50,539 nt of DNA from positions 1-50,539 of the IMG/VR virus record IMGVR_UViG_3300010400_000011; one strand, given 5' to 3'. Made by a program: the position numbers and the translations under genes. The notes beneath the pieces are model-generated. The model saw only the letters and a list, made by a program, of their open reading frames with translations. It searched no databases and was not told the DNA's origin. This DNA is from a virus. Within the stretch, counting starts at the first letter, position 1, and every line of letters starts with the position of its first letter. Of the stretch, positions 1 through 50,539 are shown one piece after another.

Positions 1-123
1 GCTTTTTCACCAGTGGTCATAGAGGCCACGGTTTTAGCTGCGATAAGTCCGTTTGCAGAAGTAACGGTAGTCCGATCAGTCCGCATAAGACCGATATCCA
101 AAGTCGCCGTTGCGCCTGCACCA
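1..123. repeat. Terminal direct repeat, copy 1 (circular closure)
   Basis: Bases 1-123 are identical to 50417-50539. The interrupted gene reads through the joint in frame, so this is the overlap of a circular or circularly permuted assembly. It could in principle be a short physical terminal repeat, but it lies inside a coding sequence, which makes an assembly overlap more likely. Confidence 0.95.
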
Positions 124-353
124 GCTGTCTCGACAAAAGTCTCGACTTCCTGGATGCGAACACCTGACGGTAGGAAGACGTTATCATTCAAGATATAGTT
201 CGTCGCACCGAAGGGAAAAGCAGCAGCGGTAAGATTGAGAGTAAGTTCGATCTCTCGAAGCTCACCTGTAGTGACGTACTCGCCGCCAGTAGAGGGGACC
301 GCAGTCTCCGTACCAACTTTGATATACAAGCCAGTGTTGTCCATATAAGCCAT
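1..353 (-). CDS. Probable minor capsid/decoration protein, N-terminal part (continues at 50275-50416)
   Basis: This is the first 117 residues of a 164-residue protein that continues across the circular joint to a stop at 50275 (495 nt in total, in frame). The start is the ATG at 353, giving MAYMDNTGLYIKVGTET. The product is rich in Thr, Gly and Val with no Cys and looks like a beta-sheet structural protein. It follows the major capsid gene by 9 nt and is itself followed by a strong terminator. That position is typical of head decoration or minor capsid proteins, but I recognise no named family. Confidence 0.75.
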   Translation of the reverse strand, partial: MAYMDNTGLYIKVGTETAVPSTGGEYVTTGELREIELTLNLTAAAFPFGATNYILNDNVFLPSGVRIQEVETFVETAGAGATATLDIGLMRTDRTTVTSANGLIAAKTVASMTTGEK

Positions 354-362
354 GTGAACTCC

Positions 363-1322
363 TTAGGTCAGAGTGCCAACGTCGGTGAGGACGATGCACA
401 GGTTTTCAGGACGATAGACAGCCACGCCGTATTCGCAGATCGTCAAGAACTCAGTCTGCTGGAGGTCTTTGTTATACTCAGACTCAACAGTTGGCATTTG
501 ACGGAAGGCAGCGATAAACGGAGTCGTTTGGCCCGGCTCAGCAGAGAAGAAGAGATTAGCAACACCAGTCGTAACCGACTTAGAGTTGACAGTCTCGGCA
601 ATGCCGTTAGCAAGGTAGTTCGACACGTAGACGTCGAAGCCACCGATAGAGAAGCGGAACTGGAAGCCAGTCACAAGACCTTCGCTGGCAATCATGTTCC
701 ACTTAGGAACAGGCGACAGAAGGGTCTGGACGTTGGTGAGCGATTCGATGGCGTAAGCCACAGAAGGATCAACAACAGCAACCAAATTACGCATCGGAAC
801 ATTCGCCTTGCGCAGAGCGTACTCAGCGAGGAAGAAGTCCTTCAGTGCGATGACTTGAGATGAACCAGAGCCAACCCAACGATGCTGAGCATTGTTGAGA
901 ATGTTCTGGGAAGAAGCAGTTTGCGACGCGTTAGCACGGTTAAACACGCGGGTTTCAAATCCACGCATAAGAGCCAGATGCTGCTCAGGGGCGAAAGCCG
1001 CCTGAACTTCAGCGGACCAGAAGGAGTCACGCTTAAACTTGTTCGAAATCGAATTTGCAGAGTACTTGTACTGATCGATCGTGAACGTGAAGTTACCAGT
1101 ATCAAACTTGTTGTACTTGATAGCTTGACCTTCAGCGAAGTCAGAAGTCTCAGCTCTGCCGAGTCGAGGAATGTTCAGCGTAGTGCCGTCCGGAAAATCC
1201 GTAATTGTACGCACAAACCGCATGGCGAACAAATCGTCCATGAAAGGACGAGTGATTTCACGCGAATAAAGATTAGCGCGAATCAGATGTTCGTTGGTAA
1301 GGACTGTAAAGCCACTTGCCAT
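363..1322 (-). CDS. Major capsid protein
   Basis: A 319-residue protein directly downstream of the scaffold gene, in the order terminase, portal, scaffold, capsid that is standard for T7-like podoviruses. The N terminus (MASGFTVLTNEHLIRANLYS) and the body resemble HK97-fold capsid proteins of this group, with an acidic/aromatic N-arm and a long helix-forming segment. It would form the icosahedral shell around the internal core. The assignment rests on gene order, size and general sequence character; no catalytic motif is expected. Confidence 0.85.
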   Translation of the reverse strand: MASGFTVLTNEHLIRANLYSREITRPFMDDLFAMRFVRTITDFPDGTTLNIPRLGRAETSDFAEGQAIKYNKFDTGNFTFTIDQYKYSANSISNKFKRDSFWSAEVQAAFAPEQHLALMRGFETRVFNRANASQTASSQNILNNAQHRWVGSGSSQVIALKDFFLAEYALRKANVPMRNLVAVVDPSVAYAIESLTNVQTLLSPVPKWNMIASEGLVTGFQFRFSIGGFDVYVSNYLANGIAETVNSKSVTTGVANLFFSAEPGQTTPFIAAFRQMPTVESEYNKDLQQTEFLTICEYGVAVYRPENLCIVLTDVGTLT

Positions 1323-1338
1323 ACGTTAGTCTCCAATA

Positions 1339-2112
1339 TTAGTTATGACCAAACCTATTCCAATCACCGTCTTCGAACTCATGTCCTAGTGCGATATAAT
1401 CTTTATACATTTGATCTTGGGTTTTCGGGTCACGATATTTCACTGGATCGGTCTGCCTCATCTTTTGATAATAAGCGTTAGTACGCTTAGGAGCACCTGC
1501 GAAGGGGTCGCCTCTTTGAGTGGATGTAGGCGGAGCCTGAAAGGTTCCATCTTGACGCTGACCTTCGAGGCCTAGAGTTCTATAGAGAACTGAAGGATGC
1601 TTTCGGGCGAGATCATTGAAGAACTCTACAGACAATCCAAGTTGATCTATCTGTTGTTTAACAATCTGCTTATAGTTTGGGCCATAGGCAGCTTGTAGTT
1701 TAGACTCAACTGTCCTTGCGTTTGATTCTTCAGCATCAAGCTGTTTTGTAGCTTGAATATGCTGCTTCACCAATTCGCTGACTTTGTTTTCGTCTAGGAC
1801 GACGGACTGTTCTCCTTGAGCCGGGGGTAATTGGCTTCCTTGAGTCTGCTTAAGTTCTTGCATATATTGGTCTAGCGTTTCCTTAAGTTTGGGTCCTGCG
1901 TTGTACTCGCTATGAAGTTTAGTATAGTCTTGCCGAAGCTCATCCATACGTTGCTTCATATGTTCGATGTACATATCCGCTTCCATCTTGCCTCGAGCTA
2001 GCTCTTCAGGAGATTTGAATTTCTTGCCATCTCCAACAAGCTCTTCGAGGTAGTTTTTATTCGGATCAATCTGCACTGGGTCTGGCTGATTAGTATTGTC
2101 TAAAATATTCAT
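1339..2112 (-). CDS. Capsid scaffolding protein
   Basis: A 257-residue, highly charged, helix-rich protein (many Glu, Lys, Gln) between portal and capsid genes, the usual place and composition for a T7 gp9-like assembly scaffold. I chose the ATG at 2112 (MNILDNTNQPDP), which overlaps the end of the upstream small gene and has a GAGAAG ribosome site. An upstream in-frame ATG at 2199 would add 29 residues lying entirely inside the neighbouring gene. Scaffolds guide procapsid assembly and leave before DNA fills the head. Confidence 0.75.
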   Translation of the reverse strand: MNILDNTNQPDPVQIDPNKNYLEELVGDGKKFKSPEELARGKMEADMYIEHMKQRMDELRQDYTKLHSEYNAGPKLKETLDQYMQELKQTQGSQLPPAQGEQSVVLDENKVSELVKQHIQATKQLDAEESNARTVESKLQAAYGPNYKQIVKQQIDQLGLSVEFFNDLARKHPSVLYRTLGLEGQRQDGTFQAPPTSTQRGDPFAGAPKRTNAYYQKMRQTDPVKYRDPKTQDQMYKDYIALGHEFEDGDWNRFGHN

Positions 2113-2369
2113 TGCTTCTCTTGGTCTAGAGTGATTAAGTTTTTGATTACTTTCATCGCTGATGCGTAACCATTCTTGTGTGCTTGAAGAAAAGCCCAAC
2201 TGGGAGTTTCATAAGCTTTAATACTTCTCTCAGCCGCGCCGAGATCATATTCTTTCATTTCGATTAGATGCTGGAGTCTTTCTAAGACATCACGCGCACC
2301 GTATAATTGATTGATAAATCGTTGCTTCTCTTCATCGGTCTGAAGATGAGCGGTCCAATATTGATTCAA
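2109..2369 (-). CDS. Small phage structural-module protein, unknown function
   Basis: An 86-residue charged, helical protein (MNQYWTAHLQTDEEKQRF) packed between portal and scaffold. Its stop overlaps the scaffold start and its ATG abuts the portal stop, so it is translated as part of the head operon. No domain is recognised. It may be an assembly or host-range factor comparable in position to small T7 genes near gp8, but that is inference from position only. Confidence 0.7.
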   Translation of the reverse strand: MNQYWTAHLQTDEEKQRFINQLYGARDVLERLQHLIEMKEYDLGAAERSIKAYETPSWAFLQAHKNGYASAMKVIKNLITLDQEKQ

Positions 2370-4178
2370 TTATTGCATTCCTTGTTGTTGTTGAGGAGAA
2401 GGATTTAGATCGTAATCTTCACCCATACCTGATGCTGTTTGGGTAGCTTGTAGTGTCTGTTCTTGAGTAGCTTGAGCCATACGTTGGCCTTCACCCTGCT
2501 CAATCAACCCAACCCAAGGTGGGAAGAATACAGAGTCTTGCTCCATGTTGAATGAACGTTCAAACAGCTTAGCAAGATTGACAGTAGACATGTGAGGCTG
2601 AACAAGAGCGAACAATGGAGATTGAGACAGAGATGTCAAATTCTGAATAAGCTCTGCTTGCTCTGCGAAGTGTCTAGCAGCAACTGGCTTAATACGGCCA
2701 ATGCCTGTAATATCTTCTACAGTCAACGCTTTGAACGTCGCTGCTTTAAGGTCGTCATCAAACACCTTAATAGTAAGCACGCCAGTAAGATTTCTACGAG
2801 CAAGTTCCAGCATAGCATTAAGAATGCGCTCAACTATCTGCTCCTCAAACTGTTTAATCTTGTTCTGGAAGACACGCGACGCGGCGTTCTCTAGGCGTTG
2901 GACTTCGTACTTTGTCTTTTCACCGGGCGTGCGAAAACCCATTGCTTCCTTAGGCGCACCGGCCATCTCTTCCATAAGGTTCATATAGAACCCAATTTCA
3001 GAATCACTTTGCATGATCTGAACCTGAGGTTGAACGATATCGACATCGCCTTCCTCAGAAACGTTTATGATCTCTCCGGGTTGCCAGACGAAGTCTTCGA
3101 CGAATCCTTTGACTTTGATAACAGGATATGTAGTAAGATCCCAGACGTCAGCTTTAGTATTCTCGATATGATCGATTCGATACTGCATACCGACGAGATT
3201 ATTGAGAGGTCCCATACCCCACAGGTTATCTTGGTTACGTCTCCAAGGAGCGTGGAAGATCGGGGGGAATCCGTAAAACGAAGGATTAGGCTTTTTGCCT
3301 ATGACCTTGTGACGATCGATAATCGTTATGACATGGTTTTTATAGAGAACGTCGTTATCGACATCATACATATCCCCATAGAAAGTCATGACTTCAACTG
3401 AACTAGAAGCAAGATAATCTTGGAAAGATCCAAAACCTTCGATGTTATACAAGGCATCGCGCTGAGCCCATTCACTGGGTGACTCGCGTGCCTCAGTCCG
3501 TATCTCTTTCAAATAATTCCAGAGTTCTTCGTACTCTTTACGATTCTCATCGTTAGACATACGTTCAAGCATTTCCTTTAGTTCACCTAAACCTATTACA
3601 GATTTGATGATCTTAGGAGCTGATTCGAAATTAGGAGCTGTAGGATTGAAAACTATATCAAGTGGAGAAATACGTTTAAGAGAAGGACCAACGTAACCAG
3701 CTTGTATTGCTTCAGCAGGTTGCTCGACTCTCTGGTCTGTCCACTCGCAAGTAACTATGCAATTGCCATAATCAATGTAATCAAGGATTACCTTGTCCAT
3801 CTCTGCTTTGAAAGATGGCTGGGACATAACCCATTGCATGTAATTCTGAATAGCATCGCGCTTAGCTTTGCTATCTGCGTCTTTCTCGTTAGCCTCCCAT
3901 TCAACAGGGACACTATTAGGAAACATCGTAGCAGTATAATTCGAATAAAGGTTATCTCTAATCTGACAAAGCTTTGGAATAGTTGTTTTGTTCTTCCAAG
4001 GATTAGTTGCGTTAGAGGTATGCGACGTATTCGTTGCGTAAATATAACGACGAATTTCCTCCCAGTCAGTCATCTTTGGCTGACGGAGGTTACTCCAAGT
4101 AATCCAGTCGTTAGCTATCTGTGTAGCTATTTTATCTGGGGAAACTACATCTAAGACTTCAGTTACTCTTCCAGTCAT
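2370..4178 (-). CDS. Portal (head-tail connector) protein
   Basis: A 602-residue protein between the large terminase pair and the scaffold/capsid genes. Size, position and overall character match podovirus portal proteins such as T7 gp8. The C terminus is Gln-rich (about residues 560-602), common in this family. Portals form a dodecameric ring at one capsid vertex, through which the terminase pumps DNA and onto which the tail is built. The start at 4178 overlaps the stop of the preceding 86-residue gene by 4 bases, which suggests coupled translation. Confidence 0.88.
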   Translation of the reverse strand: MTGRVTEVLDVVSPDKIATQIANDWITWSNLRQPKMTDWEEIRRYIYATNTSHTSNATNPWKNKTTIPKLCQIRDNLYSNYTATMFPNSVPVEWEANEKDADSKAKRDAIQNYMQWVMSQPSFKAEMDKVILDYIDYGNCIVTCEWTDQRVEQPAEAIQAGYVGPSLKRISPLDIVFNPTAPNFESAPKIIKSVIGLGELKEMLERMSNDENRKEYEELWNYLKEIRTEARESPSEWAQRDALYNIEGFGSFQDYLASSSVEVMTFYGDMYDVDNDVLYKNHVITIIDRHKVIGKKPNPSFYGFPPIFHAPWRRNQDNLWGMGPLNNLVGMQYRIDHIENTKADVWDLTTYPVIKVKGFVEDFVWQPGEIINVSEEGDVDIVQPQVQIMQSDSEIGFYMNLMEEMAGAPKEAMGFRTPGEKTKYEVQRLENAASRVFQNKIKQFEEQIVERILNAMLELARRNLTGVLTIKVFDDDLKAATFKALTVEDITGIGRIKPVAARHFAEQAELIQNLTSLSQSPLFALVQPHMSTVNLAKLFERSFNMEQDSVFFPPWVGLIEQGEGQRMAQATQEQTLQATQTASGMGEDYDLNPSPQQQQGMQ

Positions 4179-4435
4179 TTCAATGTAGCCCTGTTCGTTT
4201 TAGCATTATATTTAAATTCACTTTTCTTTCTGCCACTCTTCTTGGCTGCTCTGTCTTTGGCTCGTTCAGCAGGAGTCATGTTGCCACGACGAATGCCTTT
4301 AGATGTAGCAGTTTGTGTACCCGGTTTTAGGTTGCCAGATTTCTGTAAAGCAGATACAGCGATCGCATGTGCTGCAGAATCGCTTTTACCTTTAGCTTTA
4401 AGTTGACGAACTAATCTTTCTAATATCTTAGGCAA
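4175..4435 (-). CDS. Small basic protein between terminase and portal
   Basis: An 86-residue, very basic protein rich in Lys, Arg and Ala (MPKILERLVRQLKAKGKSDS; tail with repeated KK and RK pairs). Small proteins of this character often sit between the large terminase and portal genes in podoviruses of environmental origin. It overlaps terminase at its start and portal at its stop. A nucleic-acid or packaging role is plausible from charge and position; there is no recognised domain. Confidence 0.75.
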   Translation of the reverse strand: MPKILERLVRQLKAKGKSDSAAHAIAVSALQKSGNLKPGTQTATSKGIRRGNMTPAERAKDRAAKKSGRKKSEFKYNAKTNRATLK

Positions 4436-5993
4436 CGCCGCCCCATTTACTATGAAATTGAAAGGTCTGACGTTGCTCTCTAGGTCTGATATAAGAATTC
4501 ATCGGTGCTTTACCTGATGCGAAGTCAATTGCAGATGCAAGAGCATCTTTGACGTCGTCATGCGCAGGATTAGCGAAGATAAGCTCTTCTTCGAGAGTCT
4601 GAATGTATCCGCCAGTGTAATGATAGATTTGTTTATTAGAATACTTAGGTTCAAGAATACTAAGAATGCGTTCTTCTTTAGAACCTTGGTTACGTGTAGG
4701 TCTATACTCATCTACTGAAAGTCCAAGACCTAGAGGACGAATGTAGTTATCTTTTAGATCATCTACTAGAACTGTCTGCGCTACGGAGACTTCAGCTCGT
4801 ATATGCCTGAAACCCCATTTCTCAAACATCTTAAGAATACGATCAAAGTATTCCGATATCTTCTTAGTTTTAAATCTGTCGATATCTAGAACGTAATAAT
4901 TACGATCTCCATCTATACCTACAACTATAATACAGCTGGAATCAGCTTCCTTTTCAAGGCTGTATGCGAAATCAACGGCAGCGACGATATTTAATCTAGC
5001 ACCCTTGAATGTCCAATGTCCTCCCTGCCTTACAAGCCAGGTTGGATCATAGTATTGGAAAAAGCTTCGTTTAATAACAGAAGAATCAACATCCCTAGGA
5101 TCATTGTAGTACTGAGCACGAAAATGAATCTTATTAAGGTATTGCGCGCGTTTCTGCGCGAGTATGCTTGAGTCAAAGCCAAACCACTTCCCGTCTGAGC
5201 GCTGCTGACGAGGCCATAAAAATTGACCAGTTCCGTCGCCTGCTGTTTCAACAGGATGTTCCTTGACTTCAAATAATTTTTCTCTCTGGATAACATTTCC
5301 AAGCTCATCGAACGTCTCGACTTCCATCTCTAATAGTGTAGAGTATAAATCCTTAGGATGGTATCGCGTACCAACAACCCATTGACTTGAATTTCCACCT
5401 GCAATAGAAGAAAGATAGCCGTACTGATCTCTTACTTTTTCTCTTGCGTCTTCAATATATGCATTACTTTGAACAACAACGTCATCTAAAACCATGATGT
5501 CGCAATGTAATCCGACGAGATTGCTAGTGAGACCGGCTGTAAAAACCGTAGGCTCACGAATGGCTTCTTCGCGCCTCTTCGGATGATCCAAACTGATTTC
5601 ACGCTCTGTCCACTTCTCTCGAGTGGCTTCTTGAGCATTGACGTGCTCAGGCCAATATAATCGATAAGCATCGCTAGTTAGAATATCTTTGATGAACTTC
5701 AACTGCTTAGTAGCAAGATTAGAAGTACTCGAGATATACAGAACCTTAAGCGTAGGATCTTTAGTAATTGCTTGTGCCACACGAAAAGCGATTAACGCTG
5801 ACTTCATGTGGTCTCGTGGAAGCATTAGGATTTGGTGTTTCTTCGCTTTGGAAGATTCCCACCAGCTTATGACTTCTCTGTGTATGTTGCCTAGAACTCG
5901 GTTGGGAGCCACGAGCTTGATGAACTCTTCTAGGGAATTCTCAGCTAACAACCTACGTTGGTCGCGTAGTTGTTCGACTTCTAATTTCTTCAA
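4428..5993 (-). CDS. Terminase large subunit (DNA packaging motor)
   Basis: A 521-residue ATPase/nuclease that translocates DNA into the procapsid and cuts the concatemer. The P-loop-like Walker A is LPRDHMKS at residues 58-65. Walker B is VLDD at 168-171 after hydrophobic CDIM. A coupling segment reads VVGTRYHP near 206-213. The RNase H-fold nuclease begins with the acidic strand VAAVDFAYS (Asp341), with further acids around Asp370 and in the C-terminal HDDVKDAL segment. The length is close to T7 gp19 (586). No small terminase was identified nearby. Confidence 0.95.
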   Translation of the reverse strand: MKKLEVEQLRDQRRLLAENSLEEFIKLVAPNRVLGNIHREVISWWESSKAKKHQILMLPRDHMKSALIAFRVAQAITKDPTLKVLYISSTSNLATKQLKFIKDILTSDAYRLYWPEHVNAQEATREKWTEREISLDHPKRREEAIREPTVFTAGLTSNLVGLHCDIMVLDDVVVQSNAYIEDAREKVRDQYGYLSSIAGGNSSQWVVGTRYHPKDLYSTLLEMEVETFDELGNVIQREKLFEVKEHPVETAGDGTGQFLWPRQQRSDGKWFGFDSSILAQKRAQYLNKIHFRAQYYNDPRDVDSSVIKRSFFQYYDPTWLVRQGGHWTFKGARLNIVAAVDFAYSLEKEADSSCIIVVGIDGDRNYYVLDIDRFKTKKISEYFDRILKMFEKWGFRHIRAEVSVAQTVLVDDLKDNYIRPLGLGLSVDEYRPTRNQGSKEERILSILEPKYSNKQIYHYTGGYIQTLEEELIFANPAHDDVKDALASAIDFASGKAPMNSYIRPREQRQTFQFHSKWGGVA

Positions 5994-6415
5994 TGAATCC
6001 TCTGGACAATCATAACGACTATACCTACAGCTCCTAGTATTCCTACTAAGTAACCTCCTAAAGCTGTATAATTCCTGGTATGAAGTTCAGACATTCTTTC
6101 CTTAAGGTCATTTATTTTCTCGTCTAAACCATCAATTTGTTTAGTGAAAGAAGATGCAGCTTTGTCAGCTGCTAGTGTATTGCTTTTATTCTGCTGTTCA
6201 ACAGCAGCTTCAGCAGCTTTAAAAGCCGCTGCTAGTGCGATGTCTCTCATCGCGAACTCTTTGGCTACTCCTACAAATTTCTGATCAATAAGATCTTTCA
6301 GAGATTGTAGCCTGATATCTAGTTCCGCTTTAGCTCTATCTACAGCATCTGTAGTAAGCTTAGTCGGATCAGGAACTGGAACTACGCCGCCTATACTTGG
6401 AATTCTATTTGGCAT
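5990..6415 (-). CDS. Coiled-coil protein with C-terminal membrane anchor
   Basis: A 141-residue protein. Residues about 25-110 are heptad-rich and strongly charged, with alanine-rich stretches predicted as a long coiled coil. Residues about 116-137 (LGGYLVGILGAVGIVVMIVQ) form one membrane segment near the C terminus, followed by the short tail RIH. It overlaps the start of terminase by 4 bases and is overlapped by the upstream gene. In T7 the genes next to terminase include lysis functions (holin and Rz-type spanin), so a lysis-related membrane role is possible but unproven. Confidence 0.75.
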   Translation of the reverse strand: MPNRIPSIGGVVPVPDPTKLTTDAVDRAKAELDIRLQSLKDLIDQKFVGVAKEFAMRDIALAAAFKAAEAAVEQQNKSNTLAADKAASSFTKQIDGLDEKINDLKERMSELHTRNYTALGGYLVGILGAVGIVVMIVQRIH

Positions 6416-6702
6416 TAGTTTCTGGTCTTCGAATCTACGTATCCGTGACCATGCGCAAGTTCATCTAATCGTTTTTCTAACATATTCATTCGCTGGTCCT
6501 GTACGGCTACTTGAGTTAATACCCTTCCTAATTGAGCAAATGCTTCTGTCAAAGCTTTGTGGCTTTGCTGTAAGTAGTGGATGTCATGCTTGACAATTGA
6601 TATATCACCCTTCATACTGTACATTAGGGCCATTACTGAACCTACTACCGAAAAGATAGTGATGATATTACCGATTGATACTGAGTATTCTATGAGAGGC
6701 AT
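6415..6702 (-). CDS. Membrane-anchored coiled-coil protein
   Basis: A 95-residue protein with one N-terminal membrane segment (about residues 8-28, SIGNIITIFSVVGSVMALMY) and a heptad-rich cytoplasmic or periplasmic helix. This topology resembles Rz-type i-spanins and other small lysis or membrane proteins, though there is no partner lipoprotein with a lipobox next to it. The ATG at 6702 follows the stem-loop at 6709-6726 on the same strand, and there is no clear Shine-Dalgarno site. Confidence 0.65.
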   Translation of the reverse strand: MPLIEYSVSIGNIITIFSVVGSVMALMYSMKGDISIVKHDIHYLQQSHKALTEAFAQLGRVLTQVAVQDQRMNMLEKRLDELAHGHGYVDSKTRN

Positions 6703-6705
6703 AAT

Positions 6706-6728
6706 GAAAGGGGGCCTAAGCCCCCTAA
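6706..6728 (-). terminator. Stem-loop, possible attenuator/terminator
   Basis: AGGGGGC pairs with GCCCCCT around a 4-base loop (6709-6726), followed on the minus strand by TTTCATT. The stem is strong but the T-tract is short, so partial termination or transcript protection is more likely than full stop. It sits between two co-directional late genes. Confidence 0.5.
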
Positions 6729-6759
6729 CCCTGGGGTTGTTGGTTGAAATTAAGGTTCA

Positions 6760-6900
6760 TCATTCAGGCATAAGTGAGAAAGCAATGCTCACAGCTGAAA
6801 GAGGAATAACCATATGAGGAGCGAAGAAAAGACAAACTAAAGCAGCGAACCCTGCTAATACAGAAGTCGCTAGTTTAACGAAGTGCCAGACTTGACTCAT
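6760..6900 (-). CDS. Small membrane protein
   Basis: A 46-residue ORF (MSQVWHFVKLATSVLAGF, ending SLMPE) that is almost entirely hydrophobic, with one or two membrane passes. Its ATG overlaps the TGA of the upstream gene (ATGA), good evidence of translational coupling. The small size and hydrophobicity would fit a holin-like or host-membrane factor; no family is recognised. Confidence 0.6.
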   Translation of the reverse strand: MSQVWHFVKLATSVLAGFAALVCLFFAPHMVIPLSAVSIAFSLMPE

Positions 6901-7313
6901 GCTTTTACCGATTTAGGAAAGATGGTCTGCTTAGTACCATGATTGTCTTCAGCGTTAGCTGGCTGACCTTGAGACTTAGAAGAGTCGACGTCAGCTTGTT
7001 TCACGTAAGTCGTAGCTGGGACAAAGACATGCTGTTGATTGCTTTCGCCTCGGGCTTGCTTTTCTTTGATTTTCTTGACGTCCTGATTGTCGAGGACTTC
7101 TTGATGCTCTTTGTCAGAAATAGGGTGAACCTGACTAGCTAGACGCTCACCGTTGTTCTTGGTGAACTCTTTGAGTTCTGAATCGGACATCTGAATATTT
7201 TTAAGCTCTGTGTCTTCTCGAGTGCCATCCGAATACTGGACTGTCCAGACAGGAGAAGTTTCAGGAGCTACAGGGCCAAGTACGTTTACTTGACGATTAC
7301 GAAGTAGTGCCAT
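6897..7313 (-). CDS. First late-arm gene, unknown function
   Basis: A 138-residue hydrophilic protein beginning MALLRNRQVNVLGPVAPETS and rich in Gln, Lys, Asp and Ser, especially in a low-complexity C-terminal third. It is the promoter-proximal gene of the minus arm, with an AAGGA ribosome site upstream of the ATG at 7313 and the minus-strand promoter at 7382-7411. It could occupy the small terminase position, but I see no helix-turn-helix, so I leave it unassigned. Confidence 0.7.
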   Translation of the reverse strand: MALLRNRQVNVLGPVAPETSPVWTVQYSDGTREDTELKNIQMSDSELKEFTKNNGERLASQVHPISDKEHQEVLDNQDVKKIKEKQARGESNQQHVFVPATTYVKQADVDSSKSQGQPANAEDNHGTKQTIFPKSVKA

Positions 7314-7373
7314 AGGGATAAATCCTTGAATTAGTGTTATTGCGGGGACTGGTCTTTAGCAAGTTATTAACCC

Positions 7374-7402
7374 TTGACATAATTATACCACGGATGTATA
7401 AT
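7374..7402 (+). promoter_or_regulatory. Consensus sigma70 promoter for the early plus arm
   Basis: Perfect TTGACA (7374-7379), 17-base spacer, perfect TATAAT (7397-7402). It is followed by AAAGGAG (7409-7415) and the ATG at 7421. This is the best sigma70 promoter seen in the window and explains how host RNA polymerase can start early transcription. It overlaps a minus-strand promoter. Confidence 0.92.
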
Positions 7403-7411
7403 CCTTGTAAA
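7382..7411 (-). promoter_or_regulatory. Sigma70-type promoter for the late minus arm, overlapping the early promoter
   Basis: Read on the minus strand: TTTACA (7411-7406), 18-base spacer, perfect TATAAT (7387-7382). The start would be near 7375, with a leader of about 60 bases before the ATG at 7313. It occupies the same DNA as the plus promoter, so the two cannot both hold polymerase at once. Confidence 0.75.
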
Positions 7412-7420
7412 GGAGTTTCT

Positions 7421-7669
7421 ATGAAAGTAGTACATTGCAAGAAAGAACCTTATGACATATACATCGGAAGACCAAGTAAATGGGGAAACCCGTATGAGAT
7501 TGGAAAAGACGGATCTAGAAGCGAGGTTATTAGCAAGTACGAATCCTACTTACGAAACTCTCCTGAATTATTACAAGACATCAAAAGCCTTAAAGGATTA
7601 CGCCTCGGGTGTTGGTGCAGCCCCAGTCCGTGTCATGGAGATATCCTTGTGCGACTGGCCAATGAGTGA
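7421..7669 (+). CDS. DUF4326-like small protein
   Basis: An 82-residue protein, first gene of the early arm, with a strong ribosome site (AAAGGAG). The pattern IGRPSKWGNPY near the N terminus and the Cys-Trp-Cys...Cys-His cluster (LGCWCSPSPCHGD) near the C terminus are the hallmarks of the DUF4326 family, common in phages and of unknown biochemical function. An upstream in-frame extension exists, but the promoter's -10 box lies inside it, so the ATG at 7421 is the real start. Confidence 0.85.
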   Translation: MKVVHCKKEPYDIYIGRPSKWGNPYEIGKDGSRSEVISKYESYLRNSPELLQDIKSLKGLRLGCWCSPSPCHGDILVRLANE

Positions 7670-7680
7670 AAAGGAACTAT

Positions 7681-7878
7681 ATGAAGAAAGTACTTAATAA
7701 CCCTAATGAAGGCTTCTTAGAGATGCTTAAGCGTCTAGATGAAGAGAACCATGGAGCCATGACTAAAGAAGAATGGGATACTCTGAAAGATAAATGGATG
7801 AAAGTATATTGGGAGATTAAGCATAAGGAGAAGAATCCTTTGCTTATGTCTTATGAAGACATCAGTAAAATGTACTGA
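7681..7878 (+). CDS. Small early protein, unknown function
   Basis: A 65-residue charged helical protein (MKKVLNNPNEGFLEMLKRLD). I chose the ATG at 7681 because AAGGA lies five bases upstream; a GTG at 7666 would start inside the previous gene. The final ten residues, MSYEDISKMY, are encoded by a segment that is duplicated immediately downstream. Being promoter-proximal, it is probably a host take-over protein, but that is inference. Confidence 0.7.
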   Translation: MKKVLNNPNEGFLEMLKRLDEENHGAMTKEEWDTLKDKWMKVYWEIKHKEKNPLLMSYEDISKMY

Positions 7879-7909
7879 TGTCGTATGAAGACATAAAGAA
7901 CATGTACTA
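7846..7909 (+). repeat. Tandem 32-base duplication at a gene end
   Basis: 7846-7877 and 7878-7909 are tandem copies with 26 of 32 identical bases. The first encodes the gene's last residues MSYEDISKMY; the second encodes MSYEDIKNMY as a ten-codon frame starting at the TGATG overlap. The first copy also holds the inverted repeat ATGTCTT-ATG-AAGACAT. Confidence 0.8.
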
Positions 7910-8020
7910 ATGCTTAATGAAGACTTAGATGTTTCTTGCTTAGAGTGGGCTTTAAAGTTTATGAGAGATTACGAAAGGAAGCATAAGATTGAACATACAG
8001 AAGCTAATAGTAGTACCTGA
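7910..8020 (+). CDS. Very small early ORF
   Basis: A 36-codon frame, MLNEDLDVSCLEWALKFMRD to a stop at 8020, beginning at an ATG that overlaps the stop of the duplicated mini-frame (TAATG). There is no strong ribosome site, so re-initiation would be needed. Composition is plausible for an acidic helical peptide. It overlaps the next gene out of frame. Confidence 0.35.
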   Translation: MLNEDLDVSCLEWALKFMRDYERKHKIEHTEANSST

Positions 8021-8144
8021 AGACAGCGATACAGCTAGGATTTACGAGTGGTCAGAGAACCATCTGACCTACGAAGAACTCCTAGCTTTCATAGCTTCTA
8101 GAGGCAAAATACCCTCTGGAAGATGGTTAGATGCGCAGAAATGA
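7989..8144 (+). CDS. Small early protein with TTG start
   Basis: A 51-residue frame starting at TTG 7989 with a good ribosome site (GAAAGGAAG, 8 bases upstream). Sequence features include IYEWSENHLTYEELLAFIAS and the tail SGRWLDAQK. It is too short for family recognition. The well-spaced Shine-Dalgarno supports the TTG start, a habit shared with several replication genes in this genome. Confidence 0.5.
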   Translation: MNIQKLIVVPEDSDTARIYEWSENHLTYEELLAFIASRGKIPSGRWLDAQK

Positions 8145-8214
8145 ATGTTTTCTCTCGACTGCTCGTAGAATGCCTCTAGGATTCAATTAGAAGCTCACTG
8201 GTGCGTTTAAATTC

Positions 8215-8403
8215 ATGACTGGTACTACCCTACCTGAACACACTAACCCCCGCCTACGGCCTTCTAATGGCCTTGCAGAGGCATGTGGTATTTTACCCTC
8301 ACAAATGAAGAATTATTCTAGAATTCTAAACCATGAAGGATGGTGGGTTAAACTCGATGATTTGTACTGGATGTTAGAGATTGAAGGGTTAGATGAAGAT
8401 TGA
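8215..8403 (+). CDS. Small early ORF, unknown function
   Basis: A 62-residue frame (MTGTTLPEHTNPRLRPSNGL) with a Trp-rich, acidic C terminus (GWWVKLDDLYWMLEIEG). No convincing Shine-Dalgarno precedes the ATG. Its stop overlaps the start of the following membrane-protein frame, an arrangement seen throughout this early cluster, which supports it modestly. Confidence 0.5.
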   Translation: MTGTTLPEHTNPRLRPSNGLAEACGILPSQMKNYSRILNHEGWWVKLDDLYWMLEIEGLDED

Positions 8404-8569
8404 TTTCACTGATTACAGTAAGGTTAGTTATAATAGAAAAAGAACTGAGGAGAAGAAAGATATGGATAACTGGTTAAGAGAAGTCCTAGAAGTATTGATT
8501 ATAGGTATTGGAGTACTTATAGCTTTAGGAGCTTTATGCTTATATCTAGGTGATATACGTAAATGGTGA
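8393..8569 (+). CDS. Small single-pass membrane protein
   Basis: A 58-residue frame with one clear membrane segment (LEVLIIGIGVLIALGALCLY). The internal ATG at 8462 has a much better ribosome site (GAGGAG) and would give a 35-residue product that keeps the whole membrane helix; that may be the true start. The stop overlaps the next ATG (TGATG). Confidence 0.6.
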   Translation: MKIDFTDYSKVSYNRKRTEEKKDMDNWLREVLEVLIIGIGVLIALGALCLYLGDIRKW

Positions 8570-8673
8570 TGTCTGTTGAATGGTGGTGGAGTCTTCCTCT
8601 TGAGGAAAGAGAAAGATTAAATAAAATAGATTTAGAGAAAGTAGAATTTTGGTGCGATATGTTTGAGGTGTAA
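8569..8673 (+). CDS. Very small early protein
   Basis: A 34-residue frame (MSVEWWWSLPLEERERLNKI) whose ATG overlaps the upstream TGA, so it is probably translated by coupling. Three consecutive Trp near the N terminus and an acidic helix follow. Function unknown. Confidence 0.5.
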   Translation: MSVEWWWSLPLEERERLNKIDLEKVEFWCDMFEV

Positions 8674-8685
8674 TTCATTGGCGCT

Positions 8686-8722
8686 TATGCCACCCCCGAC
8701 CCCCCTTGGCCGGGGTGGCATA
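8686..8722. other. Strong GC-rich inverted repeat in the long intergenic region
   Basis: TATGCCACCCC (8686-8696) pairs perfectly with GGGGTGGCATA (8712-8722) around a 15-base C-rich loop. Neither side is followed by a T-run, so it is not a standard terminator. It is followed by the palindrome GGCATGCC and opens a gene-free stretch (8674-9152) with many GCAT-type repeats, so a replication origin or protein-binding element is possible. Confidence 0.7.
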
Positions 8723-8784
8723 CGGCATGCCAGATACCATAGGCGACGGTTCCGGCAAGGGTTATGCCAGACACTTACGCTATA

Positions 8785-8937
8785 ATGCATAGCTTCAATG
8801 CATATGAAGAGTAGAGCATAAAGCTTGAGTGGCATTAGAGTTGCTTACGAGTCCTAATGCATTTATGCATAGCTTATAGCTTAGGTATGCGTATTTGCTT
8901 TTAGACGTCTCGGAGCAGATTTGCATAGCAGCTATGC
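8785..8937. repeat. Cluster of ATGCAT repeats and a GCATAGC palindrome
   Basis: ATGCAT occurs at 8785, 8798, 8857 and 8865. The 11-mer ATGCATAGCTT is repeated exactly at 8785-8795 and 8865-8875. GCATAGC-A-GCTATGC at 8923-8937 is a perfect palindrome with one central base. The density in about 150 non-coding bases suggests binding sites, for example an origin or operator, but the binder is unknown. Confidence 0.6.
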
Positions 8938-8948
8938 GCTGCACGCAG

Positions 8949-8977
8949 TTGACCCATCGATCTAGACATGCGAATAT
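8949..8977 (+). promoter_or_regulatory. Candidate TTGACC promoter
   Basis: TTGACC (8949-8954), 17-base spacer, GAATAT (8972-8977). The -35 box matches the promoters at 11443 and 14328; the -10 is weaker. The predicted start, about 8984, coincides with the first strand of the folded leader below. Confidence 0.5.
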
Positions 8978-8983
8978 GGTGGC

Positions 8984-9110
8984 TGGTTAGTTGATTGGTT
9001 TGGTAAGGGCATATCGAGGCAGTCGCCTCCGCGCCTTACCCACCGGGCACCTAATCGGGCTGTTTGAAACTACCTAACCAAGACATGGCCGCTATGGCGG
9101 TATCGTGTCT
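8984..9110 (+). ncRNA. Structured leader RNA upstream of the 9153 gene
   Basis: An outer helix TGGTTAG/CTAACCA (8984-8990 with 9074-9080) encloses GGTAAGG/CCTTACC (9002-9008 with 9034-9040), itself capped by GAGGC-AGTC-GCCTC (9016-9029). A second hairpin follows: AGACA/TGTCT (9081-9085 with 9106-9110) enclosing CCGC-TATG-GCGG. This is far more nested pairing than a normal untranslated leader needs. It could be a riboswitch-like or protein-binding leader. Confidence 0.6.
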
Positions 9111-9152
9111 CAACCGCACCCCTGTCCTTGCCTGCCCTCATGGAGCAGAGCA

Positions 9153-9494
9153 ATGACTAAGCAAATGACTAATCCTTTCCATGACTGGCGCAATCCATCC
9201 AAGCCCTACGCTTGGTTCTCTGACTACATGGATAAGCCGCACGTTATCGCAGTTAATCAGGCAATCTCGAATTGGCATGAAGGACTGACAACGCTGCGTG
9301 AATTAATGTGGACTATCGTCCAAGCCTATGACGATGGGTACACATCAGGCAATGAAGACGCTCACTACCAAGTGCCAGCGATACGAACCACGGTCGAAAT
9401 CTTTCCAGACCGTGTAATCCTTTGGAATATGTCACGTCCTATCGATCATGGGCGTATTACATACCTCCCGTTCCTTACTTGGGAAAAGGACTAA
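9153..9494 (+). CDS. Unknown early/middle protein
   Basis: A 113-residue protein starting at ATG 9153 (MTKQMTNPFHDWRNPSKPYA), with GGAG seven bases upstream. An in-frame GTG at 9105 would extend into the folded leader and is less likely. Trp- and Tyr-rich, with no membrane segment. It is the first gene after the structured leader. No family recognised. Confidence 0.7.
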   Translation: MTKQMTNPFHDWRNPSKPYAWFSDYMDKPHVIAVNQAISNWHEGLTTLRELMWTIVQAYDDGYTSGNEDAHYQVPAIRTTVEIFPDRVILWNMSRPIDHGRITYLPFLTWEKD

Positions 9495-9544
9495 CTCTAA
9501 CCGAGGGCAGACATGGGCAGGGGTGCTCAATGAGGAGAAGAAAG

Positions 9545-10738
9545 ATGTTTAATCGCAATCAACTCAAGTCGTCCGTTGCTGTTCAATCCTTGTCCGCTCC
9601 GCCCTCTGACGAGGGCACCGAGAGCAACGAGGAGACCAACATCCCGAACATCGACGGTGAAGCTCTTGCCGAACACGCAAGAGCGCTGGGTGCCAAGGCG
9701 GGGCACGCCAGCAACTCGGCAATCGAGTTCGTCTCGAAAGCCAAAGAAGATTGGCAGGGGGGACCGTTCCGCGTGCTGTTCGGCCTCAAGATGGATTTCA
9801 GCGAGGAACAATTGAGCGAGTTCGCGGTGCCCGATAGCGATAGCGGGAACAACCCGGACGAGTTCAAGGTCTATAAGGAAGACGCCAAGGGCAAGCGCAA
9901 GCTTGTCAACAGCAACTTCTATGTCAACTTCGCTGACGGCACCCCGGCCGGACAAACGCTCCTATCACGCATCGAATGGGTGACGAGGGCGAGCGACAAG
10001 AACATGGTCAAGGACGATATCCCGCAGGACATTCTCGATATGTCCTCTGACGAGCGGGACACGCACCTGAAGTTCCTCAACGGCCGTCGTCTCACCATGC
10101 GGAACGCCTACAAGAAGGCGATGGCGCTGCACTTCAAGACCCTCGAAGTCCGCGCGTATCCCAGCGTGGAGTGCGAACCGATCTGGGTGAAGGGCAAGTC
10201 ACCCGAAGATGTGGACTTCACCAAGGGCGAGTTGCCAGAAGTCGAGAACACCCCCGAACCTATCCGGGTGTGGTTGGTCCCCGACAAGGACAAGGACGGA
10301 AATCCCCGGCCTATCGCGAAGCACGAAACGTTCTCTATCTCGGCATTCCTTCGGCTCAATACCAAGAAAGCGCTGGAGAAAGGCGGCACGTTTCAAGCGT
10401 TGGTCGATAGCGGCGCGACCAAGAAAGCTCCGGGCGGCGGTGCAGCGTCCAACAACGGCGACGGTTTTGTCATCAAGACCATCGACAAGGGCTTGGCTGT
10501 CATGGCCGAACTCCATCGATGGTTCGAGGAAATCGGCGAACAGAAGGACAAGGCCGATATCGGCAAGCTCTACAAGCTCATGAACTCCAAGGACAACGAC
10601 GAACTTATCGTCACTGTCTTCGAACTCCGCGACTACCTCAACCACATGATCGAAGATACCGGCGCTGGCGCGAAGTATCTCAAGCTCCAGCAAGGTGGAT
10701 CGGAACTCGCTAAGCAGGTTGCCAACAAGGCAGCCTAG
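9545..10738 (+). CDS. Large acidic/charged phage protein, unknown function
   Basis: A 397-residue protein beginning MFNRNQLKSSVAVQSLSAPP, with GAGGAG upstream of the ATG at 9545; an ATG at 9529 is a weaker alternative. Third positions are strongly G/C, unlike the flanking early genes and the late arm, and codon choice looks like that of a highly expressed gene. The N terminus is Glu/Asn-rich low complexity; the middle (about 60-310) looks globular; the C terminus is helical. There is no recognisable catalytic motif. It may be an abundant DNA- or host-interacting protein, as suggested only by codon use and its own leader. Confidence 0.75.
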   Translation: MFNRNQLKSSVAVQSLSAPPSDEGTESNEETNIPNIDGEALAEHARALGAKAGHASNSAIEFVSKAKEDWQGGPFRVLFGLKMDFSEEQLSEFAVPDSDSGNNPDEFKVYKEDAKGKRKLVNSNFYVNFADGTPAGQTLLSRIEWVTRASDKNMVKDDIPQDILDMSSDERDTHLKFLNGRRLTMRNAYKKAMALHFKTLEVRAYPSVECEPIWVKGKSPEDVDFTKGELPEVENTPEPIRVWLVPDKDKDGNPRPIAKHETFSISAFLRLNTKKALEKGGTFQALVDSGATKKAPGGGAASNNGDGFVIKTIDKGLAVMAELHRWFEEIGEQKDKADIGKLYKLMNSKDNDELIVTVFELRDYLNHMIEDTGAGAKYLKLQQGGSELAKQVANKAA

Positions 10739-10747
10739 CCCCATCGG

Positions 10748-10793
10748 ATTGCAAGCTTCGCTAGGGCATACGTGCCCTAGCGTGTCGTGCAAT
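10748..10793 (+). other. Very stable stem-loop with UACG tetraloop
   Basis: CGCTAGGGCA (10759-10768) pairs perfectly with TGCCCTAGCG (10773-10782) across a TACG (UNCG-class) loop, inside an outer ATTGCA/TGCAAT helix (10748-10753 with 10788-10793). There is no T-run. It likely stabilises the upstream mRNA or serves as an RNase processing site. Confidence 0.75.
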
Positions 10794-10815
10794 ACCGCAC
10801 GCAAGGGGAACTACA

Positions 10816-11175
10816 ATGCAATACGTTGTTCAATGCTATACGAAACGTACCGATCGCTCAGCATCCCATGATGACCGCAACCGAGAAACCATCACGGCTC
10901 ATACCATGATGACGTGCGTCAACCGCGACGATGCCGAATGCATGGTTCGGTTGTTGGAACACGGCGACTGCGGCACGCTGGAAGATGGCCCGTTCCGGAT
11001 CGAACGCGCCTACGAGGTGGCCGCAGTGTTCTACCTCTCCAAGCGCTCCGGCCACACGAAGGTCACGCTCTCAACGGGCGATCTGGAAATGATCGCCAGC
11101 GAATACACCGCACCGCGTGACACCCTTCACAATCGCATGCGCAACACGTTCGAAGCCGCCCGCGCGGCGGAATAA
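10816..11175 (+). CDS. Unknown protein
   Basis: A 119-residue soluble protein (MQYVVQCYTKRTDRSASHDD) with AAGGGGA upstream. G/C-rich third positions match the 9545 gene. It is followed by a classic terminator, so 9153-10816-11175 appears to form one transcription unit. No domain recognised. Confidence 0.7.
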   Translation: MQYVVQCYTKRTDRSASHDDRNRETITAHTMMTCVNRDDAECMVRLLEHGDCGTLEDGPFRIERAYEVAAVFYLSKRSGHTKVTLSTGDLEMIASEYTAPRDTLHNRMRNTFEAARAAE

Positions 11176-11195
11176 CTACCGCACTGCAACATCAG

Positions 11196-11229
11196 CCCCG
11201 GCACCGCAAGGTGACCGGGGTTTTTTATT
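11196..11229 (+). terminator. Intrinsic terminator
   Basis: CCCCGG...CCGGGG outer stem with inner CACC-GCAA-GGTG (GNRA-type loop), followed immediately by six T and ATT. It closes the 9153-11175 unit. Confidence 0.95.
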
Positions 11230-11289
11230 GCGCTGCACTCAGGTAGATATTGTATTGCACATCACCTAAGTTAATCAGGTATGTGCATT

Positions 11290-11406
11290 TGATGATAGGA
11301 ACACTGTATGCGTAAGGTGGCGGTGTATATATACCGTAGTGTACATTCTATGATCAATGCTATTTGGCCTAGCTCTGATGATAGGACGGCTGCTATGCGT
11401 AAGGTG
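11290..11406 (+). repeat. Imperfect direct repeat pair in intergenic region
   Basis: TGATGATAGGA recurs at 11290-11300 and 11376-11386, each followed a few bases later by TATGCGTAAGGTG (11307-11319 and 11394-11406). Between the copies lies the near-palindrome CGGTGTATATATACCG. The stretch 11230-11511 has no gene; the repeats lie upstream of the 11443 promoter and may be regulatory sites. Confidence 0.7.
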
Positions 11407-11442
11407 TACTCGTGTGTTGCAGTCAGCTAACTAGTTAGCGCT

Positions 11443-11471
11443 TTGACCTATCTAGCTCGGCATGCTACAAT
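11443..11471 (+). promoter_or_regulatory. Middle promoter, TTGACC-17-TACAAT
   Basis: TTGACC (11443-11448), 17-base spacer, TACAAT (11466-11471), followed by ATAGATACTGG. Upstream it carries CTAGTTAGCG. The same -35, spacer length, upstream box and downstream box recur at 14328. It drives the 11512-13866 gene cluster. Confidence 0.85.
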
Positions 11472-11511
11472 ATAGATACTGGCATCTCGTCAGTAACTGA
11501 AGGGGAAAGAA

Positions 11512-11793
11512 ATGAGCAGCGGAGCTAAGTTTTGGGGCCGGCGTGCATCCGGCAACAATCGGGTTATCACGCGTGATTACGGTGTGATACCGAACATTAC
11601 GAAGGCGCAAGATGTCTTCGTGAGCATTCCTTTAGAAACCATGCAGGCTGCTACGGCAGCCCGTGCAGACAAGTTCTGCAGTCTTCTCATGAACCTCAAA
11701 CATGACGAGTTCATGAACCACCCGTTCCACTACGAGAACGTCACGACGTCGATCATCGCCAACCCGTCTAACCCCGGCTATAAGGATTGGTAG
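11512..11793 (+). CDS. Unknown protein
   Basis: A 93-residue protein (MSSGAKFWGRRASGNNRVIT) with GGGGAAAGAA upstream, first gene behind the 11443 promoter. Basic N terminus, acidic/His-rich end. No family recognised. It carries a short FWG element resembling the FWGG motifs in the 15660 protein. Confidence 0.7.
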   Translation: MSSGAKFWGRRASGNNRVITRDYGVIPNITKAQDVFVSIPLETMQAATAARADKFCSLLMNLKHDEFMNHPFHYENVTTSIIANPSNPGYKDW

Positions 11794-11794
11794 C

Positions 11795-12025
11795 ATGAAA
11801 CCGTCTATGTTTAAGTACCGTAGAGGTGGAAAAGCAAGTACAGCTTCTTTGCTGGAGTGCATTCCAGACGATGGGTGTTTGATTGTCTTCAATGCACAAC
11901 ATCGGAACTGGAGGGCTAAAGCCTCCACATACGGTATGTTCACAGTCTCGAAGGTCAGCAACGCTATGGTTAAGCGCGGTGACAAAGAGTTGTGCGACAT
12001 AATCGTAAGCTGGAAGGAAGACTGA
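11795..12025 (+). CDS. Small paralogous protein A
   Basis: A 76-residue protein starting one base after the previous stop. Its core, LLECIPDDGCLIVFNAQHRN, closely matches LLAFVPEGGCLMVFNADSNV in the next gene, with the following Trp-Arg also shared, so the two are tandem duplicates. The core resembles a compact beta-sheet domain. Function unknown. Confidence 0.75.
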   Translation: MKPSMFKYRRGGKASTASLLECIPDDGCLIVFNAQHRNWRAKASTYGMFTVSKVSNAMVKRGDKELCDIIVSWKED

Positions 12026-12026
12026 C

Positions 12027-12242
12027 ATGACCCTTAGGTTTGGCAGTCTTACTATCACGCAACTGCTGGCCTTCGTGCCTGAAGGTGGTTGCTTGATGGT
12101 TTTCAACGCCGACTCGAACGTCTGGCGTACACGGGTAAGTCTTCACAACAGGGGAGTGGCGAACAAATTATCTTGTAACGCCATGGATACGTACAAATAC
12201 ACCGGCGTGCGCGATCTCCGTATCACACGCAAGGAGGCATGA
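12027..12242 (+). CDS. Small paralogous protein B
   Basis: A 71-residue paralogue of the preceding gene (shared GCL-VFNA core and following W-R). Starts by coupling right after the upstream TGA. It ends with an overlapping ribosome site (AAGGAGG) for the next gene. Function unknown. Confidence 0.75.
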   Translation: MTLRFGSLTITQLLAFVPEGGCLMVFNADSNVWRTRVSLHNRGVANKLSCNAMDTYKYTGVRDLRITRKEA

Positions 12243-12515
12243 ATGCAGCCTCTGCTTGAAACGGTGGTTAGGCGACGAGAGTTGCCTAGCCTGACACATT
12301 ACGTGGAGATATCCACGACTGGAATGAGAGTTACCTGCCGGGTCATCGAAGACCGCGGCAGTTTTACTATTACGAGAGAGATGTTTTGGATTGAGAAGTC
12401 CAAGCATAGATGGACTGATTACGTCCAGAAGTTCTACGAGATCGCTTGCGAACACTACCCCCTTCGAGATCACGAAGGGTTCAAGGTTAACGTTAACAAG
12501 TCTGGTTCATTATAA
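12243..12515 (+). CDS. Unknown protein
   Basis: A 90-residue soluble protein (MQPLLETVVRRRELPSLTHY) with a strong AAGGAGG site just upstream. The central part is predicted beta-rich (HYVEISTTGMRVTCRVIED). The end of the gene contains the candidate promoter for the NYN gene. No family recognised. Confidence 0.7.
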   Translation: MQPLLETVVRRRELPSLTHYVEISTTGMRVTCRVIEDRGSFTITREMFWIEKSKHRWTDYVQKFYEIACEHYPLRDHEGFKVNVNKSGSL

Positions 12516-12516
12516 T
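12488..12516 (+). promoter_or_regulatory. Candidate promoter for the NYN-domain gene
   Basis: TTAACG (12488-12493), 17-base spacer, perfect TATAAT (12511-12516). The -35 overlaps the palindrome GTTAACGTTAAC (12486-12497). It lies inside the tail of the previous gene and 15 bases before the NYN start. Confidence 0.5.
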
Positions 12517-12530
12517 CTGAGGAGATGAAC

Positions 12531-13163
12531 ATGCGCATTGTCAAACGCGGTGGTAGCAGTCGTCTGACGGCTATCCTTATCGATGGCAGCAATCTCCACG
12601 CTGCCTGCAATGCCCTCGGTTTCAGCGTCGACTACAAGAAGCTGCTCGACTCGTTCGAAGGTACGATCTTCAAGTCGTACTACTTCACCGCCCTTCCGTC
12701 TGAAGGAGAATACAACAGCCTTCAGCCAATGATTGATTTCATGGAGTTCAACGGCTTCACCGTCATCAAGAAGGACACCAAGGAGTTCACTCAGACCCAC
12801 CGTTTTGTATGTACTGAGTGCAAGGCCGCTAACACCCAGACGTCTACCAAGACGAAGGGGAACATGGATATCGAGATCGCTGTGATCGCCAAGGAGATCG
12901 CACCGTATGTCGACAACATCATTCTTTTCTCTGGAGATGGTGACTTCCGTTTTCTTGTTGAAGCCCTCCAGCGTAGCCACGGCATGTTCGTTACTGTCGT
13001 ATCTACCATCAAGACCAATCCCAAGTTCTGTGCAGACGACCTGCGGCGGCAGGCTGATGAGTTCATCGATCTGTCTGATCTCCGTGAGACCGTCGAGAGG
13101 ACGGAAGATCAGGCATCTCGTCGCCGCCAATTTCTCGACGGAACGCATGGGAGAAAGCCGTGA
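12531..13163 (+). CDS. NYN/PIN-like domain protein (putative ribonuclease)
   Basis: A 210-residue protein with the acidic residues of the NYN (LabA-like PIN) fold: IDGSN with Asp18 and Asn21, KGNMDIE with Asp113, and FSGDGDF with Asp136 and Asp138. NYN proteins are typically metal-dependent RNases. A Cys pair (CTEC, 94-97) lies between the first and second motifs. I start at ATG 12531, seven bases after GAGG; the ATG at 12525 abuts the Shine-Dalgarno. It has its own candidate promoter. A role in host RNA decay or processing of phage RNAs is plausible but inferred. Confidence 0.88.
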   Translation: MRIVKRGGSSRLTAILIDGSNLHAACNALGFSVDYKKLLDSFEGTIFKSYYFTALPSEGEYNSLQPMIDFMEFNGFTVIKKDTKEFTQTHRFVCTECKAANTQTSTKTKGNMDIEIAVIAKEIAPYVDNIILFSGDGDFRFLVEALQRSHGMFVTVVSTIKTNPKFCADDLRRQADEFIDLSDLRETVERTEDQASRRRQFLDGTHGRKP

Positions 13164-13384
13164 TGTGCAAGAACCAACCTCCAATTGCAATTTGTGCGTG
13201 TGGTGCTCAATTCGCTGCGTGCGACAACGTCGAAGCGCTGTGTCATATCACCAGCGCCAGCGGACGGGCTCACCATTGGATATACATCTACACGGGTGTA
13301 TATCAGGCGGGGACAATCATTAACCCTTCGTCCCCTAACCCCACGAACTTCAAGGTGTATCTAGCAGCTAAGGGGAGGAAGTAA
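13163..13384 (+). CDS. Small Cys-containing protein
   Basis: A 73-residue protein whose ATG overlaps the NYN gene's stop (TGATG). Four Cys lie in the first 30 residues (MCKNQPPIAICACGAQFAAC), possibly a metal site. The C-terminal half is beta-like. Coupled translation with the NYN protein hints at a shared role. Confidence 0.65.
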   Translation: MCKNQPPIAICACGAQFAACDNVEALCHITSASGRAHHWIYIYTGVYQAGTIINPSSPNPTNFKVYLAAKGRK

Positions 13385-13866
13385 TGGGCTTTTGGGATGG
13401 TATTTTCCAATCGTATAGGGATACGACACCACGCAACTTCAACGACATGAAGCGTGCGCTTGCAGTCAGCAGGTTACGCAACGGTGTCAAGCTTGATCGC
13501 AAGACTTGCGCTCACCTGAAGGCCCAGATCAGACACCGTCTGGCTCATATGAATAAGCGACAATGCTTATCTAAAGAACCTTGGGAAAAGGAAGAGCTTC
13601 TCTCTAAGCATTCTATCTGGAACCCCAGCCATCCGGAATACAATCGGGTGAAGCCTGGGTATGACATGCCCAGACGACAACTCAAGGAAGGCTACCTTTC
13701 GGTAGTCAACGAGCTTCCTGCTGATTGGAAAAAGAATATCAGCAACAAGCACATCGGCTGTAAGCCGCGTGTTCGCTACAAGCTTCAGTTGAAGGTAAAG
13801 CCAGATAGCACGAAATGGCTTGACATGGCGACAGGTGTTTGTCGTATCCAATACGTCTACCAGTAG
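13384..13866 (+). CDS. Unknown basic protein
   Basis: A 160-residue basic protein (MGFWDGIFQSYRDTTPRNFN) starting at a TAATG overlap. Lys/Arg-rich throughout with no Cys cluster or membrane segment. Possible nucleic-acid binder by charge only. Confidence 0.7.
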   Translation: MGFWDGIFQSYRDTTPRNFNDMKRALAVSRLRNGVKLDRKTCAHLKAQIRHRLAHMNKRQCLSKEPWEKEELLSKHSIWNPSHPEYNRVKPGYDMPRRQLKEGYLSVVNELPADWKKNISNKHIGCKPRVRYKLQLKVKPDSTKWLDMATGVCRIQYVYQ

Positions 13867-13875
13867 GAGGGGTAG

Positions 13876-14319
13876 ATGGTTAAGGTATATCTAACCTGCG
13901 GCGGATCACCGCTTTTATCACAGATACAAAGGGCTGTCAAGGCCTTTGTTATTCTTTTCTTCCTATCATCGGGGGTTGCGCATGGCATACCTAGCCCTTC
14001 TGGCCATATTTCTGACGGCGTTCTTAGTGGGAGTAGTCGCGGGGCTGCTCTACTCGTTGCTCGTCCACCTGATCCTCCGGAGGGTACGTTCGAAACTACG
14101 CACGCTCCTGTGATGTACGTCATCATGTGGCCTCCAGTGCCCACTCAAATCGAGCGGATCAGGCAAGAAGCATATCTGCAGCTCATGCAACAAGTACGGC
14201 AGCAGACTGCTGAAATCTCTGCCAAGCCTACTCCGACGTGGCATTACGTCCTTCCAGCTATCGGAGCTATACTGCTGCTGATGGCGGCCAGTTGGGAAAG
14301 GTGGAAGGTCCTCAACTAG
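13876..14319 (+). CDS. Membrane protein, or two frames fused by chance
   Basis: A 147-residue frame with a strong AGGAGGGG ribosome site. It has a hydrophobic segment at about 24-36 (FVILFFLSSGVAHG) and another near the C terminus (VLPAIGAILLLMAASW). Its middle (about 37-78) is Pro/Ser/Gly-rich and lies exactly over a better-looking membrane-protein frame (13982-14113) in the next phase. A second ATG at 14113 would give an independent 68-residue product with the C-terminal helix. The real gene structure is therefore uncertain. Confidence 0.5.
   Translation: MVKVYLTCGGSPLLSQIQRAVKAFVILFFLSSGVAHGIPSPSGHISDGVLSGSSRGAALLVARPPDPPEGTFETTHAPVMYVIMWPPVPTQIERIRQEAYLQLMQQVRQQTAEISAKPTPTWHYVLPAIGAILLLMAASWERWKVLN
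13982..14113 (+). CDS. Embedded small membrane protein in alternative frame
   Basis: A 43-residue frame, MAYLALLAIFLTAFLVGVVA then a second hydrophobic stretch and a basic tail. Starts at an ATG six bases after GGGGG and ends in TGATG overlapping the 14113 ATG. Both hydrophobicity and G/C-rich third positions favour real coding, overlapping the 13876 frame. Confidence 0.45.
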   Translation: MAYLALLAIFLTAFLVGVVAGLLYSLLVHLILRRVRSKLRTLL

Positions 14320-14327
14320 TTAGGCGT

Positions 14328-14356
14328 TTGACCTGCCAAGATAAGTGTGGTAGTAT
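14328..14356 (+). promoter_or_regulatory. Middle promoter, TTGACC-17-TAGTAT
   Basis: TTGACC (14328-14333), 17-base spacer, TAGTAT (14351-14356), overlapping ATAGATACTGG. The upstream box CTAGTTAGGCG matches that at 11443. Predicted leader to the ATG at 14377 is only about 14 bases. Confidence 0.8.
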
Positions 14357-14376
14357 ATAGATACTGGGAGAGGGAA

Positions 14377-14868
14377 ATGGCTAATCGAACTATGCAAGCT
14401 AAGACGCTGAAGATGAAGCGTCACAAGCGTTTGTTTCCACGAAGTCTCGCGTCGGACTACATCCCAACGGGAAAGCCTCCAAACATGCTCGTTATGCGGG
14501 AGTTGAAAGAGCGCTCTCGCTCGCTCGCTTTCGACGACGAGTACATCGACTACCTCGTCAAGCGCCGGCTCATGGATGCGCAAGGTCAGCACATCTCCGA
14601 GGGACGTCGGCAAATCTCTGCACATATCCAGCGCATCAAAGACCTTGCACCGGCGCTGATGAATGTCGCTCTGTGCAACTCATCGGTGCAGAAGACGTTG
14701 TTGTTTTATAACGAGGAGCGTACACGGTTCGTCATTTATGAAGAGAACCATACGACTAAGATTATCCAGACGTCTATGACGTACATGGATCGCAAGCGTT
14801 GCATCGACGCTTGGCAAGCTGGTACCATTCGGTGGGTGCGTTTCTCCTCGACGTCGCCCACCAACTAA
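14377..14868 (+). CDS. Unknown basic protein
   Basis: A 163-residue protein beginning MANRTMQAKTLKMKRHKRLF, with GAGAGGGA right upstream. Very basic N terminus (about residues 9-22), helical middle, beta-like C terminus ending RWVRFSSTSPTN. It stands alone between its own promoter and a terminator, so it is probably separately regulated. Function unknown. Confidence 0.75.
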   Translation: MANRTMQAKTLKMKRHKRLFPRSLASDYIPTGKPPNMLVMRELKERSRSLAFDDEYIDYLVKRRLMDAQGQHISEGRRQISAHIQRIKDLAPALMNVALCNSSVQKTLLFYNEERTRFVIYEENHTTKIIQTSMTYMDRKRCIDAWQAGTIRWVRFSSTSPTN

Positions 14869-14929
14869 TAGGTTGAGTATCTGGTGGGTACTCGTAAAAG
14901 GGTCGAACGGACGGCCCATCCTACTGAAT

Positions 14930-14956
14930 AGCTCGGAGTAAGCCCCTCGCCGAGCT
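14930..14956 (+). other. Stem-loop before terminator
   Basis: AGCTCGG (14930-14936) pairs perfectly with CCGAGCT (14950-14956). It lies seven bases before the terminator hairpin; a third small hairpin (GAGTA/TACTC, 14875-14893) precedes it. This makes the 3' untranslated end of the 14377 mRNA a series of three stems. Confidence 0.65.
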
Positions 14957-14962
14957 GTACCC

Positions 14963-15003
14963 GGCCCTTCGCCAGCTCCCCTCTGGCGGAGGGCCTTTGT
15001 ATT
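14963..15003 (+). terminator. Intrinsic terminator
   Basis: GGCCCTTCGCCAG pairs with CTGGCGGAGGGCC (13 bp with one G-U) around CTCCCCT, followed by TTTGTATT. It ends the 14377 transcript. ATTCATTAGGCA follows at 15001-15012. Confidence 0.9.
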
Positions 15004-15034
15004 CATTAGGCATTGTGCCAACGAAGGATGAGCT

Positions 15035-15133
15035 ATGAAGAAGATCGTTCGTCGTTACAACAAACGTGGTATGTCGTTGAAGATTTCGGCCAAGGACCCG
15101 GTCACCGGCAAGCGCGTTCCCCGTATCAACTAA
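15035..15133 (+). CDS. Tiny basic protein
   Basis: A 32-residue, strongly basic peptide (MKKIVRRYNKRGMSLKISAK, ending PRIN). AAGGA precedes the ATG, and its stop overlaps the AAGGAGG site of the next gene. Likely real because of the paired ribosome sites and G/C-rich third positions; perhaps nucleic-acid binding by charge. Confidence 0.6.
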   Translation: MKKIVRRYNKRGMSLKISAKDPVTGKRVPRIN

Positions 15134-15142
15134 GGAGGAAAT

Positions 15143-15625
15143 ATGGATACAACCACTTCGGTGGATTGGCAGTTCGAAGCACTTGCCGGTGCCTCGAGCA
15201 ACTTGCTACCCATCGAGTTTTCGGAGCTTACAGCATTTGACCTCGGCTGTCTGCTCGTCGGCATAGGGGTAGTTGCGTTGCTGTACCAATGGCATCGCAG
15301 CTGGGTCAAGCGGAAGGGGTTTCGCATGGTCCTTAAGGATCGAAACGACAAGATCCATGCCGCTTGGCTCGAAATCATCCAAGACGGCATCGACAATCTG
15401 CTCTCCAAGGGTAAGATCAGCAACAAAGAAGCAAACGCGATGTTCGCGGATGCTGCGCAAAGGATGCAACTCAACGATCTCATTCCGAAGAAGCGCATCC
15501 TGAAGATGACCAAGGAACGCCTGAAGCGTGATCGAGCTATGCGTGGCGTTTCACCAACACCCCCGAAGTTCACGGAACGTCTGGGCAAGACCGTCGGAAA
15601 ATTCTGGCGGAGGAAAGCAGCGTGA
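15143..15625 (+). CDS. Membrane-anchored protein
   Basis: A 160-residue protein with one membrane helix (about 34-50, LGCLLVGIGVVALLYQW), an acidic N-terminal tail and a long basic, helical C-terminal domain ending GKFWRRKAA. AAGGAGG precedes the ATG. The orientation rule predicts the basic domain in the cytoplasm. It may tether a phage complex to the membrane. No family recognised. Confidence 0.72.
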   Translation: MDTTTSVDWQFEALAGASSNLLPIEFSELTAFDLGCLLVGIGVVALLYQWHRSWVKRKGFRMVLKDRNDKIHAAWLEIIQDGIDNLLSKGKISNKEANAMFADAAQRMQLNDLIPKKRILKMTKERLKRDRAMRGVSPTPPKFTERLGKTVGKFWRRKAA

Positions 15626-15659
15626 GCTGCATCACGGGCAAGCAGAGGAGCATCGCCCT

Positions 15660-17156
15660 ATGAACGTCGATAACCAAGTCATCCTACACATCAAAGCCGG
15701 GCAATTACCACCCGACGATCTGCTGGAACTGATGTTGAAGAAGGTCAAACCGAACGTCTTCGGCTTCTCGGTCCAGAACACGCACGAGGGGAAGCCGGAT
15801 CTGGCCATCACCCGCGAGGAAGTCTCGAAGCTGGACGTCAGCGACCTCAAGCAGCTCTTCGAGAACGCCAAGGACAACGCCGTCAACGTCTACCTGGGCA
15901 ACCGGGCGAAGCCTGTGTCGGCGGAGGACATCCAACCCTTCGTCATCCACGACGGCGACAACAACCCGTTCTTCGCGATCTACCTGGAAGGCACGCTCCT
16001 CGGCCACGACGATCCGAAGGAGCACTCGGAGCAGTTCAACTACGTCAACGGCCTTCTCATTCCGAAGATCGTCGAGTGGTGCAATGATTTCGAGGGCGAT
16101 CTCGACAAGATCGTCGCCAAGCTGAAGGGCGACACGTTCAAGAAGGAATTTCTCGTGAACGTCGGCCACCGGGCGGTGCTGAGCATCATGCCCTGTGACG
16201 GCGACGTCATCAACCTCGGCAAGAACGAGATCGGCACCGAACCTGCCGACTGGGGTTGGGCATCCATTAAGCACGGCTACGGCGATCCTGCGCCGGTTGC
16301 CAGACCTGAACCGAAGGCCGAAGCTGCTCCCAGGAAGTCCTTCTGGGGTGGCAGCAAGAAGCCGGAGGAAGTCAAGACCTCAGTGCCAAGCGTCTCGACC
16401 GATGCGAACGGCATCCACACTGTCACCGGCAGGGATGGCAAGCCTGTCAACGACGCCGGCTCACCTCTGAAGAGCGAAACCCCGAAGTTGGCTGCGAGGC
16501 CTCCGTCGTGGGTCAACAAGAACGAGGATGTCAAGCTGTGGTACGACATCGTCACCAACAAGGTTCCTTCCGAATGGAAGAAGCGCTTGCCCGGCATCGT
16601 CGTCGACTTCGAAGCGGCTCAGATCGACAACCTCGAAGCGTTCAAGACCTACGCCTTGAAGAAGAAGCTCGCAGCGGCGGAGTCCAAGACCGATACGGCA
16701 ACGCCGGCGCCTTCGGCCGCGACAGCTCGGGACATCTCCGGCGCTGTCGGGAACAAGGAACTTCCTATCATCGAGCCGAAGGATCTCGAGAAGGTGCTGG
16801 AGTATGTCGCCAAGTACATCGACGGCAACTCAAATGTCATCCCTGATCCGAAGCAGATGCAGGCCATCGAGAAGGAACTTCCGAACTTCGCCGCCTGTAT
16901 CGGCCTGAAGCCGGAAGAGACGTTGAACTGGCCTCTCGGCAGTTTGATCGGCATCGGCCAGACTGATATTCGTGCCCTTGCTCTGTATGCAACGATGTGG
17001 CGCTCGATCGCTCGGCCTCATGTCATCGCCGCCACCAAGACCAACGTCGTGACCACTGCTGTCGATCTCGGCAACGGCTCGAAGAAGGTCGAGTCCGTCG
17101 ACAAGACGCCTGCTCCTGCCCCCAAGAAATCTTTCTGGGGTGGCAAGGCAGCCTGA
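15660..17156 (+). CDS. Large middle protein with repeated FWGG motif; possible glutamine-amidotransferase-like N-terminal fold
   Basis: A 498-residue protein starting at ATG 15660 (MNVDNQVILHIKAGQLPPDD), with GAGGAG nine bases upstream. The N-terminal 210 residues have a rhythm (GNRA, FVIHDGDNNPFFAIYLEGTL, RAVLSIMPCDG) faintly like a class II glutamine amidotransferase lacking the nucleophile Cys; this is weak. A Pro/Ala/Lys linker carries KSFWGG near residue 222, and the same KSFWGG recurs at the very C terminus (KKSFWGGKAA). Third positions are strongly G/C. It probably partners other phage proteins through these tails. Confidence 0.72.
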   Translation: MNVDNQVILHIKAGQLPPDDLLELMLKKVKPNVFGFSVQNTHEGKPDLAITREEVSKLDVSDLKQLFENAKDNAVNVYLGNRAKPVSAEDIQPFVIHDGDNNPFFAIYLEGTLLGHDDPKEHSEQFNYVNGLLIPKIVEWCNDFEGDLDKIVAKLKGDTFKKEFLVNVGHRAVLSIMPCDGDVINLGKNEIGTEPADWGWASIKHGYGDPAPVARPEPKAEAAPRKSFWGGSKKPEEVKTSVPSVSTDANGIHTVTGRDGKPVNDAGSPLKSETPKLAARPPSWVNKNEDVKLWYDIVTNKVPSEWKKRLPGIVVDFEAAQIDNLEAFKTYALKKKLAAAESKTDTATPAPSAATARDISGAVGNKELPIIEPKDLEKVLEYVAKYIDGNSNVIPDPKQMQAIEKELPNFAACIGLKPEETLNWPLGSLIGIGQTDIRALALYATMWRSIARPHVIAATKTNVVTTAVDLGNGSKKVESVDKTPAPAPKKSFWGGKAA

Positions 17157-17224
17157 TACGTAGGAGAGCTGCTCCCTAGAGACCCGTTGTGGCGACGACA
17201 TCTAGCGGAGTAAGGACCTACGTA
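17157..17224 (+). other. Folded 3' segment downstream of the 15660 gene
   Basis: TACGTAGG (17157-17164) pairs perfectly with CCTACGTA (17217-17224). It encloses CTCC-CTAGA paired with TCTAG-C-GGAG. This long closed structure directly abuts the stop codon and precedes the terminator hairpin. It could be an RNase III-type processing site or a mRNA stabiliser. Confidence 0.65.
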
Positions 17225-17232
17225 AAAGCGAG

Positions 17233-17280
17233 AGAGCCGGCATCCTTCCATCCCCCTCCCAAGGGATGTCGGCTCTTTCG
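17233..17280 (+). terminator. Intrinsic terminator
   Basis: AGAGCCGGCATCC pairs with GGATGTCGGCTCT (13 bp with one G-U), loop rich in C, followed by TTTCGTG. The T-tract is short but the stem is strong. Confidence 0.8.
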
Positions 17281-17306
17281 TGATTGATTTGAATATGGAG
17301 GAGCAT

Positions 17307-18017
17307 ATGGGCATTCAACAAACCGCTAATACTTTCGCCAAGCTTTTTGGTCAGGGTATTAACTTTCCTGACGCTGCAGAAGCTCGTTGGATCACCGACT
17401 CAGTTCGGCACTCTCCCGACCTTGGGTATCTCGAACAGTTTGAGTTTCAACTCCTGTTCGCCGCAGACGATACCAAGCTCAACCATTCCCACCACTGCCT
17501 GATCGAGGACAGCGCATTCGTTGCGAATGCCTTTACCGCCAATGCCTTCGAGTACTCATATCTCGAAACTGGCGAAGATCGGTTGCCGATCCCGATGATG
17601 AGCAGAATGCTCCATCAAACGATCAGGTACTTCCCCCCTCCTCTCAAAATCCAAGGACAGATCTTCGCGATCAGGCCTTATCAATTCAGAGAGCTTGACA
17701 ACTACAAGCAAAATACTGTACAATTCCGTCGTAAGCGTGTGAACTTAATCGTTCCGTACCGCGAGGTCAATCGAACGCAGTACTACAACGACGAATACGA
17801 CATGTACCAAGACCTTCCTCTCGTCCTCCAAGGAAAAGCTGTAGAGAGTCGAGAGCGCGTCCACATCGTCCGTGCTTGGATGTACGTCGGCATGGAAGAG
17901 TACTGGAATAACCTGCTCGACGCTGGCTTCCGAGGATTTAAAACAGTTAACATTTTTGAGTCACGGCGTCCGTGGCTAAAGGAGTATTATGCTTTCCCTA
18001 AACGACCGCTCAAGTAA
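17307..18017 (+). CDS. Unknown protein upstream of primase-helicase
   Basis: A 236-residue protein starting at ATG 17307 (MGIQQTANTFAKLFGQGINF) with GGAGGAG upstream. The central RPYQFRELDNYKQN and the later RAWMYVGMEEYW resemble the ELDxYE-type and strand elements of gamma-glutamylcyclotransferase-like (AIG2-like) folds, but the similarity is by eye and weak. Its end overlaps the primase-helicase start by 29 bases, so the two are co-translated. Confidence 0.7.
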   Translation: MGIQQTANTFAKLFGQGINFPDAAEARWITDSVRHSPDLGYLEQFEFQLLFAADDTKLNHSHHCLIEDSAFVANAFTANAFEYSYLETGEDRLPIPMMSRMLHQTIRYFPPPLKIQGQIFAIRPYQFRELDNYKQNTVQFRRKRVNLIVPYREVNRTQYYNDEYDMYQDLPLVLQGKAVESRERVHIVRAWMYVGMEEYWNNLLDAGFRGFKTVNIFESRRPWLKEYYAFPKRPLK

Positions 18018-19599
18018 AGCGGTAGGTAACGAAAGGTGTCCCGAGTGCGCTAGTCATGGTCGGGACACCTCTCATGATAATTTAATTGTTTTCGACGACG
18101 GGCATAAACATTGCTTTGCCTGTAACCACCATATTGGAGTTAATGGATTGAATGGAAGTCTTTCTGATACTGAGTATACTTTTGAATATTTACCTTTACG
18201 GGGCATTGACGTTGCAACGTTTAGAAAATATGGTGCTAAAACAAAGATTGACAAAGACGGAAAACCTATTGCTGTCAAGTACCCAGAAAGAAACGGGAGC
18301 TTTCATGTTCGTCCGATAGAAGGTAAATTAAAAGCTTACCACGAGGGCGAATACAAAGCTGGTTGTTTTGGCATTGATAAGTTTGTGCCCGGTTCTCACC
18401 GCCACATCGTAATTACCGAGGGGTATGAAGATGCGCTTTCTCTTCAGATGGTTCTACATTGTCCCGTCGTGTCTGTACACAGCAGCGGTAGTGCTGTCGC
18501 AGACGTTGGCGCTGACCGATCCGCAATTAACGCATACGACCGCATATATCTCGCGTTCGATGGAGATGAGGCGGGAAGAGATGCGGCAGCTGCGGTCGCA
18601 AAGCTATTCGATTATTCGAAGCTTTTTCAAATCAAGTTCCCCGGAGGCAACCGAAAGGACGCCAACGACTTCGTCCAGCACGGAGAACACGAGCAACTAA
18701 GGAGCCTATTCGAGAGCGCCAAGAAGTTCCTTCCCGACAACATCGAGAGCGAACTCAGGGTGTTCAAGAACATCCTGTTTGAGGCTCCTAAAGCTGGAGT
18801 ATCTTACGGGGTGCCAACGCTTGACTTTATGACTTACGGCATTCGCACTGGGGAAAGCGTACTGCTTACAGCTCAGGAGGGTGTTGGTAAGACTGAGGTC
18901 ATGCATAAGATCATGTACTCAATCTTAAAGGAACACCCCGATGCAGCCGTCGCAGGAATATTCTTGGAAGAACCTAAGAAACGATTGCTTCAAGCACTTG
19001 CGGGCATCTATCTCCGCCGCCCAGTGCATCTCCCGGATTGCGGCGTTACGGACATTGAGATTTACGACGCGGTACAGGCCCTTGTTAGGCACGATGACCG
19101 CCTACACATCTACTCTCACTTTGGGTCTGATGATCCAGAGCATATACTCGACACCATACGATTTCTCGTTAGTGCTCGTGGCTGTCGGTATGTCTTCCTG
19201 GATCACATTACTATGGTTGTCAGCGGTCTTGGAGGAGATAACGAACGGCGGGCTCTCGACTATCTTTCGACGAGACTCGAAATGCTCGTCAAAGAGCTCG
19301 ATTTCGCCCTTGTCGTCGTCTCGCACGTCAACGACGACGGCCTCACAAGAGGCAGCCGAAACATCAGCAAAATAGCTGACATTCGTATTGATCTGACACG
19401 CGACATCAAGTCGTCTGACCCGATAATCAGGCGGACGACTAATTTAATGATTTCAAAGAACAGGTTCTGTGGGCGCACTGGACCGGCTGGACAGTTGCTG
19501 TTTGATCCTGCAACTTACACGCTAAACGAGGATACCGGCTATGGCATCGCAACCAATCCAGCAAACGATAACCGGAGAATTGAGGAAATGGCATCGTGA
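17989..19599 (+). CDS. T7 gp4-like bifunctional primase-helicase
   Basis: A 536-residue replisome protein. It has an N-terminal zinc-binding domain with Cys17, Cys20, Cys42 and Cys45; a TOPRIM primase domain with Glu144 (ITEGYED) and Asp191/Asp193 (AFDGDEAG); and a RecA-type helicase domain with Walker A AQEGVGKT (295-302) and a Walker B-like FLDHIT. It unwinds the fork and makes RNA primers for the DNA polymerase. Length is close to T7 gp4 (566). The AAAGGAG site before ATG 17989 fixes the start. Confidence 0.96.
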   Translation: MLSLNDRSSKAVGNERCPECASHGRDTSHDNLIVFDDGHKHCFACNHHIGVNGLNGSLSDTEYTFEYLPLRGIDVATFRKYGAKTKIDKDGKPIAVKYPERNGSFHVRPIEGKLKAYHEGEYKAGCFGIDKFVPGSHRHIVITEGYEDALSLQMVLHCPVVSVHSSGSAVADVGADRSAINAYDRIYLAFDGDEAGRDAAAAVAKLFDYSKLFQIKFPGGNRKDANDFVQHGEHEQLRSLFESAKKFLPDNIESELRVFKNILFEAPKAGVSYGVPTLDFMTYGIRTGESVLLTAQEGVGKTEVMHKIMYSILKEHPDAAVAGIFLEEPKKRLLQALAGIYLRRPVHLPDCGVTDIEIYDAVQALVRHDDRLHIYSHFGSDDPEHILDTIRFLVSARGCRYVFLDHITMVVSGLGGDNERRALDYLSTRLEMLVKELDFALVVVSHVNDDGLTRGSRNISKIADIRIDLTRDIKSSDPIIRRTTNLMISKNRFCGRTGPAGQLLFDPATYTLNEDTGYGIATNPANDNRRIEEMAS

Positions 19600-19807
19600 T
19601 TCCAGCCTCAAAGGTGAACCCTGTGTCGTCGGTAAGATGTACAATGACATCCATGATATCTGGGAAGATGGCGAGGAGGCTGTGATTTATTACCGGAATT
19701 TTGTAGAGTCTCCCAACTTCTATCTCGCAGTAACCTCCGGCGGCGGTTGTGTAAAGTGCCCCAAGGATGAGGAGATTGTGCATCCGAGAAAGGCAGGCGC
19801 ACCGTGA
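19541..19807 (+). CDS. Small protein overlapping the primase-helicase end
   Basis: An 88-residue frame (MASQPIQQTITGELRKWHRD) that overlaps the primase-helicase by 59 bases in another phase. It contains DIHDIWEDGEEAVIYYRNF and a single CVKC pair. The non-overlapping part is clearly open and protein-like. A shorter start at ATG 19637 is possible. Function unknown. Confidence 0.62.
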   Translation: MASQPIQQTITGELRKWHRDSSLKGEPCVVGKMYNDIHDIWEDGEEAVIYYRNFVESPNFYLAVTSGGGCVKCPKDEEIVHPRKAGAP

Positions 19808-20022
19808 TCCTCCGAGGCGATAAAGCGTCGACGTACGATTTCGACGCATTCAAACAAACAACAACGGGCGTAAGACCCGGTGAGTTGGTGCTAATCACCG
19901 CTCAAAAACATGTGGGGATAACCCATGGGAACGTACAATCCTCTTCCTTCGTGGAGAGTAGCAAGGATACTCGACGAAGCAACGACCGGGAAGTCGTTGA
20001 ACCAGATAGCGAAAGAACTTAA
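19804..20022 (+). pseudogene. Probable remnant of a second RecA/DnaB-type helicase domain
   Basis: A 72-residue GTG-start frame. Its segment TTTGVRPGELVLITAQKHVG aligns with the primase-helicase segment GIRTGESVLLTAQEGVGKT just before and across Walker A, but the P-loop Gly and Lys are replaced (AQKHVGIT for AQEGVGKT). The remainder overlaps the next gene out of phase and is Ser/Arg/Glu-rich, unlike a helicase. It looks like a decayed partial duplication, though a small intact regulator cannot be excluded. Confidence 0.5.
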
Positions 20023-20110
20023 AGAACCAGTCAGCACAGTCTGGAAGGTACTTCAGTCTTTTCCGCTATGGCATTGGGCACAAGCCAATAGGAAGGCCCG
20101 TGGCGGTTAA
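19925..20110 (+). CDS. Small helix-turn-helix protein
   Basis: A 61-residue protein. Residues about 13-44 (RILDEATTGKSLNQIAKELK, then a turn and a second helix) form a typical helix-turn-helix like those of Hin-type resolvase or Fis-class binders. It could bind DNA as a small transcriptional regulator. The ATG lies within the remnant helicase frame and has only a weak GGGG ribosome site. Confidence 0.6.
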   Translation: MGTYNPLPSWRVARILDEATTGKSLNQIAKELKEPVSTVWKVLQSFPLWHWAQANRKARGG

Positions 20111-20190
20111 AAACCCTCTCAGGTAGGGAGGTACCGGGCTGTAGAAATAACGCACCACGGAGCTTCCTAGGGCATCCTAGAGGGGTTTTA
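20111..20190 (+). promoter_or_regulatory. Structured leader element before the 20192 gene
   Basis: AAAACCCTCT at the 5' end pairs over long range with AGAGGGGTTTT at the 3' end with one bulge. Inside are CCTC/GAGG and CTAGG-GCAT-CCTAG hairpins. The closing strand includes the GAGGGG ribosome site of the 20192 gene, so folding would hide it. This layout suits a translational switch; the ligand, if any, is unknown. Confidence 0.6.
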
Positions 20191-20191
20191 A

Positions 20192-20371
20192 ATGGACATC
20201 ATCGCTCAGCTGCGCTTTCAACTCGAAAGCATCGAATTCTGGATCAACATGCACTATTCGAAGAGCAGCGTTCGCGTAACACTCAAAGGCTTGGAGCGCA
20301 TGAAGCGTGCTCGCCATCGTCTGCTGAAGAATATCCTTCGTCACCAAATCCAGGAGTACAACCGTGATTGA
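20192..20371 (+). CDS. Small basic helical protein
   Basis: A 59-residue protein (MDIIAQLRFQLESIEFWINM) predicted wholly helical, ending HQIQEYNRD. Its GAGGGG Shine-Dalgarno is inside the leader stem. Its stop region overlaps the next gene's GTG start. No family recognised; possible DNA or RNA binder by its KRARHR-type basic run. Confidence 0.6.
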   Translation: MDIIAQLRFQLESIEFWINMHYSKSSVRVTLKGLERMKRARHRLLKNILRHQIQEYNRD

Positions 20372-20753
20372 TGCAAATGCGGTTGAGAAACCGAAGACCT
20401 TCATGGTCTACGAGGGAGGAAGAGTAGACCCAGTTCCCAAGCCAGATGGAGTTGGACCCAAGGGTCCTGACTGGCTCAGAGAGCTGGGCTATGGTGCTCG
20501 TTTCGTGTGTCATGCGAAATCGACTGTCGGTTGCTGGCTTGACATGTACGGAGTAGCATTCGTAATGGATGAATGCATCCTTCTTATCAAGAACCCTGGA
20601 ACTCTCGGAGGAGAACTCGGTTGGGTGAAGTCCGAGGTCTTCTCTCAACAGTATAAATTAGTGGCAGTATTGCCCGAAAAACCTGACAATGAAGCAGGAA
20701 TTAACAATGAACATCATCTCCTTGGATCAGCCAACAGCGAAGACCATGACTGA
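20364..20753 (+). CDS. Unknown protein, GTG start
   Basis: A 129-residue protein starting at GTG 20364 with CCAGGAG seven bases upstream. It has several Gly/Pro turns (KPDGVGPKGPDWLRELGYGA) and an acidic Ser/Asn/His C terminus that overlaps the next gene. No domain recognised. Confidence 0.65.
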   Translation: MIDANAVEKPKTFMVYEGGRVDPVPKPDGVGPKGPDWLRELGYGARFVCHAKSTVGCWLDMYGVAFVMDECILLIKNPGTLGGELGWVKSEVFSQQYKLVAVLPEKPDNEAGINNEHHLLGSANSEDHD

Positions 20754-20874
20754 CATGCGAGGTCTGCTGAAGGTATACGCATCGCAAAACAACTCCGATG
20801 GTCGATACTCCGAAGCCATCGATAAGTATTCAGCTGTCTATAAGACGCTGATGAATGAAATCCTCGGAAGGTAA
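20707..20874 (+). CDS. Small protein, unknown function
   Basis: A 55-residue protein starting at ATG 20707 (MNIISLDQPTAKTMTDMRGL) with AGGA eight bases upstream. An upstream ATG at 20689 adds six residues. Predicted helical. Its start lies inside the previous gene. Confidence 0.6.
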   Translation: MNIISLDQPTAKTMTDMRGLLKVYASQNNSDGRYSEAIDKYSAVYKTLMNEILGR

Positions 20875-20880
20875 CCGAGA

Positions 20881-20925
20881 GAGGGACGAAAACGACATAC
20901 TGTAGAGTAGTCCCTCATTCATTAG
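20881..20925 (+). terminator. Stem-loop, possible terminator
   Basis: GAGGGAC (20881-20887) pairs perfectly with GTCCCTC (20910-20916), followed by ATTCATTAGGCA. T-tract is poor, so this may be a processing or stabilising hairpin. The post-stem box is identical to that at 15001-15012. Confidence 0.5.
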
Positions 20926-20950
20926 GCAATTCCGCCAAAGAGGAGAAGAC

Positions 20951-21088
20951 ATGTTTCGCAATCCGTTTGTGGACTTTCTGGTGACACTGCTTGGAGTAGG
21001 TGTGGTTCTGCTCCTCCTCCTCTACCTCACCGGCAACATCCATTGCTGGAACCTCCCTATCATCGGCCGCGGCTGCAACATCGGCTAA
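20951..21088 (+). CDS. Small membrane protein
   Basis: A 45-residue protein with one membrane helix (VTLLGVGVVLLLLLYLTG) and two Cys after it (HCWNLP, GRGCNIG). AGGAGAAG precedes the ATG. It may be a superinfection-exclusion or host-membrane factor; unproven. Confidence 0.6.
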   Translation: MFRNPFVDFLVTLLGVGVVLLLLLYLTGNIHCWNLPIIGRGCNIG

Positions 21089-21177
21089 CAACACACGCAG
21101 GGGCTCCGTATGAACTACAAGCCCCTGCGTATTCCTTAGCACATAAGTGCACAAACTCCCTACAAGAGGAGCGCACA

Positions 21178-22050
21178 ATGAACTTCCAGGAACGTGAACG
21201 TTTTCGCCGGATGAAGAACATCCAGAAATGGATGGCTTTTCCGGGTAAAGCAAAGAAAGTCGTCAACCCGCCAGAACCGCAGGGATTTAAACTTGTAGAG
21301 CCGGCTGACGCTTGCAAGCTTGCCAACATCATGAAGGTTGGCATTAATGCCAACATGGTTGTCGGGCATAATCGTTGGGGTGACCAGATCACAAAGCCTA
21401 AGGCTTCGCCTTTCCAGTGTCCTTGGAACTTCATTGCTCGTCTTGAGAAGCGCGGGTTCAAGGTTCTAGGACGAGGTGCTTACAGCACTGTTCTGGCTAA
21501 GGATGGGTCAGATCGCGTCATCAAGGTCAGCAGGACGTTGGATAACTGGATCGACTACATCCAGTGGGGCGCTAAGAAGGGATACGCCGGAAACTTCGTT
21601 CCTCGCGTGTATTCTTGGAAGCGCCACACCAATCCAAGCGGTGAAAAGAACGAGTGGAATAACGAACGTGAATGGTCGGTGGCTATTGTGGAACGAATGG
21701 ATGATGTCCTTTCGGATCACAAGAAAGACATGGCTCTGATTTTGAGCTTGTATTATCCAGCTCAGTGTGGTAATACAATGGCTAAGGTTTACATGGAAGA
21801 CCTAAGCCCCGGTTCAGCGAAGTTCTTCGAAGAGCTTGCCGCCAACCAGTTTGCATCAGACATCGCCGGCAAGAACGTCATGGTTCGCAAGAACGGTTCG
21901 CTGTGCGTTACCGATCCAGCTTGTGGTTCCATCAAGACAGACAAACGACGACTTCGGACGGGGGAGCTTTCCCCCGCTCCATTTTCATTAAGGAATTTCA
22001 TTGAGGGTTGTAATAGATATAGAAGCGAATGGATTGCACAACCCAACTAA
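21178..22050 (+). CDS. Protein-kinase-like protein (T7 gp0.7-like)
   Basis: A 290-residue protein starting at ATG 21178 after AGAGGAG. It has kinase-fold landmarks: a Gly-rich loop LGRGAYSTVLA (97-107), a VIKV lysine at 116, and a catalytic-loop pattern Asp228-IAGK-Asn233 followed exactly 13 residues later by Asp246 (TDP). The D-x4-N spacing and the 13-residue step to the metal-binding Asp match canonical kinases, although HRD and DFG are replaced. T7 gp0.7 phosphorylates host RNA polymerase and RNases; a similar take-over role is the natural inference. Confidence 0.78.
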   Translation: MNFQERERFRRMKNIQKWMAFPGKAKKVVNPPEPQGFKLVEPADACKLANIMKVGINANMVVGHNRWGDQITKPKASPFQCPWNFIARLEKRGFKVLGRGAYSTVLAKDGSDRVIKVSRTLDNWIDYIQWGAKKGYAGNFVPRVYSWKRHTNPSGEKNEWNNEREWSVAIVERMDDVLSDHKKDMALILSLYYPAQCGNTMAKVYMEDLSPGSAKFFEELAANQFASDIAGKNVMVRKNGSLCVTDPACGSIKTDKRRLRTGELSPAPFSLRNFIEGCNRYRSEWIAQPN

Positions 22051-23935
22051 GATTTGGTTAGTTGTTTGCAAAGACATTGATACTGGTGAATATAATATAT
22101 TTAGAAAGGTTTCAGATGACGATATTGAACTACGTAGATTACGTGACTACCTTAGTGGCGCTAAGCTTGTCATTGGCCACAATTACCTTGGCTACGACGG
22201 TGTGCATTTACTTAGACTTACGGGAATTGAAGTCCCAACTGAACAAGTTCTTGATACCCTCATTGTCAGCAAACTCGTAGACTTTTCACGACAAAGTCAT
22301 TCGGTAGAAGGCTATGGAGAAGAGTTCGGATTACCAAAGGGAAACTTTACAGATTTCAGTAAATATTCCATTGCTATGGAAGAGTACTGCATTAGAGACG
22401 TGGATATTACGGAGCGCATTTATAACAAGTATCTTAAGTATATTTCTAATAGGGATCGCCAGCCTAGTATCCGCCTGGAACATAGTTTTCAATTAGTTTG
22501 TAATGATTTGGAGAAGAATGGATTTGCTTTCAACACAGCTAAAGCTCAGCAATTATTAGATAAAGTACAGACAGAGCTAGCTACGTTAGACAAGGACATC
22601 CTTTCTTCTTTTCCACCCCGTGAGGTATTAATTCGTGAGTTCACGCCTAAGGCTACTAAGTTTGGGACTATTAATAAATCTTCTGTGCCTCGCGTCTTAC
22701 ATGATCGAATGTGTGATTTCGAGATTGGAAAGACTTATAGACATACTAGACAAGAAGAGTTTAACCCTAGTAGTCACAAACAAATTATCAACGTCCTTAA
22801 CGAGGCGGGCTGGAAACCTATAGATAAAACTAAGACGCACATCGAAACAGAACGTGCAATAAATACTGGCAGATCAGATATTCATTTGACACAAGCTGAA
22901 GCATATGCTAAGCTTGAGATACTAAAGAAGGTCGGATGGAAGGTTAACGAAAACAATCTAGAAACTCTCCCACCTTCCGCTCCAACTTCTGCCCGCCTCC
23001 TCGCGAAGCGCATCCTGCTTGAGTCCCGCCGCCGAACATTAACTGAGTGGCTGGACCTAGTGTCAGTGGATGACCGTATCCATGGCCGCTTCTACGGTCT
23101 CGGCGCTTGGACTCACAGGATGGCGCATCAAGCGCCAAATACCGCGAACATACCCAACGAGTTTGATACTGCTGGAAAACGAAAACTTTTAGGGAAAGAA
23201 CTCCGTAGCCTTTGGATGGCCCCTAGAGGTAGATTACTCGTTGGGTGTGACGCTGAAGGTATTCAGCTTCGTATCTTTGCGCATTACATCAACGATCCTG
23301 ACTTCACACGTTCATTAGTCGAAGGTAAGAAGGAGGATAAGAGTGACCCACACAGCCTTAATCAAAGTATTCTCGGAGACGTCTGCAAAAGCAGAGCAGC
23401 AGCAAAACGATTTATTTATGCGCTGCTTCTCGGAGCGGGCAAAGGTAAACTGCGTGAAATTCTTGATTGCTCTGAAGAAGCTGCAGATCAAGCTTACGAG
23501 CGACTCTTGGCTAGATATACGGGATTTGCCTACCTCAAAGAGAAGGTCATACCTGCTGACGCTAAACGAGGATGGTTCGTTGGACTTGACGGCCGTGCAG
23601 TGCGAATACCTGGTGCGGAAGTTGGATCACGCAGACATCTGGCAATGTCTGGGTATCTCCAAAACGGAGAGGCTGTAGTAATGAAGATGGCCACCCTGAA
23701 GTGGTGGCCTTTACTGAAACAATACGACGCGAAGCTTGTAAACTTCGTGCACGATGAATGGCAAGTCGAATGTCCAAATAATATGACTATTGCTTTAGCC
23801 ATTGCTGATATGATGGCTAAGAGCCTACAGCACGTCGGAGAGGAATTGGGTCTTAAATGCCCGCTGGCAGGCTCTTACTGGAATGATGATTTAAAAGATT
23901 ACACAATTGCTACCAACTGGAGTAAGACACATTGA
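22001..23935 (+). CDS. Family A (T7-type) DNA polymerase with 3'-5' exonuclease
   Basis: A 644-residue replicative polymerase. The N-terminal exonuclease has DIEANG (Asp6, Glu8) and GHNYLGYDG. Polymerase motif A is DAEGIQLR with Asp417. Motif B is R465xxxK469 ending YALLLGAG. Motif C is HDE at 584-586. It starts at TTG 22001 with AAGGAA upstream and overlaps the kinase gene by 50 bases. Length compares with T7 gp5 (704). It would work with the 17989 primase-helicase and the 24060 SSB; host thioredoxin use is unknown. Confidence 0.97.
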   Translation: MRVVIDIEANGLHNPTKIWLVVCKDIDTGEYNIFRKVSDDDIELRRLRDYLSGAKLVIGHNYLGYDGVHLLRLTGIEVPTEQVLDTLIVSKLVDFSRQSHSVEGYGEEFGLPKGNFTDFSKYSIAMEEYCIRDVDITERIYNKYLKYISNRDRQPSIRLEHSFQLVCNDLEKNGFAFNTAKAQQLLDKVQTELATLDKDILSSFPPREVLIREFTPKATKFGTINKSSVPRVLHDRMCDFEIGKTYRHTRQEEFNPSSHKQIINVLNEAGWKPIDKTKTHIETERAINTGRSDIHLTQAEAYAKLEILKKVGWKVNENNLETLPPSAPTSARLLAKRILLESRRRTLTEWLDLVSVDDRIHGRFYGLGAWTHRMAHQAPNTANIPNEFDTAGKRKLLGKELRSLWMAPRGRLLVGCDAEGIQLRIFAHYINDPDFTRSLVEGKKEDKSDPHSLNQSILGDVCKSRAAAKRFIYALLLGAGKGKLREILDCSEEAADQAYERLLARYTGFAYLKEKVIPADAKRGWFVGLDGRAVRIPGAEVGSRRHLAMSGYLQNGEAVVMKMATLKWWPLLKQYDAKLVNFVHDEWQVECPNNMTIALAIADMMAKSLQHVGEELGLKCPLAGSYWNDDLKDYTIATNWSKTH

Positions 23936-24063
23936 CGAATGAAGAGATTGAACGTTTAATCGATTACATCGCAGACCCTACAAAAGCTTATCTTGAGTTT
24001 TCATTGGATGAAAGCAATACAATCATTGAAGCTTTAGAAGCATACAAGGAAATTAATAATTGA
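23932..24063 (+). CDS. Tiny acidic protein between polymerase and SSB
   Basis: A 43-residue acidic helical frame (start TTG; TNEEIERLIDYIADPTKAYL) overlapping the polymerase stop (TTGA) and itself overlapped by the SSB start. The tight coupling and the AT-rich codon use matching the polymerase support translation. Possible polymerase or SSB accessory; unknown. Confidence 0.5.
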   Translation: MTNEEIERLIDYIADPTKAYLEFSLDESNTIIEALEAYKEINN

Positions 24064-24533
24064 TACAAGATACCCGCACATTTGACATCTCTCCAAAGTC
24101 TGACCAAGTCAAGTTCAGAGGAAAGGTCACGTGGGCACAGTTGATTGACCCTAACAAGTTCGGCAATTGGAGCCTCAACCTCTACCCAGACCCTGACAGT
24201 CTTGAACGACTGCGGGAGCTGACTTTGAAGAATGTCTTCAAGAAAGACGACGATGGTTATTATCTTCAGATAAGCCGTCAGAGTAACGTCGAGTTCGTCA
24301 AAGGAGTTCAAACTGGACTGACACCTCCTAAACTTCAGATGAAGGATGGAAGTCCTGTAACTGAACGTATCGGTGATGGAAGCATTTGTGAAGTCACTTG
24401 TGAACTCAGGAAGTATAAAGTCCCTAACTCAGAGAAATGGGGCAATGCCATACGTTTATATCGTGTGACTGTCGAGGAATTCGTTCCTTCTCAGTACAAG
24501 AAAGACGAAGGTTGGGATGGTAAGACGTCCTAA
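24060..24533 (+). CDS. Single-stranded DNA-binding protein (gp2.5/DUF2815-like)
   Basis: A 157-residue protein with the FRGKVTWAQLIDPNKFGNWS...LYPDP start typical of phage DUF2815/gp2.5-type OB-fold SSBs, then a KKDDDGYYLQISR strand and a GDGSICEVTCEL strand. It starts at TTG 24060 with AAGGA nine bases upstream. Position directly behind the DNA polymerase fits. The C terminus (KKDEGWDGKTS) is less acidic than T7 gp2.5. It would coat single strands during replication and recombination. Confidence 0.82.
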   Translation: MIQDTRTFDISPKSDQVKFRGKVTWAQLIDPNKFGNWSLNLYPDPDSLERLRELTLKNVFKKDDDGYYLQISRQSNVEFVKGVQTGLTPPKLQMKDGSPVTERIGDGSICEVTCELRKYKVPNSEKWGNAIRLYRVTVEEFVPSQYKKDEGWDGKTS

Positions 24534-24708
24534 CCTGTTGGCTTAGTCAGCAGAAGGTCTGTTGACTCACAGTTGTAGTCGAGAAGTCAACCGGAGCGCC
24601 CCTACCCGTTGCAACAATGGGGCTCAAGAGTTGCTGATGGCGATGGAAAAACAGCACCCCGCTCGCAAGAGTTTCGTGTCTAGCGAATGCAAAGTGGGTT
24701 TTCGCACA

Positions 24709-24740
24709 AATAGCTCCCGGTTACTCGGGGCTATTTTCTC
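24709..24740 (+). terminator. Intrinsic terminator at the front of the non-coding region
   Basis: AATAGC(T)CCCG pairs with CGGGGCTATT (10 bp, one bulged T), followed by TTCTCTT. It lies 175 bases after the SSB stop. It may end the replication mRNA and separate it from the giant RNA that follows. 24534-24708 has no ORF but contains TTGACT/AGTCAA (24562-24567 with 24585-24590) and CCGTTG-CAA-CAATGG stems. Confidence 0.75.
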
Positions 24741-25454
24741 TTCGGGGTGAAGCTTTCGGCCAGACGTCTTTAGGCAAGGAAAGTGAGACAGAAGAACTAG
24801 TAGCTGCCACTAGTCCCCATAAGCAGCACAATTTATTAATCTACCGACGGGAAGAGCTAATCGCTATCCGTCGTCGACTGTAGCTCAAGCAGAGCCCCAC
24901 ATTGTATAGTCTTGTGTCCGGCTAATACCGGAGTAATTCAAGGTGCGGAAGCGTGGGAGGTGGGATTATTAGCAGTGTCCCCGGTCAAATACTCCCGCAG
25001 CCTACGGGTCCCTTGGATGGCGATGATCGCCCGTAGAACTCTCCCGAAAACTGATCAGATGGAGAGATGAAACAAGCAACGTATCGCGGCAAGACCGGGT
25101 GCTCGTAAAGCCGGTCGCTATTCATTAATCGAGGTGCAGTATGAGAAACGGCACTAACCGTACCGGCCGATCGTTGAACTCAACAAGTGTGAGTGGAGTA
25201 CGGAACTGCACCTCTTTGAAATCTGTGACGATGAAACCTCATCGCTAGCGCCTTCAGGAAGCGCCGTCACAGTGTGTGCGCATTAAGTTGCGCTCCCTGC
25301 CTGTTAGTGGAGGCCTCAGGTCCAAACTGAGAGCATTGTGCCACGACTGTGCAGCAGCTGGGTTGCCAGCATATCACTGCGAGCATTGTACGCATAATGG
25401 ACCCGCCAGATAAGCGGTCATCCAAATGGCGTGCCGCTACAAATGACTCCAGCT

Positions 25455-25500
25455 AGCTCAGCCCGATGGGTTGTAAAAGTGGTTCAAATCCACCTGAGCT
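25455..25500 (+). ncRNA. Miniature tRNA-like acceptor/T-arm module inside the giant RNA
   Basis: AGCTCAG (25455-61) pairs with CTGAGCT (25494-500) as a 7-bp acceptor-like stem. GTGG-TTCAAAT-CCAC (25479-93) is a T-arm with the canonical TTCAAAT loop. Between them is only a CCC-GAT-GGG hairpin and TTGTAAAA, so there is no D-arm or anticodon arm. It is 46 bases and ends in ATTC rather than CCA. This is like the tRNA half of tmRNA in layout, not a normal tRNA. Confidence 0.65.
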
Positions 25501-26922
25501 ATTCAGGCGTGATCCGACAATCTCTAACCTCCGGGAGCATGGCCCGGTTACCAACTAGGACTTGGCTGTAGGGACACTTCAGGGACACCAGAGATGGAGC
25601 AAACCAATGCTAATCCTGAAGCACGGTGTCGAACCCGTGATAACGGTGGTCCAGTCACAGGCACAAGAGAAAGTCCGAGCGCAGCGGTCCCATTAGCCGC
25701 GTAGCAACCAGAAATATGGCTTATTACCTGTGCTGACACACGGGGACAGTCCTAGCTGTGGGCTAGGGTTTATGACCTCCTTAGGAGGAGCCAGTCCGAA
25801 GAAGTGGCCCTGAAGTGCTAGGGTGCAACCGAAACATGTGGGCACGTTGGGACGTATGAACCCAAATAGGACAAAGATGTCGACTGAGACCTAGGAGCAA
25901 TGATCTACAGGTTCATTGTTGCCGAACTGACGCTGACCCTCTGATGAAGAGGGTATAACTCAACAAACATCACCTTAGCAAAGGCAGAAACAACAAGCGT
26001 TCCATAGGATACTCTGTTTAAAGCTGGGAGCGTTACCCAGACCCTCTAATGAGGTGTGTCATCGGACAAAACCTGAGACCTATGAGGCAGAGACGATAAA
26101 GGGCGGTTCGACTCCTCCCCATGGCGGGCAGCACGTACTGTTGTATAAGCTACTGTTGTTAAAACCTGATGTGAAAGTCCGAAAGGTGAGAACAGGAAAT
26201 AAGACATCCTTACGTACTCCGGTAGCAACAGAGTTTATTGCCAGACGGTTGGCAAACGTAAACGATGCAAAGCGTTAGCGTAAGTACCAGTCAAAAGAGG
26301 AGATTGCCCTCGTTAAAACAGTCAGCCAGCCCTGAGGAAAGATGGGCAAGCCTACGGTAATGGCGTTCCGTTCTAACGTCTAGAGTTAAGGTAAGTCTGA
26401 CCCTCAATCAGACCCACCCACTGTTTGCCACCGTTCACTCGGTAGTTGCCGCAGGGAGCTTGTCCCTCCAATAGACCGCTAGTGTTCACTGACATCAGGA
26501 ACTCGCCAGAGGAAAAGCACCGCTGGGTAAGCGCCTCGAAAGAATGCCAGTATGCCTATTCTTCCTGTCGGCCAACTGTAAATTGGTCCCACTTTAAGGT
26601 CCCGTGAGGGAGTGCCGTGGTGGTGAGTAGATGCCGGAAGTACTCCGGGTCGGAGACAGGCTAAATGAGTAACCCTCAATAGGTGAGATCACCGATCGTC
26701 TATCGGCGGATCAAGCAGACGGCGGATAACGTCGGGGTTATCGTTGTCAACCCAATCCATCATGCAATGTGTACGCTCGGTCGTACTGCTTGTTATGGAG
26801 TAAGTAGCTGCCACAGGCCGGCAGTTGATGAGAACGAACACCAAAGCAACAGTTGTATGGATGACTCGCGCTAGACCGCTGGAAGCAGCGTCAGATGCGA
26901 GATGAGGAGCAGACAAGCCGTA

Positions 26923-26958
26923 GTGATCGTAGATCACGTCATAGTGATTGAAAATCAC
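26923..26958 (+). repeat. Tandem near-identical hairpins
   Basis: GTGATC-GTA-GATCAC (26923-26937) and GTGATT-GAA-AATCAC (26944-26958) are two adjacent 6-bp hairpins of similar sequence near the 3' side of the giant RNA, each preceded by TA. They may be paired docking or protein-binding stems. Confidence 0.7.
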
Positions 26959-27073
26959 GGAAGAGAACCACCGGGTTAAGTGGTAGTTACACGCCGCGTC
27001 CGGGCCGGATGTCCTAAGTCTCTGACGTCGTACAATCGCATTAAGACTAACCCAAGCAGGAAGAGAGGCCATC

Positions 27074-27145
27074 ATGACACATGTCCAACCCCGAACCCTG
27101 CACCAATACTTAAAATACGTCACACAAGCCCCACGTCCCCCATAA
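27074..27145 (+). CDS. Possible 23-residue leader peptide
   Basis: ATG at 27074 to TAA at 27145 encodes MTHVQPRTLHQYLKYVTQAP then RPP. GGAAGAGAGG sits just upstream. It lies between the last strong stems of the non-coding region and the next gene. It could be a leader peptide or chance. Confidence 0.25.
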   Translation: MTHVQPRTLHQYLKYVTQAPRPP

Positions 27146-27162
27146 ATAAATAAGAAGGGCAG

Positions 27163-27184
27163 GGGGCCAGCAAAAGCTGGCTCC
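27163..27184 (+). other. Stem-loop just upstream of the 27205 gene
   Basis: GGGGCCAGC pairs with GCTGGCTCC (9 bp, one G-U) across an AAAA loop. There is no T-tract. It stands about ten bases before the AAGGAGG ribosome site. It may mark an RNA end or processing site rather than a terminator. Confidence 0.65.
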
Positions 27185-27204
27185 TGAGCCACAAGGAGGT
27201 TACG

Positions 27205-27516
27205 ATGAAGGCATCAGATTTGATCCAGCTGTTGGAATACGGCAAGGCGTTCAAGGAGCCTAAGCCGAAGCGCCGCAGCAAGAAGGATTTCGAACTAGAC
27301 GGCATTAGCATCACGATGATGCTGCACAAGAGGTTGGAAGAAGCAGCAGCTTTGAAGAAGCTTCTTGACGACTACGAGAAGGCCAACAAGAAGGAAGAAA
27401 AGAAGGAAGAAAAGAGCTGGTCAATTGCCACGATTTCCACCTTCTATATCGCTACCTTCCCTATCATCGGGCCGCTCGCAGTGCTGGGCTTCCGCTCTCT
27501 GATGCACGGAGGGTAA
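27205..27516 (+). CDS. Small protein with C-terminal membrane segment
   Basis: A 103-residue protein (MKASDLIQLLEYGKAFKEPK) after AAGGAGG. The middle is a Lys/Glu-rich helix (about 45-70). The last third is hydrophobic (STFYIATFPIIGPLAVLGF), one membrane pass. First gene after the giant RNA. It might anchor the RNA or a complex to the membrane, but that is speculation; no family is recognised. Confidence 0.68.
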   Translation: MKASDLIQLLEYGKAFKEPKPKRRSKKDFELDGISITMMLHKRLEEAAALKKLLDDYEKANKKEEKKEEKSWSIATISTFYIATFPIIGPLAVLGFRSLMHGG

Positions 27517-27517
27517 G

Positions 27518-27679
27518 ATGCAACTCTGCCCAAAGAGCAAGAAAGTAGTCTTCAACAAGAAGAGTGACGCCAAAGCAGCCGCTAGACGATATGGCTTGTA
27601 TGTCTACTTCTGCAGGCATTGTCCTAACTGGCATCTGACAAAGTGTCCCATCTACCGTGGGAGATTGCACGAATGCTAA
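27518..27679 (+). CDS. Small zinc-finger-like protein
   Basis: A 53-residue basic protein (MQLCPKSKKVVFNKKSDAKA) with Cys/His at C4, the C-x2-C pair of FCRHC, His and Cys in NWHLTKC, and a final HEC. The spacing suggests one zinc site. Small Cys/His proteins of this look are common in phages and likely bind nucleic acid. It overlaps the next ATG (ATGCTAAG). Confidence 0.65.
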   Translation: MQLCPKSKKVVFNKKSDAKAAARRYGLYVYFCRHCPNWHLTKCPIYRGRLHEC

Positions 27680-27864
27680 GCCATCCGTTTGATCCCGAGT
27701 GGGATACCGACAAAGGCTGGAAATCCAAAGCTACTGCGGAGGAAATCATGGATGTCTTGGATGGTCCCGAGCAAGAATGCATCCCGATTACCGCGGAGAT
27801 CATAAAGACCATCGATCTTTCGCGTCGTCCTCACCTTTTCCCAAACGAGAATTGGGGGTCGTAA
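27673..27864 (+). CDS. Small protein, unknown function
   Basis: A 63-residue protein starting at ATG 27673 (MLSHPFDPEWDTDKGWKSKA). It overlaps the previous gene by 7 bases. Soluble, acidic, no domain. An in-frame GTG upstream at 27643 would lie inside the zinc-finger gene. Confidence 0.6.
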   Translation: MLSHPFDPEWDTDKGWKSKATAEEIMDVLDGPEQECIPITAEIIKTIDLSRRPHLFPNENWGS

Positions 27865-27886
27865 GACCTCCTTTAATGGATTTAAA

Positions 27887-28771
27887 TTGAAGAATATTAA
27901 TACTCTCATCAAGGATGTTTATCATGTCGCCGAACAAGAAAGCTGGCTTAGTCCAGATGACGCTTCGCGATATAGTTCTCAAATGGCGACTGCAGTCATG
28001 GAACGGCTCTTGGACGATCGATCCGGACAAGCAGGCCGCCTTCGTCTCTCTGCAATGGGTGAGGTCTGCCCAAGAAGCTTGTGGGCATCGGTTCACGCAC
28101 CAAGCGTACGTGAGAGACTCCCAGCCCACGTCAGGATCAAATTCCACTTTGGCGATGTAGTCGAGGCACTAGCAATAACTCTTGCTAAGGCTGCCGGACA
28201 CACAGTCACAGGAGAGCAAGATGAACTCGAGCTACTTGGCGTCAAGGGTCACAGAGATTGTGTCATTGATGGGGCTATTGTGGATGTCAAGTCTATCAAT
28301 AGCATGGGCTTTCAAAAGGTCAAAGCTAAGCTGGTTGCCGAAGATGTTTTCCTTCGGTCTTATCTGGATCAGCTCGATGGGTATCTTCTGGCATCTGCTA
28401 ACGACCCCTTAGTAACAGTAAAGGATAAGGCCTATCTTTGGTGTATAGACAAAAGTATGGGCCATATGACATTGTATGAACACAAACTTAGATCAGACCA
28501 CATACGTCAAAGGGTTACACAGTATAAGCAATACGTGGCTCTCCCTGAGCCCCCTGCTTGCACGTGCGGTGTCATCCCAGACGGTCAGTCTGGAAACCTT
28601 AGACTTGATCTTAAAGCAAGCTACAATCCTTACAAATACTTCTGCAACCCTCATCTCAGAACTTTCCTCTACAAAGAACGCGGAGGAACCAAACCAGTCC
28701 ACCTCGTGAAGGTTATACGGAAGCCTGACGTCACCGAGGTTGACAGAGACGGACGTATCGTGTATAATTAA
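27887..28771 (+). CDS. PD-(D/E)XK nuclease (Cas4/RecB-like exonuclease)
   Basis: A 294-residue protein. Nuclease core: a conserved GDVVEA with Asp90 and Glu93, then GHRDCVIDGAIVDVKS with Asp124 and the DxK Asp133/Lys135. Four Cys (61, 225, 227, 253) flank the core in the manner of iron-sulphur Cas4/AddB-type nucleases. It would replace T7 gp6 (5'-3' exonuclease) for host DNA breakdown or recombination. The start appears to be TTG 27887 with little Shine-Dalgarno; no closer ATG is in frame. Confidence 0.82.
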   Translation: MKNINTLIKDVYHVAEQESWLSPDDASRYSSQMATAVMERLLDDRSGQAGRLRLSAMGEVCPRSLWASVHAPSVRERLPAHVRIKFHFGDVVEALAITLAKAAGHTVTGEQDELELLGVKGHRDCVIDGAIVDVKSINSMGFQKVKAKLVAEDVFLRSYLDQLDGYLLASANDPLVTVKDKAYLWCIDKSMGHMTLYEHKLRSDHIRQRVTQYKQYVALPEPPACTCGVIPDGQSGNLRLDLKASYNPYKYFCNPHLRTFLYKERGGTKPVHLVKVIRKPDVTEVDRDGRIVYN

Positions 28772-29133
28772 TGTCAGCTAGAGCAAGACATTTACTTAAG
28801 AAATACGGAATAAGTGAGGATCAATATGATATCCTTTTGCGGAAGCAGGGAAGTCGTTGTGCAGTGTGTGGCCGACATTCTGATAGCTTTAAAACCAGAC
28901 TCTCTATCGATCACGATCACCACTCGGGGTTCATCCGAGGACTGCTATGTACGTATTGTAACCGATACGTCGTTGGTCGACACCGTAAAGGTCAAGGTTC
29001 TGAACTACTCAGAGCAGCTTACGAATATCTCATTTCCGACTACCCCGGTTGGATAGTCCCGCCTAAACCCAAACGAAAGAAAAGGAAAAGACATGAAACC
29101 CGAAACAGAAAAATCGCTCTTCAGCGTATTTGA
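28771..29133 (+). CDS. Endonuclease VII-type recombination nuclease
   Basis: A 120-residue protein of the T4 gp49 (endonuclease VII) family. Cys30 and Cys33 (CAVC), the IDHDHHSG motif (Asp47, His48, Asp49, His50), RGLLC (Cys60) and YCN (Cys63) complete the zinc site and catalytic core. It resolves branched DNA before packaging, the role of T7 gp3. ATG overlaps the upstream stop (TAATG). A Lys/Arg-rich tail (about 98-115) may add DNA affinity. Confidence 0.92.
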   Translation: MSARARHLLKKYGISEDQYDILLRKQGSRCAVCGRHSDSFKTRLSIDHDHHSGFIRGLLCTYCNRYVVGRHRKGQGSELLRAAYEYLISDYPGWIVPPKPKRKKRKRHETRNRKIALQRI

Positions 29134-29230
29134 AGGCTTTATGGGTGCGTTTCTCTTCTTCGTCATCGTCGGTCTTCTCGACAAATACGGATACCTCGAT
29201 CCTATTGCAGATTGGCTTGGGATGAAGTGA
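29093..29230 (+). CDS. Small membrane protein
   Basis: A 45-residue protein (MKPETEKSLFSVFEGFMGAF) with one membrane helix (FMGAFLFFVIVGLLDKYG). AAAGGAAA precedes the ATG. It begins inside the endonuclease VII gene and overlaps the next frame. Function unknown. Confidence 0.55.
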   Translation: MKPETEKSLFSVFEGFMGAFLFFVIVGLLDKYGYLDPIADWLGMK

Positions 29231-29367
29231 GTTATGCGACAATACTAGAGACCTATTCTCTAGAAGACCTGCTAGAATTGAACGACCTCACTGCTGAAGA
29301 TTGTCTGGAGTTTTTAGTAGATGAAGGATACCTCGAACTTCCAGAGATCAAACCGTTAGACTTCTGA
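29227..29367 (+). CDS. Small acidic protein, GTG start
   Basis: A 46-residue very acidic frame (VSYATILETYSLEDLLELND) starting at GTG 29227, overlapping the previous TGA. Acidic mimics of this type can inhibit host nucleic-acid enzymes, but nothing specific is visible. Its TGA overlaps the next ATG (TGATG). Confidence 0.5.
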   Translation: MSYATILETYSLEDLLELNDLTAEDCLEFLVDEGYLELPEIKPLDF

Positions 29368-29537
29368 TGCACCATCCAAAGAATAAAGCAGAGCGCCGAA
29401 GAGTTGCTCTAGAGAAAGATAGATTTAAATATGACCGTGACGAAGCTGTCGCACGACGCCTCGCGGAAGAAGCCCTTGAGCAGAAGGAAGCCCTCGATGT
29501 CCTCCGGAGAAAAGTTCCTGAAGAGGAAGACAGTTAA
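29367..29537 (+). CDS. Small charged helical protein
   Basis: A 56-residue highly charged helix (MHHPKNKAERRRVALEKDRF, later LAEEALEQKEALDVLRRK). Starts by TGATG coupling. Predicted coiled coil. Overlaps the start of the next frame. Confidence 0.5.
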   Translation: MHHPKNKAERRRVALEKDRFKYDRDEAVARRLAEEALEQKEALDVLRRKVPEEEDS

Positions 29538-29709
29538 AAGTCTCGAGATTTCCCGTGTTAATCTCACGGATGTTCTTGCTTCGTGGCTTCATGCTACTCG
29601 AATGATTGATGATGCTCAAAATATTACAGATATTAAATTTCACCCACACTCAACTAACGAAGACCTTCTCACGCTTGAGGTCATCACCACCGGAGGTAAA
29701 ACAACCTAA
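29497..29709 (+). CDS. Small protein, unknown function
   Basis: A 70-residue protein starting at ATG 29497 (MSSGEKFLKRKTVKSLEISR) with AAGGA eight bases upstream; a longer start at 29431 lies wholly inside the previous gene. Mixed helix/strand. No family recognised. Confidence 0.55.
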   Translation: MSSGEKFLKRKTVKSLEISRVNLTDVLASWLHATRMIDDAQNITDIKFHPHSTNEDLLTLEVITTGGKTT

Positions 29710-29713
29710 GAAA

Positions 29714-29959
29714 ATGACTGCAAGAAAGAGGGACTATCGCAAGGAGTACGATCAATATCAAGGTACTCCTGAACAGAAGAAGAGACGAGCTGATAGAAAT
29801 CGTGCACGGCGACGTGCAATGAAAGAAGGCCGAGTCCATAAAGGGGATGGAAAAGAACTCGACCACGTAGGTTTTCATCGTAAGGGTCGCCTCAAGAACG
29901 TGCCAACTAAAGTTGTTAGTGAGCATGCAAATCGTATTAGGCAACCGCCTAGATCATGA
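29714..29959 (+). CDS. Small basic phage protein, HNH-like ending
   Basis: An 81-residue, very basic protein (MTARKRDYRKEYDQYQGTPE) ending with KELDHVGFHRKGRLKNVPTKVV...ANR. The DH...N pattern resembles the second half of minimal HNH-type nucleases seen as short conserved proteins in phages. It overlaps the next gene by 4 bases. Confidence 0.65.
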   Translation: MTARKRDYRKEYDQYQGTPEQKKRRADRNRARRRAMKEGRVHKGDGKELDHVGFHRKGRLKNVPTKVVSEHANRIRQPPRS

Positions 29960-30216
29960 ATGAGTTTGACTTTCTAAAACAACACGGTTATGGTGTTGTA
30001 TACGGTGCAGATGCCGTTAGAGCTAAGATTAATTCATTAGGTCATAACAAGAACAAGGAAAAACAAATGACTGACTTCGATATCAAGGAAACCGTGGTTC
30101 AGACCGGGTACGTCAATAAGGACGGCAAGTTCGTTCCAGAGACCGATCCCACGAAGGTCGAACAGATCAATTCTGGGCCTGTGTTCGTTCAATCAAGCGA
30201 AGACAGCGTCGAGTAA
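29956..30216 (+). CDS. Small protein, unknown function
   Basis: An 86-residue frame (MNEFDFLKQHGYGVVYGADA) with ATGA coupling. An internal ATG at 30067 has AAGGAA upstream and would give a 49-residue acidic product (MTDFDIKETVVQTGYVNKDG); codon use also shifts toward G/C there. Either or both may be made. Confidence 0.55.
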   Translation: MNEFDFLKQHGYGVVYGADAVRAKINSLGHNKNKEKQMTDFDIKETVVQTGYVNKDGKFVPETDPTKVEQINSGPVFVQSSEDSVE

Positions 30217-30242
30217 ACCCAACCGGCTTGGACCGGGAACTT

Positions 30243-30288
30243 GGGAGAGTAGTAAGCGGAACCCGCTCAAACGCTCTCCCTTTCTTTT
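30243..30288 (+). terminator. Intrinsic terminator
   Basis: GGGAGAG (30243-30249) pairs with CTCTCCC (30274-30280), with an inner AGCGG-AAC-CCGCT hairpin, followed by TTTCTTTT. A small CCGG hairpin precedes it. It ends the nuclease-cluster transcript. Confidence 0.88.
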
Positions 30289-30297
30289 GGAAATAAT

Positions 30298-30960
30298 ATG
30301 GACCCTCTTAACAACTTAGTGGATTTCATACACCTGATCTATCCTAAACGAGCAATCAATCCTGCAATAATTGCTTGCTTCGAAAACTCAAAGTTTAGCG
30401 ATAAAGAAAATAGAAAGAAAGTAATGACCGATTACGAGATTTTATTAGCAGATTGCCCACCTCCGACAGCATGTCCGGCTCTGTGCTCTGCCCCCTGTAA
30501 GGAACCTTTCTGGGGACCCAAAAACGCTAAGAAGAAGGATAAAAGTCCCATGAACTACGCATCTGCAACTGTGATCGCTCAGGACAATACCGAACGCGAT
30601 CAGCGTCGCTTCCTCTCCGAGCAACTCTACACGGCTTATTACACAGCCAAGACTGCTCTCGAGCGCAAATTCGGTCTGATCGATGACGAAGCTCCGAAGA
30701 CGCTCTTGGATACCGTCAAGCGCATTCAGGATGGTCTGTTCGTGATCCCTGAGAAGTACAAGGATGAAAAGGTCTACGGCGGACTGGGCCATCTGCGCTG
30801 GCGTGACCCGAAGACCGTCGAGGACAAGGATGGCTTCGAAGCAGCTAAGGACGAGCTGAAGAAGGCTCGGAACGCTGTTGAGCGAACCATCACGATCCTG
30901 TCGCCTGCCGAGGGCCTGAAGGCTCTGCAGGACTTCGAGGCGGCTAACGCTCCGAAGTAA
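30298..30960 (+). CDS. Last plus-arm gene, unknown function
   Basis: A 220-residue frame. Residues 1-84 are Cys/Pro-rich near 55-68 (PPPTACPALCSAPCKEPFWG) and A+T-rich in codons. From ATG 30550 (MNYASATVIAQDNTERDQRR, residue 85) the codons turn G/C-rich and the protein becomes a clean helical domain of 136 residues. The whole may be one fusion or the second part alone may be the gene. The FWGP element recalls the FWGG motifs of the 15660 protein. Confidence 0.68.
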   Translation: MDPLNNLVDFIHLIYPKRAINPAIIACFENSKFSDKENRKKVMTDYEILLADCPPPTACPALCSAPCKEPFWGPKNAKKKDKSPMNYASATVIAQDNTERDQRRFLSEQLYTAYYTAKTALERKFGLIDDEAPKTLLDTVKRIQDGLFVIPEKYKDEKVYGGLGHLRWRDPKTVEDKDGFEAAKDELKKARNAVERTITILSPAEGLKALQDFEAANAPK

Positions 30961-31038
30961 TTCCTACAAGCGAGAGAAGAGAGCTTAAGCTCCCCTCGCT
31001 AAGGACCCCGCTTAGTGCGATATAAGCGCGCATAAAAG

Positions 31039-31072
31039 AACCCCCTAGGCTTCGCAGCTTAGGGGGTTTTTT
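31039..31072. terminator. Bidirectional terminator at the convergent junction
   Basis: AACCCCCTAGGCT pairs with the complementary arm ending TTAGGGGGTT (13 bp with one G-U) around TCGC. The plus side runs into TTTTTT; the minus side into TTCTTTT. It separates the early and late arms head-on. Confidence 0.93.
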
Positions 31073-31088
31073 CGTGTCTTAATTCTGA

Positions 31089-31241
31089 TTAGGCGTTTTC
31101 AGCCCATTCTTGGAGTTTTTCTAATAACTCTGGAGGAGTGATTAGAGGGTTGTATCCAAATAAATATTCGTCATCAGATAGACGAAAATAGTGGATTTCA
31201 GTGCGGCCTTCGTTAGAATGCCAAGTTTCAATTCGATTCAC
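31089..31241 (-). CDS. Last late-arm gene, small protein
   Basis: A 50-residue acidic protein starting at GTG 31241 (VNRIETWHSNEGRTEIHYFR) with AAGG upstream, ending LLEKLQEWAENA. Too short for family assignment. It ends just before the bidirectional terminator. Confidence 0.5.
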   Translation of the reverse strand: MNRIETWHSNEGRTEIHYFRLSDDEYLFGYNPLITPPELLEKLQEWAENA

Positions 31242-31253
31242 GATGATAGGACC

Positions 31254-32918
31254 TTATTTTACTTCAGTTTGTAATCCATATGGAGTAGTCCGTGCTGGTT
31301 TAATACTAACAATTGGAGTATCAGAGTCTTCCGTCCATCTAGGATGTACTCCAGATCTTTGTTTTTCAGTTAGATGTAGTCTAGCTTCGACATTTCTGGC
31401 CTCGATTTCACCTGCGAGATTTAAATACTTTTGGTAAGCTTTTTCATCTCCTGCTGCTACGTATTCTTTCCATTTATTGACTATTGGTAGAAGTCTGTTT
31501 ATCTCAGCAAGCTCTGCTTTAGTTGCATCACCGCCTCTGTCTTTAATTTTATTGTAAATTTCTCTAAGAGGATTTTCTACTTGCTGTTTAAAATCTTTAG
31601 CATATTTAAGCTCATAAGTCTTTCCTGCTTGACCCCATGAACCTCCTGCAGCAAATCCTTCCTCACCTTGAATGGCGTGTTGAATTTCATGCAAAAGCAC
31701 ATCCTTAGTATTATACTCTGCAGAGCCTATTACAATTTCTCTAGTGTTAGGATTCCAGTGTGCCGTTTGAACTGAAGTATCTTTAATTACAGGAATATCT
31801 TGTAACCAAGGGTATGCTTTATATAAATCTGGATGATCTAAGACTTCTCCAAGAGTAGTTGCTGTCTTTCCTGCGTGAGGATCAAAAGGCTCTTGCTTAA
31901 ATAAATCACTTAGTTGGTCTTCTAAAAGTTTAGGTGTAGAAGCATCTGCTGGAACATAAGCTGGCTTTGGCTCTTCATGATACCACCCATGTTTAAATTT
32001 AGCTTTACTATCGTCTAGCTCAAATCTCCAACGGTTGTCTACTCCTCTAAAGGCTCCAATATCTTGAAAGATTTTATCTGGATGTATACCTTTTGATTCA
32101 AGGAACTGAGCTTCTTTCAAATCTCTTAGCTGCTTTGCGTTCATTCCTTTAACACCTATGAATGAACCTAGTGTACCGTCTGCCATTTTTGCAGCAACAG
32201 GAGCAGGTCCAAATACCATAAAGCCAGCTAGATCAAAGGCACGCTCAATACCTTGATCTGACATAGGATCAATTTTACCACTGTAAACATCGCCAGGCAA
32301 TGCGAAGGCATTCTTCACTGTGTCATAGAAACCTTTGAGCATCTCGACGTCTTTCTTAGCATTAAAACTAGCTGCTACAGGAAAAGATCCCTCAGGAAGC
32401 AATGCTTCTGCAACGCCATTAGAAGGCTCAGGAGCGGAAGAAGTATCTTCAGGTACCCCAGTACCTCCCATGAATTTAAACTCACCAGCGGGCTTCCTAG
32501 AGCCTTCTGGAGGCATTCTAGAGATGGTGTTATCTTTCATTACTTTAAGCTCTTCAGCAGGCTTAGTAGGAGAAGTTCCACCTTTCCAAGGATCGTTCAT
32601 ATTCTCTACTTGATTAATAAAACCAAGAGTTTCTATAGCGTCTGGCTTCTTGATATTGTTATAACCAAGTTCTTGAGCTAGATTATTACTAGTATAAGCA
32701 CCTCTAGGATATCCAAAGAAGAAATCGTGAGGACTTACACCGAACTGCTTCTCAAAACGAGATGGCATTTCATACGTAAATGTTGTATCTTCTCGTCTAT
32801 CTTCTATGTTAGGTCTGTACAGTTGTTTTATATCATCTGGGATATTGGGATGTGTCAGTGCAACAGCTGATAACTCGTCTGGGTAGACAGTTCCGTTTAT
32901 AACAATTCCATCACTCAC
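31254..32918 (-). CDS. Virion-associated protein with zinc-metallopeptidase motif
   Basis: A 554-residue protein. It has a clear HExxH zincin motif, HEIQHAIQ with His410, Glu411 and His414, followed by GEEGFAAGG. A later GEIEARNVEARL (near 500) is a typical companion of HExxH domains in large phage polyproteins and supplies acidic ligands. It lies at the end of the internal-virion gene run, overlapping the 720-residue gene by 4 bases. It may be injected with DNA and act in the host, or mature virion proteins. Confidence 0.78.
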   Translation of the reverse strand: MSDGIVINGTVYPDELSAVALTHPNIPDDIKQLYRPNIEDRREDTTFTYEMPSRFEKQFGVSPHDFFFGYPRGAYTSNNLAQELGYNNIKKPDAIETLGFINQVENMNDPWKGGTSPTKPAEELKVMKDNTISRMPPEGSRKPAGEFKFMGGTGVPEDTSSAPEPSNGVAEALLPEGSFPVAASFNAKKDVEMLKGFYDTVKNAFALPGDVYSGKIDPMSDQGIERAFDLAGFMVFGPAPVAAKMADGTLGSFIGVKGMNAKQLRDLKEAQFLESKGIHPDKIFQDIGAFRGVDNRWRFELDDSKAKFKHGWYHEEPKPAYVPADASTPKLLEDQLSDLFKQEPFDPHAGKTATTLGEVLDHPDLYKAYPWLQDIPVIKDTSVQTAHWNPNTREIVIGSAEYNTKDVLLHEIQHAIQGEEGFAAGGSWGQAGKTYELKYAKDFKQQVENPLREIYNKIKDRGGDATKAELAEINRLLPIVNKWKEYVAAGDEKAYQKYLNLAGEIEARNVEARLHLTEKQRSGVHPRWTEDSDTPIVSIKPARTTPYGLQTEVK

Positions 32919-35077
32919 TGATGTCCACCGTTCAGTTTAGACAATCCGATTGCTCTCATGATTTGATGTGGAAGACCATGGACATTCTGAAGAACCTCTG
33001 GGCCTGCTGCATCTGCAATAGATCTTAGCACAAAGGCAGTGGGATCTTCTCCTGTGACCTTAGCGATCTCTTTGTAATTAGTCAGACTGCCGTTCAACCT
33101 TGCAACACTAGCCTGTGCCCAACGCGCTCCCGGAGTGGGTTCGTTGATGCTGCCTGGACCTGCACTGAAGTCAGCTGTGAACCGTTGATTCTTTCCATCC
33201 CAACCAATAGAGATACCACTATTATCTAAATTCTTTCCAAGATCATGAATTTCCTTAGACATCAATTCGTTAGCAAGAGTTTCCTTAGCCCACTTAGTAT
33301 AGTTGTTCCATACTTCAGGATTCTTTTTACCGAGGTCATATATAGCTTTGGTCATCTCTGGAGAAGTAAATCTCTGGAAGACAGCGGTCTGACCTGAGAC
33401 AGGCTTACCTTTAGCGTCCACGCCATCAGCTTGAAGACGAGAGATCATGCCTCGGTTGCCATCGGAGAAAGCAGCCATTGCATAATTCATTCGAATAGCT
33501 TCGGGAATACTAGGATCGTAAATCTTCTTAACTTCGTTTAGAACAGCATTATTGAACTTGCCATCCGTGACTTTGTTAGCTTTAAGATTATCAATGGTGT
33601 CGTTGAAAGTATAAGGAACACCTGAAGTCTTCATGCTTGCTTGTCCAGCGAATTCTTTCTGGACTTTGCTGAAGTAATCTCGATAGTTGGCGTTGAAATC
33701 TCCTTTGATGGTATCAAGATTAAACTTCTGAAGGTTCTGCTCTCCTCCGATGTCTTTAACTGCTTGGACTTGCTGCCAATAAGGCCCAATCTTCTTATCG
33801 TTAAGAAGGCCTTTCTTAGTTTCATCGTTTTGCGCAGCAAGCTGTGTCTTAGTATCGTAGATACCGCCGAAGTCTTTGTTATATACACGATCAATAAGAT
33901 TATCGAGGGGTTTCAGAGATTCGTTGATCCTCTTTATGACTTCAGCTTTACCTCCAACAGCTTTGGTGTAGCCATGAGCATCCGCATCTGCAACCATCTT
34001 GTTGAACAATTGTAGACGTGTGCTTGCAGCAGCTTGACCGTACTGTGCCCATACTGGGCCTGGAATCTGCCCAGATGCATTAAGACTAGTAAGCTTATCG
34101 ATATCTGCTGAAGTATTTAAGCCCATCTTAGAAGTAAGTGTATCTACTGCTTGATTAACTACCATACTTGCAGCTCTATCGATGCCATCTCCTGCGATAC
34201 GCTGACGATCCTCACGAGTATTCTTCTCGTTGTTGAAGATCATGTTATTCATCTGAAGATCAGCTTTCATCTTCTGATATGGATAAGCTTTAGAGATTAC
34301 ATCGGCATCCGTTATAAGACCCTTGTCATAGTCGTTATAGACCTGAGGAGCATTAGGAATTGTATCCATGTTACTTCGAATGAAGTGAAGCATGTTGTTC
34401 TTCTGAGAAGCCTGACTTGACGCAGCCCTATTGATATCCATGGTAAGACTGTGAATGTACGCGTTAGCAGGAACACTTCCAGTTACCTTAGAGAAAGCTT
34501 GATCTATCTCTTCTCTGAACCCGGGATACTTAGCCCTAAGATCCTTAGCCGCAGCGAGAAGACGAGACTGATAATAAGTCCCTGAGATCTTTCCAGAGTC
34601 TCTAGCACCTGTAAGAGCACTTAGAGTATCTGGAAGAGCCGCAACTTCAGCCGGAGACTGAGTAGTATCCATAGATGCGTTAGCATCAAGAATACTCTTG
34701 ACTCCTGTTCCAGCTTTAATCTTCTCAAGAACATCTGTATACGCCTGACGTTCTCGATCAGCTATTTCGTAGACCTTGTTCTCAATGTCCTTCTTAACTA
34801 CCTGAACACCCGCTTTACCAAGGAAGTCCACTGTATTTGCAACATCCTTGAAGATATCTCCGATAGCTGTATCACTAATAGCTTGGCCTTTAATACCAGC
34901 AGCTTCAGCCTCTCCAGCATATTTAGCAGACTCATCGCCCTGCATGACACCGTGAGGCATGATCTGATTCTGTGCAACACCCTGAGGCTTAATGCCTTGA
35001 TCGATGTCAACAGGTCTAGACTTACTTCCGTAGTCTTGTGGGTTAAGAGGATTAATTTGTGGATTAAAAGGTGCCAT
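32915..35077 (-). CDS. Internal virion protein (ejectosome-like)
   Basis: A 720-residue hydrophilic, mainly helical protein between the 1,737-residue giant and the metallopeptidase. In T7 the equivalent stretch encodes gp15 (747 residues), which with gp14 and gp16 forms the DNA-ejection conduit. Length, helix content and position match; no specific motif is visible. The stop overlaps the next ATG. Confidence 0.75.
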   Translation of the reverse strand: MAPFNPQINPLNPQDYGSKSRPVDIDQGIKPQGVAQNQIMPHGVMQGDESAKYAGEAEAAGIKGQAISDTAIGDIFKDVANTVDFLGKAGVQVVKKDIENKVYEIADRERQAYTDVLEKIKAGTGVKSILDANASMDTTQSPAEVAALPDTLSALTGARDSGKISGTYYQSRLLAAAKDLRAKYPGFREEIDQAFSKVTGSVPANAYIHSLTMDINRAASSQASQKNNMLHFIRSNMDTIPNAPQVYNDYDKGLITDADVISKAYPYQKMKADLQMNNMIFNNEKNTREDRQRIAGDGIDRAASMVVNQAVDTLTSKMGLNTSADIDKLTSLNASGQIPGPVWAQYGQAAASTRLQLFNKMVADADAHGYTKAVGGKAEVIKRINESLKPLDNLIDRVYNKDFGGIYDTKTQLAAQNDETKKGLLNDKKIGPYWQQVQAVKDIGGEQNLQKFNLDTIKGDFNANYRDYFSKVQKEFAGQASMKTSGVPYTFNDTIDNLKANKVTDGKFNNAVLNEVKKIYDPSIPEAIRMNYAMAAFSDGNRGMISRLQADGVDAKGKPVSGQTAVFQRFTSPEMTKAIYDLGKKNPEVWNNYTKWAKETLANELMSKEIHDLGKNLDNSGISIGWDGKNQRFTADFSAGPGSINEPTPGARWAQASVARLNGSLTNYKEIAKVTGEDPTAFVLRSIADAAGPEVLQNVHGLPHQIMRAIGLSKLNGGHQ

Positions 35078-38000
35078 TATTGACTTTTCTTTTCTTGTAT
35101 TTTCTGCGTCTTACGCATTGCTTCGTAACGTGCCCTAGTTTGAGTATCAGGTGTCTTGCGGATATAGAAGTCCCAATCCGTTTTATCCATGACGCTTTGA
35201 TTATCTGATATAGCTTTACTCAGCACACTGTTGATTCTGTCTTCTCGATAGCCGCCTAATTCAAGCATCCATTGAGCACGGCTGAAGAACTTCTTAGCCA
35301 TTTCAGGATTATCTTTCTGAGCTAAGACACCTCGACGAAACTCTTGTCGGAATTGGTCCTCCACACCCTTCTCGTACTCAGCCTGTATCTTAATAGACTT
35401 AGTCTTGAAGTTGATGTCGTCTATAGCTGTGTCATGAACACCGAAGGCAGCTGCAAAAGCAGCTTGAGCTGGACTTGTATCTGCAAGATAAGCATCCTTC
35501 TTAGACACCCACCTACCGAAGTTGGTAGCAGCGTAAACTCTCCAAGCAGCGTTCACCATGGTAATCTCTTTCAGAGCATCTACTCCATCTTCGACAACCA
35601 TCGGAAATACATCGCCTTCACGTTTAGCAATAGCTAGCATTGCATAACGCATACCATCGGTAGCTGCATAGAAATCCTTGGCTATTGCATAGCCGGGACC
35701 GCCCATAACATCTAGCCAACCTTTATCCATCTGCTGTGCACTTCCAAGGAATTCAAGTCCTTTCGTACCAAAGCGTTGTCCAACGTTATACCAAGTACCT
35801 GCTTGAGGATCTCCCTTGCCTGTGATGACCGCACCAATAGCAGAGGGAATACCTTCCATGACTGCGCTAGTCAGGAAATCGTCTCCAATGACATAACCGT
35901 TCTCTAAAGCTTTACGTCTGATGTAATCTGAAAGAGGAAGTCCTGTAAGGCCTGTCGCCATCGGCAGTCCATAAAGGACAGCATTAGTTGTAAACAATTT
36001 AGCCTTAGCTGCTGGGCTTAATCGGTTACCAAGCATCAACTCCATAAGCCGTATCTGGTACGTATAGAATTGAGTAGGGACAGACCAGATCCCTTTGTGT
36101 AATGCACTGGAACTAGCTCTGGACATGTTGACATTAAGAAGATCAGCTCTCTGAAGTATCTTAGCACGGTCTTCGTTTGTAATTCGTCCGACAGGATTAG
36201 CGTCTCTGAATTCCTTAAACGCTGTGTACCATGCGCCATATCTTGCATTTCGTTCTCCACCTTTGAAAGGAACTGTGCCCCATTCTAGGAACTTTCCAAA
36301 GCCTGTATCTATAACCTTAGTCGACATTGGATTATCTAGAGAAGCAAACTCTCCTCCGACATTACCAAAACCTGTCCTATTCATCTCAGTCATAGCTTCT
36401 TTGAACTCACCGGGTCTCCATGAGGAAGAACCGGGCATATGAAACTTAGAAGCTAGCATATCTAGATGTTCAAGAATTGCTGGGTGACTATTAACAGTAG
36501 ACCAGAAATGAAGCTGAGCAGCTAGAGTTCCCGGTGAAGCATACTTATAACCAGCTATACCGTAGATGTTGGCATAGTTGCCAGCTTGTACGATAAACTG
36601 TGGGATATTGAAGAATCCAAGCTTGACATTAAAAGCGATACTTCGGATGAAGCCGAAAGGGTCTTTCAGCTTAGGTAATAGCCAAGTCGGTGTCAGTACC
36701 AAACCTTTAGGGCCGAAAGTATTAAAAGCCGAGTCCGCCATTTTCTGAGCAATGCTATGCAACCACGCATCGCCAAGACTTGGTTGACCAGTCAGCTGTT
36801 GAGTGTGATACTTAGATGCTTCAAGCCTAAGACGTACGTCTGGAGGTGTAGTGTTTAAGAACTTACCTTCGTTGAATTGATAGAAAGGGGAGTGATAGAT
36901 TTCATTTATAGTTTTGACGTCAAGCCAATTCTTCGCTTGCTGAAGCCAGTGCTCCACAGCCATGGTTTTATAATCATCCATGAAGTTACTGCGAGCAATA
37001 TTAGCTAAGCCACGGTTCATCGTAGTGATAGGATCGACTTTATCAGCAGGAGCAACGTTATAGAGAGGGTTAGCTTTACTACCCTTTACGTTAACACCAA
37101 GCATTTCATGCGCATCTCTCTCCATCGTATATTCGACTTGATACTGCGCAGCAAGACTGCCCTCTCGAGTGCCATCTCTAAAATCTGCATACTTAAACCT
37201 TAGGTTGTTATCTAAATCGATAACTCTCTTATTATTAGGAACGACATGGATGTCTTCGTTAAGGCTCAACCTTCCCGGCTGGAACTTACCGTTTTCATCT
37301 TTACCTCCCATAAACCAAGATCGAGTTTCTTTCCAATCTGTATGTAAGTTCTTGTTAGAATATGAACGTGCAGCTTCTTCGTCTTTGGCTTTCAAAAGCC
37401 TTCGGACTTCATTGAGATGTTCTGCAACTCTTCGACCTATCGTATGACTAGGTGCAGCCATGACTGTGACGTCGCCATCATACCAATGAACGCCTGATGC
37501 AGCATCTGCGTTTATGCTTGCTTGCTTAAGATAGAAATCGTAATCATACTGAACGTGACCTCCGCCTCGTCTTGGGACGTGGTTCCAGTCAAGGGCTCTG
37601 GTTTCGACTTGAGGTACCAGTACATACCGTACACGCTCGTCAGTAAGATTGCTAAAACCAGACAGAGGGCGCAACTTGGGATCGTAGAGTTCAATGAGCT
37701 TAGCTCGTCCACTGTCTATATCTTTCTGCCATTCTCTTTTCTTTTCTAGAGATTGCTTAGACAAACCTAAGACCTTCTCTTCTCCAGTCTTATTAGTAAA
37801 CACTGCGATATTGTCAGCAGATCCCGGTATCTTCTGACGGACAACTCCGTTGAAGTCAGGAGACTTATGTGCCTTGCCAGCTGCATCATTAAGAATGATG
37901 TTATGTGTTTCAGCGCCTACACGCGATTGATTTCGATGTTCAGCGATGTTTCGGAAGACACGATCAATCTCCATCCCACGCTTGAATTCGAAGTAAGCTC

Positions 38001-40290
38001 CGATCTCTCTTTCATCTGGTAGCCGGTGAAACCACTGCTGCCAATAGCCTTCCATCTCCGCAGGATCTTTAAAGAAATAGCCAGTACGTTTTGGATCGAG
38101 AGGATCAGGAAGTTCCTGTGCGTTCTCTAATCCACGCTGCCACTCAACCCAACGCTTACGCCCTCTGGAGAATCTTCCAGCTTGGAGAGCATTAATGTCT
38201 TTGCTGTTCTCCATCATTATCTTGAAATAAGAAGATGGAGCGTACGTCGTAGTTAAACGATTCTGACGTTCAGCCAGAGATAAGACGTCCTCAGGAGTTC
38301 TGAGTTTGCCAATCCTAGCTCCAATAGATTTACCAATCCAGTTATTTAAGAAAAACGCTACAGGACTTTCAGGGATTTTTGTGTTACCTGTCTGTGCAAG
38401 TGCATCTCGAATAGCTGGACGAGTTTCATCGACAGGCTTGGTAATCTTGACATAGTAGCCAAGACCCTGCTGTTCGACAGTAGCTGTTTGTAATTTATTC
38501 GCTTGTTGTGCAAGAGCTTCGCCACGCTCAGCTTCAGCTTTGATTAAGAAATTTTGAATGCCTTCATGCTGTTCAATAGCTTTCTGTCTGGCAACTTCTG
38601 TAGCATTGGAATCAGCAAGCGTAACTTGGTGTTTTTCCATTGCACTCTGCATCTCAGCAATTCTCTTATCCAGAGTTTTAATTTGCTGAGCAGACTTAGT
38701 AAGTGCGATGTCTCCTCCCTCAACAACCTCAGCTCCATTTAGTTTATGAAACTTAATGAAGTTCTCTGCAACATCTCTATTGGTGAAGTACGAGCCATCT
38801 GACAATCCTAGTTTGAAATCAATCAAATAAGTATTAGACAAAGGTTCTTTGTATATCTTGCTGTTGTCTATAATGCTATTAGATAGACCTGTATACTTAC
38901 CTTTCATATCCTCTACAATGAGACGGACTGCAGTTTCATTAGCTAAAACATCAGGAAGACGTTCATTCTTTTGAATATTAAGCGCAGTTTCAATCAGATT
39001 AGAGAAGATTTGATTGCCTCTCTCTGTGATACGATTGACAATGTCTTGGCCAAACCTGCCAGGATTAGCGGCAACATCAGCTAGATCTGCTCTATGCGTT
39101 TCCGATAGTGCTTCGATACCTCGCTTAGTAGCTTCAGGAACATCATTGATATCTGCGACTGCGTTCGTAGTAGCGCGAGTTACAGCTGACTCTTGAAGAT
39201 CCCCTGCTGCTGCTTCAATAGTAGATTTGCTAGCATTAGGCATAGCAGCAGCCTTGCTGACATCTTCGACAGCTTTCTTGGCATCGCTAAGTTTAGAAAG
39301 AGCTTCGGAACTCTTAAAAGTCCTTGCTATAGCCTTGCCCGCTACTTTACCAATCTTGGTGCCTATCCCTGTGCCGATAAACTCAGTAGGAAGTGTCCAG
39401 TTACTTATAAAAACATCATCAGAACTCTGACCTTTCATGGCTTTAAGCCATTCCATCTGAAGCTGCGGATTAGCAGACAGACTGTCTACAATCGCTTTCA
39501 TCTTCGCAGCCATCTCATCAATAGGCAGACGAAGGAGTTCTTTACGCTGTAATTCTAAATTCTCACCACGACCAATCCCAGAGAACTGTCCGACACTATC
39601 TGTAAGACCTCTGAGCTGGTAGTCTGTGTAACCTGGGATCATCTGCTTAGCTACGTCATAACCATAGCCGATGTATCCTTGATGCTTCAGTGTATCCTGA
39701 GTATCTTCGATAAGAGTATCAATGACTTGCATCTTAGAAATAAGCTGCTCATGATCGTTAGTCATCTTAGCGATAACTTCAGGGTTATCTTTCTTTACGT
39801 CTGAATAGACGTTATCAGAATTACCTTGTGCTACTCTATCAAGAGTAGCCATAAACTGTTTGCCATATGCAGTCTCTAGGACGGTATTAGGATCAGTGGA
39901 CTCATTCATACTTTGAATGATGTCAACTAAACCTTGCTTTTCTTCGGGAGACAGCGGACCTTGTTTATTAGCTGTAGTATCAACTATAAGCTTTTCTGCA
40001 GCTTGTCTTTTCCTATCATCGATAGTCGATGCGGCTTGAGCGCGCAGCTCATCCTCTCTTCCGTCTTGAAGATTCTGGAAGATTTCATCTTTACTTTTCT
40101 GAAGAAGGTCACCAAGTCCATACTTAAATTTTTGAGAACGGACTTCCATGGTCTCTGGAGACGACTGAGGAGAACCCTCTTCTAACGTCAGAGGTTCTTC
40201 CCCCTGCGCTGAAGTTCCTAGAGGCAATTGCTCTTGAGCTTGCGGCTGAGCTGGAAGATATTGCTGCGGTATATTAGGAACGTACGCCAT
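35077..40290 (-). CDS. Giant internal virion protein (gp16-like)
   Basis: A 1,737-residue protein, the largest of the phage. Long helical and Gln/Lys/Asp-rich tracts, with hydrophobic or amphipathic segments near the C-terminal third that could enter the host envelope. T7 gp16 (1,318 residues) is the nearest functional counterpart. No N-terminal transglycosylase motif was seen, unlike T7. It likely forms the main part of the ejected channel. Confidence 0.8.
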   Translation of the reverse strand: MAYVPNIPQQYLPAQPQAQEQLPLGTSAQGEEPLTLEEGSPQSSPETMEVRSQKFKYGLGDLLQKSKDEIFQNLQDGREDELRAQAASTIDDRKRQAAEKLIVDTTANKQGPLSPEEKQGLVDIIQSMNESTDPNTVLETAYGKQFMATLDRVAQGNSDNVYSDVKKDNPEVIAKMTNDHEQLISKMQVIDTLIEDTQDTLKHQGYIGYGYDVAKQMIPGYTDYQLRGLTDSVGQFSGIGRGENLELQRKELLRLPIDEMAAKMKAIVDSLSANPQLQMEWLKAMKGQSSDDVFISNWTLPTEFIGTGIGTKIGKVAGKAIARTFKSSEALSKLSDAKKAVEDVSKAAAMPNASKSTIEAAAGDLQESAVTRATTNAVADINDVPEATKRGIEALSETHRADLADVAANPGRFGQDIVNRITERGNQIFSNLIETALNIQKNERLPDVLANETAVRLIVEDMKGKYTGLSNSIIDNSKIYKEPLSNTYLIDFKLGLSDGSYFTNRDVAENFIKFHKLNGAEVVEGGDIALTKSAQQIKTLDKRIAEMQSAMEKHQVTLADSNATEVARQKAIEQHEGIQNFLIKAEAERGEALAQQANKLQTATVEQQGLGYYVKITKPVDETRPAIRDALAQTGNTKIPESPVAFFLNNWIGKSIGARIGKLRTPEDVLSLAERQNRLTTTYAPSSYFKIMMENSKDINALQAGRFSRGRKRWVEWQRGLENAQELPDPLDPKRTGYFFKDPAEMEGYWQQWFHRLPDEREIGAYFEFKRGMEIDRVFRNIAEHRNQSRVGAETHNIILNDAAGKAHKSPDFNGVVRQKIPGSADNIAVFTNKTGEEKVLGLSKQSLEKKREWQKDIDSGRAKLIELYDPKLRPLSGFSNLTDERVRYVLVPQVETRALDWNHVPRRGGGHVQYDYDFYLKQASINADAASGVHWYDGDVTVMAAPSHTIGRRVAEHLNEVRRLLKAKDEEAARSYSNKNLHTDWKETRSWFMGGKDENGKFQPGRLSLNEDIHVVPNNKRVIDLDNNLRFKYADFRDGTREGSLAAQYQVEYTMERDAHEMLGVNVKGSKANPLYNVAPADKVDPITTMNRGLANIARSNFMDDYKTMAVEHWLQQAKNWLDVKTINEIYHSPFYQFNEGKFLNTTPPDVRLRLEASKYHTQQLTGQPSLGDAWLHSIAQKMADSAFNTFGPKGLVLTPTWLLPKLKDPFGFIRSIAFNVKLGFFNIPQFIVQAGNYANIYGIAGYKYASPGTLAAQLHFWSTVNSHPAILEHLDMLASKFHMPGSSSWRPGEFKEAMTEMNRTGFGNVGGEFASLDNPMSTKVIDTGFGKFLEWGTVPFKGGERNARYGAWYTAFKEFRDANPVGRITNEDRAKILQRADLLNVNMSRASSSALHKGIWSVPTQFYTYQIRLMELMLGNRLSPAAKAKLFTTNAVLYGLPMATGLTGLPLSDYIRRKALENGYVIGDDFLTSAVMEGIPSAIGAVITGKGDPQAGTWYNVGQRFGTKGLEFLGSAQQMDKGWLDVMGGPGYAIAKDFYAATDGMRYAMLAIAKREGDVFPMVVEDGVDALKEITMVNAAWRVYAATNFGRWVSKKDAYLADTSPAQAAFAAAFGVHDTAIDDINFKTKSIKIQAEYEKGVEDQFRQEFRRGVLAQKDNPEMAKKFFSRAQWMLELGGYREDRINSVLSKAISDNQSVMDKTDWDFYIRKTPDTQTRARYEAMRKTQKIQEKKSQ

Positions 40291-41198
40291 TACTTACCGT
40301 ACCCACTTGGGCTTCCGCCACCAAAGAGGAAATTGAAATTAGGCAAAGAGTACCCACCCATGAGTTGATTGATGTTCATACCTGCACTGAATATACTGGG
40401 ACCTGCTGCCATGAACTGAGCTCCCATCTGAGAGGTCATAGCTCCTGCTTGAACCTTACCTCCCCCCATAGAGACCTGTCCTTGACCTTGAGCCATTAGT
40501 GTTTGGGTATCTGCTAGTTGCGTCTGATAGTCAGCGTTAGTCTGTGCGTAACTATAAGCCATGTTACTCTTAGCTGTTTGTATATCAGCCTGCTGGATAG
40601 CATACTGCGTCTGCAGATCATTCATGCTGACATTGCTTTGAGTAATCTTAGCGTTAGCTGCATAGATGTTCTCACCTGTCAAAAGAGCTTGCTGGTTAGC
40701 GAGAAGATTGCTTCCGATTTGCCCGCTAATGCTTCCTGCAGCACCGCCTCTTGCACTCGATCCTGCAACATATCCTGAACCTCCTTGCGATACCCCTGTA
40801 GCGAGCGAGATAGATCTAGCTCGTTGCTCATTTCGGATCTGTTCAAGGTTTGCTCGTCTAGCATCTGTCTCCATCTGTTGTTTTTGATATCCTTGAATAT
40901 TAGTCTGTTGACCAAAGATATCTTTATTTATAGCCTGACTTTTAAGAGCAGCAGCTTTAGACTGGTCTGAAGCCTGAATATTAATATCCCGCTCTTGTCC
41001 AGCGTAGACAACACTGCTAACAGCTTGAGCTTTAGAAATAGCAGCCTGCTGTTTAGCAGCTTCCATTTGTATAGCGTAGCCTGCTTGCTGTTGAGCCATG
41101 CCTGCTTCTTGCTGTTTCTTCCCTTCCATGCTTTCGTAAGCACCGAAGGCCATAGAGCCAACACCAGCCGCAATAGCAAGGCTTGTTAACGCAGCCAT
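40290..41198 (-). CDS. Internal virion protein (gp14-like)
   Basis: A 302-residue protein with a hydrophobic N-terminal segment (MAALTSLAIAAGVGSMAFGA) followed by a very Ala/Gln-rich helical body and a Gly/Phe C terminus (NFNFLFGGGSPSGYGK). This composition is typical of the small inner-core protein of T7-like phages that inserts into the outer membrane on ejection. It leads the internal-protein run. Confidence 0.8.
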   Translation of the reverse strand: MAALTSLAIAAGVGSMAFGAYESMEGKKQQEAGMAQQQAGYAIQMEAAKQQAAISKAQAVSSVVYAGQERDINIQASDQSKAAALKSQAINKDIFGQQTNIQGYQKQQMETDARRANLEQIRNEQRARSISLATGVSQGGSGYVAGSSARGGAAGSISGQIGSNLLANQQALLTGENIYAANAKITQSNVSMNDLQTQYAIQQADIQTAKSNMAYSYAQTNADYQTQLADTQTLMAQGQGQVSMGGGKVQAGAMTSQMGAQFMAAGPSIFSAGMNINQLMGGYSLPNFNFLFGGGSPSGYGK

Positions 41199-41620
41199 TA
41201 AATCACCTTCATATAAGCTCTTTCATAAAGCTTATATCCATTCTTCTTATAGTATTTCTCGACCTCTTTATCTAAAGACGACATAGAAATTAATTTACAA
41301 TTGGCTATGTTCTTAGCCCAATATTCGAATGCACTAAGAAGATTCAGACCCTCGCCGTTTCCTCTGTGATCTGGTTCAACCCACCAAGCAACTTCACTAG
41401 CCAACATATGTGGTCCAAAAAGAAAGGGCATAGCCGCCCCAACGATGAACCCAGCTTCGCTAAATATAATTATTCTTTCATTCTGTGGGCTATTTAAAAT
41501 GTCTGCAATCAATACAGCAATGGTATCCTCATTTCCAAGATCCTTGTAAGGACTGGAGTTAAGGAAATTCATTGCCATTTTATGGATAACATCGAAGTCT
41601 TCGTGAGTAGCTACTTTCAA
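41198..41620 (-). CDS. GNAT-type acetyltransferase
   Basis: A 140-residue protein. The core EVAWWVEPDHRGNGEGLNLL is the acetyl-CoA-binding R/Q-x-x-G-x-G/A motif region of GNAT enzymes, followed by helix FEYWAKN and the strand/loop YYKKNGYKLYE. Acetyltransferases are often found at this point in podovirus late operons; substrate unknown. Flanked by 4-base or shorter overlaps on each side. Confidence 0.85.
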   Translation of the reverse strand: MKVATHEDFDVIHKMAMNFLNSSPYKDLGNEDTIAVLIADILNSPQNERIIIFSEAGFIVGAAMPFLFGPHMLASEVAWWVEPDHRGNGEGLNLLSAFEYWAKNIANCKLISMSSLDKEVEKYYKKNGYKLYERAYMKVI

Positions 41621-41925
41621 TCTCCGACCTCCGAAACCTCGACGTTACGTCTTGCATAATAACTTCGAACATAATCTATCAAAACTTGAAGGTCAGTGAA
41701 CCTGCCCTCTAATCCACCTGGAACTGCTCCTTTGTCATACTTGAGACCCCACAATCCATGGACGTTGTCGTACACAGCACGCAGGCGGTTTTCACCGTTA
41801 AACAGTCTTTTGTCAACAGCTCCGCTGCTATTGAGAGTAGGCTTACCCTCCATAGGCTTTAGCGTAATCGCTCTATCAAGAGAGTGCATCTTTTCTTTTT
41901 CTCGGTCTTCAATATTGTAGTTCAA
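41617..41925 (-). CDS. Unknown late protein
   Basis: A 102-residue soluble protein (MNYNIEDREKEKMHSLDRAI) in the tight late operon between holin-like and acetyltransferase genes. Charged, mixed helix/strand. No domain recognised. Confidence 0.7.
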   Translation of the reverse strand: MNYNIEDREKEKMHSLDRAITLKPMEGKPTLNSSGAVDKRLFNGENRLRAVYDNVHGLWGLKYDKGAVPGGLEGRFTDLQVLIDYVRSYYARRNVEVSEVGD

Positions 41926-42320
41926 GATTTAATTATCCTTGTTGCGTTAACCGCGCCCTCGTATACGAAATAGAATCCAATGGTAGCCATGATGACATTC
42001 CATAAATTAGGATCAAGAGGATCAGTATGCCCTCCAGTCCAATCTCCTAATGCTTTATCCCAGACGTACAGCTTTGCTAATAGAAAAGCAACGCTACCGC
42101 CAATACTAGCACGTATACAAGCATTAATACGGCTATGGCCTGCTTCGGCGACAAGAACATCACGTTTAGCCTGTAGACTTGCTATCTTCTCTTCTGCAGC
42201 TATCTTATCTGATGCATTCTGAGATTGAGCGAGTTTAATTCTTTCGTTTGTGATTGCGCTGGTGATCCCGTTCACTGTAGTAAACAATCCCGGGATTAAG
42301 CCAAATATTGCAGTAAGCAT
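41922..42320 (-). CDS. Holin-like three-helix membrane protein
   Basis: A 132-residue protein. It has an amphipathic/hydrophobic N terminus (MLTAIFGLIPGLFTTVNG), a charged helical middle (about 25-60), then two membrane segments (about 70-85 and 108-125). This resembles the holin-of-three-TMs family associated with gene transfer agents and alpha-proteobacterial phages. It is adjacent to the endolysin. It may time lysis by holing the inner membrane. Confidence 0.7.
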   Translation of the reverse strand: MLTAIFGLIPGLFTTVNGITSAITNERIKLAQSQNASDKIAAEEKIASLQAKRDVLVAEAGHSRINACIRASIGGSVAFLLAKLYVWDKALGDWTGGHTDPLDPNLWNVIMATIGFYFVYEGAVNATRIIKS

Positions 42321-42589
42321 TACACTGTCGGAAGAGTTGCGTTACGACGTCGGAGATATTCAGTTAGAATGCCATTGAAAACAAGCCCAGCTGCGATATA
42401 CAGACTTTGCTTGGCATCTTCTAACTTCATAGTTACAGTCGTCCAGTCAATACCACTGAAGACAGCGAGCATAAAACCAGACAAGACTTGAAAGCGTGAA
42501 TAAAAGATGACTTCAGAACGTCTGAAGAATGCTTTGGTGTTATCCCACCAACGAGCAATAGTATCTGAGAAATTAGTTAGAAGGGACAT
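42320..42589 (-). CDS. Small membrane protein, lysis cassette
   Basis: An 89-residue protein with a basic N terminus (WWDNTKAFFRRSE), one likely membrane segment (about 33-52) and another hydrophobic stretch (about 67-82), ending in a basic tail. Sits between endolysin and holin-like genes with overlapping starts. Possible holin or antiholin. Confidence 0.65.
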   Translation of the reverse strand: MSLLTNFSDTIARWWDNTKAFFRRSEVIFYSRFQVLSGFMLAVFSGIDWTTVTMKLEDAKQSLYIAAGLVFNGILTEYLRRRNATLPTV

Positions 42590-43337
42590 TAGATACTTTC
42601 AATTGATTCTTTTCATTGTTATAAAGAGCAAAACCGAAATCCAAAAAGATGCCGATACCAATGACACTAATTGCAAGAATAAGCCAATGATCAGCCATCC
42701 AAGAGAAATGGTTCTGAGAAGCTATGGCAGCAGCAGTAGCGCCTGTTCCAATAGTAGCAGCTGCAGCAACAGTACCAACACCAGTTGGAGCTGTCTTAAA
42801 CACTCCCATAAATTTTAGAAGACCTGCACAACCGAGTTGCTGGTCTACTGCATCCGGGTCAAACACACTGTCGGCAATATATTTACCCTTGACGTATTGA
42901 TCTGTGCCAGCCCAAATATAAGGCGACGGTAAATTTTTATTAGCATACCCAAGACCATTATATTGCTCAAGCATAGCAAGAGCTCCACCGATAGACCAAT
43001 CTTTGTTTCTAGCGGCAAATGGAGCACAGTTTGTAAGAGCATCTACAGCACCTTCTTCCCAAGTCTGAAAGGGACCACGTCCTTTAGGTTTATGCGTCGA
43101 CTTCTTATTCAGAGGATCGCCTTGCCCAAGTTGGGTGTTCCAGTTCTGACTGGCTTCACGCTCATGGACCACAGCGATAAACCACCAAGGAACTCCAGTG
43201 AGGTTCTCGACGGTTTTATATCTATTAAAGGCTGTAGTTTGTGTAAGTCTATCTGCTATTAATTTAAAAGCAGGACCTTTATCTGCAGAAATGTGGCAAG
43301 CATCCCACCTATTTTTATTTGCCGTCTTTAAGTCCAT
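42573..43337 (-). CDS. Endolysin, lysozyme-like, membrane-tethered
   Basis: A 254-residue protein. The N-terminal 170 residues carry HEREASQNWNTQLGQGDPLN and GRGPFQTWEEGAVDAL, as in phage lysozyme-family proteins with a catalytic Glu in the ERE segment. Residues about 205-230 (WLILAISVIGIGIFLDFGFA) form a C-terminal membrane helix. I start at ATG 43337 (MDLKTANKNRW), which overlaps the upstream stop (TAATG) and has GGAG; the longer start at 43373 lies inside the tail gene. Confidence 0.8.
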   Translation of the reverse strand: MDLKTANKNRWDACHISADKGPAFKLIADRLTQTTAFNRYKTVENLTGVPWWFIAVVHEREASQNWNTQLGQGDPLNKKSTHKPKGRGPFQTWEEGAVDALTNCAPFAARNKDWSIGGALAMLEQYNGLGYANKNLPSPYIWAGTDQYVKGKYIADSVFDPDAVDQQLGCAGLLKFMGVFKTAPTGVGTVAAAATIGTGATAAAIASQNHFSWMADHWLILAISVIGIGIFLDFGFALYNNEKNQLKVSNVPSN

Positions 43338-45463
43338 TAAGGGGCTCCGTTGATTGTTTGCATAGATGACCATCCGATTATATCAAAGGGAGTGTCGTCT
43401 ACAGAGGAAACTCTAAACTGAAGTGCTTTTCCGTGCCCTCTGACTTTTAATCTGCGGAAAGCGTTAGAGTAATTTGTATCAGTGTGTGCTATTGTTTGAT
43501 TAGAAGACCAGCGTCCAGTGCCAGAGCCTGTGATTGCATAGTCCCAAATGCCTTGAAACTTATAGGATACTTCATCAAGCAATCTAGAAAAGATCTGAAC
43601 CCAGTTACTTTGGAATTTACGGATAGCTTGACCTCTAAGCTTAAAACCTGTAATAAAGTAGCTGATGTAATTTATCCCGAAAGAGTCATAACTAAACCAA
43701 TCGCGGTAAGTATCATCTGTTCTTTCAGCGAAAGTAATCTTATAACTGCCACTGTCAGGATACGAAACTAAGTACTTGTCAAACTGCTGATCAGCATTTC
43801 CTGAGTCTGCAAATGCAATTACTTGGTTTGTACTCAAGTCTACCACATTATTACCACTGCCGTCAATAACATTGTTAACAATCACAGGACGTGTGATTAA
43901 CTCTGTTGAAAGAATACTATGGACTTTTACAAATCCATTATCTGAAATAGTCCATGGATAGAAGGCTTGAGTTCTAAGATTAAAATTCAGAACTCTGTCA
44001 TATTCATAAATATCGTTTAGATCGGTCGTAGTTGTGCTTCGATACAACCATCGGACTTGTCCATCAGTCTTATCAAAAAATCCTCTAGCAAAACGTTTAG
44101 ATGTAACAGGAATTTCATCATAGAAAGTCTTAAACGTATCCCATGTTAAAGACTTAACAACAGGCATAGTGCCAGAGTCACTTCCTTGCAGGATGTAAAT
44201 GCCTTCGGCATTCCACCAAGCAGGATATCCGTTTACGTTAACAAACGAAGTATCCGAAATAGTAGGAACATCTGCGATCTTTAGAATTGCGTAGTCATTA
44301 GCCGTAAAGCCAAGACCAGTACTTCCCGTCAAAAACCAGATTCCATTAGCTGCAAAGATAGCCAATCCGCCTGGAACAGTCTGCATATGAAATACCGTGC
44401 CTGCTTCTGGAATGCTTATAACACCCCCATCATCAGGAAGAATGTCAAACAAATCGGAAGCAGTCGGGTCATTCTGTTGGTAGCAATTTCCGTATTGAAG
44501 GCTATTCTGAATAATCTGCGTAAAGTAAATGTTAGAATTAAAACCTGCCGCATTAATGCCTGCGTAAACAGCGCGACCAGAAAAGAAAGCTACGACACTA
44601 GGTCGTTGAAAGCCGGTAGTAGTACTTACAAGACTGGCTATGCCTGAGGCAGTAGAACGGTCTTGATTAGCTAAATTAAGAACATAATGTCCATTAGGCG
44701 CTGGTGTATTACCCTGCACAACACTTGCAATAACAGCAGAAGTTGCAACAAAGTTATTACTCGAGTCGACGAAGCGCCACATCACGTCGACATTGCTTGG
44801 CATCGTTGTTTGCGCTGTATCCCATATAGTTAAATTAGCATCATTCCAGCCTTGGTTAAGAAGGTTGTAATGATGATATTTATCGAGAGCAGCTAGAGTA
44901 GAGGTAGGCCTAAAATCTATAGCATAAGGGTCGTTAACAGCTCCTTCAAAGTCTCTAATCTGAAGAGTTATGTTTGAAGCTGTTGCTGTGTGAGCTGAAA
45001 TATCATATGCTATGCGCATAGGCTCACAATAAGGATGTACAACTAATAGATAGCCATTACCATCTGTAAACTGGACTTCAACAGTCTCCGGAGTAGGTGC
45101 GCCAGCTACAGGAGTAAGTGTCACTGTAGTTGCTTGTGCTCCCGTCGAGAAAATACCCGTGCCGTCTGCTTCGTAAAAGTAAAGAGTATTGCCAATCTGA
45201 ACTATAATTACAGTAGTGTTGCCATTACCAGCTACGTTCTGCCATACATAAGTACGTATAGCTCTATTAGCACGATCTATGGTTTTAGTTGTAAAGTTAG
45301 GTTCAAAATCAAATCCAGTTCTTCGGTATACAGACCCATCTATGTCAAAGATACAATCATACGTTTCAGTCACAGCTTGGTCTGGAAAATTCATTCCAGT
45401 AGCCTCTGTGACTAAACCTTTTACAAAACTGTTTTCAATTGCAACTGTAGACTGTTGAGGCAT
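43337..45463 (-). CDS. Tail tubular protein B-like (tail nozzle)
   Basis: A 708-residue beta-rich protein. N-terminal FVKGLVTEATGMNFPDQAVT and CIFDIDGSVYRRTGFDFEP resemble the start of podovirus nozzle proteins (T7 gp12, 794 residues). It follows the adaptor-like gene, as gp11-gp12 do in T7. It would form the distal tail tube through which DNA leaves. Confidence 0.85.
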   Translation of the reverse strand: MPQQSTVAIENSFVKGLVTEATGMNFPDQAVTETYDCIFDIDGSVYRRTGFDFEPNFTTKTIDRANRAIRTYVWQNVAGNGNTTVIIVQIGNTLYFYEADGTGIFSTGAQATTVTLTPVAGAPTPETVEVQFTDGNGYLLVVHPYCEPMRIAYDISAHTATASNITLQIRDFEGAVNDPYAIDFRPTSTLAALDKYHHYNLLNQGWNDANLTIWDTAQTTMPSNVDVMWRFVDSSNNFVATSAVIASVVQGNTPAPNGHYVLNLANQDRSTASGIASLVSTTTGFQRPSVVAFFSGRAVYAGINAAGFNSNIYFTQIIQNSLQYGNCYQQNDPTASDLFDILPDDGGVISIPEAGTVFHMQTVPGGLAIFAANGIWFLTGSTGLGFTANDYAILKIADVPTISDTSFVNVNGYPAWWNAEGIYILQGSDSGTMPVVKSLTWDTFKTFYDEIPVTSKRFARGFFDKTDGQVRWLYRSTTTTDLNDIYEYDRVLNFNLRTQAFYPWTISDNGFVKVHSILSTELITRPVIVNNVIDGSGNNVVDLSTNQVIAFADSGNADQQFDKYLVSYPDSGSYKITFAERTDDTYRDWFSYDSFGINYISYFITGFKLRGQAIRKFQSNWVQIFSRLLDEVSYKFQGIWDYAITGSGTGRWSSNQTIAHTDTNYSNAFRRLKVRGHGKALQFRVSSVDDTPFDIIGWSSMQTINGAP

Positions 45464-46248
45464 CAGTGAATGGGCCTAGAAAAGTTAGCGAGTCTATCGA
45501 AGTTAGGCTTGTTACTGAAAACATCATCAGGAACTGAGCGGCGAGTACGCTGGAGATGTCTCCAGTTCCGTCTTGCCGATTGTTCAGCCTTTTGATGTTG
45601 AACTTGTTTTAACTCAGCCCATGCTAAAGACTTCGCTTCATTGATTAACAAAGCGAATTGCTGAGGCATAAGCTCAGGAACCCAAGAGTCACTTCGTGTG
45701 AAACTTGTAGTTTTAAAACCATAGCCTATAGTTTTAGATGACTGAAGAGTTGTATCTACCGTGTTATCGAAAGCATCGAAGAAAAGCGTAGTGTCATCAA
45801 TAGATGTGTAAAATCTAGGGCTGACATCATTTCTAAAGGTAAATCGAATAGTGTATCCGTTTACAAGATGATCGAACTGCTGAATGTAACTGTAGTTTTG
45901 GTTCCATTGATGCATGTAATCAATGAATTGATCGACAGGCAAATACTGAAGGATCTCCCAATTAGGAACCGTATCACCTAGTTTTTGAGTATTATACTTC
46001 AGCCAATCAATACGATCTATGCCATCTGGCCTAGTCATTAAGATGGGCTTAGTAGGATCAGTCGAGCCTACGAGATTGAACAGTGTTTTATTACTGTTCA
46101 AGTCTCCACGACTAATGATGTCGTCATAGACGTTCTTTACAATTTCAACGACTTGCTGAGACTCTGGAGTATCTTCGATACTGTTTATCTCATCTGAGTC
46201 CATTGATGATAGGACTGTCTGTACGATTTCTAAGAGAGTATATTTCAT
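45463..46248 (-). CDS. Tail tubular protein A-like adaptor
   Basis: A 261-residue protein (T7 gp11 is 196). The N-terminal acidic helix (TLLEIVQTVLSSMDSDEINS), the following NVYDDIISRGD and the C-terminal Lys/Arg-rich tail match gp11-type adaptors that join portal and nozzle. Directly before the nozzle gene with a 1-base overlap. Confidence 0.82.
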   Translation of the reverse strand: MKYTLLEIVQTVLSSMDSDEINSIEDTPESQQVVEIVKNVYDDIISRGDLNSNKTLFNLVGSTDPTKPILMTRPDGIDRIDWLKYNTQKLGDTVPNWEILQYLPVDQFIDYMHQWNQNYSYIQQFDHLVNGYTIRFTFRNDVSPRFYTSIDDTTLFFDAFDNTVDTTLQSSKTIGYGFKTTSFTRSDSWVPELMPQQFALLINEAKSLAWAELKQVQHQKAEQSARRNWRHLQRTRRSVPDDVFSNKPNFDRLANFSRPIH

Positions 46249-47078
46249 GGAGTTCCATAAGCTACTAATGAAGCGTTAATTGTTCGACCTGTAACAGTAG
46301 AACTATTAACAGCTGCATAATCTATGCCGTTAACGACATGGGACCAAAGGAAATCAAACTTGCCATTATTAAGCAAAACAGTGATTTCAGTAGCCGCTCT
46401 TAAATCACCTTTAGCAGACACGACGTATCGAAGTGGAGATGCTGGGATGTTAAGAATTGTTGAACCGTTTCGTTTGGTTGACCAACCAATCATATCACCA
46501 TTAGTACAAGAAGATATAATCTCCATGCTTAGAATAGCTGCACGTGCATTACTTGGAACTAAATCTGAAATATCGATAGGAACCCAAAGATTCTCATGAA
46601 AGACCTGTGTGCCTAATCCAGATGTTCCTGACCCAATTGCAAAGTCAATGACACGTCTAGACTGCCCAATGAAATCCGTGACATAATTCCATTTAGTAAT
46701 CGGAGTAGTCTCAAATGTATCTATATAGCTGACTCCGAAATCTGTCGTAGATGTCGAAGCTGTTGGTACATAAAAGGTCAGCTCACCTGAGTTAGAAATC
46801 ATAACGTTAGAAGCGTTATAAGCTTCCAACCACCAAGCTGCAGTGTGACCCCCAGACAAAGGAATAAGGAAAGGGCCATTGCCAATTCCAGTCATAGCTG
46901 CTGTTGGGGTGAAGGTACAAGTGCCTGTGCTACCCGGGTCGACTTGAGCTGGAGTAAGAGTTACATATTGTGAATTGCCATATTCAGATAGATAGAAGAC
47001 ATAGCTTGTAGCTCCTGAAACAGCTGTCCAAGTGAAGGTCGGGCTGGCGGTAGTTGATCGTCCAATAGGCGAGTACAT
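46245..47078 (-). CDS. Fibre-associated protein with fibronectin-III-like N-terminal domain
   Basis: A 277-residue protein. The N-terminal TTASPTFTWTAVSGATSYVF is typical of a fibronectin type III-like domain, which continues to about residue 105. The C-terminal 150 residues look like a beta-sandwich adhesin domain. It likely decorates the tail or fibre and helps bind the host surface. Confidence 0.68.
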   Translation of the reverse strand: MYSPIGRSTTASPTFTWTAVSGATSYVFYLSEYGNSQYVTLTPAQVDPGSTGTCTFTPTAAMTGIGNGPFLIPLSGGHTAAWWLEAYNASNVMISNSGELTFYVPTASTSTTDFGVSYIDTFETTPITKWNYVTDFIGQSRRVIDFAIGSGTSGLGTQVFHENLWVPIDISDLVPSNARAAILSMEIISSCTNGDMIGWSTKRNGSTILNIPASPLRYVVSAKGDLRAATEITVLLNNGKFDFLWSHVVNGIDYAAVNSSTVTGRTINASLVAYGTP

Positions 47079-47090
47079 AATTTATTCCTG

Positions 47091-49340
47091 TTAAAATTCA
47101 AAGGCACTGCAAGTAACATGAGCGGCAGATCCTGTTCCCACAGTAACAGCCAGACATATATCGAACCAGTAAGCAGTTCCGGGCGTTAATCCCGTGATAA
47201 CTCCGCCTACTGTAAATGGCACAGCATTAGCCGCTGTCGTTGGATTATACCTAATTAAACCTCCTAAAGTGGTTCCAGTAGCAGCTGCTCCGTTTGCTGG
47301 AGCCGCTCCAGTTCCATATCTAGCTTGCACATCAACAAACGCAACAGAAGAGTTTTGGCAATCACCGTGAAAAACAAGATATATTCGGGTAGAATAAGCT
47401 GGTGTAAGAGTACAAGTCGAGCCTAACCCCATCATTGCAGTTCCGGTAGTTCCTGTTGGAGATGCCGAAGTAGTTTGCAATGTCACGTTGTTTAATGCCA
47501 GCTTGATTGCATTGGTGCTATTGGTAATACCCGTTGTAAGAGTAAACGCACCTGTATTACCAGCAATAGAAGAAACACCAGCTGATGTAGCCAGTGAAGA
47601 AACGGTAGCCCGTTTCCAAGCGCCTGAAGCAGCTTGGTCTGAGATCATTACTTCATCAGTACCGGCTGGAGTAGCTTTGGAAGTCAGAGTATGAATATCT
47701 ACTGCAGTAGGAGCTGCAGAAGAACCTGTGTTATTTCCGACTAAAGTAAAGGCACCTTGAGAAGTCAAACCAGATAGAGGCAAGCCAGTAGCATTTGTAA
47801 GTGTGCCAGAAGCAGGAGTACCTAATGCACCCCCAACGAAATACGCAGCACCAGTACCAACCTCATCTGTCAAAGCAGAGCGAAGATTGGCAGAAGAAGG
47901 AGTAGCTAAGAAAGTAGCGACACCTGTGCCCAAACCAGAGACACCTGTAGATATAGGCAATCCAGTGACGTTCGTCATCGTACCTGCTGAAGGAGTACCT
48001 AAATCCGGTGTAATTAAAGCTGGCGACGTTTGTCTAACTGCGACAGCACCTGTTCCGGTTGTGCTGGTAACAGGAAAACTTGCAATCATAAATGAATTGC
48101 CAGTTCCTGCGGTATCAAATGTTTTATTTGTTAGAGTATCCGTAGTTGCTTTGCCGATCAGAGTATCGGTAGCAGCTGGAAGAGTAAGCGTTCCACTTGC
48201 AGTGGCTGAAGCGTTTAGAACAGTTGACCCGTTTGTAGTTCCTGCAACAGCTAGTTTACCGACATTACCTGCAGCTCCAAATGTCTTAACACCTGTAACT
48301 GTTTCGTTGTTACCTAAAGTCATAGCTGTGCCACTTGCGGCAGGGCCAGTAAAAGTAACGCCATTAGGAATAGTCAGCGTAGCTCCACTTGCAGGAGCAG
48401 TAATAGCAACCTTGTTAAAAGAAGGAGCAGTCATAGCTCCTGAGCTATCTATAGACAAACTGTCGTTTGTAAATAGAGCAGCAAGATTGACAGTCCCAAG
48501 GCCATGACTACCTAATGCACCAATTGAAACACCACCGTCTCCGTTGATAGAAACTTTCTCTGTGTTAGAAGTCGATCCAGGAGCAGTTGTAAAGAATCCC
48601 AACTTCGTACCATGGTCACTCCCTGTCCAATTAGCACCAGAAGGTTGAGCCGAAGCTCTAACCCTAGCACTCTTGGCGTAGGTCGTCCCATCCCATCCTT
48701 GGAAGTTTATCTGTCCCATCGTAGCTGCGCTAGCTGTAGCAGTAGGCGAAGCCTTAGTGCCACCCTGCTGTCTAAAATCTATAGCAGACGTAGCTCCATG
48801 AGAATCCATGAAAACTGTCGTAGCAAAACCATCTAATCCATCCATTTGAAACTGAGTGCCAGTTTCAGCTGGAGCCAAAGCAGTTCCGCTTAAGTTTAGA
48901 TTTAACTTGCCATTTGCACTGTCCCAAGAAAGAGGATTTGTAGTAACCTCGGACAGACCGACAACAACAGTACTATTTGGACCGTTATCTGTTATTGCAA
49001 CGGTAGGACTACCAGTTAAAACTCTTTCTGAAATAAGACTTGGATTGGTCCCCATCGTAACATAGCCTGCACCAATAACAGCACCATCTCCTACAGCAGT
49101 GGTCATATCAACAAGCTGACTATAAGTCGCAGGTTCTTGATCTGTAGTGGCATCAGGAAGATTAATAATCTTGTAATTATTCATATCAAGATTACTAAGC
49201 ATTTGATTAGGACTCGTCCCATCTCTGGAAAGAGTGTTCTCTAGCGCAACTTCAGTAGCATCGTTGTTACCTTTTAATATCGTAACAGTCGAAGATTCAT
49301 TCTGAAGATTTGTTGCATCTTGAAGAGTTAATTTAGCCAT
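47091..49340 (-). CDS. Long tail fibre protein
   Basis: A 749-residue Gly/Thr/Ala/Ser-rich protein. The N terminus has the phage fibre hallmark DMNNYKIINLPDATTDQEPA, the beginning of a shaft. The middle contains many short Thr/Gly repeats such as TDTLTNKTFDTAGTGNSF and LGTPSAGTMTNVTGLP-like units. The C terminus is a distinct beta domain. It is the main receptor-binding fibre candidate. Confidence 0.85.
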   Translation of the reverse strand: MAKLTLQDATNLQNESSTVTILKGNNDATEVALENTLSRDGTSPNQMLSNLDMNNYKIINLPDATTDQEPATYSQLVDMTTAVGDGAVIGAGYVTMGTNPSLISERVLTGSPTVAITDNGPNSTVVVGLSEVTTNPLSWDSANGKLNLNLSGTALAPAETGTQFQMDGLDGFATTVFMDSHGATSAIDFRQQGGTKASPTATASAATMGQINFQGWDGTTYAKSARVRASAQPSGANWTGSDHGTKLGFFTTAPGSTSNTEKVSINGDGGVSIGALGSHGLGTVNLAALFTNDSLSIDSSGAMTAPSFNKVAITAPASGATLTIPNGVTFTGPAASGTAMTLGNNETVTGVKTFGAAGNVGKLAVAGTTNGSTVLNASATASGTLTLPAATDTLIGKATTDTLTNKTFDTAGTGNSFMIASFPVTSTTGTGAVAVRQTSPALITPDLGTPSAGTMTNVTGLPISTGVSGLGTGVATFLATPSSANLRSALTDEVGTGAAYFVGGALGTPASGTLTNATGLPLSGLTSQGAFTLVGNNTGSSAAPTAVDIHTLTSKATPAGTDEVMISDQAASGAWKRATVSSLATSAGVSSIAGNTGAFTLTTGITNSTNAIKLALNNVTLQTTSASPTGTTGTAMMGLGSTCTLTPAYSTRIYLVFHGDCQNSSVAFVDVQARYGTGAAPANGAAATGTTLGGLIRYNPTTAANAVPFTVGGVITGLTPGTAYWFDICLAVTVGTGSAAHVTCSAFEF

Positions 49341-50233
49341 TAAGTTTTAACGCAAGTTAGAAAGACGATAGACAACGGTCTTGTTTCAGTACTGCCTGTA
49401 GCTGCAGCCGTACCTGTTACAGCATGACTGTGAGCACCACCAGCAGCATTTGTAATAGTAATTCCGGTGGAAGATCCACCGATAGCAAGAGGAGCCGTAG
49501 TCGTTCCGCTATTATTACCGCCGATAGCAGCAACACTAGAAATATTGAAGTTACTACCTTGAATGTTTACAGTACCCGAGTGGTTATGTGTCGGATCATT
49601 CAAAGTATTAGCATGCGTATGTGTAGCACTTGTATCTGTAGTACCAGAAACCGTATGTGTATGTGAAGCAAAAGTATCTGCTTGGACTTGTCCTACAGCA
49701 GTAGACGATGTTCTAGAACGTCTATAACGTCCAGAAGTGCTTAGATCAGGAAGTTTAATGGTTCCTGTATTCAACAGCCAAGGAGATACCGCGAAAGAAG
49801 ATGAACCCGAGGAAGTTGCATTATTTGAAATTGTTATTTGAGTCGGAGAGTCCACTGTTAGAATGGTACTTCCGGAAGTAATCCCGGTTCCAAACACATA
49901 GAACCCAGCTTTAAAATTAGTTGTAGATGGGATACTCGTAATGATAGGACTGCCGTTTGTACGGGTGCCTGAAGTCTGCATAGCCATAACGCCATACAAA
50001 GCCGAGTACGTACTAGTGCTTATGACAGAGCCATCTAGCTCAAGCCAACCTGTTGGAGCAATAGGTGTTGGAAAGTCCGCAATCATTCCGGTGAAAGATG
50101 AAGTACCTACGCTAGACCAAGTGCCACTTCCTGCGCCATTGCTGACGTAGACAGTGCCTAGTGCAGCGGTATCAGCACCCTTAGGTTCGTGTAGATTAGA
50201 GCCTGTCAAAGAGGCATGTGAAACGTTAGCCAT
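49340..50233 (-). CDS. Short tail fibre with collar domain
   Basis: A 297-residue protein. GMIADFPTPIAPTGWLELDG (about 49-68) starts a phage tail collar domain. The C-terminal half has regularly spaced His pairs (SHTHTV, THTHANT, THNHSG, HSHAV), metal-chelating in short fibres such as T4 gp12. It would anchor the virion to the cell surface. It follows the terminator at 50241-50270. Confidence 0.85.
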   Translation of the reverse strand: MANVSHASLTGSNLHEPKGADTAALGTVYVSNGAGSGTWSSVGTSSFTGMIADFPTPIAPTGWLELDGSVISTSTYSALYGVMAMQTSGTRTNGSPIITSIPSTTNFKAGFYVFGTGITSGSTILTVDSPTQITISNNATSSGSSSFAVSPWLLNTGTIKLPDLSTSGRYRRSRTSSTAVGQVQADTFASHTHTVSGTTDTSATHTHANTLNDPTHNHSGTVNIQGSNFNISSVAAIGGNNSGTTTAPLAIGGSSTGITITNAAGGAHSHAVTGTAAATGSTETRPLSIVFLTCVKT

Positions 50234-50240
50234 GAAAATC

Positions 50241-50270
50241 CTTTAAAGAAAGGGGGCCGAAGCCCCCTTT
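50241..50270 (-). terminator. Intrinsic terminator with UUCG loop after the capsid genes
   Basis: On the minus strand AAAGGGGGC-TTCG-GCCCCCTTT followed by CTTT. A very stable UUCG hairpin directly after the minor capsid gene and before the fibre genes. It probably lowers read-through into tail genes, setting high capsid against lower fibre output. Confidence 0.93.
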
Positions 50271-50274
50271 AGCC

Positions 50275-50539
50275 TTACGGCCTGTAGTAACGGATACGAA
50301 TCTTAATAGTACCAGCAGTGAAGTTGGCAGTATTAACACGCGCCGTGATGTGATTCACGTTAGCCGTAGTCGTACCGATCAGAGAACCAGCGAAAGTTCC
50401 ACCAGCGGTAATCACAGCTTTTTCACCAGTGGTCATAGAGGCCACGGTTTTAGCTGCGATAAGTCCGTTTGCAGAAGTAACGGTAGTCCGATCAGTCCGC
50501 ATAAGACCGATATCCAAAGTCGCCGTTGCGCCTGCACCA
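50275..50539 (-). CDS. Probable minor capsid/decoration protein, C-terminal part
   Basis: The last part of the 164-residue protein described at 1-353, ending ARVNTANFTAGTIKIRIRYY then RP at the stop in 50275-50277. The frame continues without interruption across the circular joint (50416 joins 1). The region 50417-50539 is the repeated overlap. The strand pattern (alternating hydrophobic/Thr/Arg residues) supports a beta-sheet structural protein. Confidence 0.75.
   Translation of the reverse strand, partial: GAGATATLDIGLMRTDRTTVTSANGLIAAKTVASMTTGEKAVITAGGTFAGSLIGTTTANVNHITARVNTANFTAGTIKIRIRYYRP
50417..50539. repeat. Terminal direct repeat, copy 2 (circular closure)
   Basis: Exact copy of 1-123. 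See copy 1. Confidence 0.95.

Follow-up and report, generated by a model that had tools for sequence, protein, structure and literature searches.

A large, modular structured RNA region followed by a Pro-Pro-stop mini-ORF and a membrane-protein gene in a clade of uncultured soil phages

The GOLLD and ROOL RNAs form cages (PMC12286853). The commonest immediate downstream neighbor of OLE RNA encodes a membrane protein whose cytoplasmic face is charged, which makes OLE a precedent for a large RNA that adjoins its membrane-protein partner (PMC12265935). In E. coli, a C-terminal Pro-Pro interferes with translation termination and arrests ribosomes, with cleavage of the stop codon, as seen for YbeL-PP (PMC3834316). 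Here, we describe a phage locus in which a large structured non-coding region is followed by a mini-ORF ending in Pro-Pro-stop and by the gene for a small membrane protein.

The window, by which we mean the whole stretch of DNA analyzed, is the 50,539-base record of the IMG/VR virus IMGVR_UViG_3300010400_000011. Its first and last 123 bases (1-123 and 50417-50539) are identical; though listed as linear, the record therefore probably represents a complete circular assembly. The virus is a T7-like podovirus, and its nearest named GenBank phage by polymerase is Roseobacter phage CRP-5, at only 40% identity. The only match to the polymerase family in the genome collection (45%) was a contig of a Candidatus Dependentiae MAG (RXKB01000026.1; L100), which is either a hint to the host or a phage contig binned by mistake, and is not conclusive. 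Just before the polymerase gene (21043-22050, plus strand) there is a weak PHROG match (2.6e-9) to the T7-type protein kinase/host-transcription inhibitor family. A 54-nt repeat (74%) at 11429-11482 and 14314-14367 contains a sigma-70-like promoter (TTGACC, 17 nt, TACAAT); these are probably host-type promoters belonging to the early region. A search of 24400-27300 for sigma-70-like promoters found none, and none like that of the 54-nt repeat was found near the RNA.

One ORF ends at 24533 and the next starts at 27205; the stretch that separates them had been described in the initial annotation as free of genes, which is correct apart from a single 23-codon mini-ORF at 27074-27145. Stop codons crowd all six frames, and the largest ORF in 24534-27204 is at most 167 aa long and lies on the opposite strand. 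The period-3 signal was 3.7-9.6, compared to roughly 13-58 in the flanking genes. In an alignment of the window with its nearest relative (L003; polymerase 75% identical), the substitution rates by position modulo 3 were 0.45/0.55/0.52 in the stretch, compared to 0.22/0.18/0.55 in the polymerase gene, and 9 of 28 gaps in the stretch were a multiple of three. A hidden or decayed protein gene is thus ruled out by the stops in all frames, the absence of codon periodicity and the gaps that do not come in threes. The small ORF most widely shared inside the homologous intervals of relatives is that of the membrane protein at the 3' side. The location between SSB and nuclease genes given in the initial annotation is only loosely right: neither Pfam nor PHROG gave a match for the upstream gene, so “SSB” is a mere positional label, and on the other side the membrane-protein gene comes next, with the Cas4-like exonuclease gene starting at 27887.

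Structure had originally been proposed from the many short inverted repeats, and this evidence did not hold up. Compared to coding DNA of the same phages, hairpins with at least four Watson-Crick pairs occurred in the intervals at chance level for loops of 4 nt (761 versus 752), 5 nt (825 versus 806), 6 nt (766 versus 799) and 8 nt (750 versus 735); only those with 7- and 9-nt loops were in excess (992 versus 772 and 916 versus 717). Folded as a single sequence, the plus strand has an unremarkable energy, with most z values from -2 to +1. Both folding energy and the number of inverted repeats are uninformative in this region. The GUGA-capped stem noted earlier (CCC-GUGA-GGG) is present at 26601-26610, but was not found to be a conserved module. 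The conclusion of a giant structured RNA on the plus strand was nevertheless right, and it is the relatives that support it.

An IMG/VR search with the polymerase gave 80 loci, to which 12 more and about 10 found via an RNA motif were added; in all, IMG/VR, the GenBank phages and one genome scan were searched. The IMG/VR polymerase relatives yielded 67 complete homologous intervals of 1.5-4.2 kb, and the comparison of structures took in 77 intervals (171 kb). Where the polymerase is about 49% or more identical, these 1.5-4.2 kb lie between the SSB and exonuclease genes; at 46% or less, there are just 10-840 bp. As far as searched, the region occupies one place, in the replication module, in one phage clade. 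The distance from the upstream gene to the mini-ORF is about 1.1-3.7 kb in the clade, corresponding to about 2-7% of genomes of ~50 kb. The sequence of the intervals diverges fast: the window and its nearest relative are collinear, yet only 49% identical over the RNA. Alignable subgroups exist, while a whole-length alignment of the family is not possible. The 5' part of the intervals is variable and modules 4, 7 and 9 switch position between relatives, while a partial order (3-2-T-arms-mini-ORF) recurs. The RNA stretch of one relative (L064) had no match among GenBank phages. The features of the window are listed in Table 1; the terminator-like hairpin after the upstream gene is a probable boundary before the RNA proper.

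Table 1. Features of the window, numbered from its first base. L-numbers denote relatives, L003 being the nearest.
Feature	Position	Strand	Evidence or remark
Primase/helicase	17989-19599	+	
DNA polymerase	22001-23935	+	
Upstream gene labeled “SSB”	24060-24533		Positional anchor only
Giant structured non-coding RNA, outer limits of region	24534-27073	+	No codon periodicity; homologous non-coding intervals in relatives
Intrinsic terminator-like hairpin after upstream gene	24711-24737	+	Similar hairpin in several relatives, no more than ~400 nt from the upstream gene
Block conserved in L033 and L038	24880-24961	+	75-79% identity, E 6e-11
Part collinear with L003	25058-27202		Collinear blocks; starts at 25058
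Block conserved in L003, includes hairpin 25093-25116	25058-25131	+	88% identity
Junction closed by GAGGTGCAG/CTGCACCTC; AAAGTGCAG/CTGCACTTT in L033	25131-25214	+	Compensatory changes
Inner hairpin of junction, ACTCA/TGAGT; GCCGC/GCGGG in L033 and L051	25178-25194	+	Compensatory changes
Hairpin CTCAG-GUCCAAA-CTGAG, family loop GUCCAWA	25315-25331	+	Family stems 18/51
Hairpin CCGC-CAGAUAA-GCGG, family loop CAGAUNA	25403-25417	+	Family stems 14/20
tRNA-like module TAGCTCA...T-arm (25478-25494)...TGAGCTA, without anticodon arm	25454-25501	+	T-arm family stems; sequence
Hairpin GCGG-UCCCAUUAG-CCGC, family loop UCYCAUUAG	25684-25700	+	Family stems 16/20; compensatory change
Second T-arm GGGCGGTTCGACTCCTCCC; GGTAGG/CCTACC in L003	26101-26119	+	Motif match; compensatory change
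Hairpin GTCTGA-CCCTCAA-TCAGAC	26395-26413	+	Stem GCATGA/TCATGC in L003, GTGTAG/CTACAC in L009; full compensatory change, loop and flanks conserved
Hairpin CCGAT/ATCGG; CTGAT/ATCAG in L003	26692-26706	+	Compensatory change
Mini-ORF MTHVQPRTLHQYLKYVTQAPRPP-stop, 23 codons	27074-27145	+	Shine-Dalgarno-like sequence 27059-27068
Hairpin directly 3' of mini-ORF; GGAGCGGAG/CTCCGCTCC in L003	27163-27184	+	Compensatory change
103-aa protein rich in Lys and Glu; single transmembrane segment predicted close to the C terminus	27205-27516	+	Hydropathy
Cas4-like exonuclease	27887-28771	+	
Endonuclease VII	28771-29133	+	
Head-tail adaptor, terminase, internal virion proteins		-	

Between the upstream gene and this terminator-like hairpin, a 45-nt element (24550-24594) shares 87% identity with one that lies between genes in Rhodobacter phage RcRudolph (L083, 4001-4045); the stems differ by a compensatory change (TTGACT/AGTCAA in the window, CTGACT/AGTCAG in RcRudolph). 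RcSimone-Hastad has a partial match to the RcRudolph intergenic region. The element is perhaps a small RNA of alphaproteobacterial phages; a search of IMG/VR with its pattern returned nothing.

Since hairpins are symmetric under reverse complement, the strand was judged by the identity of the loops, and all motif matches were on the plus strand. The tRNA-type T-arm motif GGUUCRANYCC was found 80 times on the plus strand and not once on the minus strand of 60 intervals (135 kb), compared to 4 and 1 times in 456 kb of upstream genes. T-loop hairpins with a paired stem numbered 80 and 2 on the two strands. Each RNA has only 0-4 T-arms, and across complete phage records, from the clade and from outgroups alike, the pattern is sparse and not diagnostic on its own. 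(The record of one outgroup phage, G006, from which locus L081 derives, has three such motifs, at 922, 3485 and 3663 on the plus strand, which could be tRNAs or other structured RNA.) In a partner-permutation test, hairpins were selected on the loop, for some modules with the closing pair, and the flanks were tested for perfect 3-bp stems. The T-arm stems were paired in 71 of 96 cases, whereas permuted partners gave a mean of 5.3 and a maximum of 16. Similar results were obtained for GUCYCAUUAGC (motif 7; 16 of 20, permuted mean 1.3, maximum 6), GCUGUCUAC (motif 9; 12 of 13, mean 2.1, maximum 8), CCAGAUNAG (motif 4; 14 of 20, mean 2.7, maximum 9) and GUCCAWA (18 of 51, mean 1.1, maximum 6), whereas the control GAAGAAG was paired in 1 of 105 (permuted 2.0). 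An independent count on the alignment of GUCYCAUUAGC gave 96% paired cells, 19 double-sided changes and a covariation score of 0.893, which none of 500 shuffles reached.

In a further module, the downstream strand of GGAGGCUAAAA pairs with varying upstream sequences (at least 5 bp in 17 of 22; null 22%), and a second helix, CCGYN/NRYGG, read by eye, interleaves with the first. The arrangement, whose helices covary, resembles an H-type pseudoknot, and the module would be a good candidate for binding a ligand or a protein. It is missing from the window and frequent in relatives (for example at 644, 188 and 1049 of the L053, L013 and L022 intervals). Consensus folds of eight subgroups were more stable than those of column-shuffled alignments, with a mean z of -1.72 on the plus strand and -1.54 on the minus strand (230 windows); these values are similar, so the strand assignment rests on motif identity. 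The comparison of homologues proposed in the initial annotation revealed compensatory changes in helices and no protein-like codon periodicity. Taken together, the intervals form a family of fast-evolving, large, modular structured non-coding regions on the plus strand, built from hairpins whose loops are conserved and whose stems covary freely, from T-arms of the tRNA type and from what appears to be a pseudoknot. On this comparative evidence, a conserved structured RNA region almost certainly exists.

We compared the region to known RNA families. At the gathering score, no Rfam family matched in the window or in ten relatives. At E <= 10, the window stretch gave only two chance matches. In five relatives searched at E <= 1, the sole matches were a genuine tRNA located beyond the stretch, the antisense match to this tRNA, and two miRNA matches attributable to chance. 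Introns, RNase P and riboswitches were likewise without an Rfam match in the window and relatives, and, since no family matches, the RNA is not GOLLD, ROOL, OLE or HEARO at that sensitivity. The suggested membership in GOLLD or ROOL is thus not borne out, nor is the tRNA neighborhood known for these RNAs, as neither ARAGORN nor the Rfam tRNA model (RF00005) found a tRNA in the window, and the stretches of 60 relatives gave only a few single calls. What stands is the third option raised in the initial annotation, a new and larger class. Elements of a tRNA are present in the form of T-arms with conserved loop and paired stem, and no complete cloverleaf was recognized in the window. The conserved 7-nt loops CUGUCUA, CAGAUAA, CUCUGAA and CUCUCCG look like anticodon loops to the eye, but the statistics do not bear this out: exact loops of reference tRNAs occurred 12 times on the plus and 9 times on the minus strand, and loop grammar was matched by 11.6% and 11.4%, and anticodon mimicry was dropped. 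The partners of these loops may be kissing loops or proteins.

Two genes linked to the RNA, the mini-ORF and the membrane-protein gene, had gone unmentioned in the initial annotation. The mini-ORF of the window ends in Ala-Pro-Arg-Pro-Pro. A Shine-Dalgarno-led ATG ORF of 8-30 codons ending in Pro-Pro-stop was found in 61 of 77 intervals, compared to 6 for the next commonest ending, and the same rules gave 2 such ORFs in 456 kb of genes. When GTG and TTG starts and relaxed Shine-Dalgarno rules were allowed, 66 of the 67 complete intervals had one. The stop codon is UAA in 65 of 67, and the residue before Pro-Pro is Arg in 27 and Gln in 25 (52 of 67 together). Most lengths fall into two groups, 11-15 and 21-25 codons. 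The remaining peptide is not conserved; only Arg/Gln-Pro-Pro-UAA is kept, and the body is free to change. (Motif 8, the 9-mer CCACCUUAA, was rejected as an RNA motif, being the end of this mini-ORF.) The sequence after Pro-Pro-stop folds with a mean z of -2.14, compared to -0.24 in an upstream control (n = 67). Whatever the role of the RNA, a translatable short ORF with a conserved C-terminal Pro-Pro before the stop is a striking natural candidate for termination arrest.

The protein usually encoded next is about 70-120 residues long in the relatives; part of it is rich in Lys and Glu, and a single hydrophobic segment lies close to the C terminus. A matching membrane ORF was detected automatically in 48 of 67 intervals, the other 19 being unrecognized by the automatic criteria. 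In nine outgroup loci without the long interval, neither the mini-ORF nor a Lys/Glu-rich membrane ORF was found; in outgroup L069, on a contig ending near the polymerase, there is one unrelated-looking membrane ORF far upstream. The protein matched no PHROG family at 0.001.

If the region is transcribed as one molecule, it would rank with the largest known structured non-coding RNAs of bacteria and their viruses. Since a whole clade of 50-kb phages keeps it at the expense of about 2-7% of the genome, the RNA must repay its cost. The best explanation, which we hold tentatively, is a membrane-linked ribonucleoprotein (RNP), made in the replication phase, in which termination arrest controls the RNA 3' end or the partner protein. 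The long RNA would be transcribed together with the replication genes, and its modules would be held together by tertiary contacts of the conserved loops and T-loops, so that module order could vary. The charged part of the membrane protein would bind the RNA and hold the RNP at the inner membrane, as with OapA and OLE RNA. A slowly terminating ribosome at Pro-Pro-stop would sit on the 3' edge of the RNA, where it might protect or define the 3' end or time the synthesis of the membrane protein, and the RNP might provide the replicating phage with a scaffold or compartment. It is more doubtful that a trans-acting giant modular RNA forms the core of a membrane-anchored viral RNP with the stalled ribosome as a built-in part or as the maker of the 3' end.

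The fixed order of RNA, mini-ORF, hairpin and gene would also suit a giant cis-acting leader, with the stretch as the 5' untranslated region of the membrane-protein gene, the mini-ORF and hairpin as a translational attenuator, and no function in trans. The window has a CTCCT beyond the hairpin that is able to pair with the AGGAG of the gene. However, the mini-ORF and hairpin alone would suffice for such control, and this reading leaves many independent conserved modules over 1.1-3.7 kb; we know of no attenuator with a leader anywhere near that length. We consider the leader unlikely.

An RNA-only particle similar to GOLLD and ROOL would self-assemble into a multimeric cage and act in the infected cell as a container or by binding ribosomes, with no need of the downstream genes. 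The size and ornate build of this phage RNA, its T-loop modules and its conserved loops, which would suit loop-loop contacts, agree with it, as do the cages that GOLLD and ROOL form (PMC12286853). The lack of an Rfam relationship, a size larger than GOLLD, the variable module order, the missing tRNA island and the linked membrane protein argue against it, and make such a particle quite unlikely.

The modules could also belong to several separate RNAs, since modules 4, 7 and 9 change place and the family cannot be aligned over its whole length. An array of independent structured RNAs would fit the variable 5' part and the terminator after the upstream gene, but the recurring partial order and the scarcity of strong intrinsic terminators inside the intervals beyond the first ~400 nt make it improbable. 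Least probable is a decoy whose T-arms and tRNA-like pieces sequester host tRNA-binding enzymes or tRNA-targeting defense nucleases: the plus-strand bias of the T-arm motif (80 to 0) and the module at 25454-25501 point that way, but its most specific support went with the failed test of anticodon-loop mimicry, T-arms are few, most other conserved loops are not tRNA-like, and the stretch has no tRNA in the window and almost none in relatives.

The locus offers a defined RNA family, candidate tertiary-contact modules, a candidate partner protein and a conserved, putative arrest mini-ORF, which make the role of giant ornate RNAs directly testable. The mini-ORF shares with YbeL-PP and the RAPP arrest peptides ApdA and ApdP a short, Shine-Dalgarno-led reading frame ending in Pro-Pro upstream of a membrane-protein gene. 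It differs from them in that Pro-Pro stands directly before the stop and is preceded by Arg or Gln (52 of 67), not by Arg-Ala, so that the conserved ending is not the RAPP motif Arg-Ala-Pro-Pro; moreover, its body is not conserved, and it lies at the 3' end of a giant RNA. With tRNA and tmRNA, the region shares the exact T-arm consensus on a covarying stem, but it has no acceptor stem with CCA and no anticodon arm, and is missed by ARAGORN and the Rfam tRNA model. Like OLE with OapA, it is a large ornate RNA with a membrane-protein gene downstream, but it matches no Rfam model, belongs to phages rather than Bacillota and has a mini-ORF between RNA and gene, and the adjacent protein has one predicted transmembrane segment where OapA has four helices. 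Like GOLLD and ROOL, it is a large, ornate, phage-borne RNA. It differs in its size of 1.1-3.7 kb (GOLLD members are often just over 800 nt), in the absence of an Rfam match and of a tRNA island, in the linked Pro-Pro-stop mini-ORF and membrane protein, and in its distribution, which as far as searched is limited to one phage clade. We count the RNA as new because every family test failed and because, as far as we found in the open-access literature, the cassette of RNA, Pro-Pro-stop and membrane protein has no described counterpart. The descriptive category of large ornate RNA, common to GOLLD, ROOL and OLE, fits the present RNA as well.
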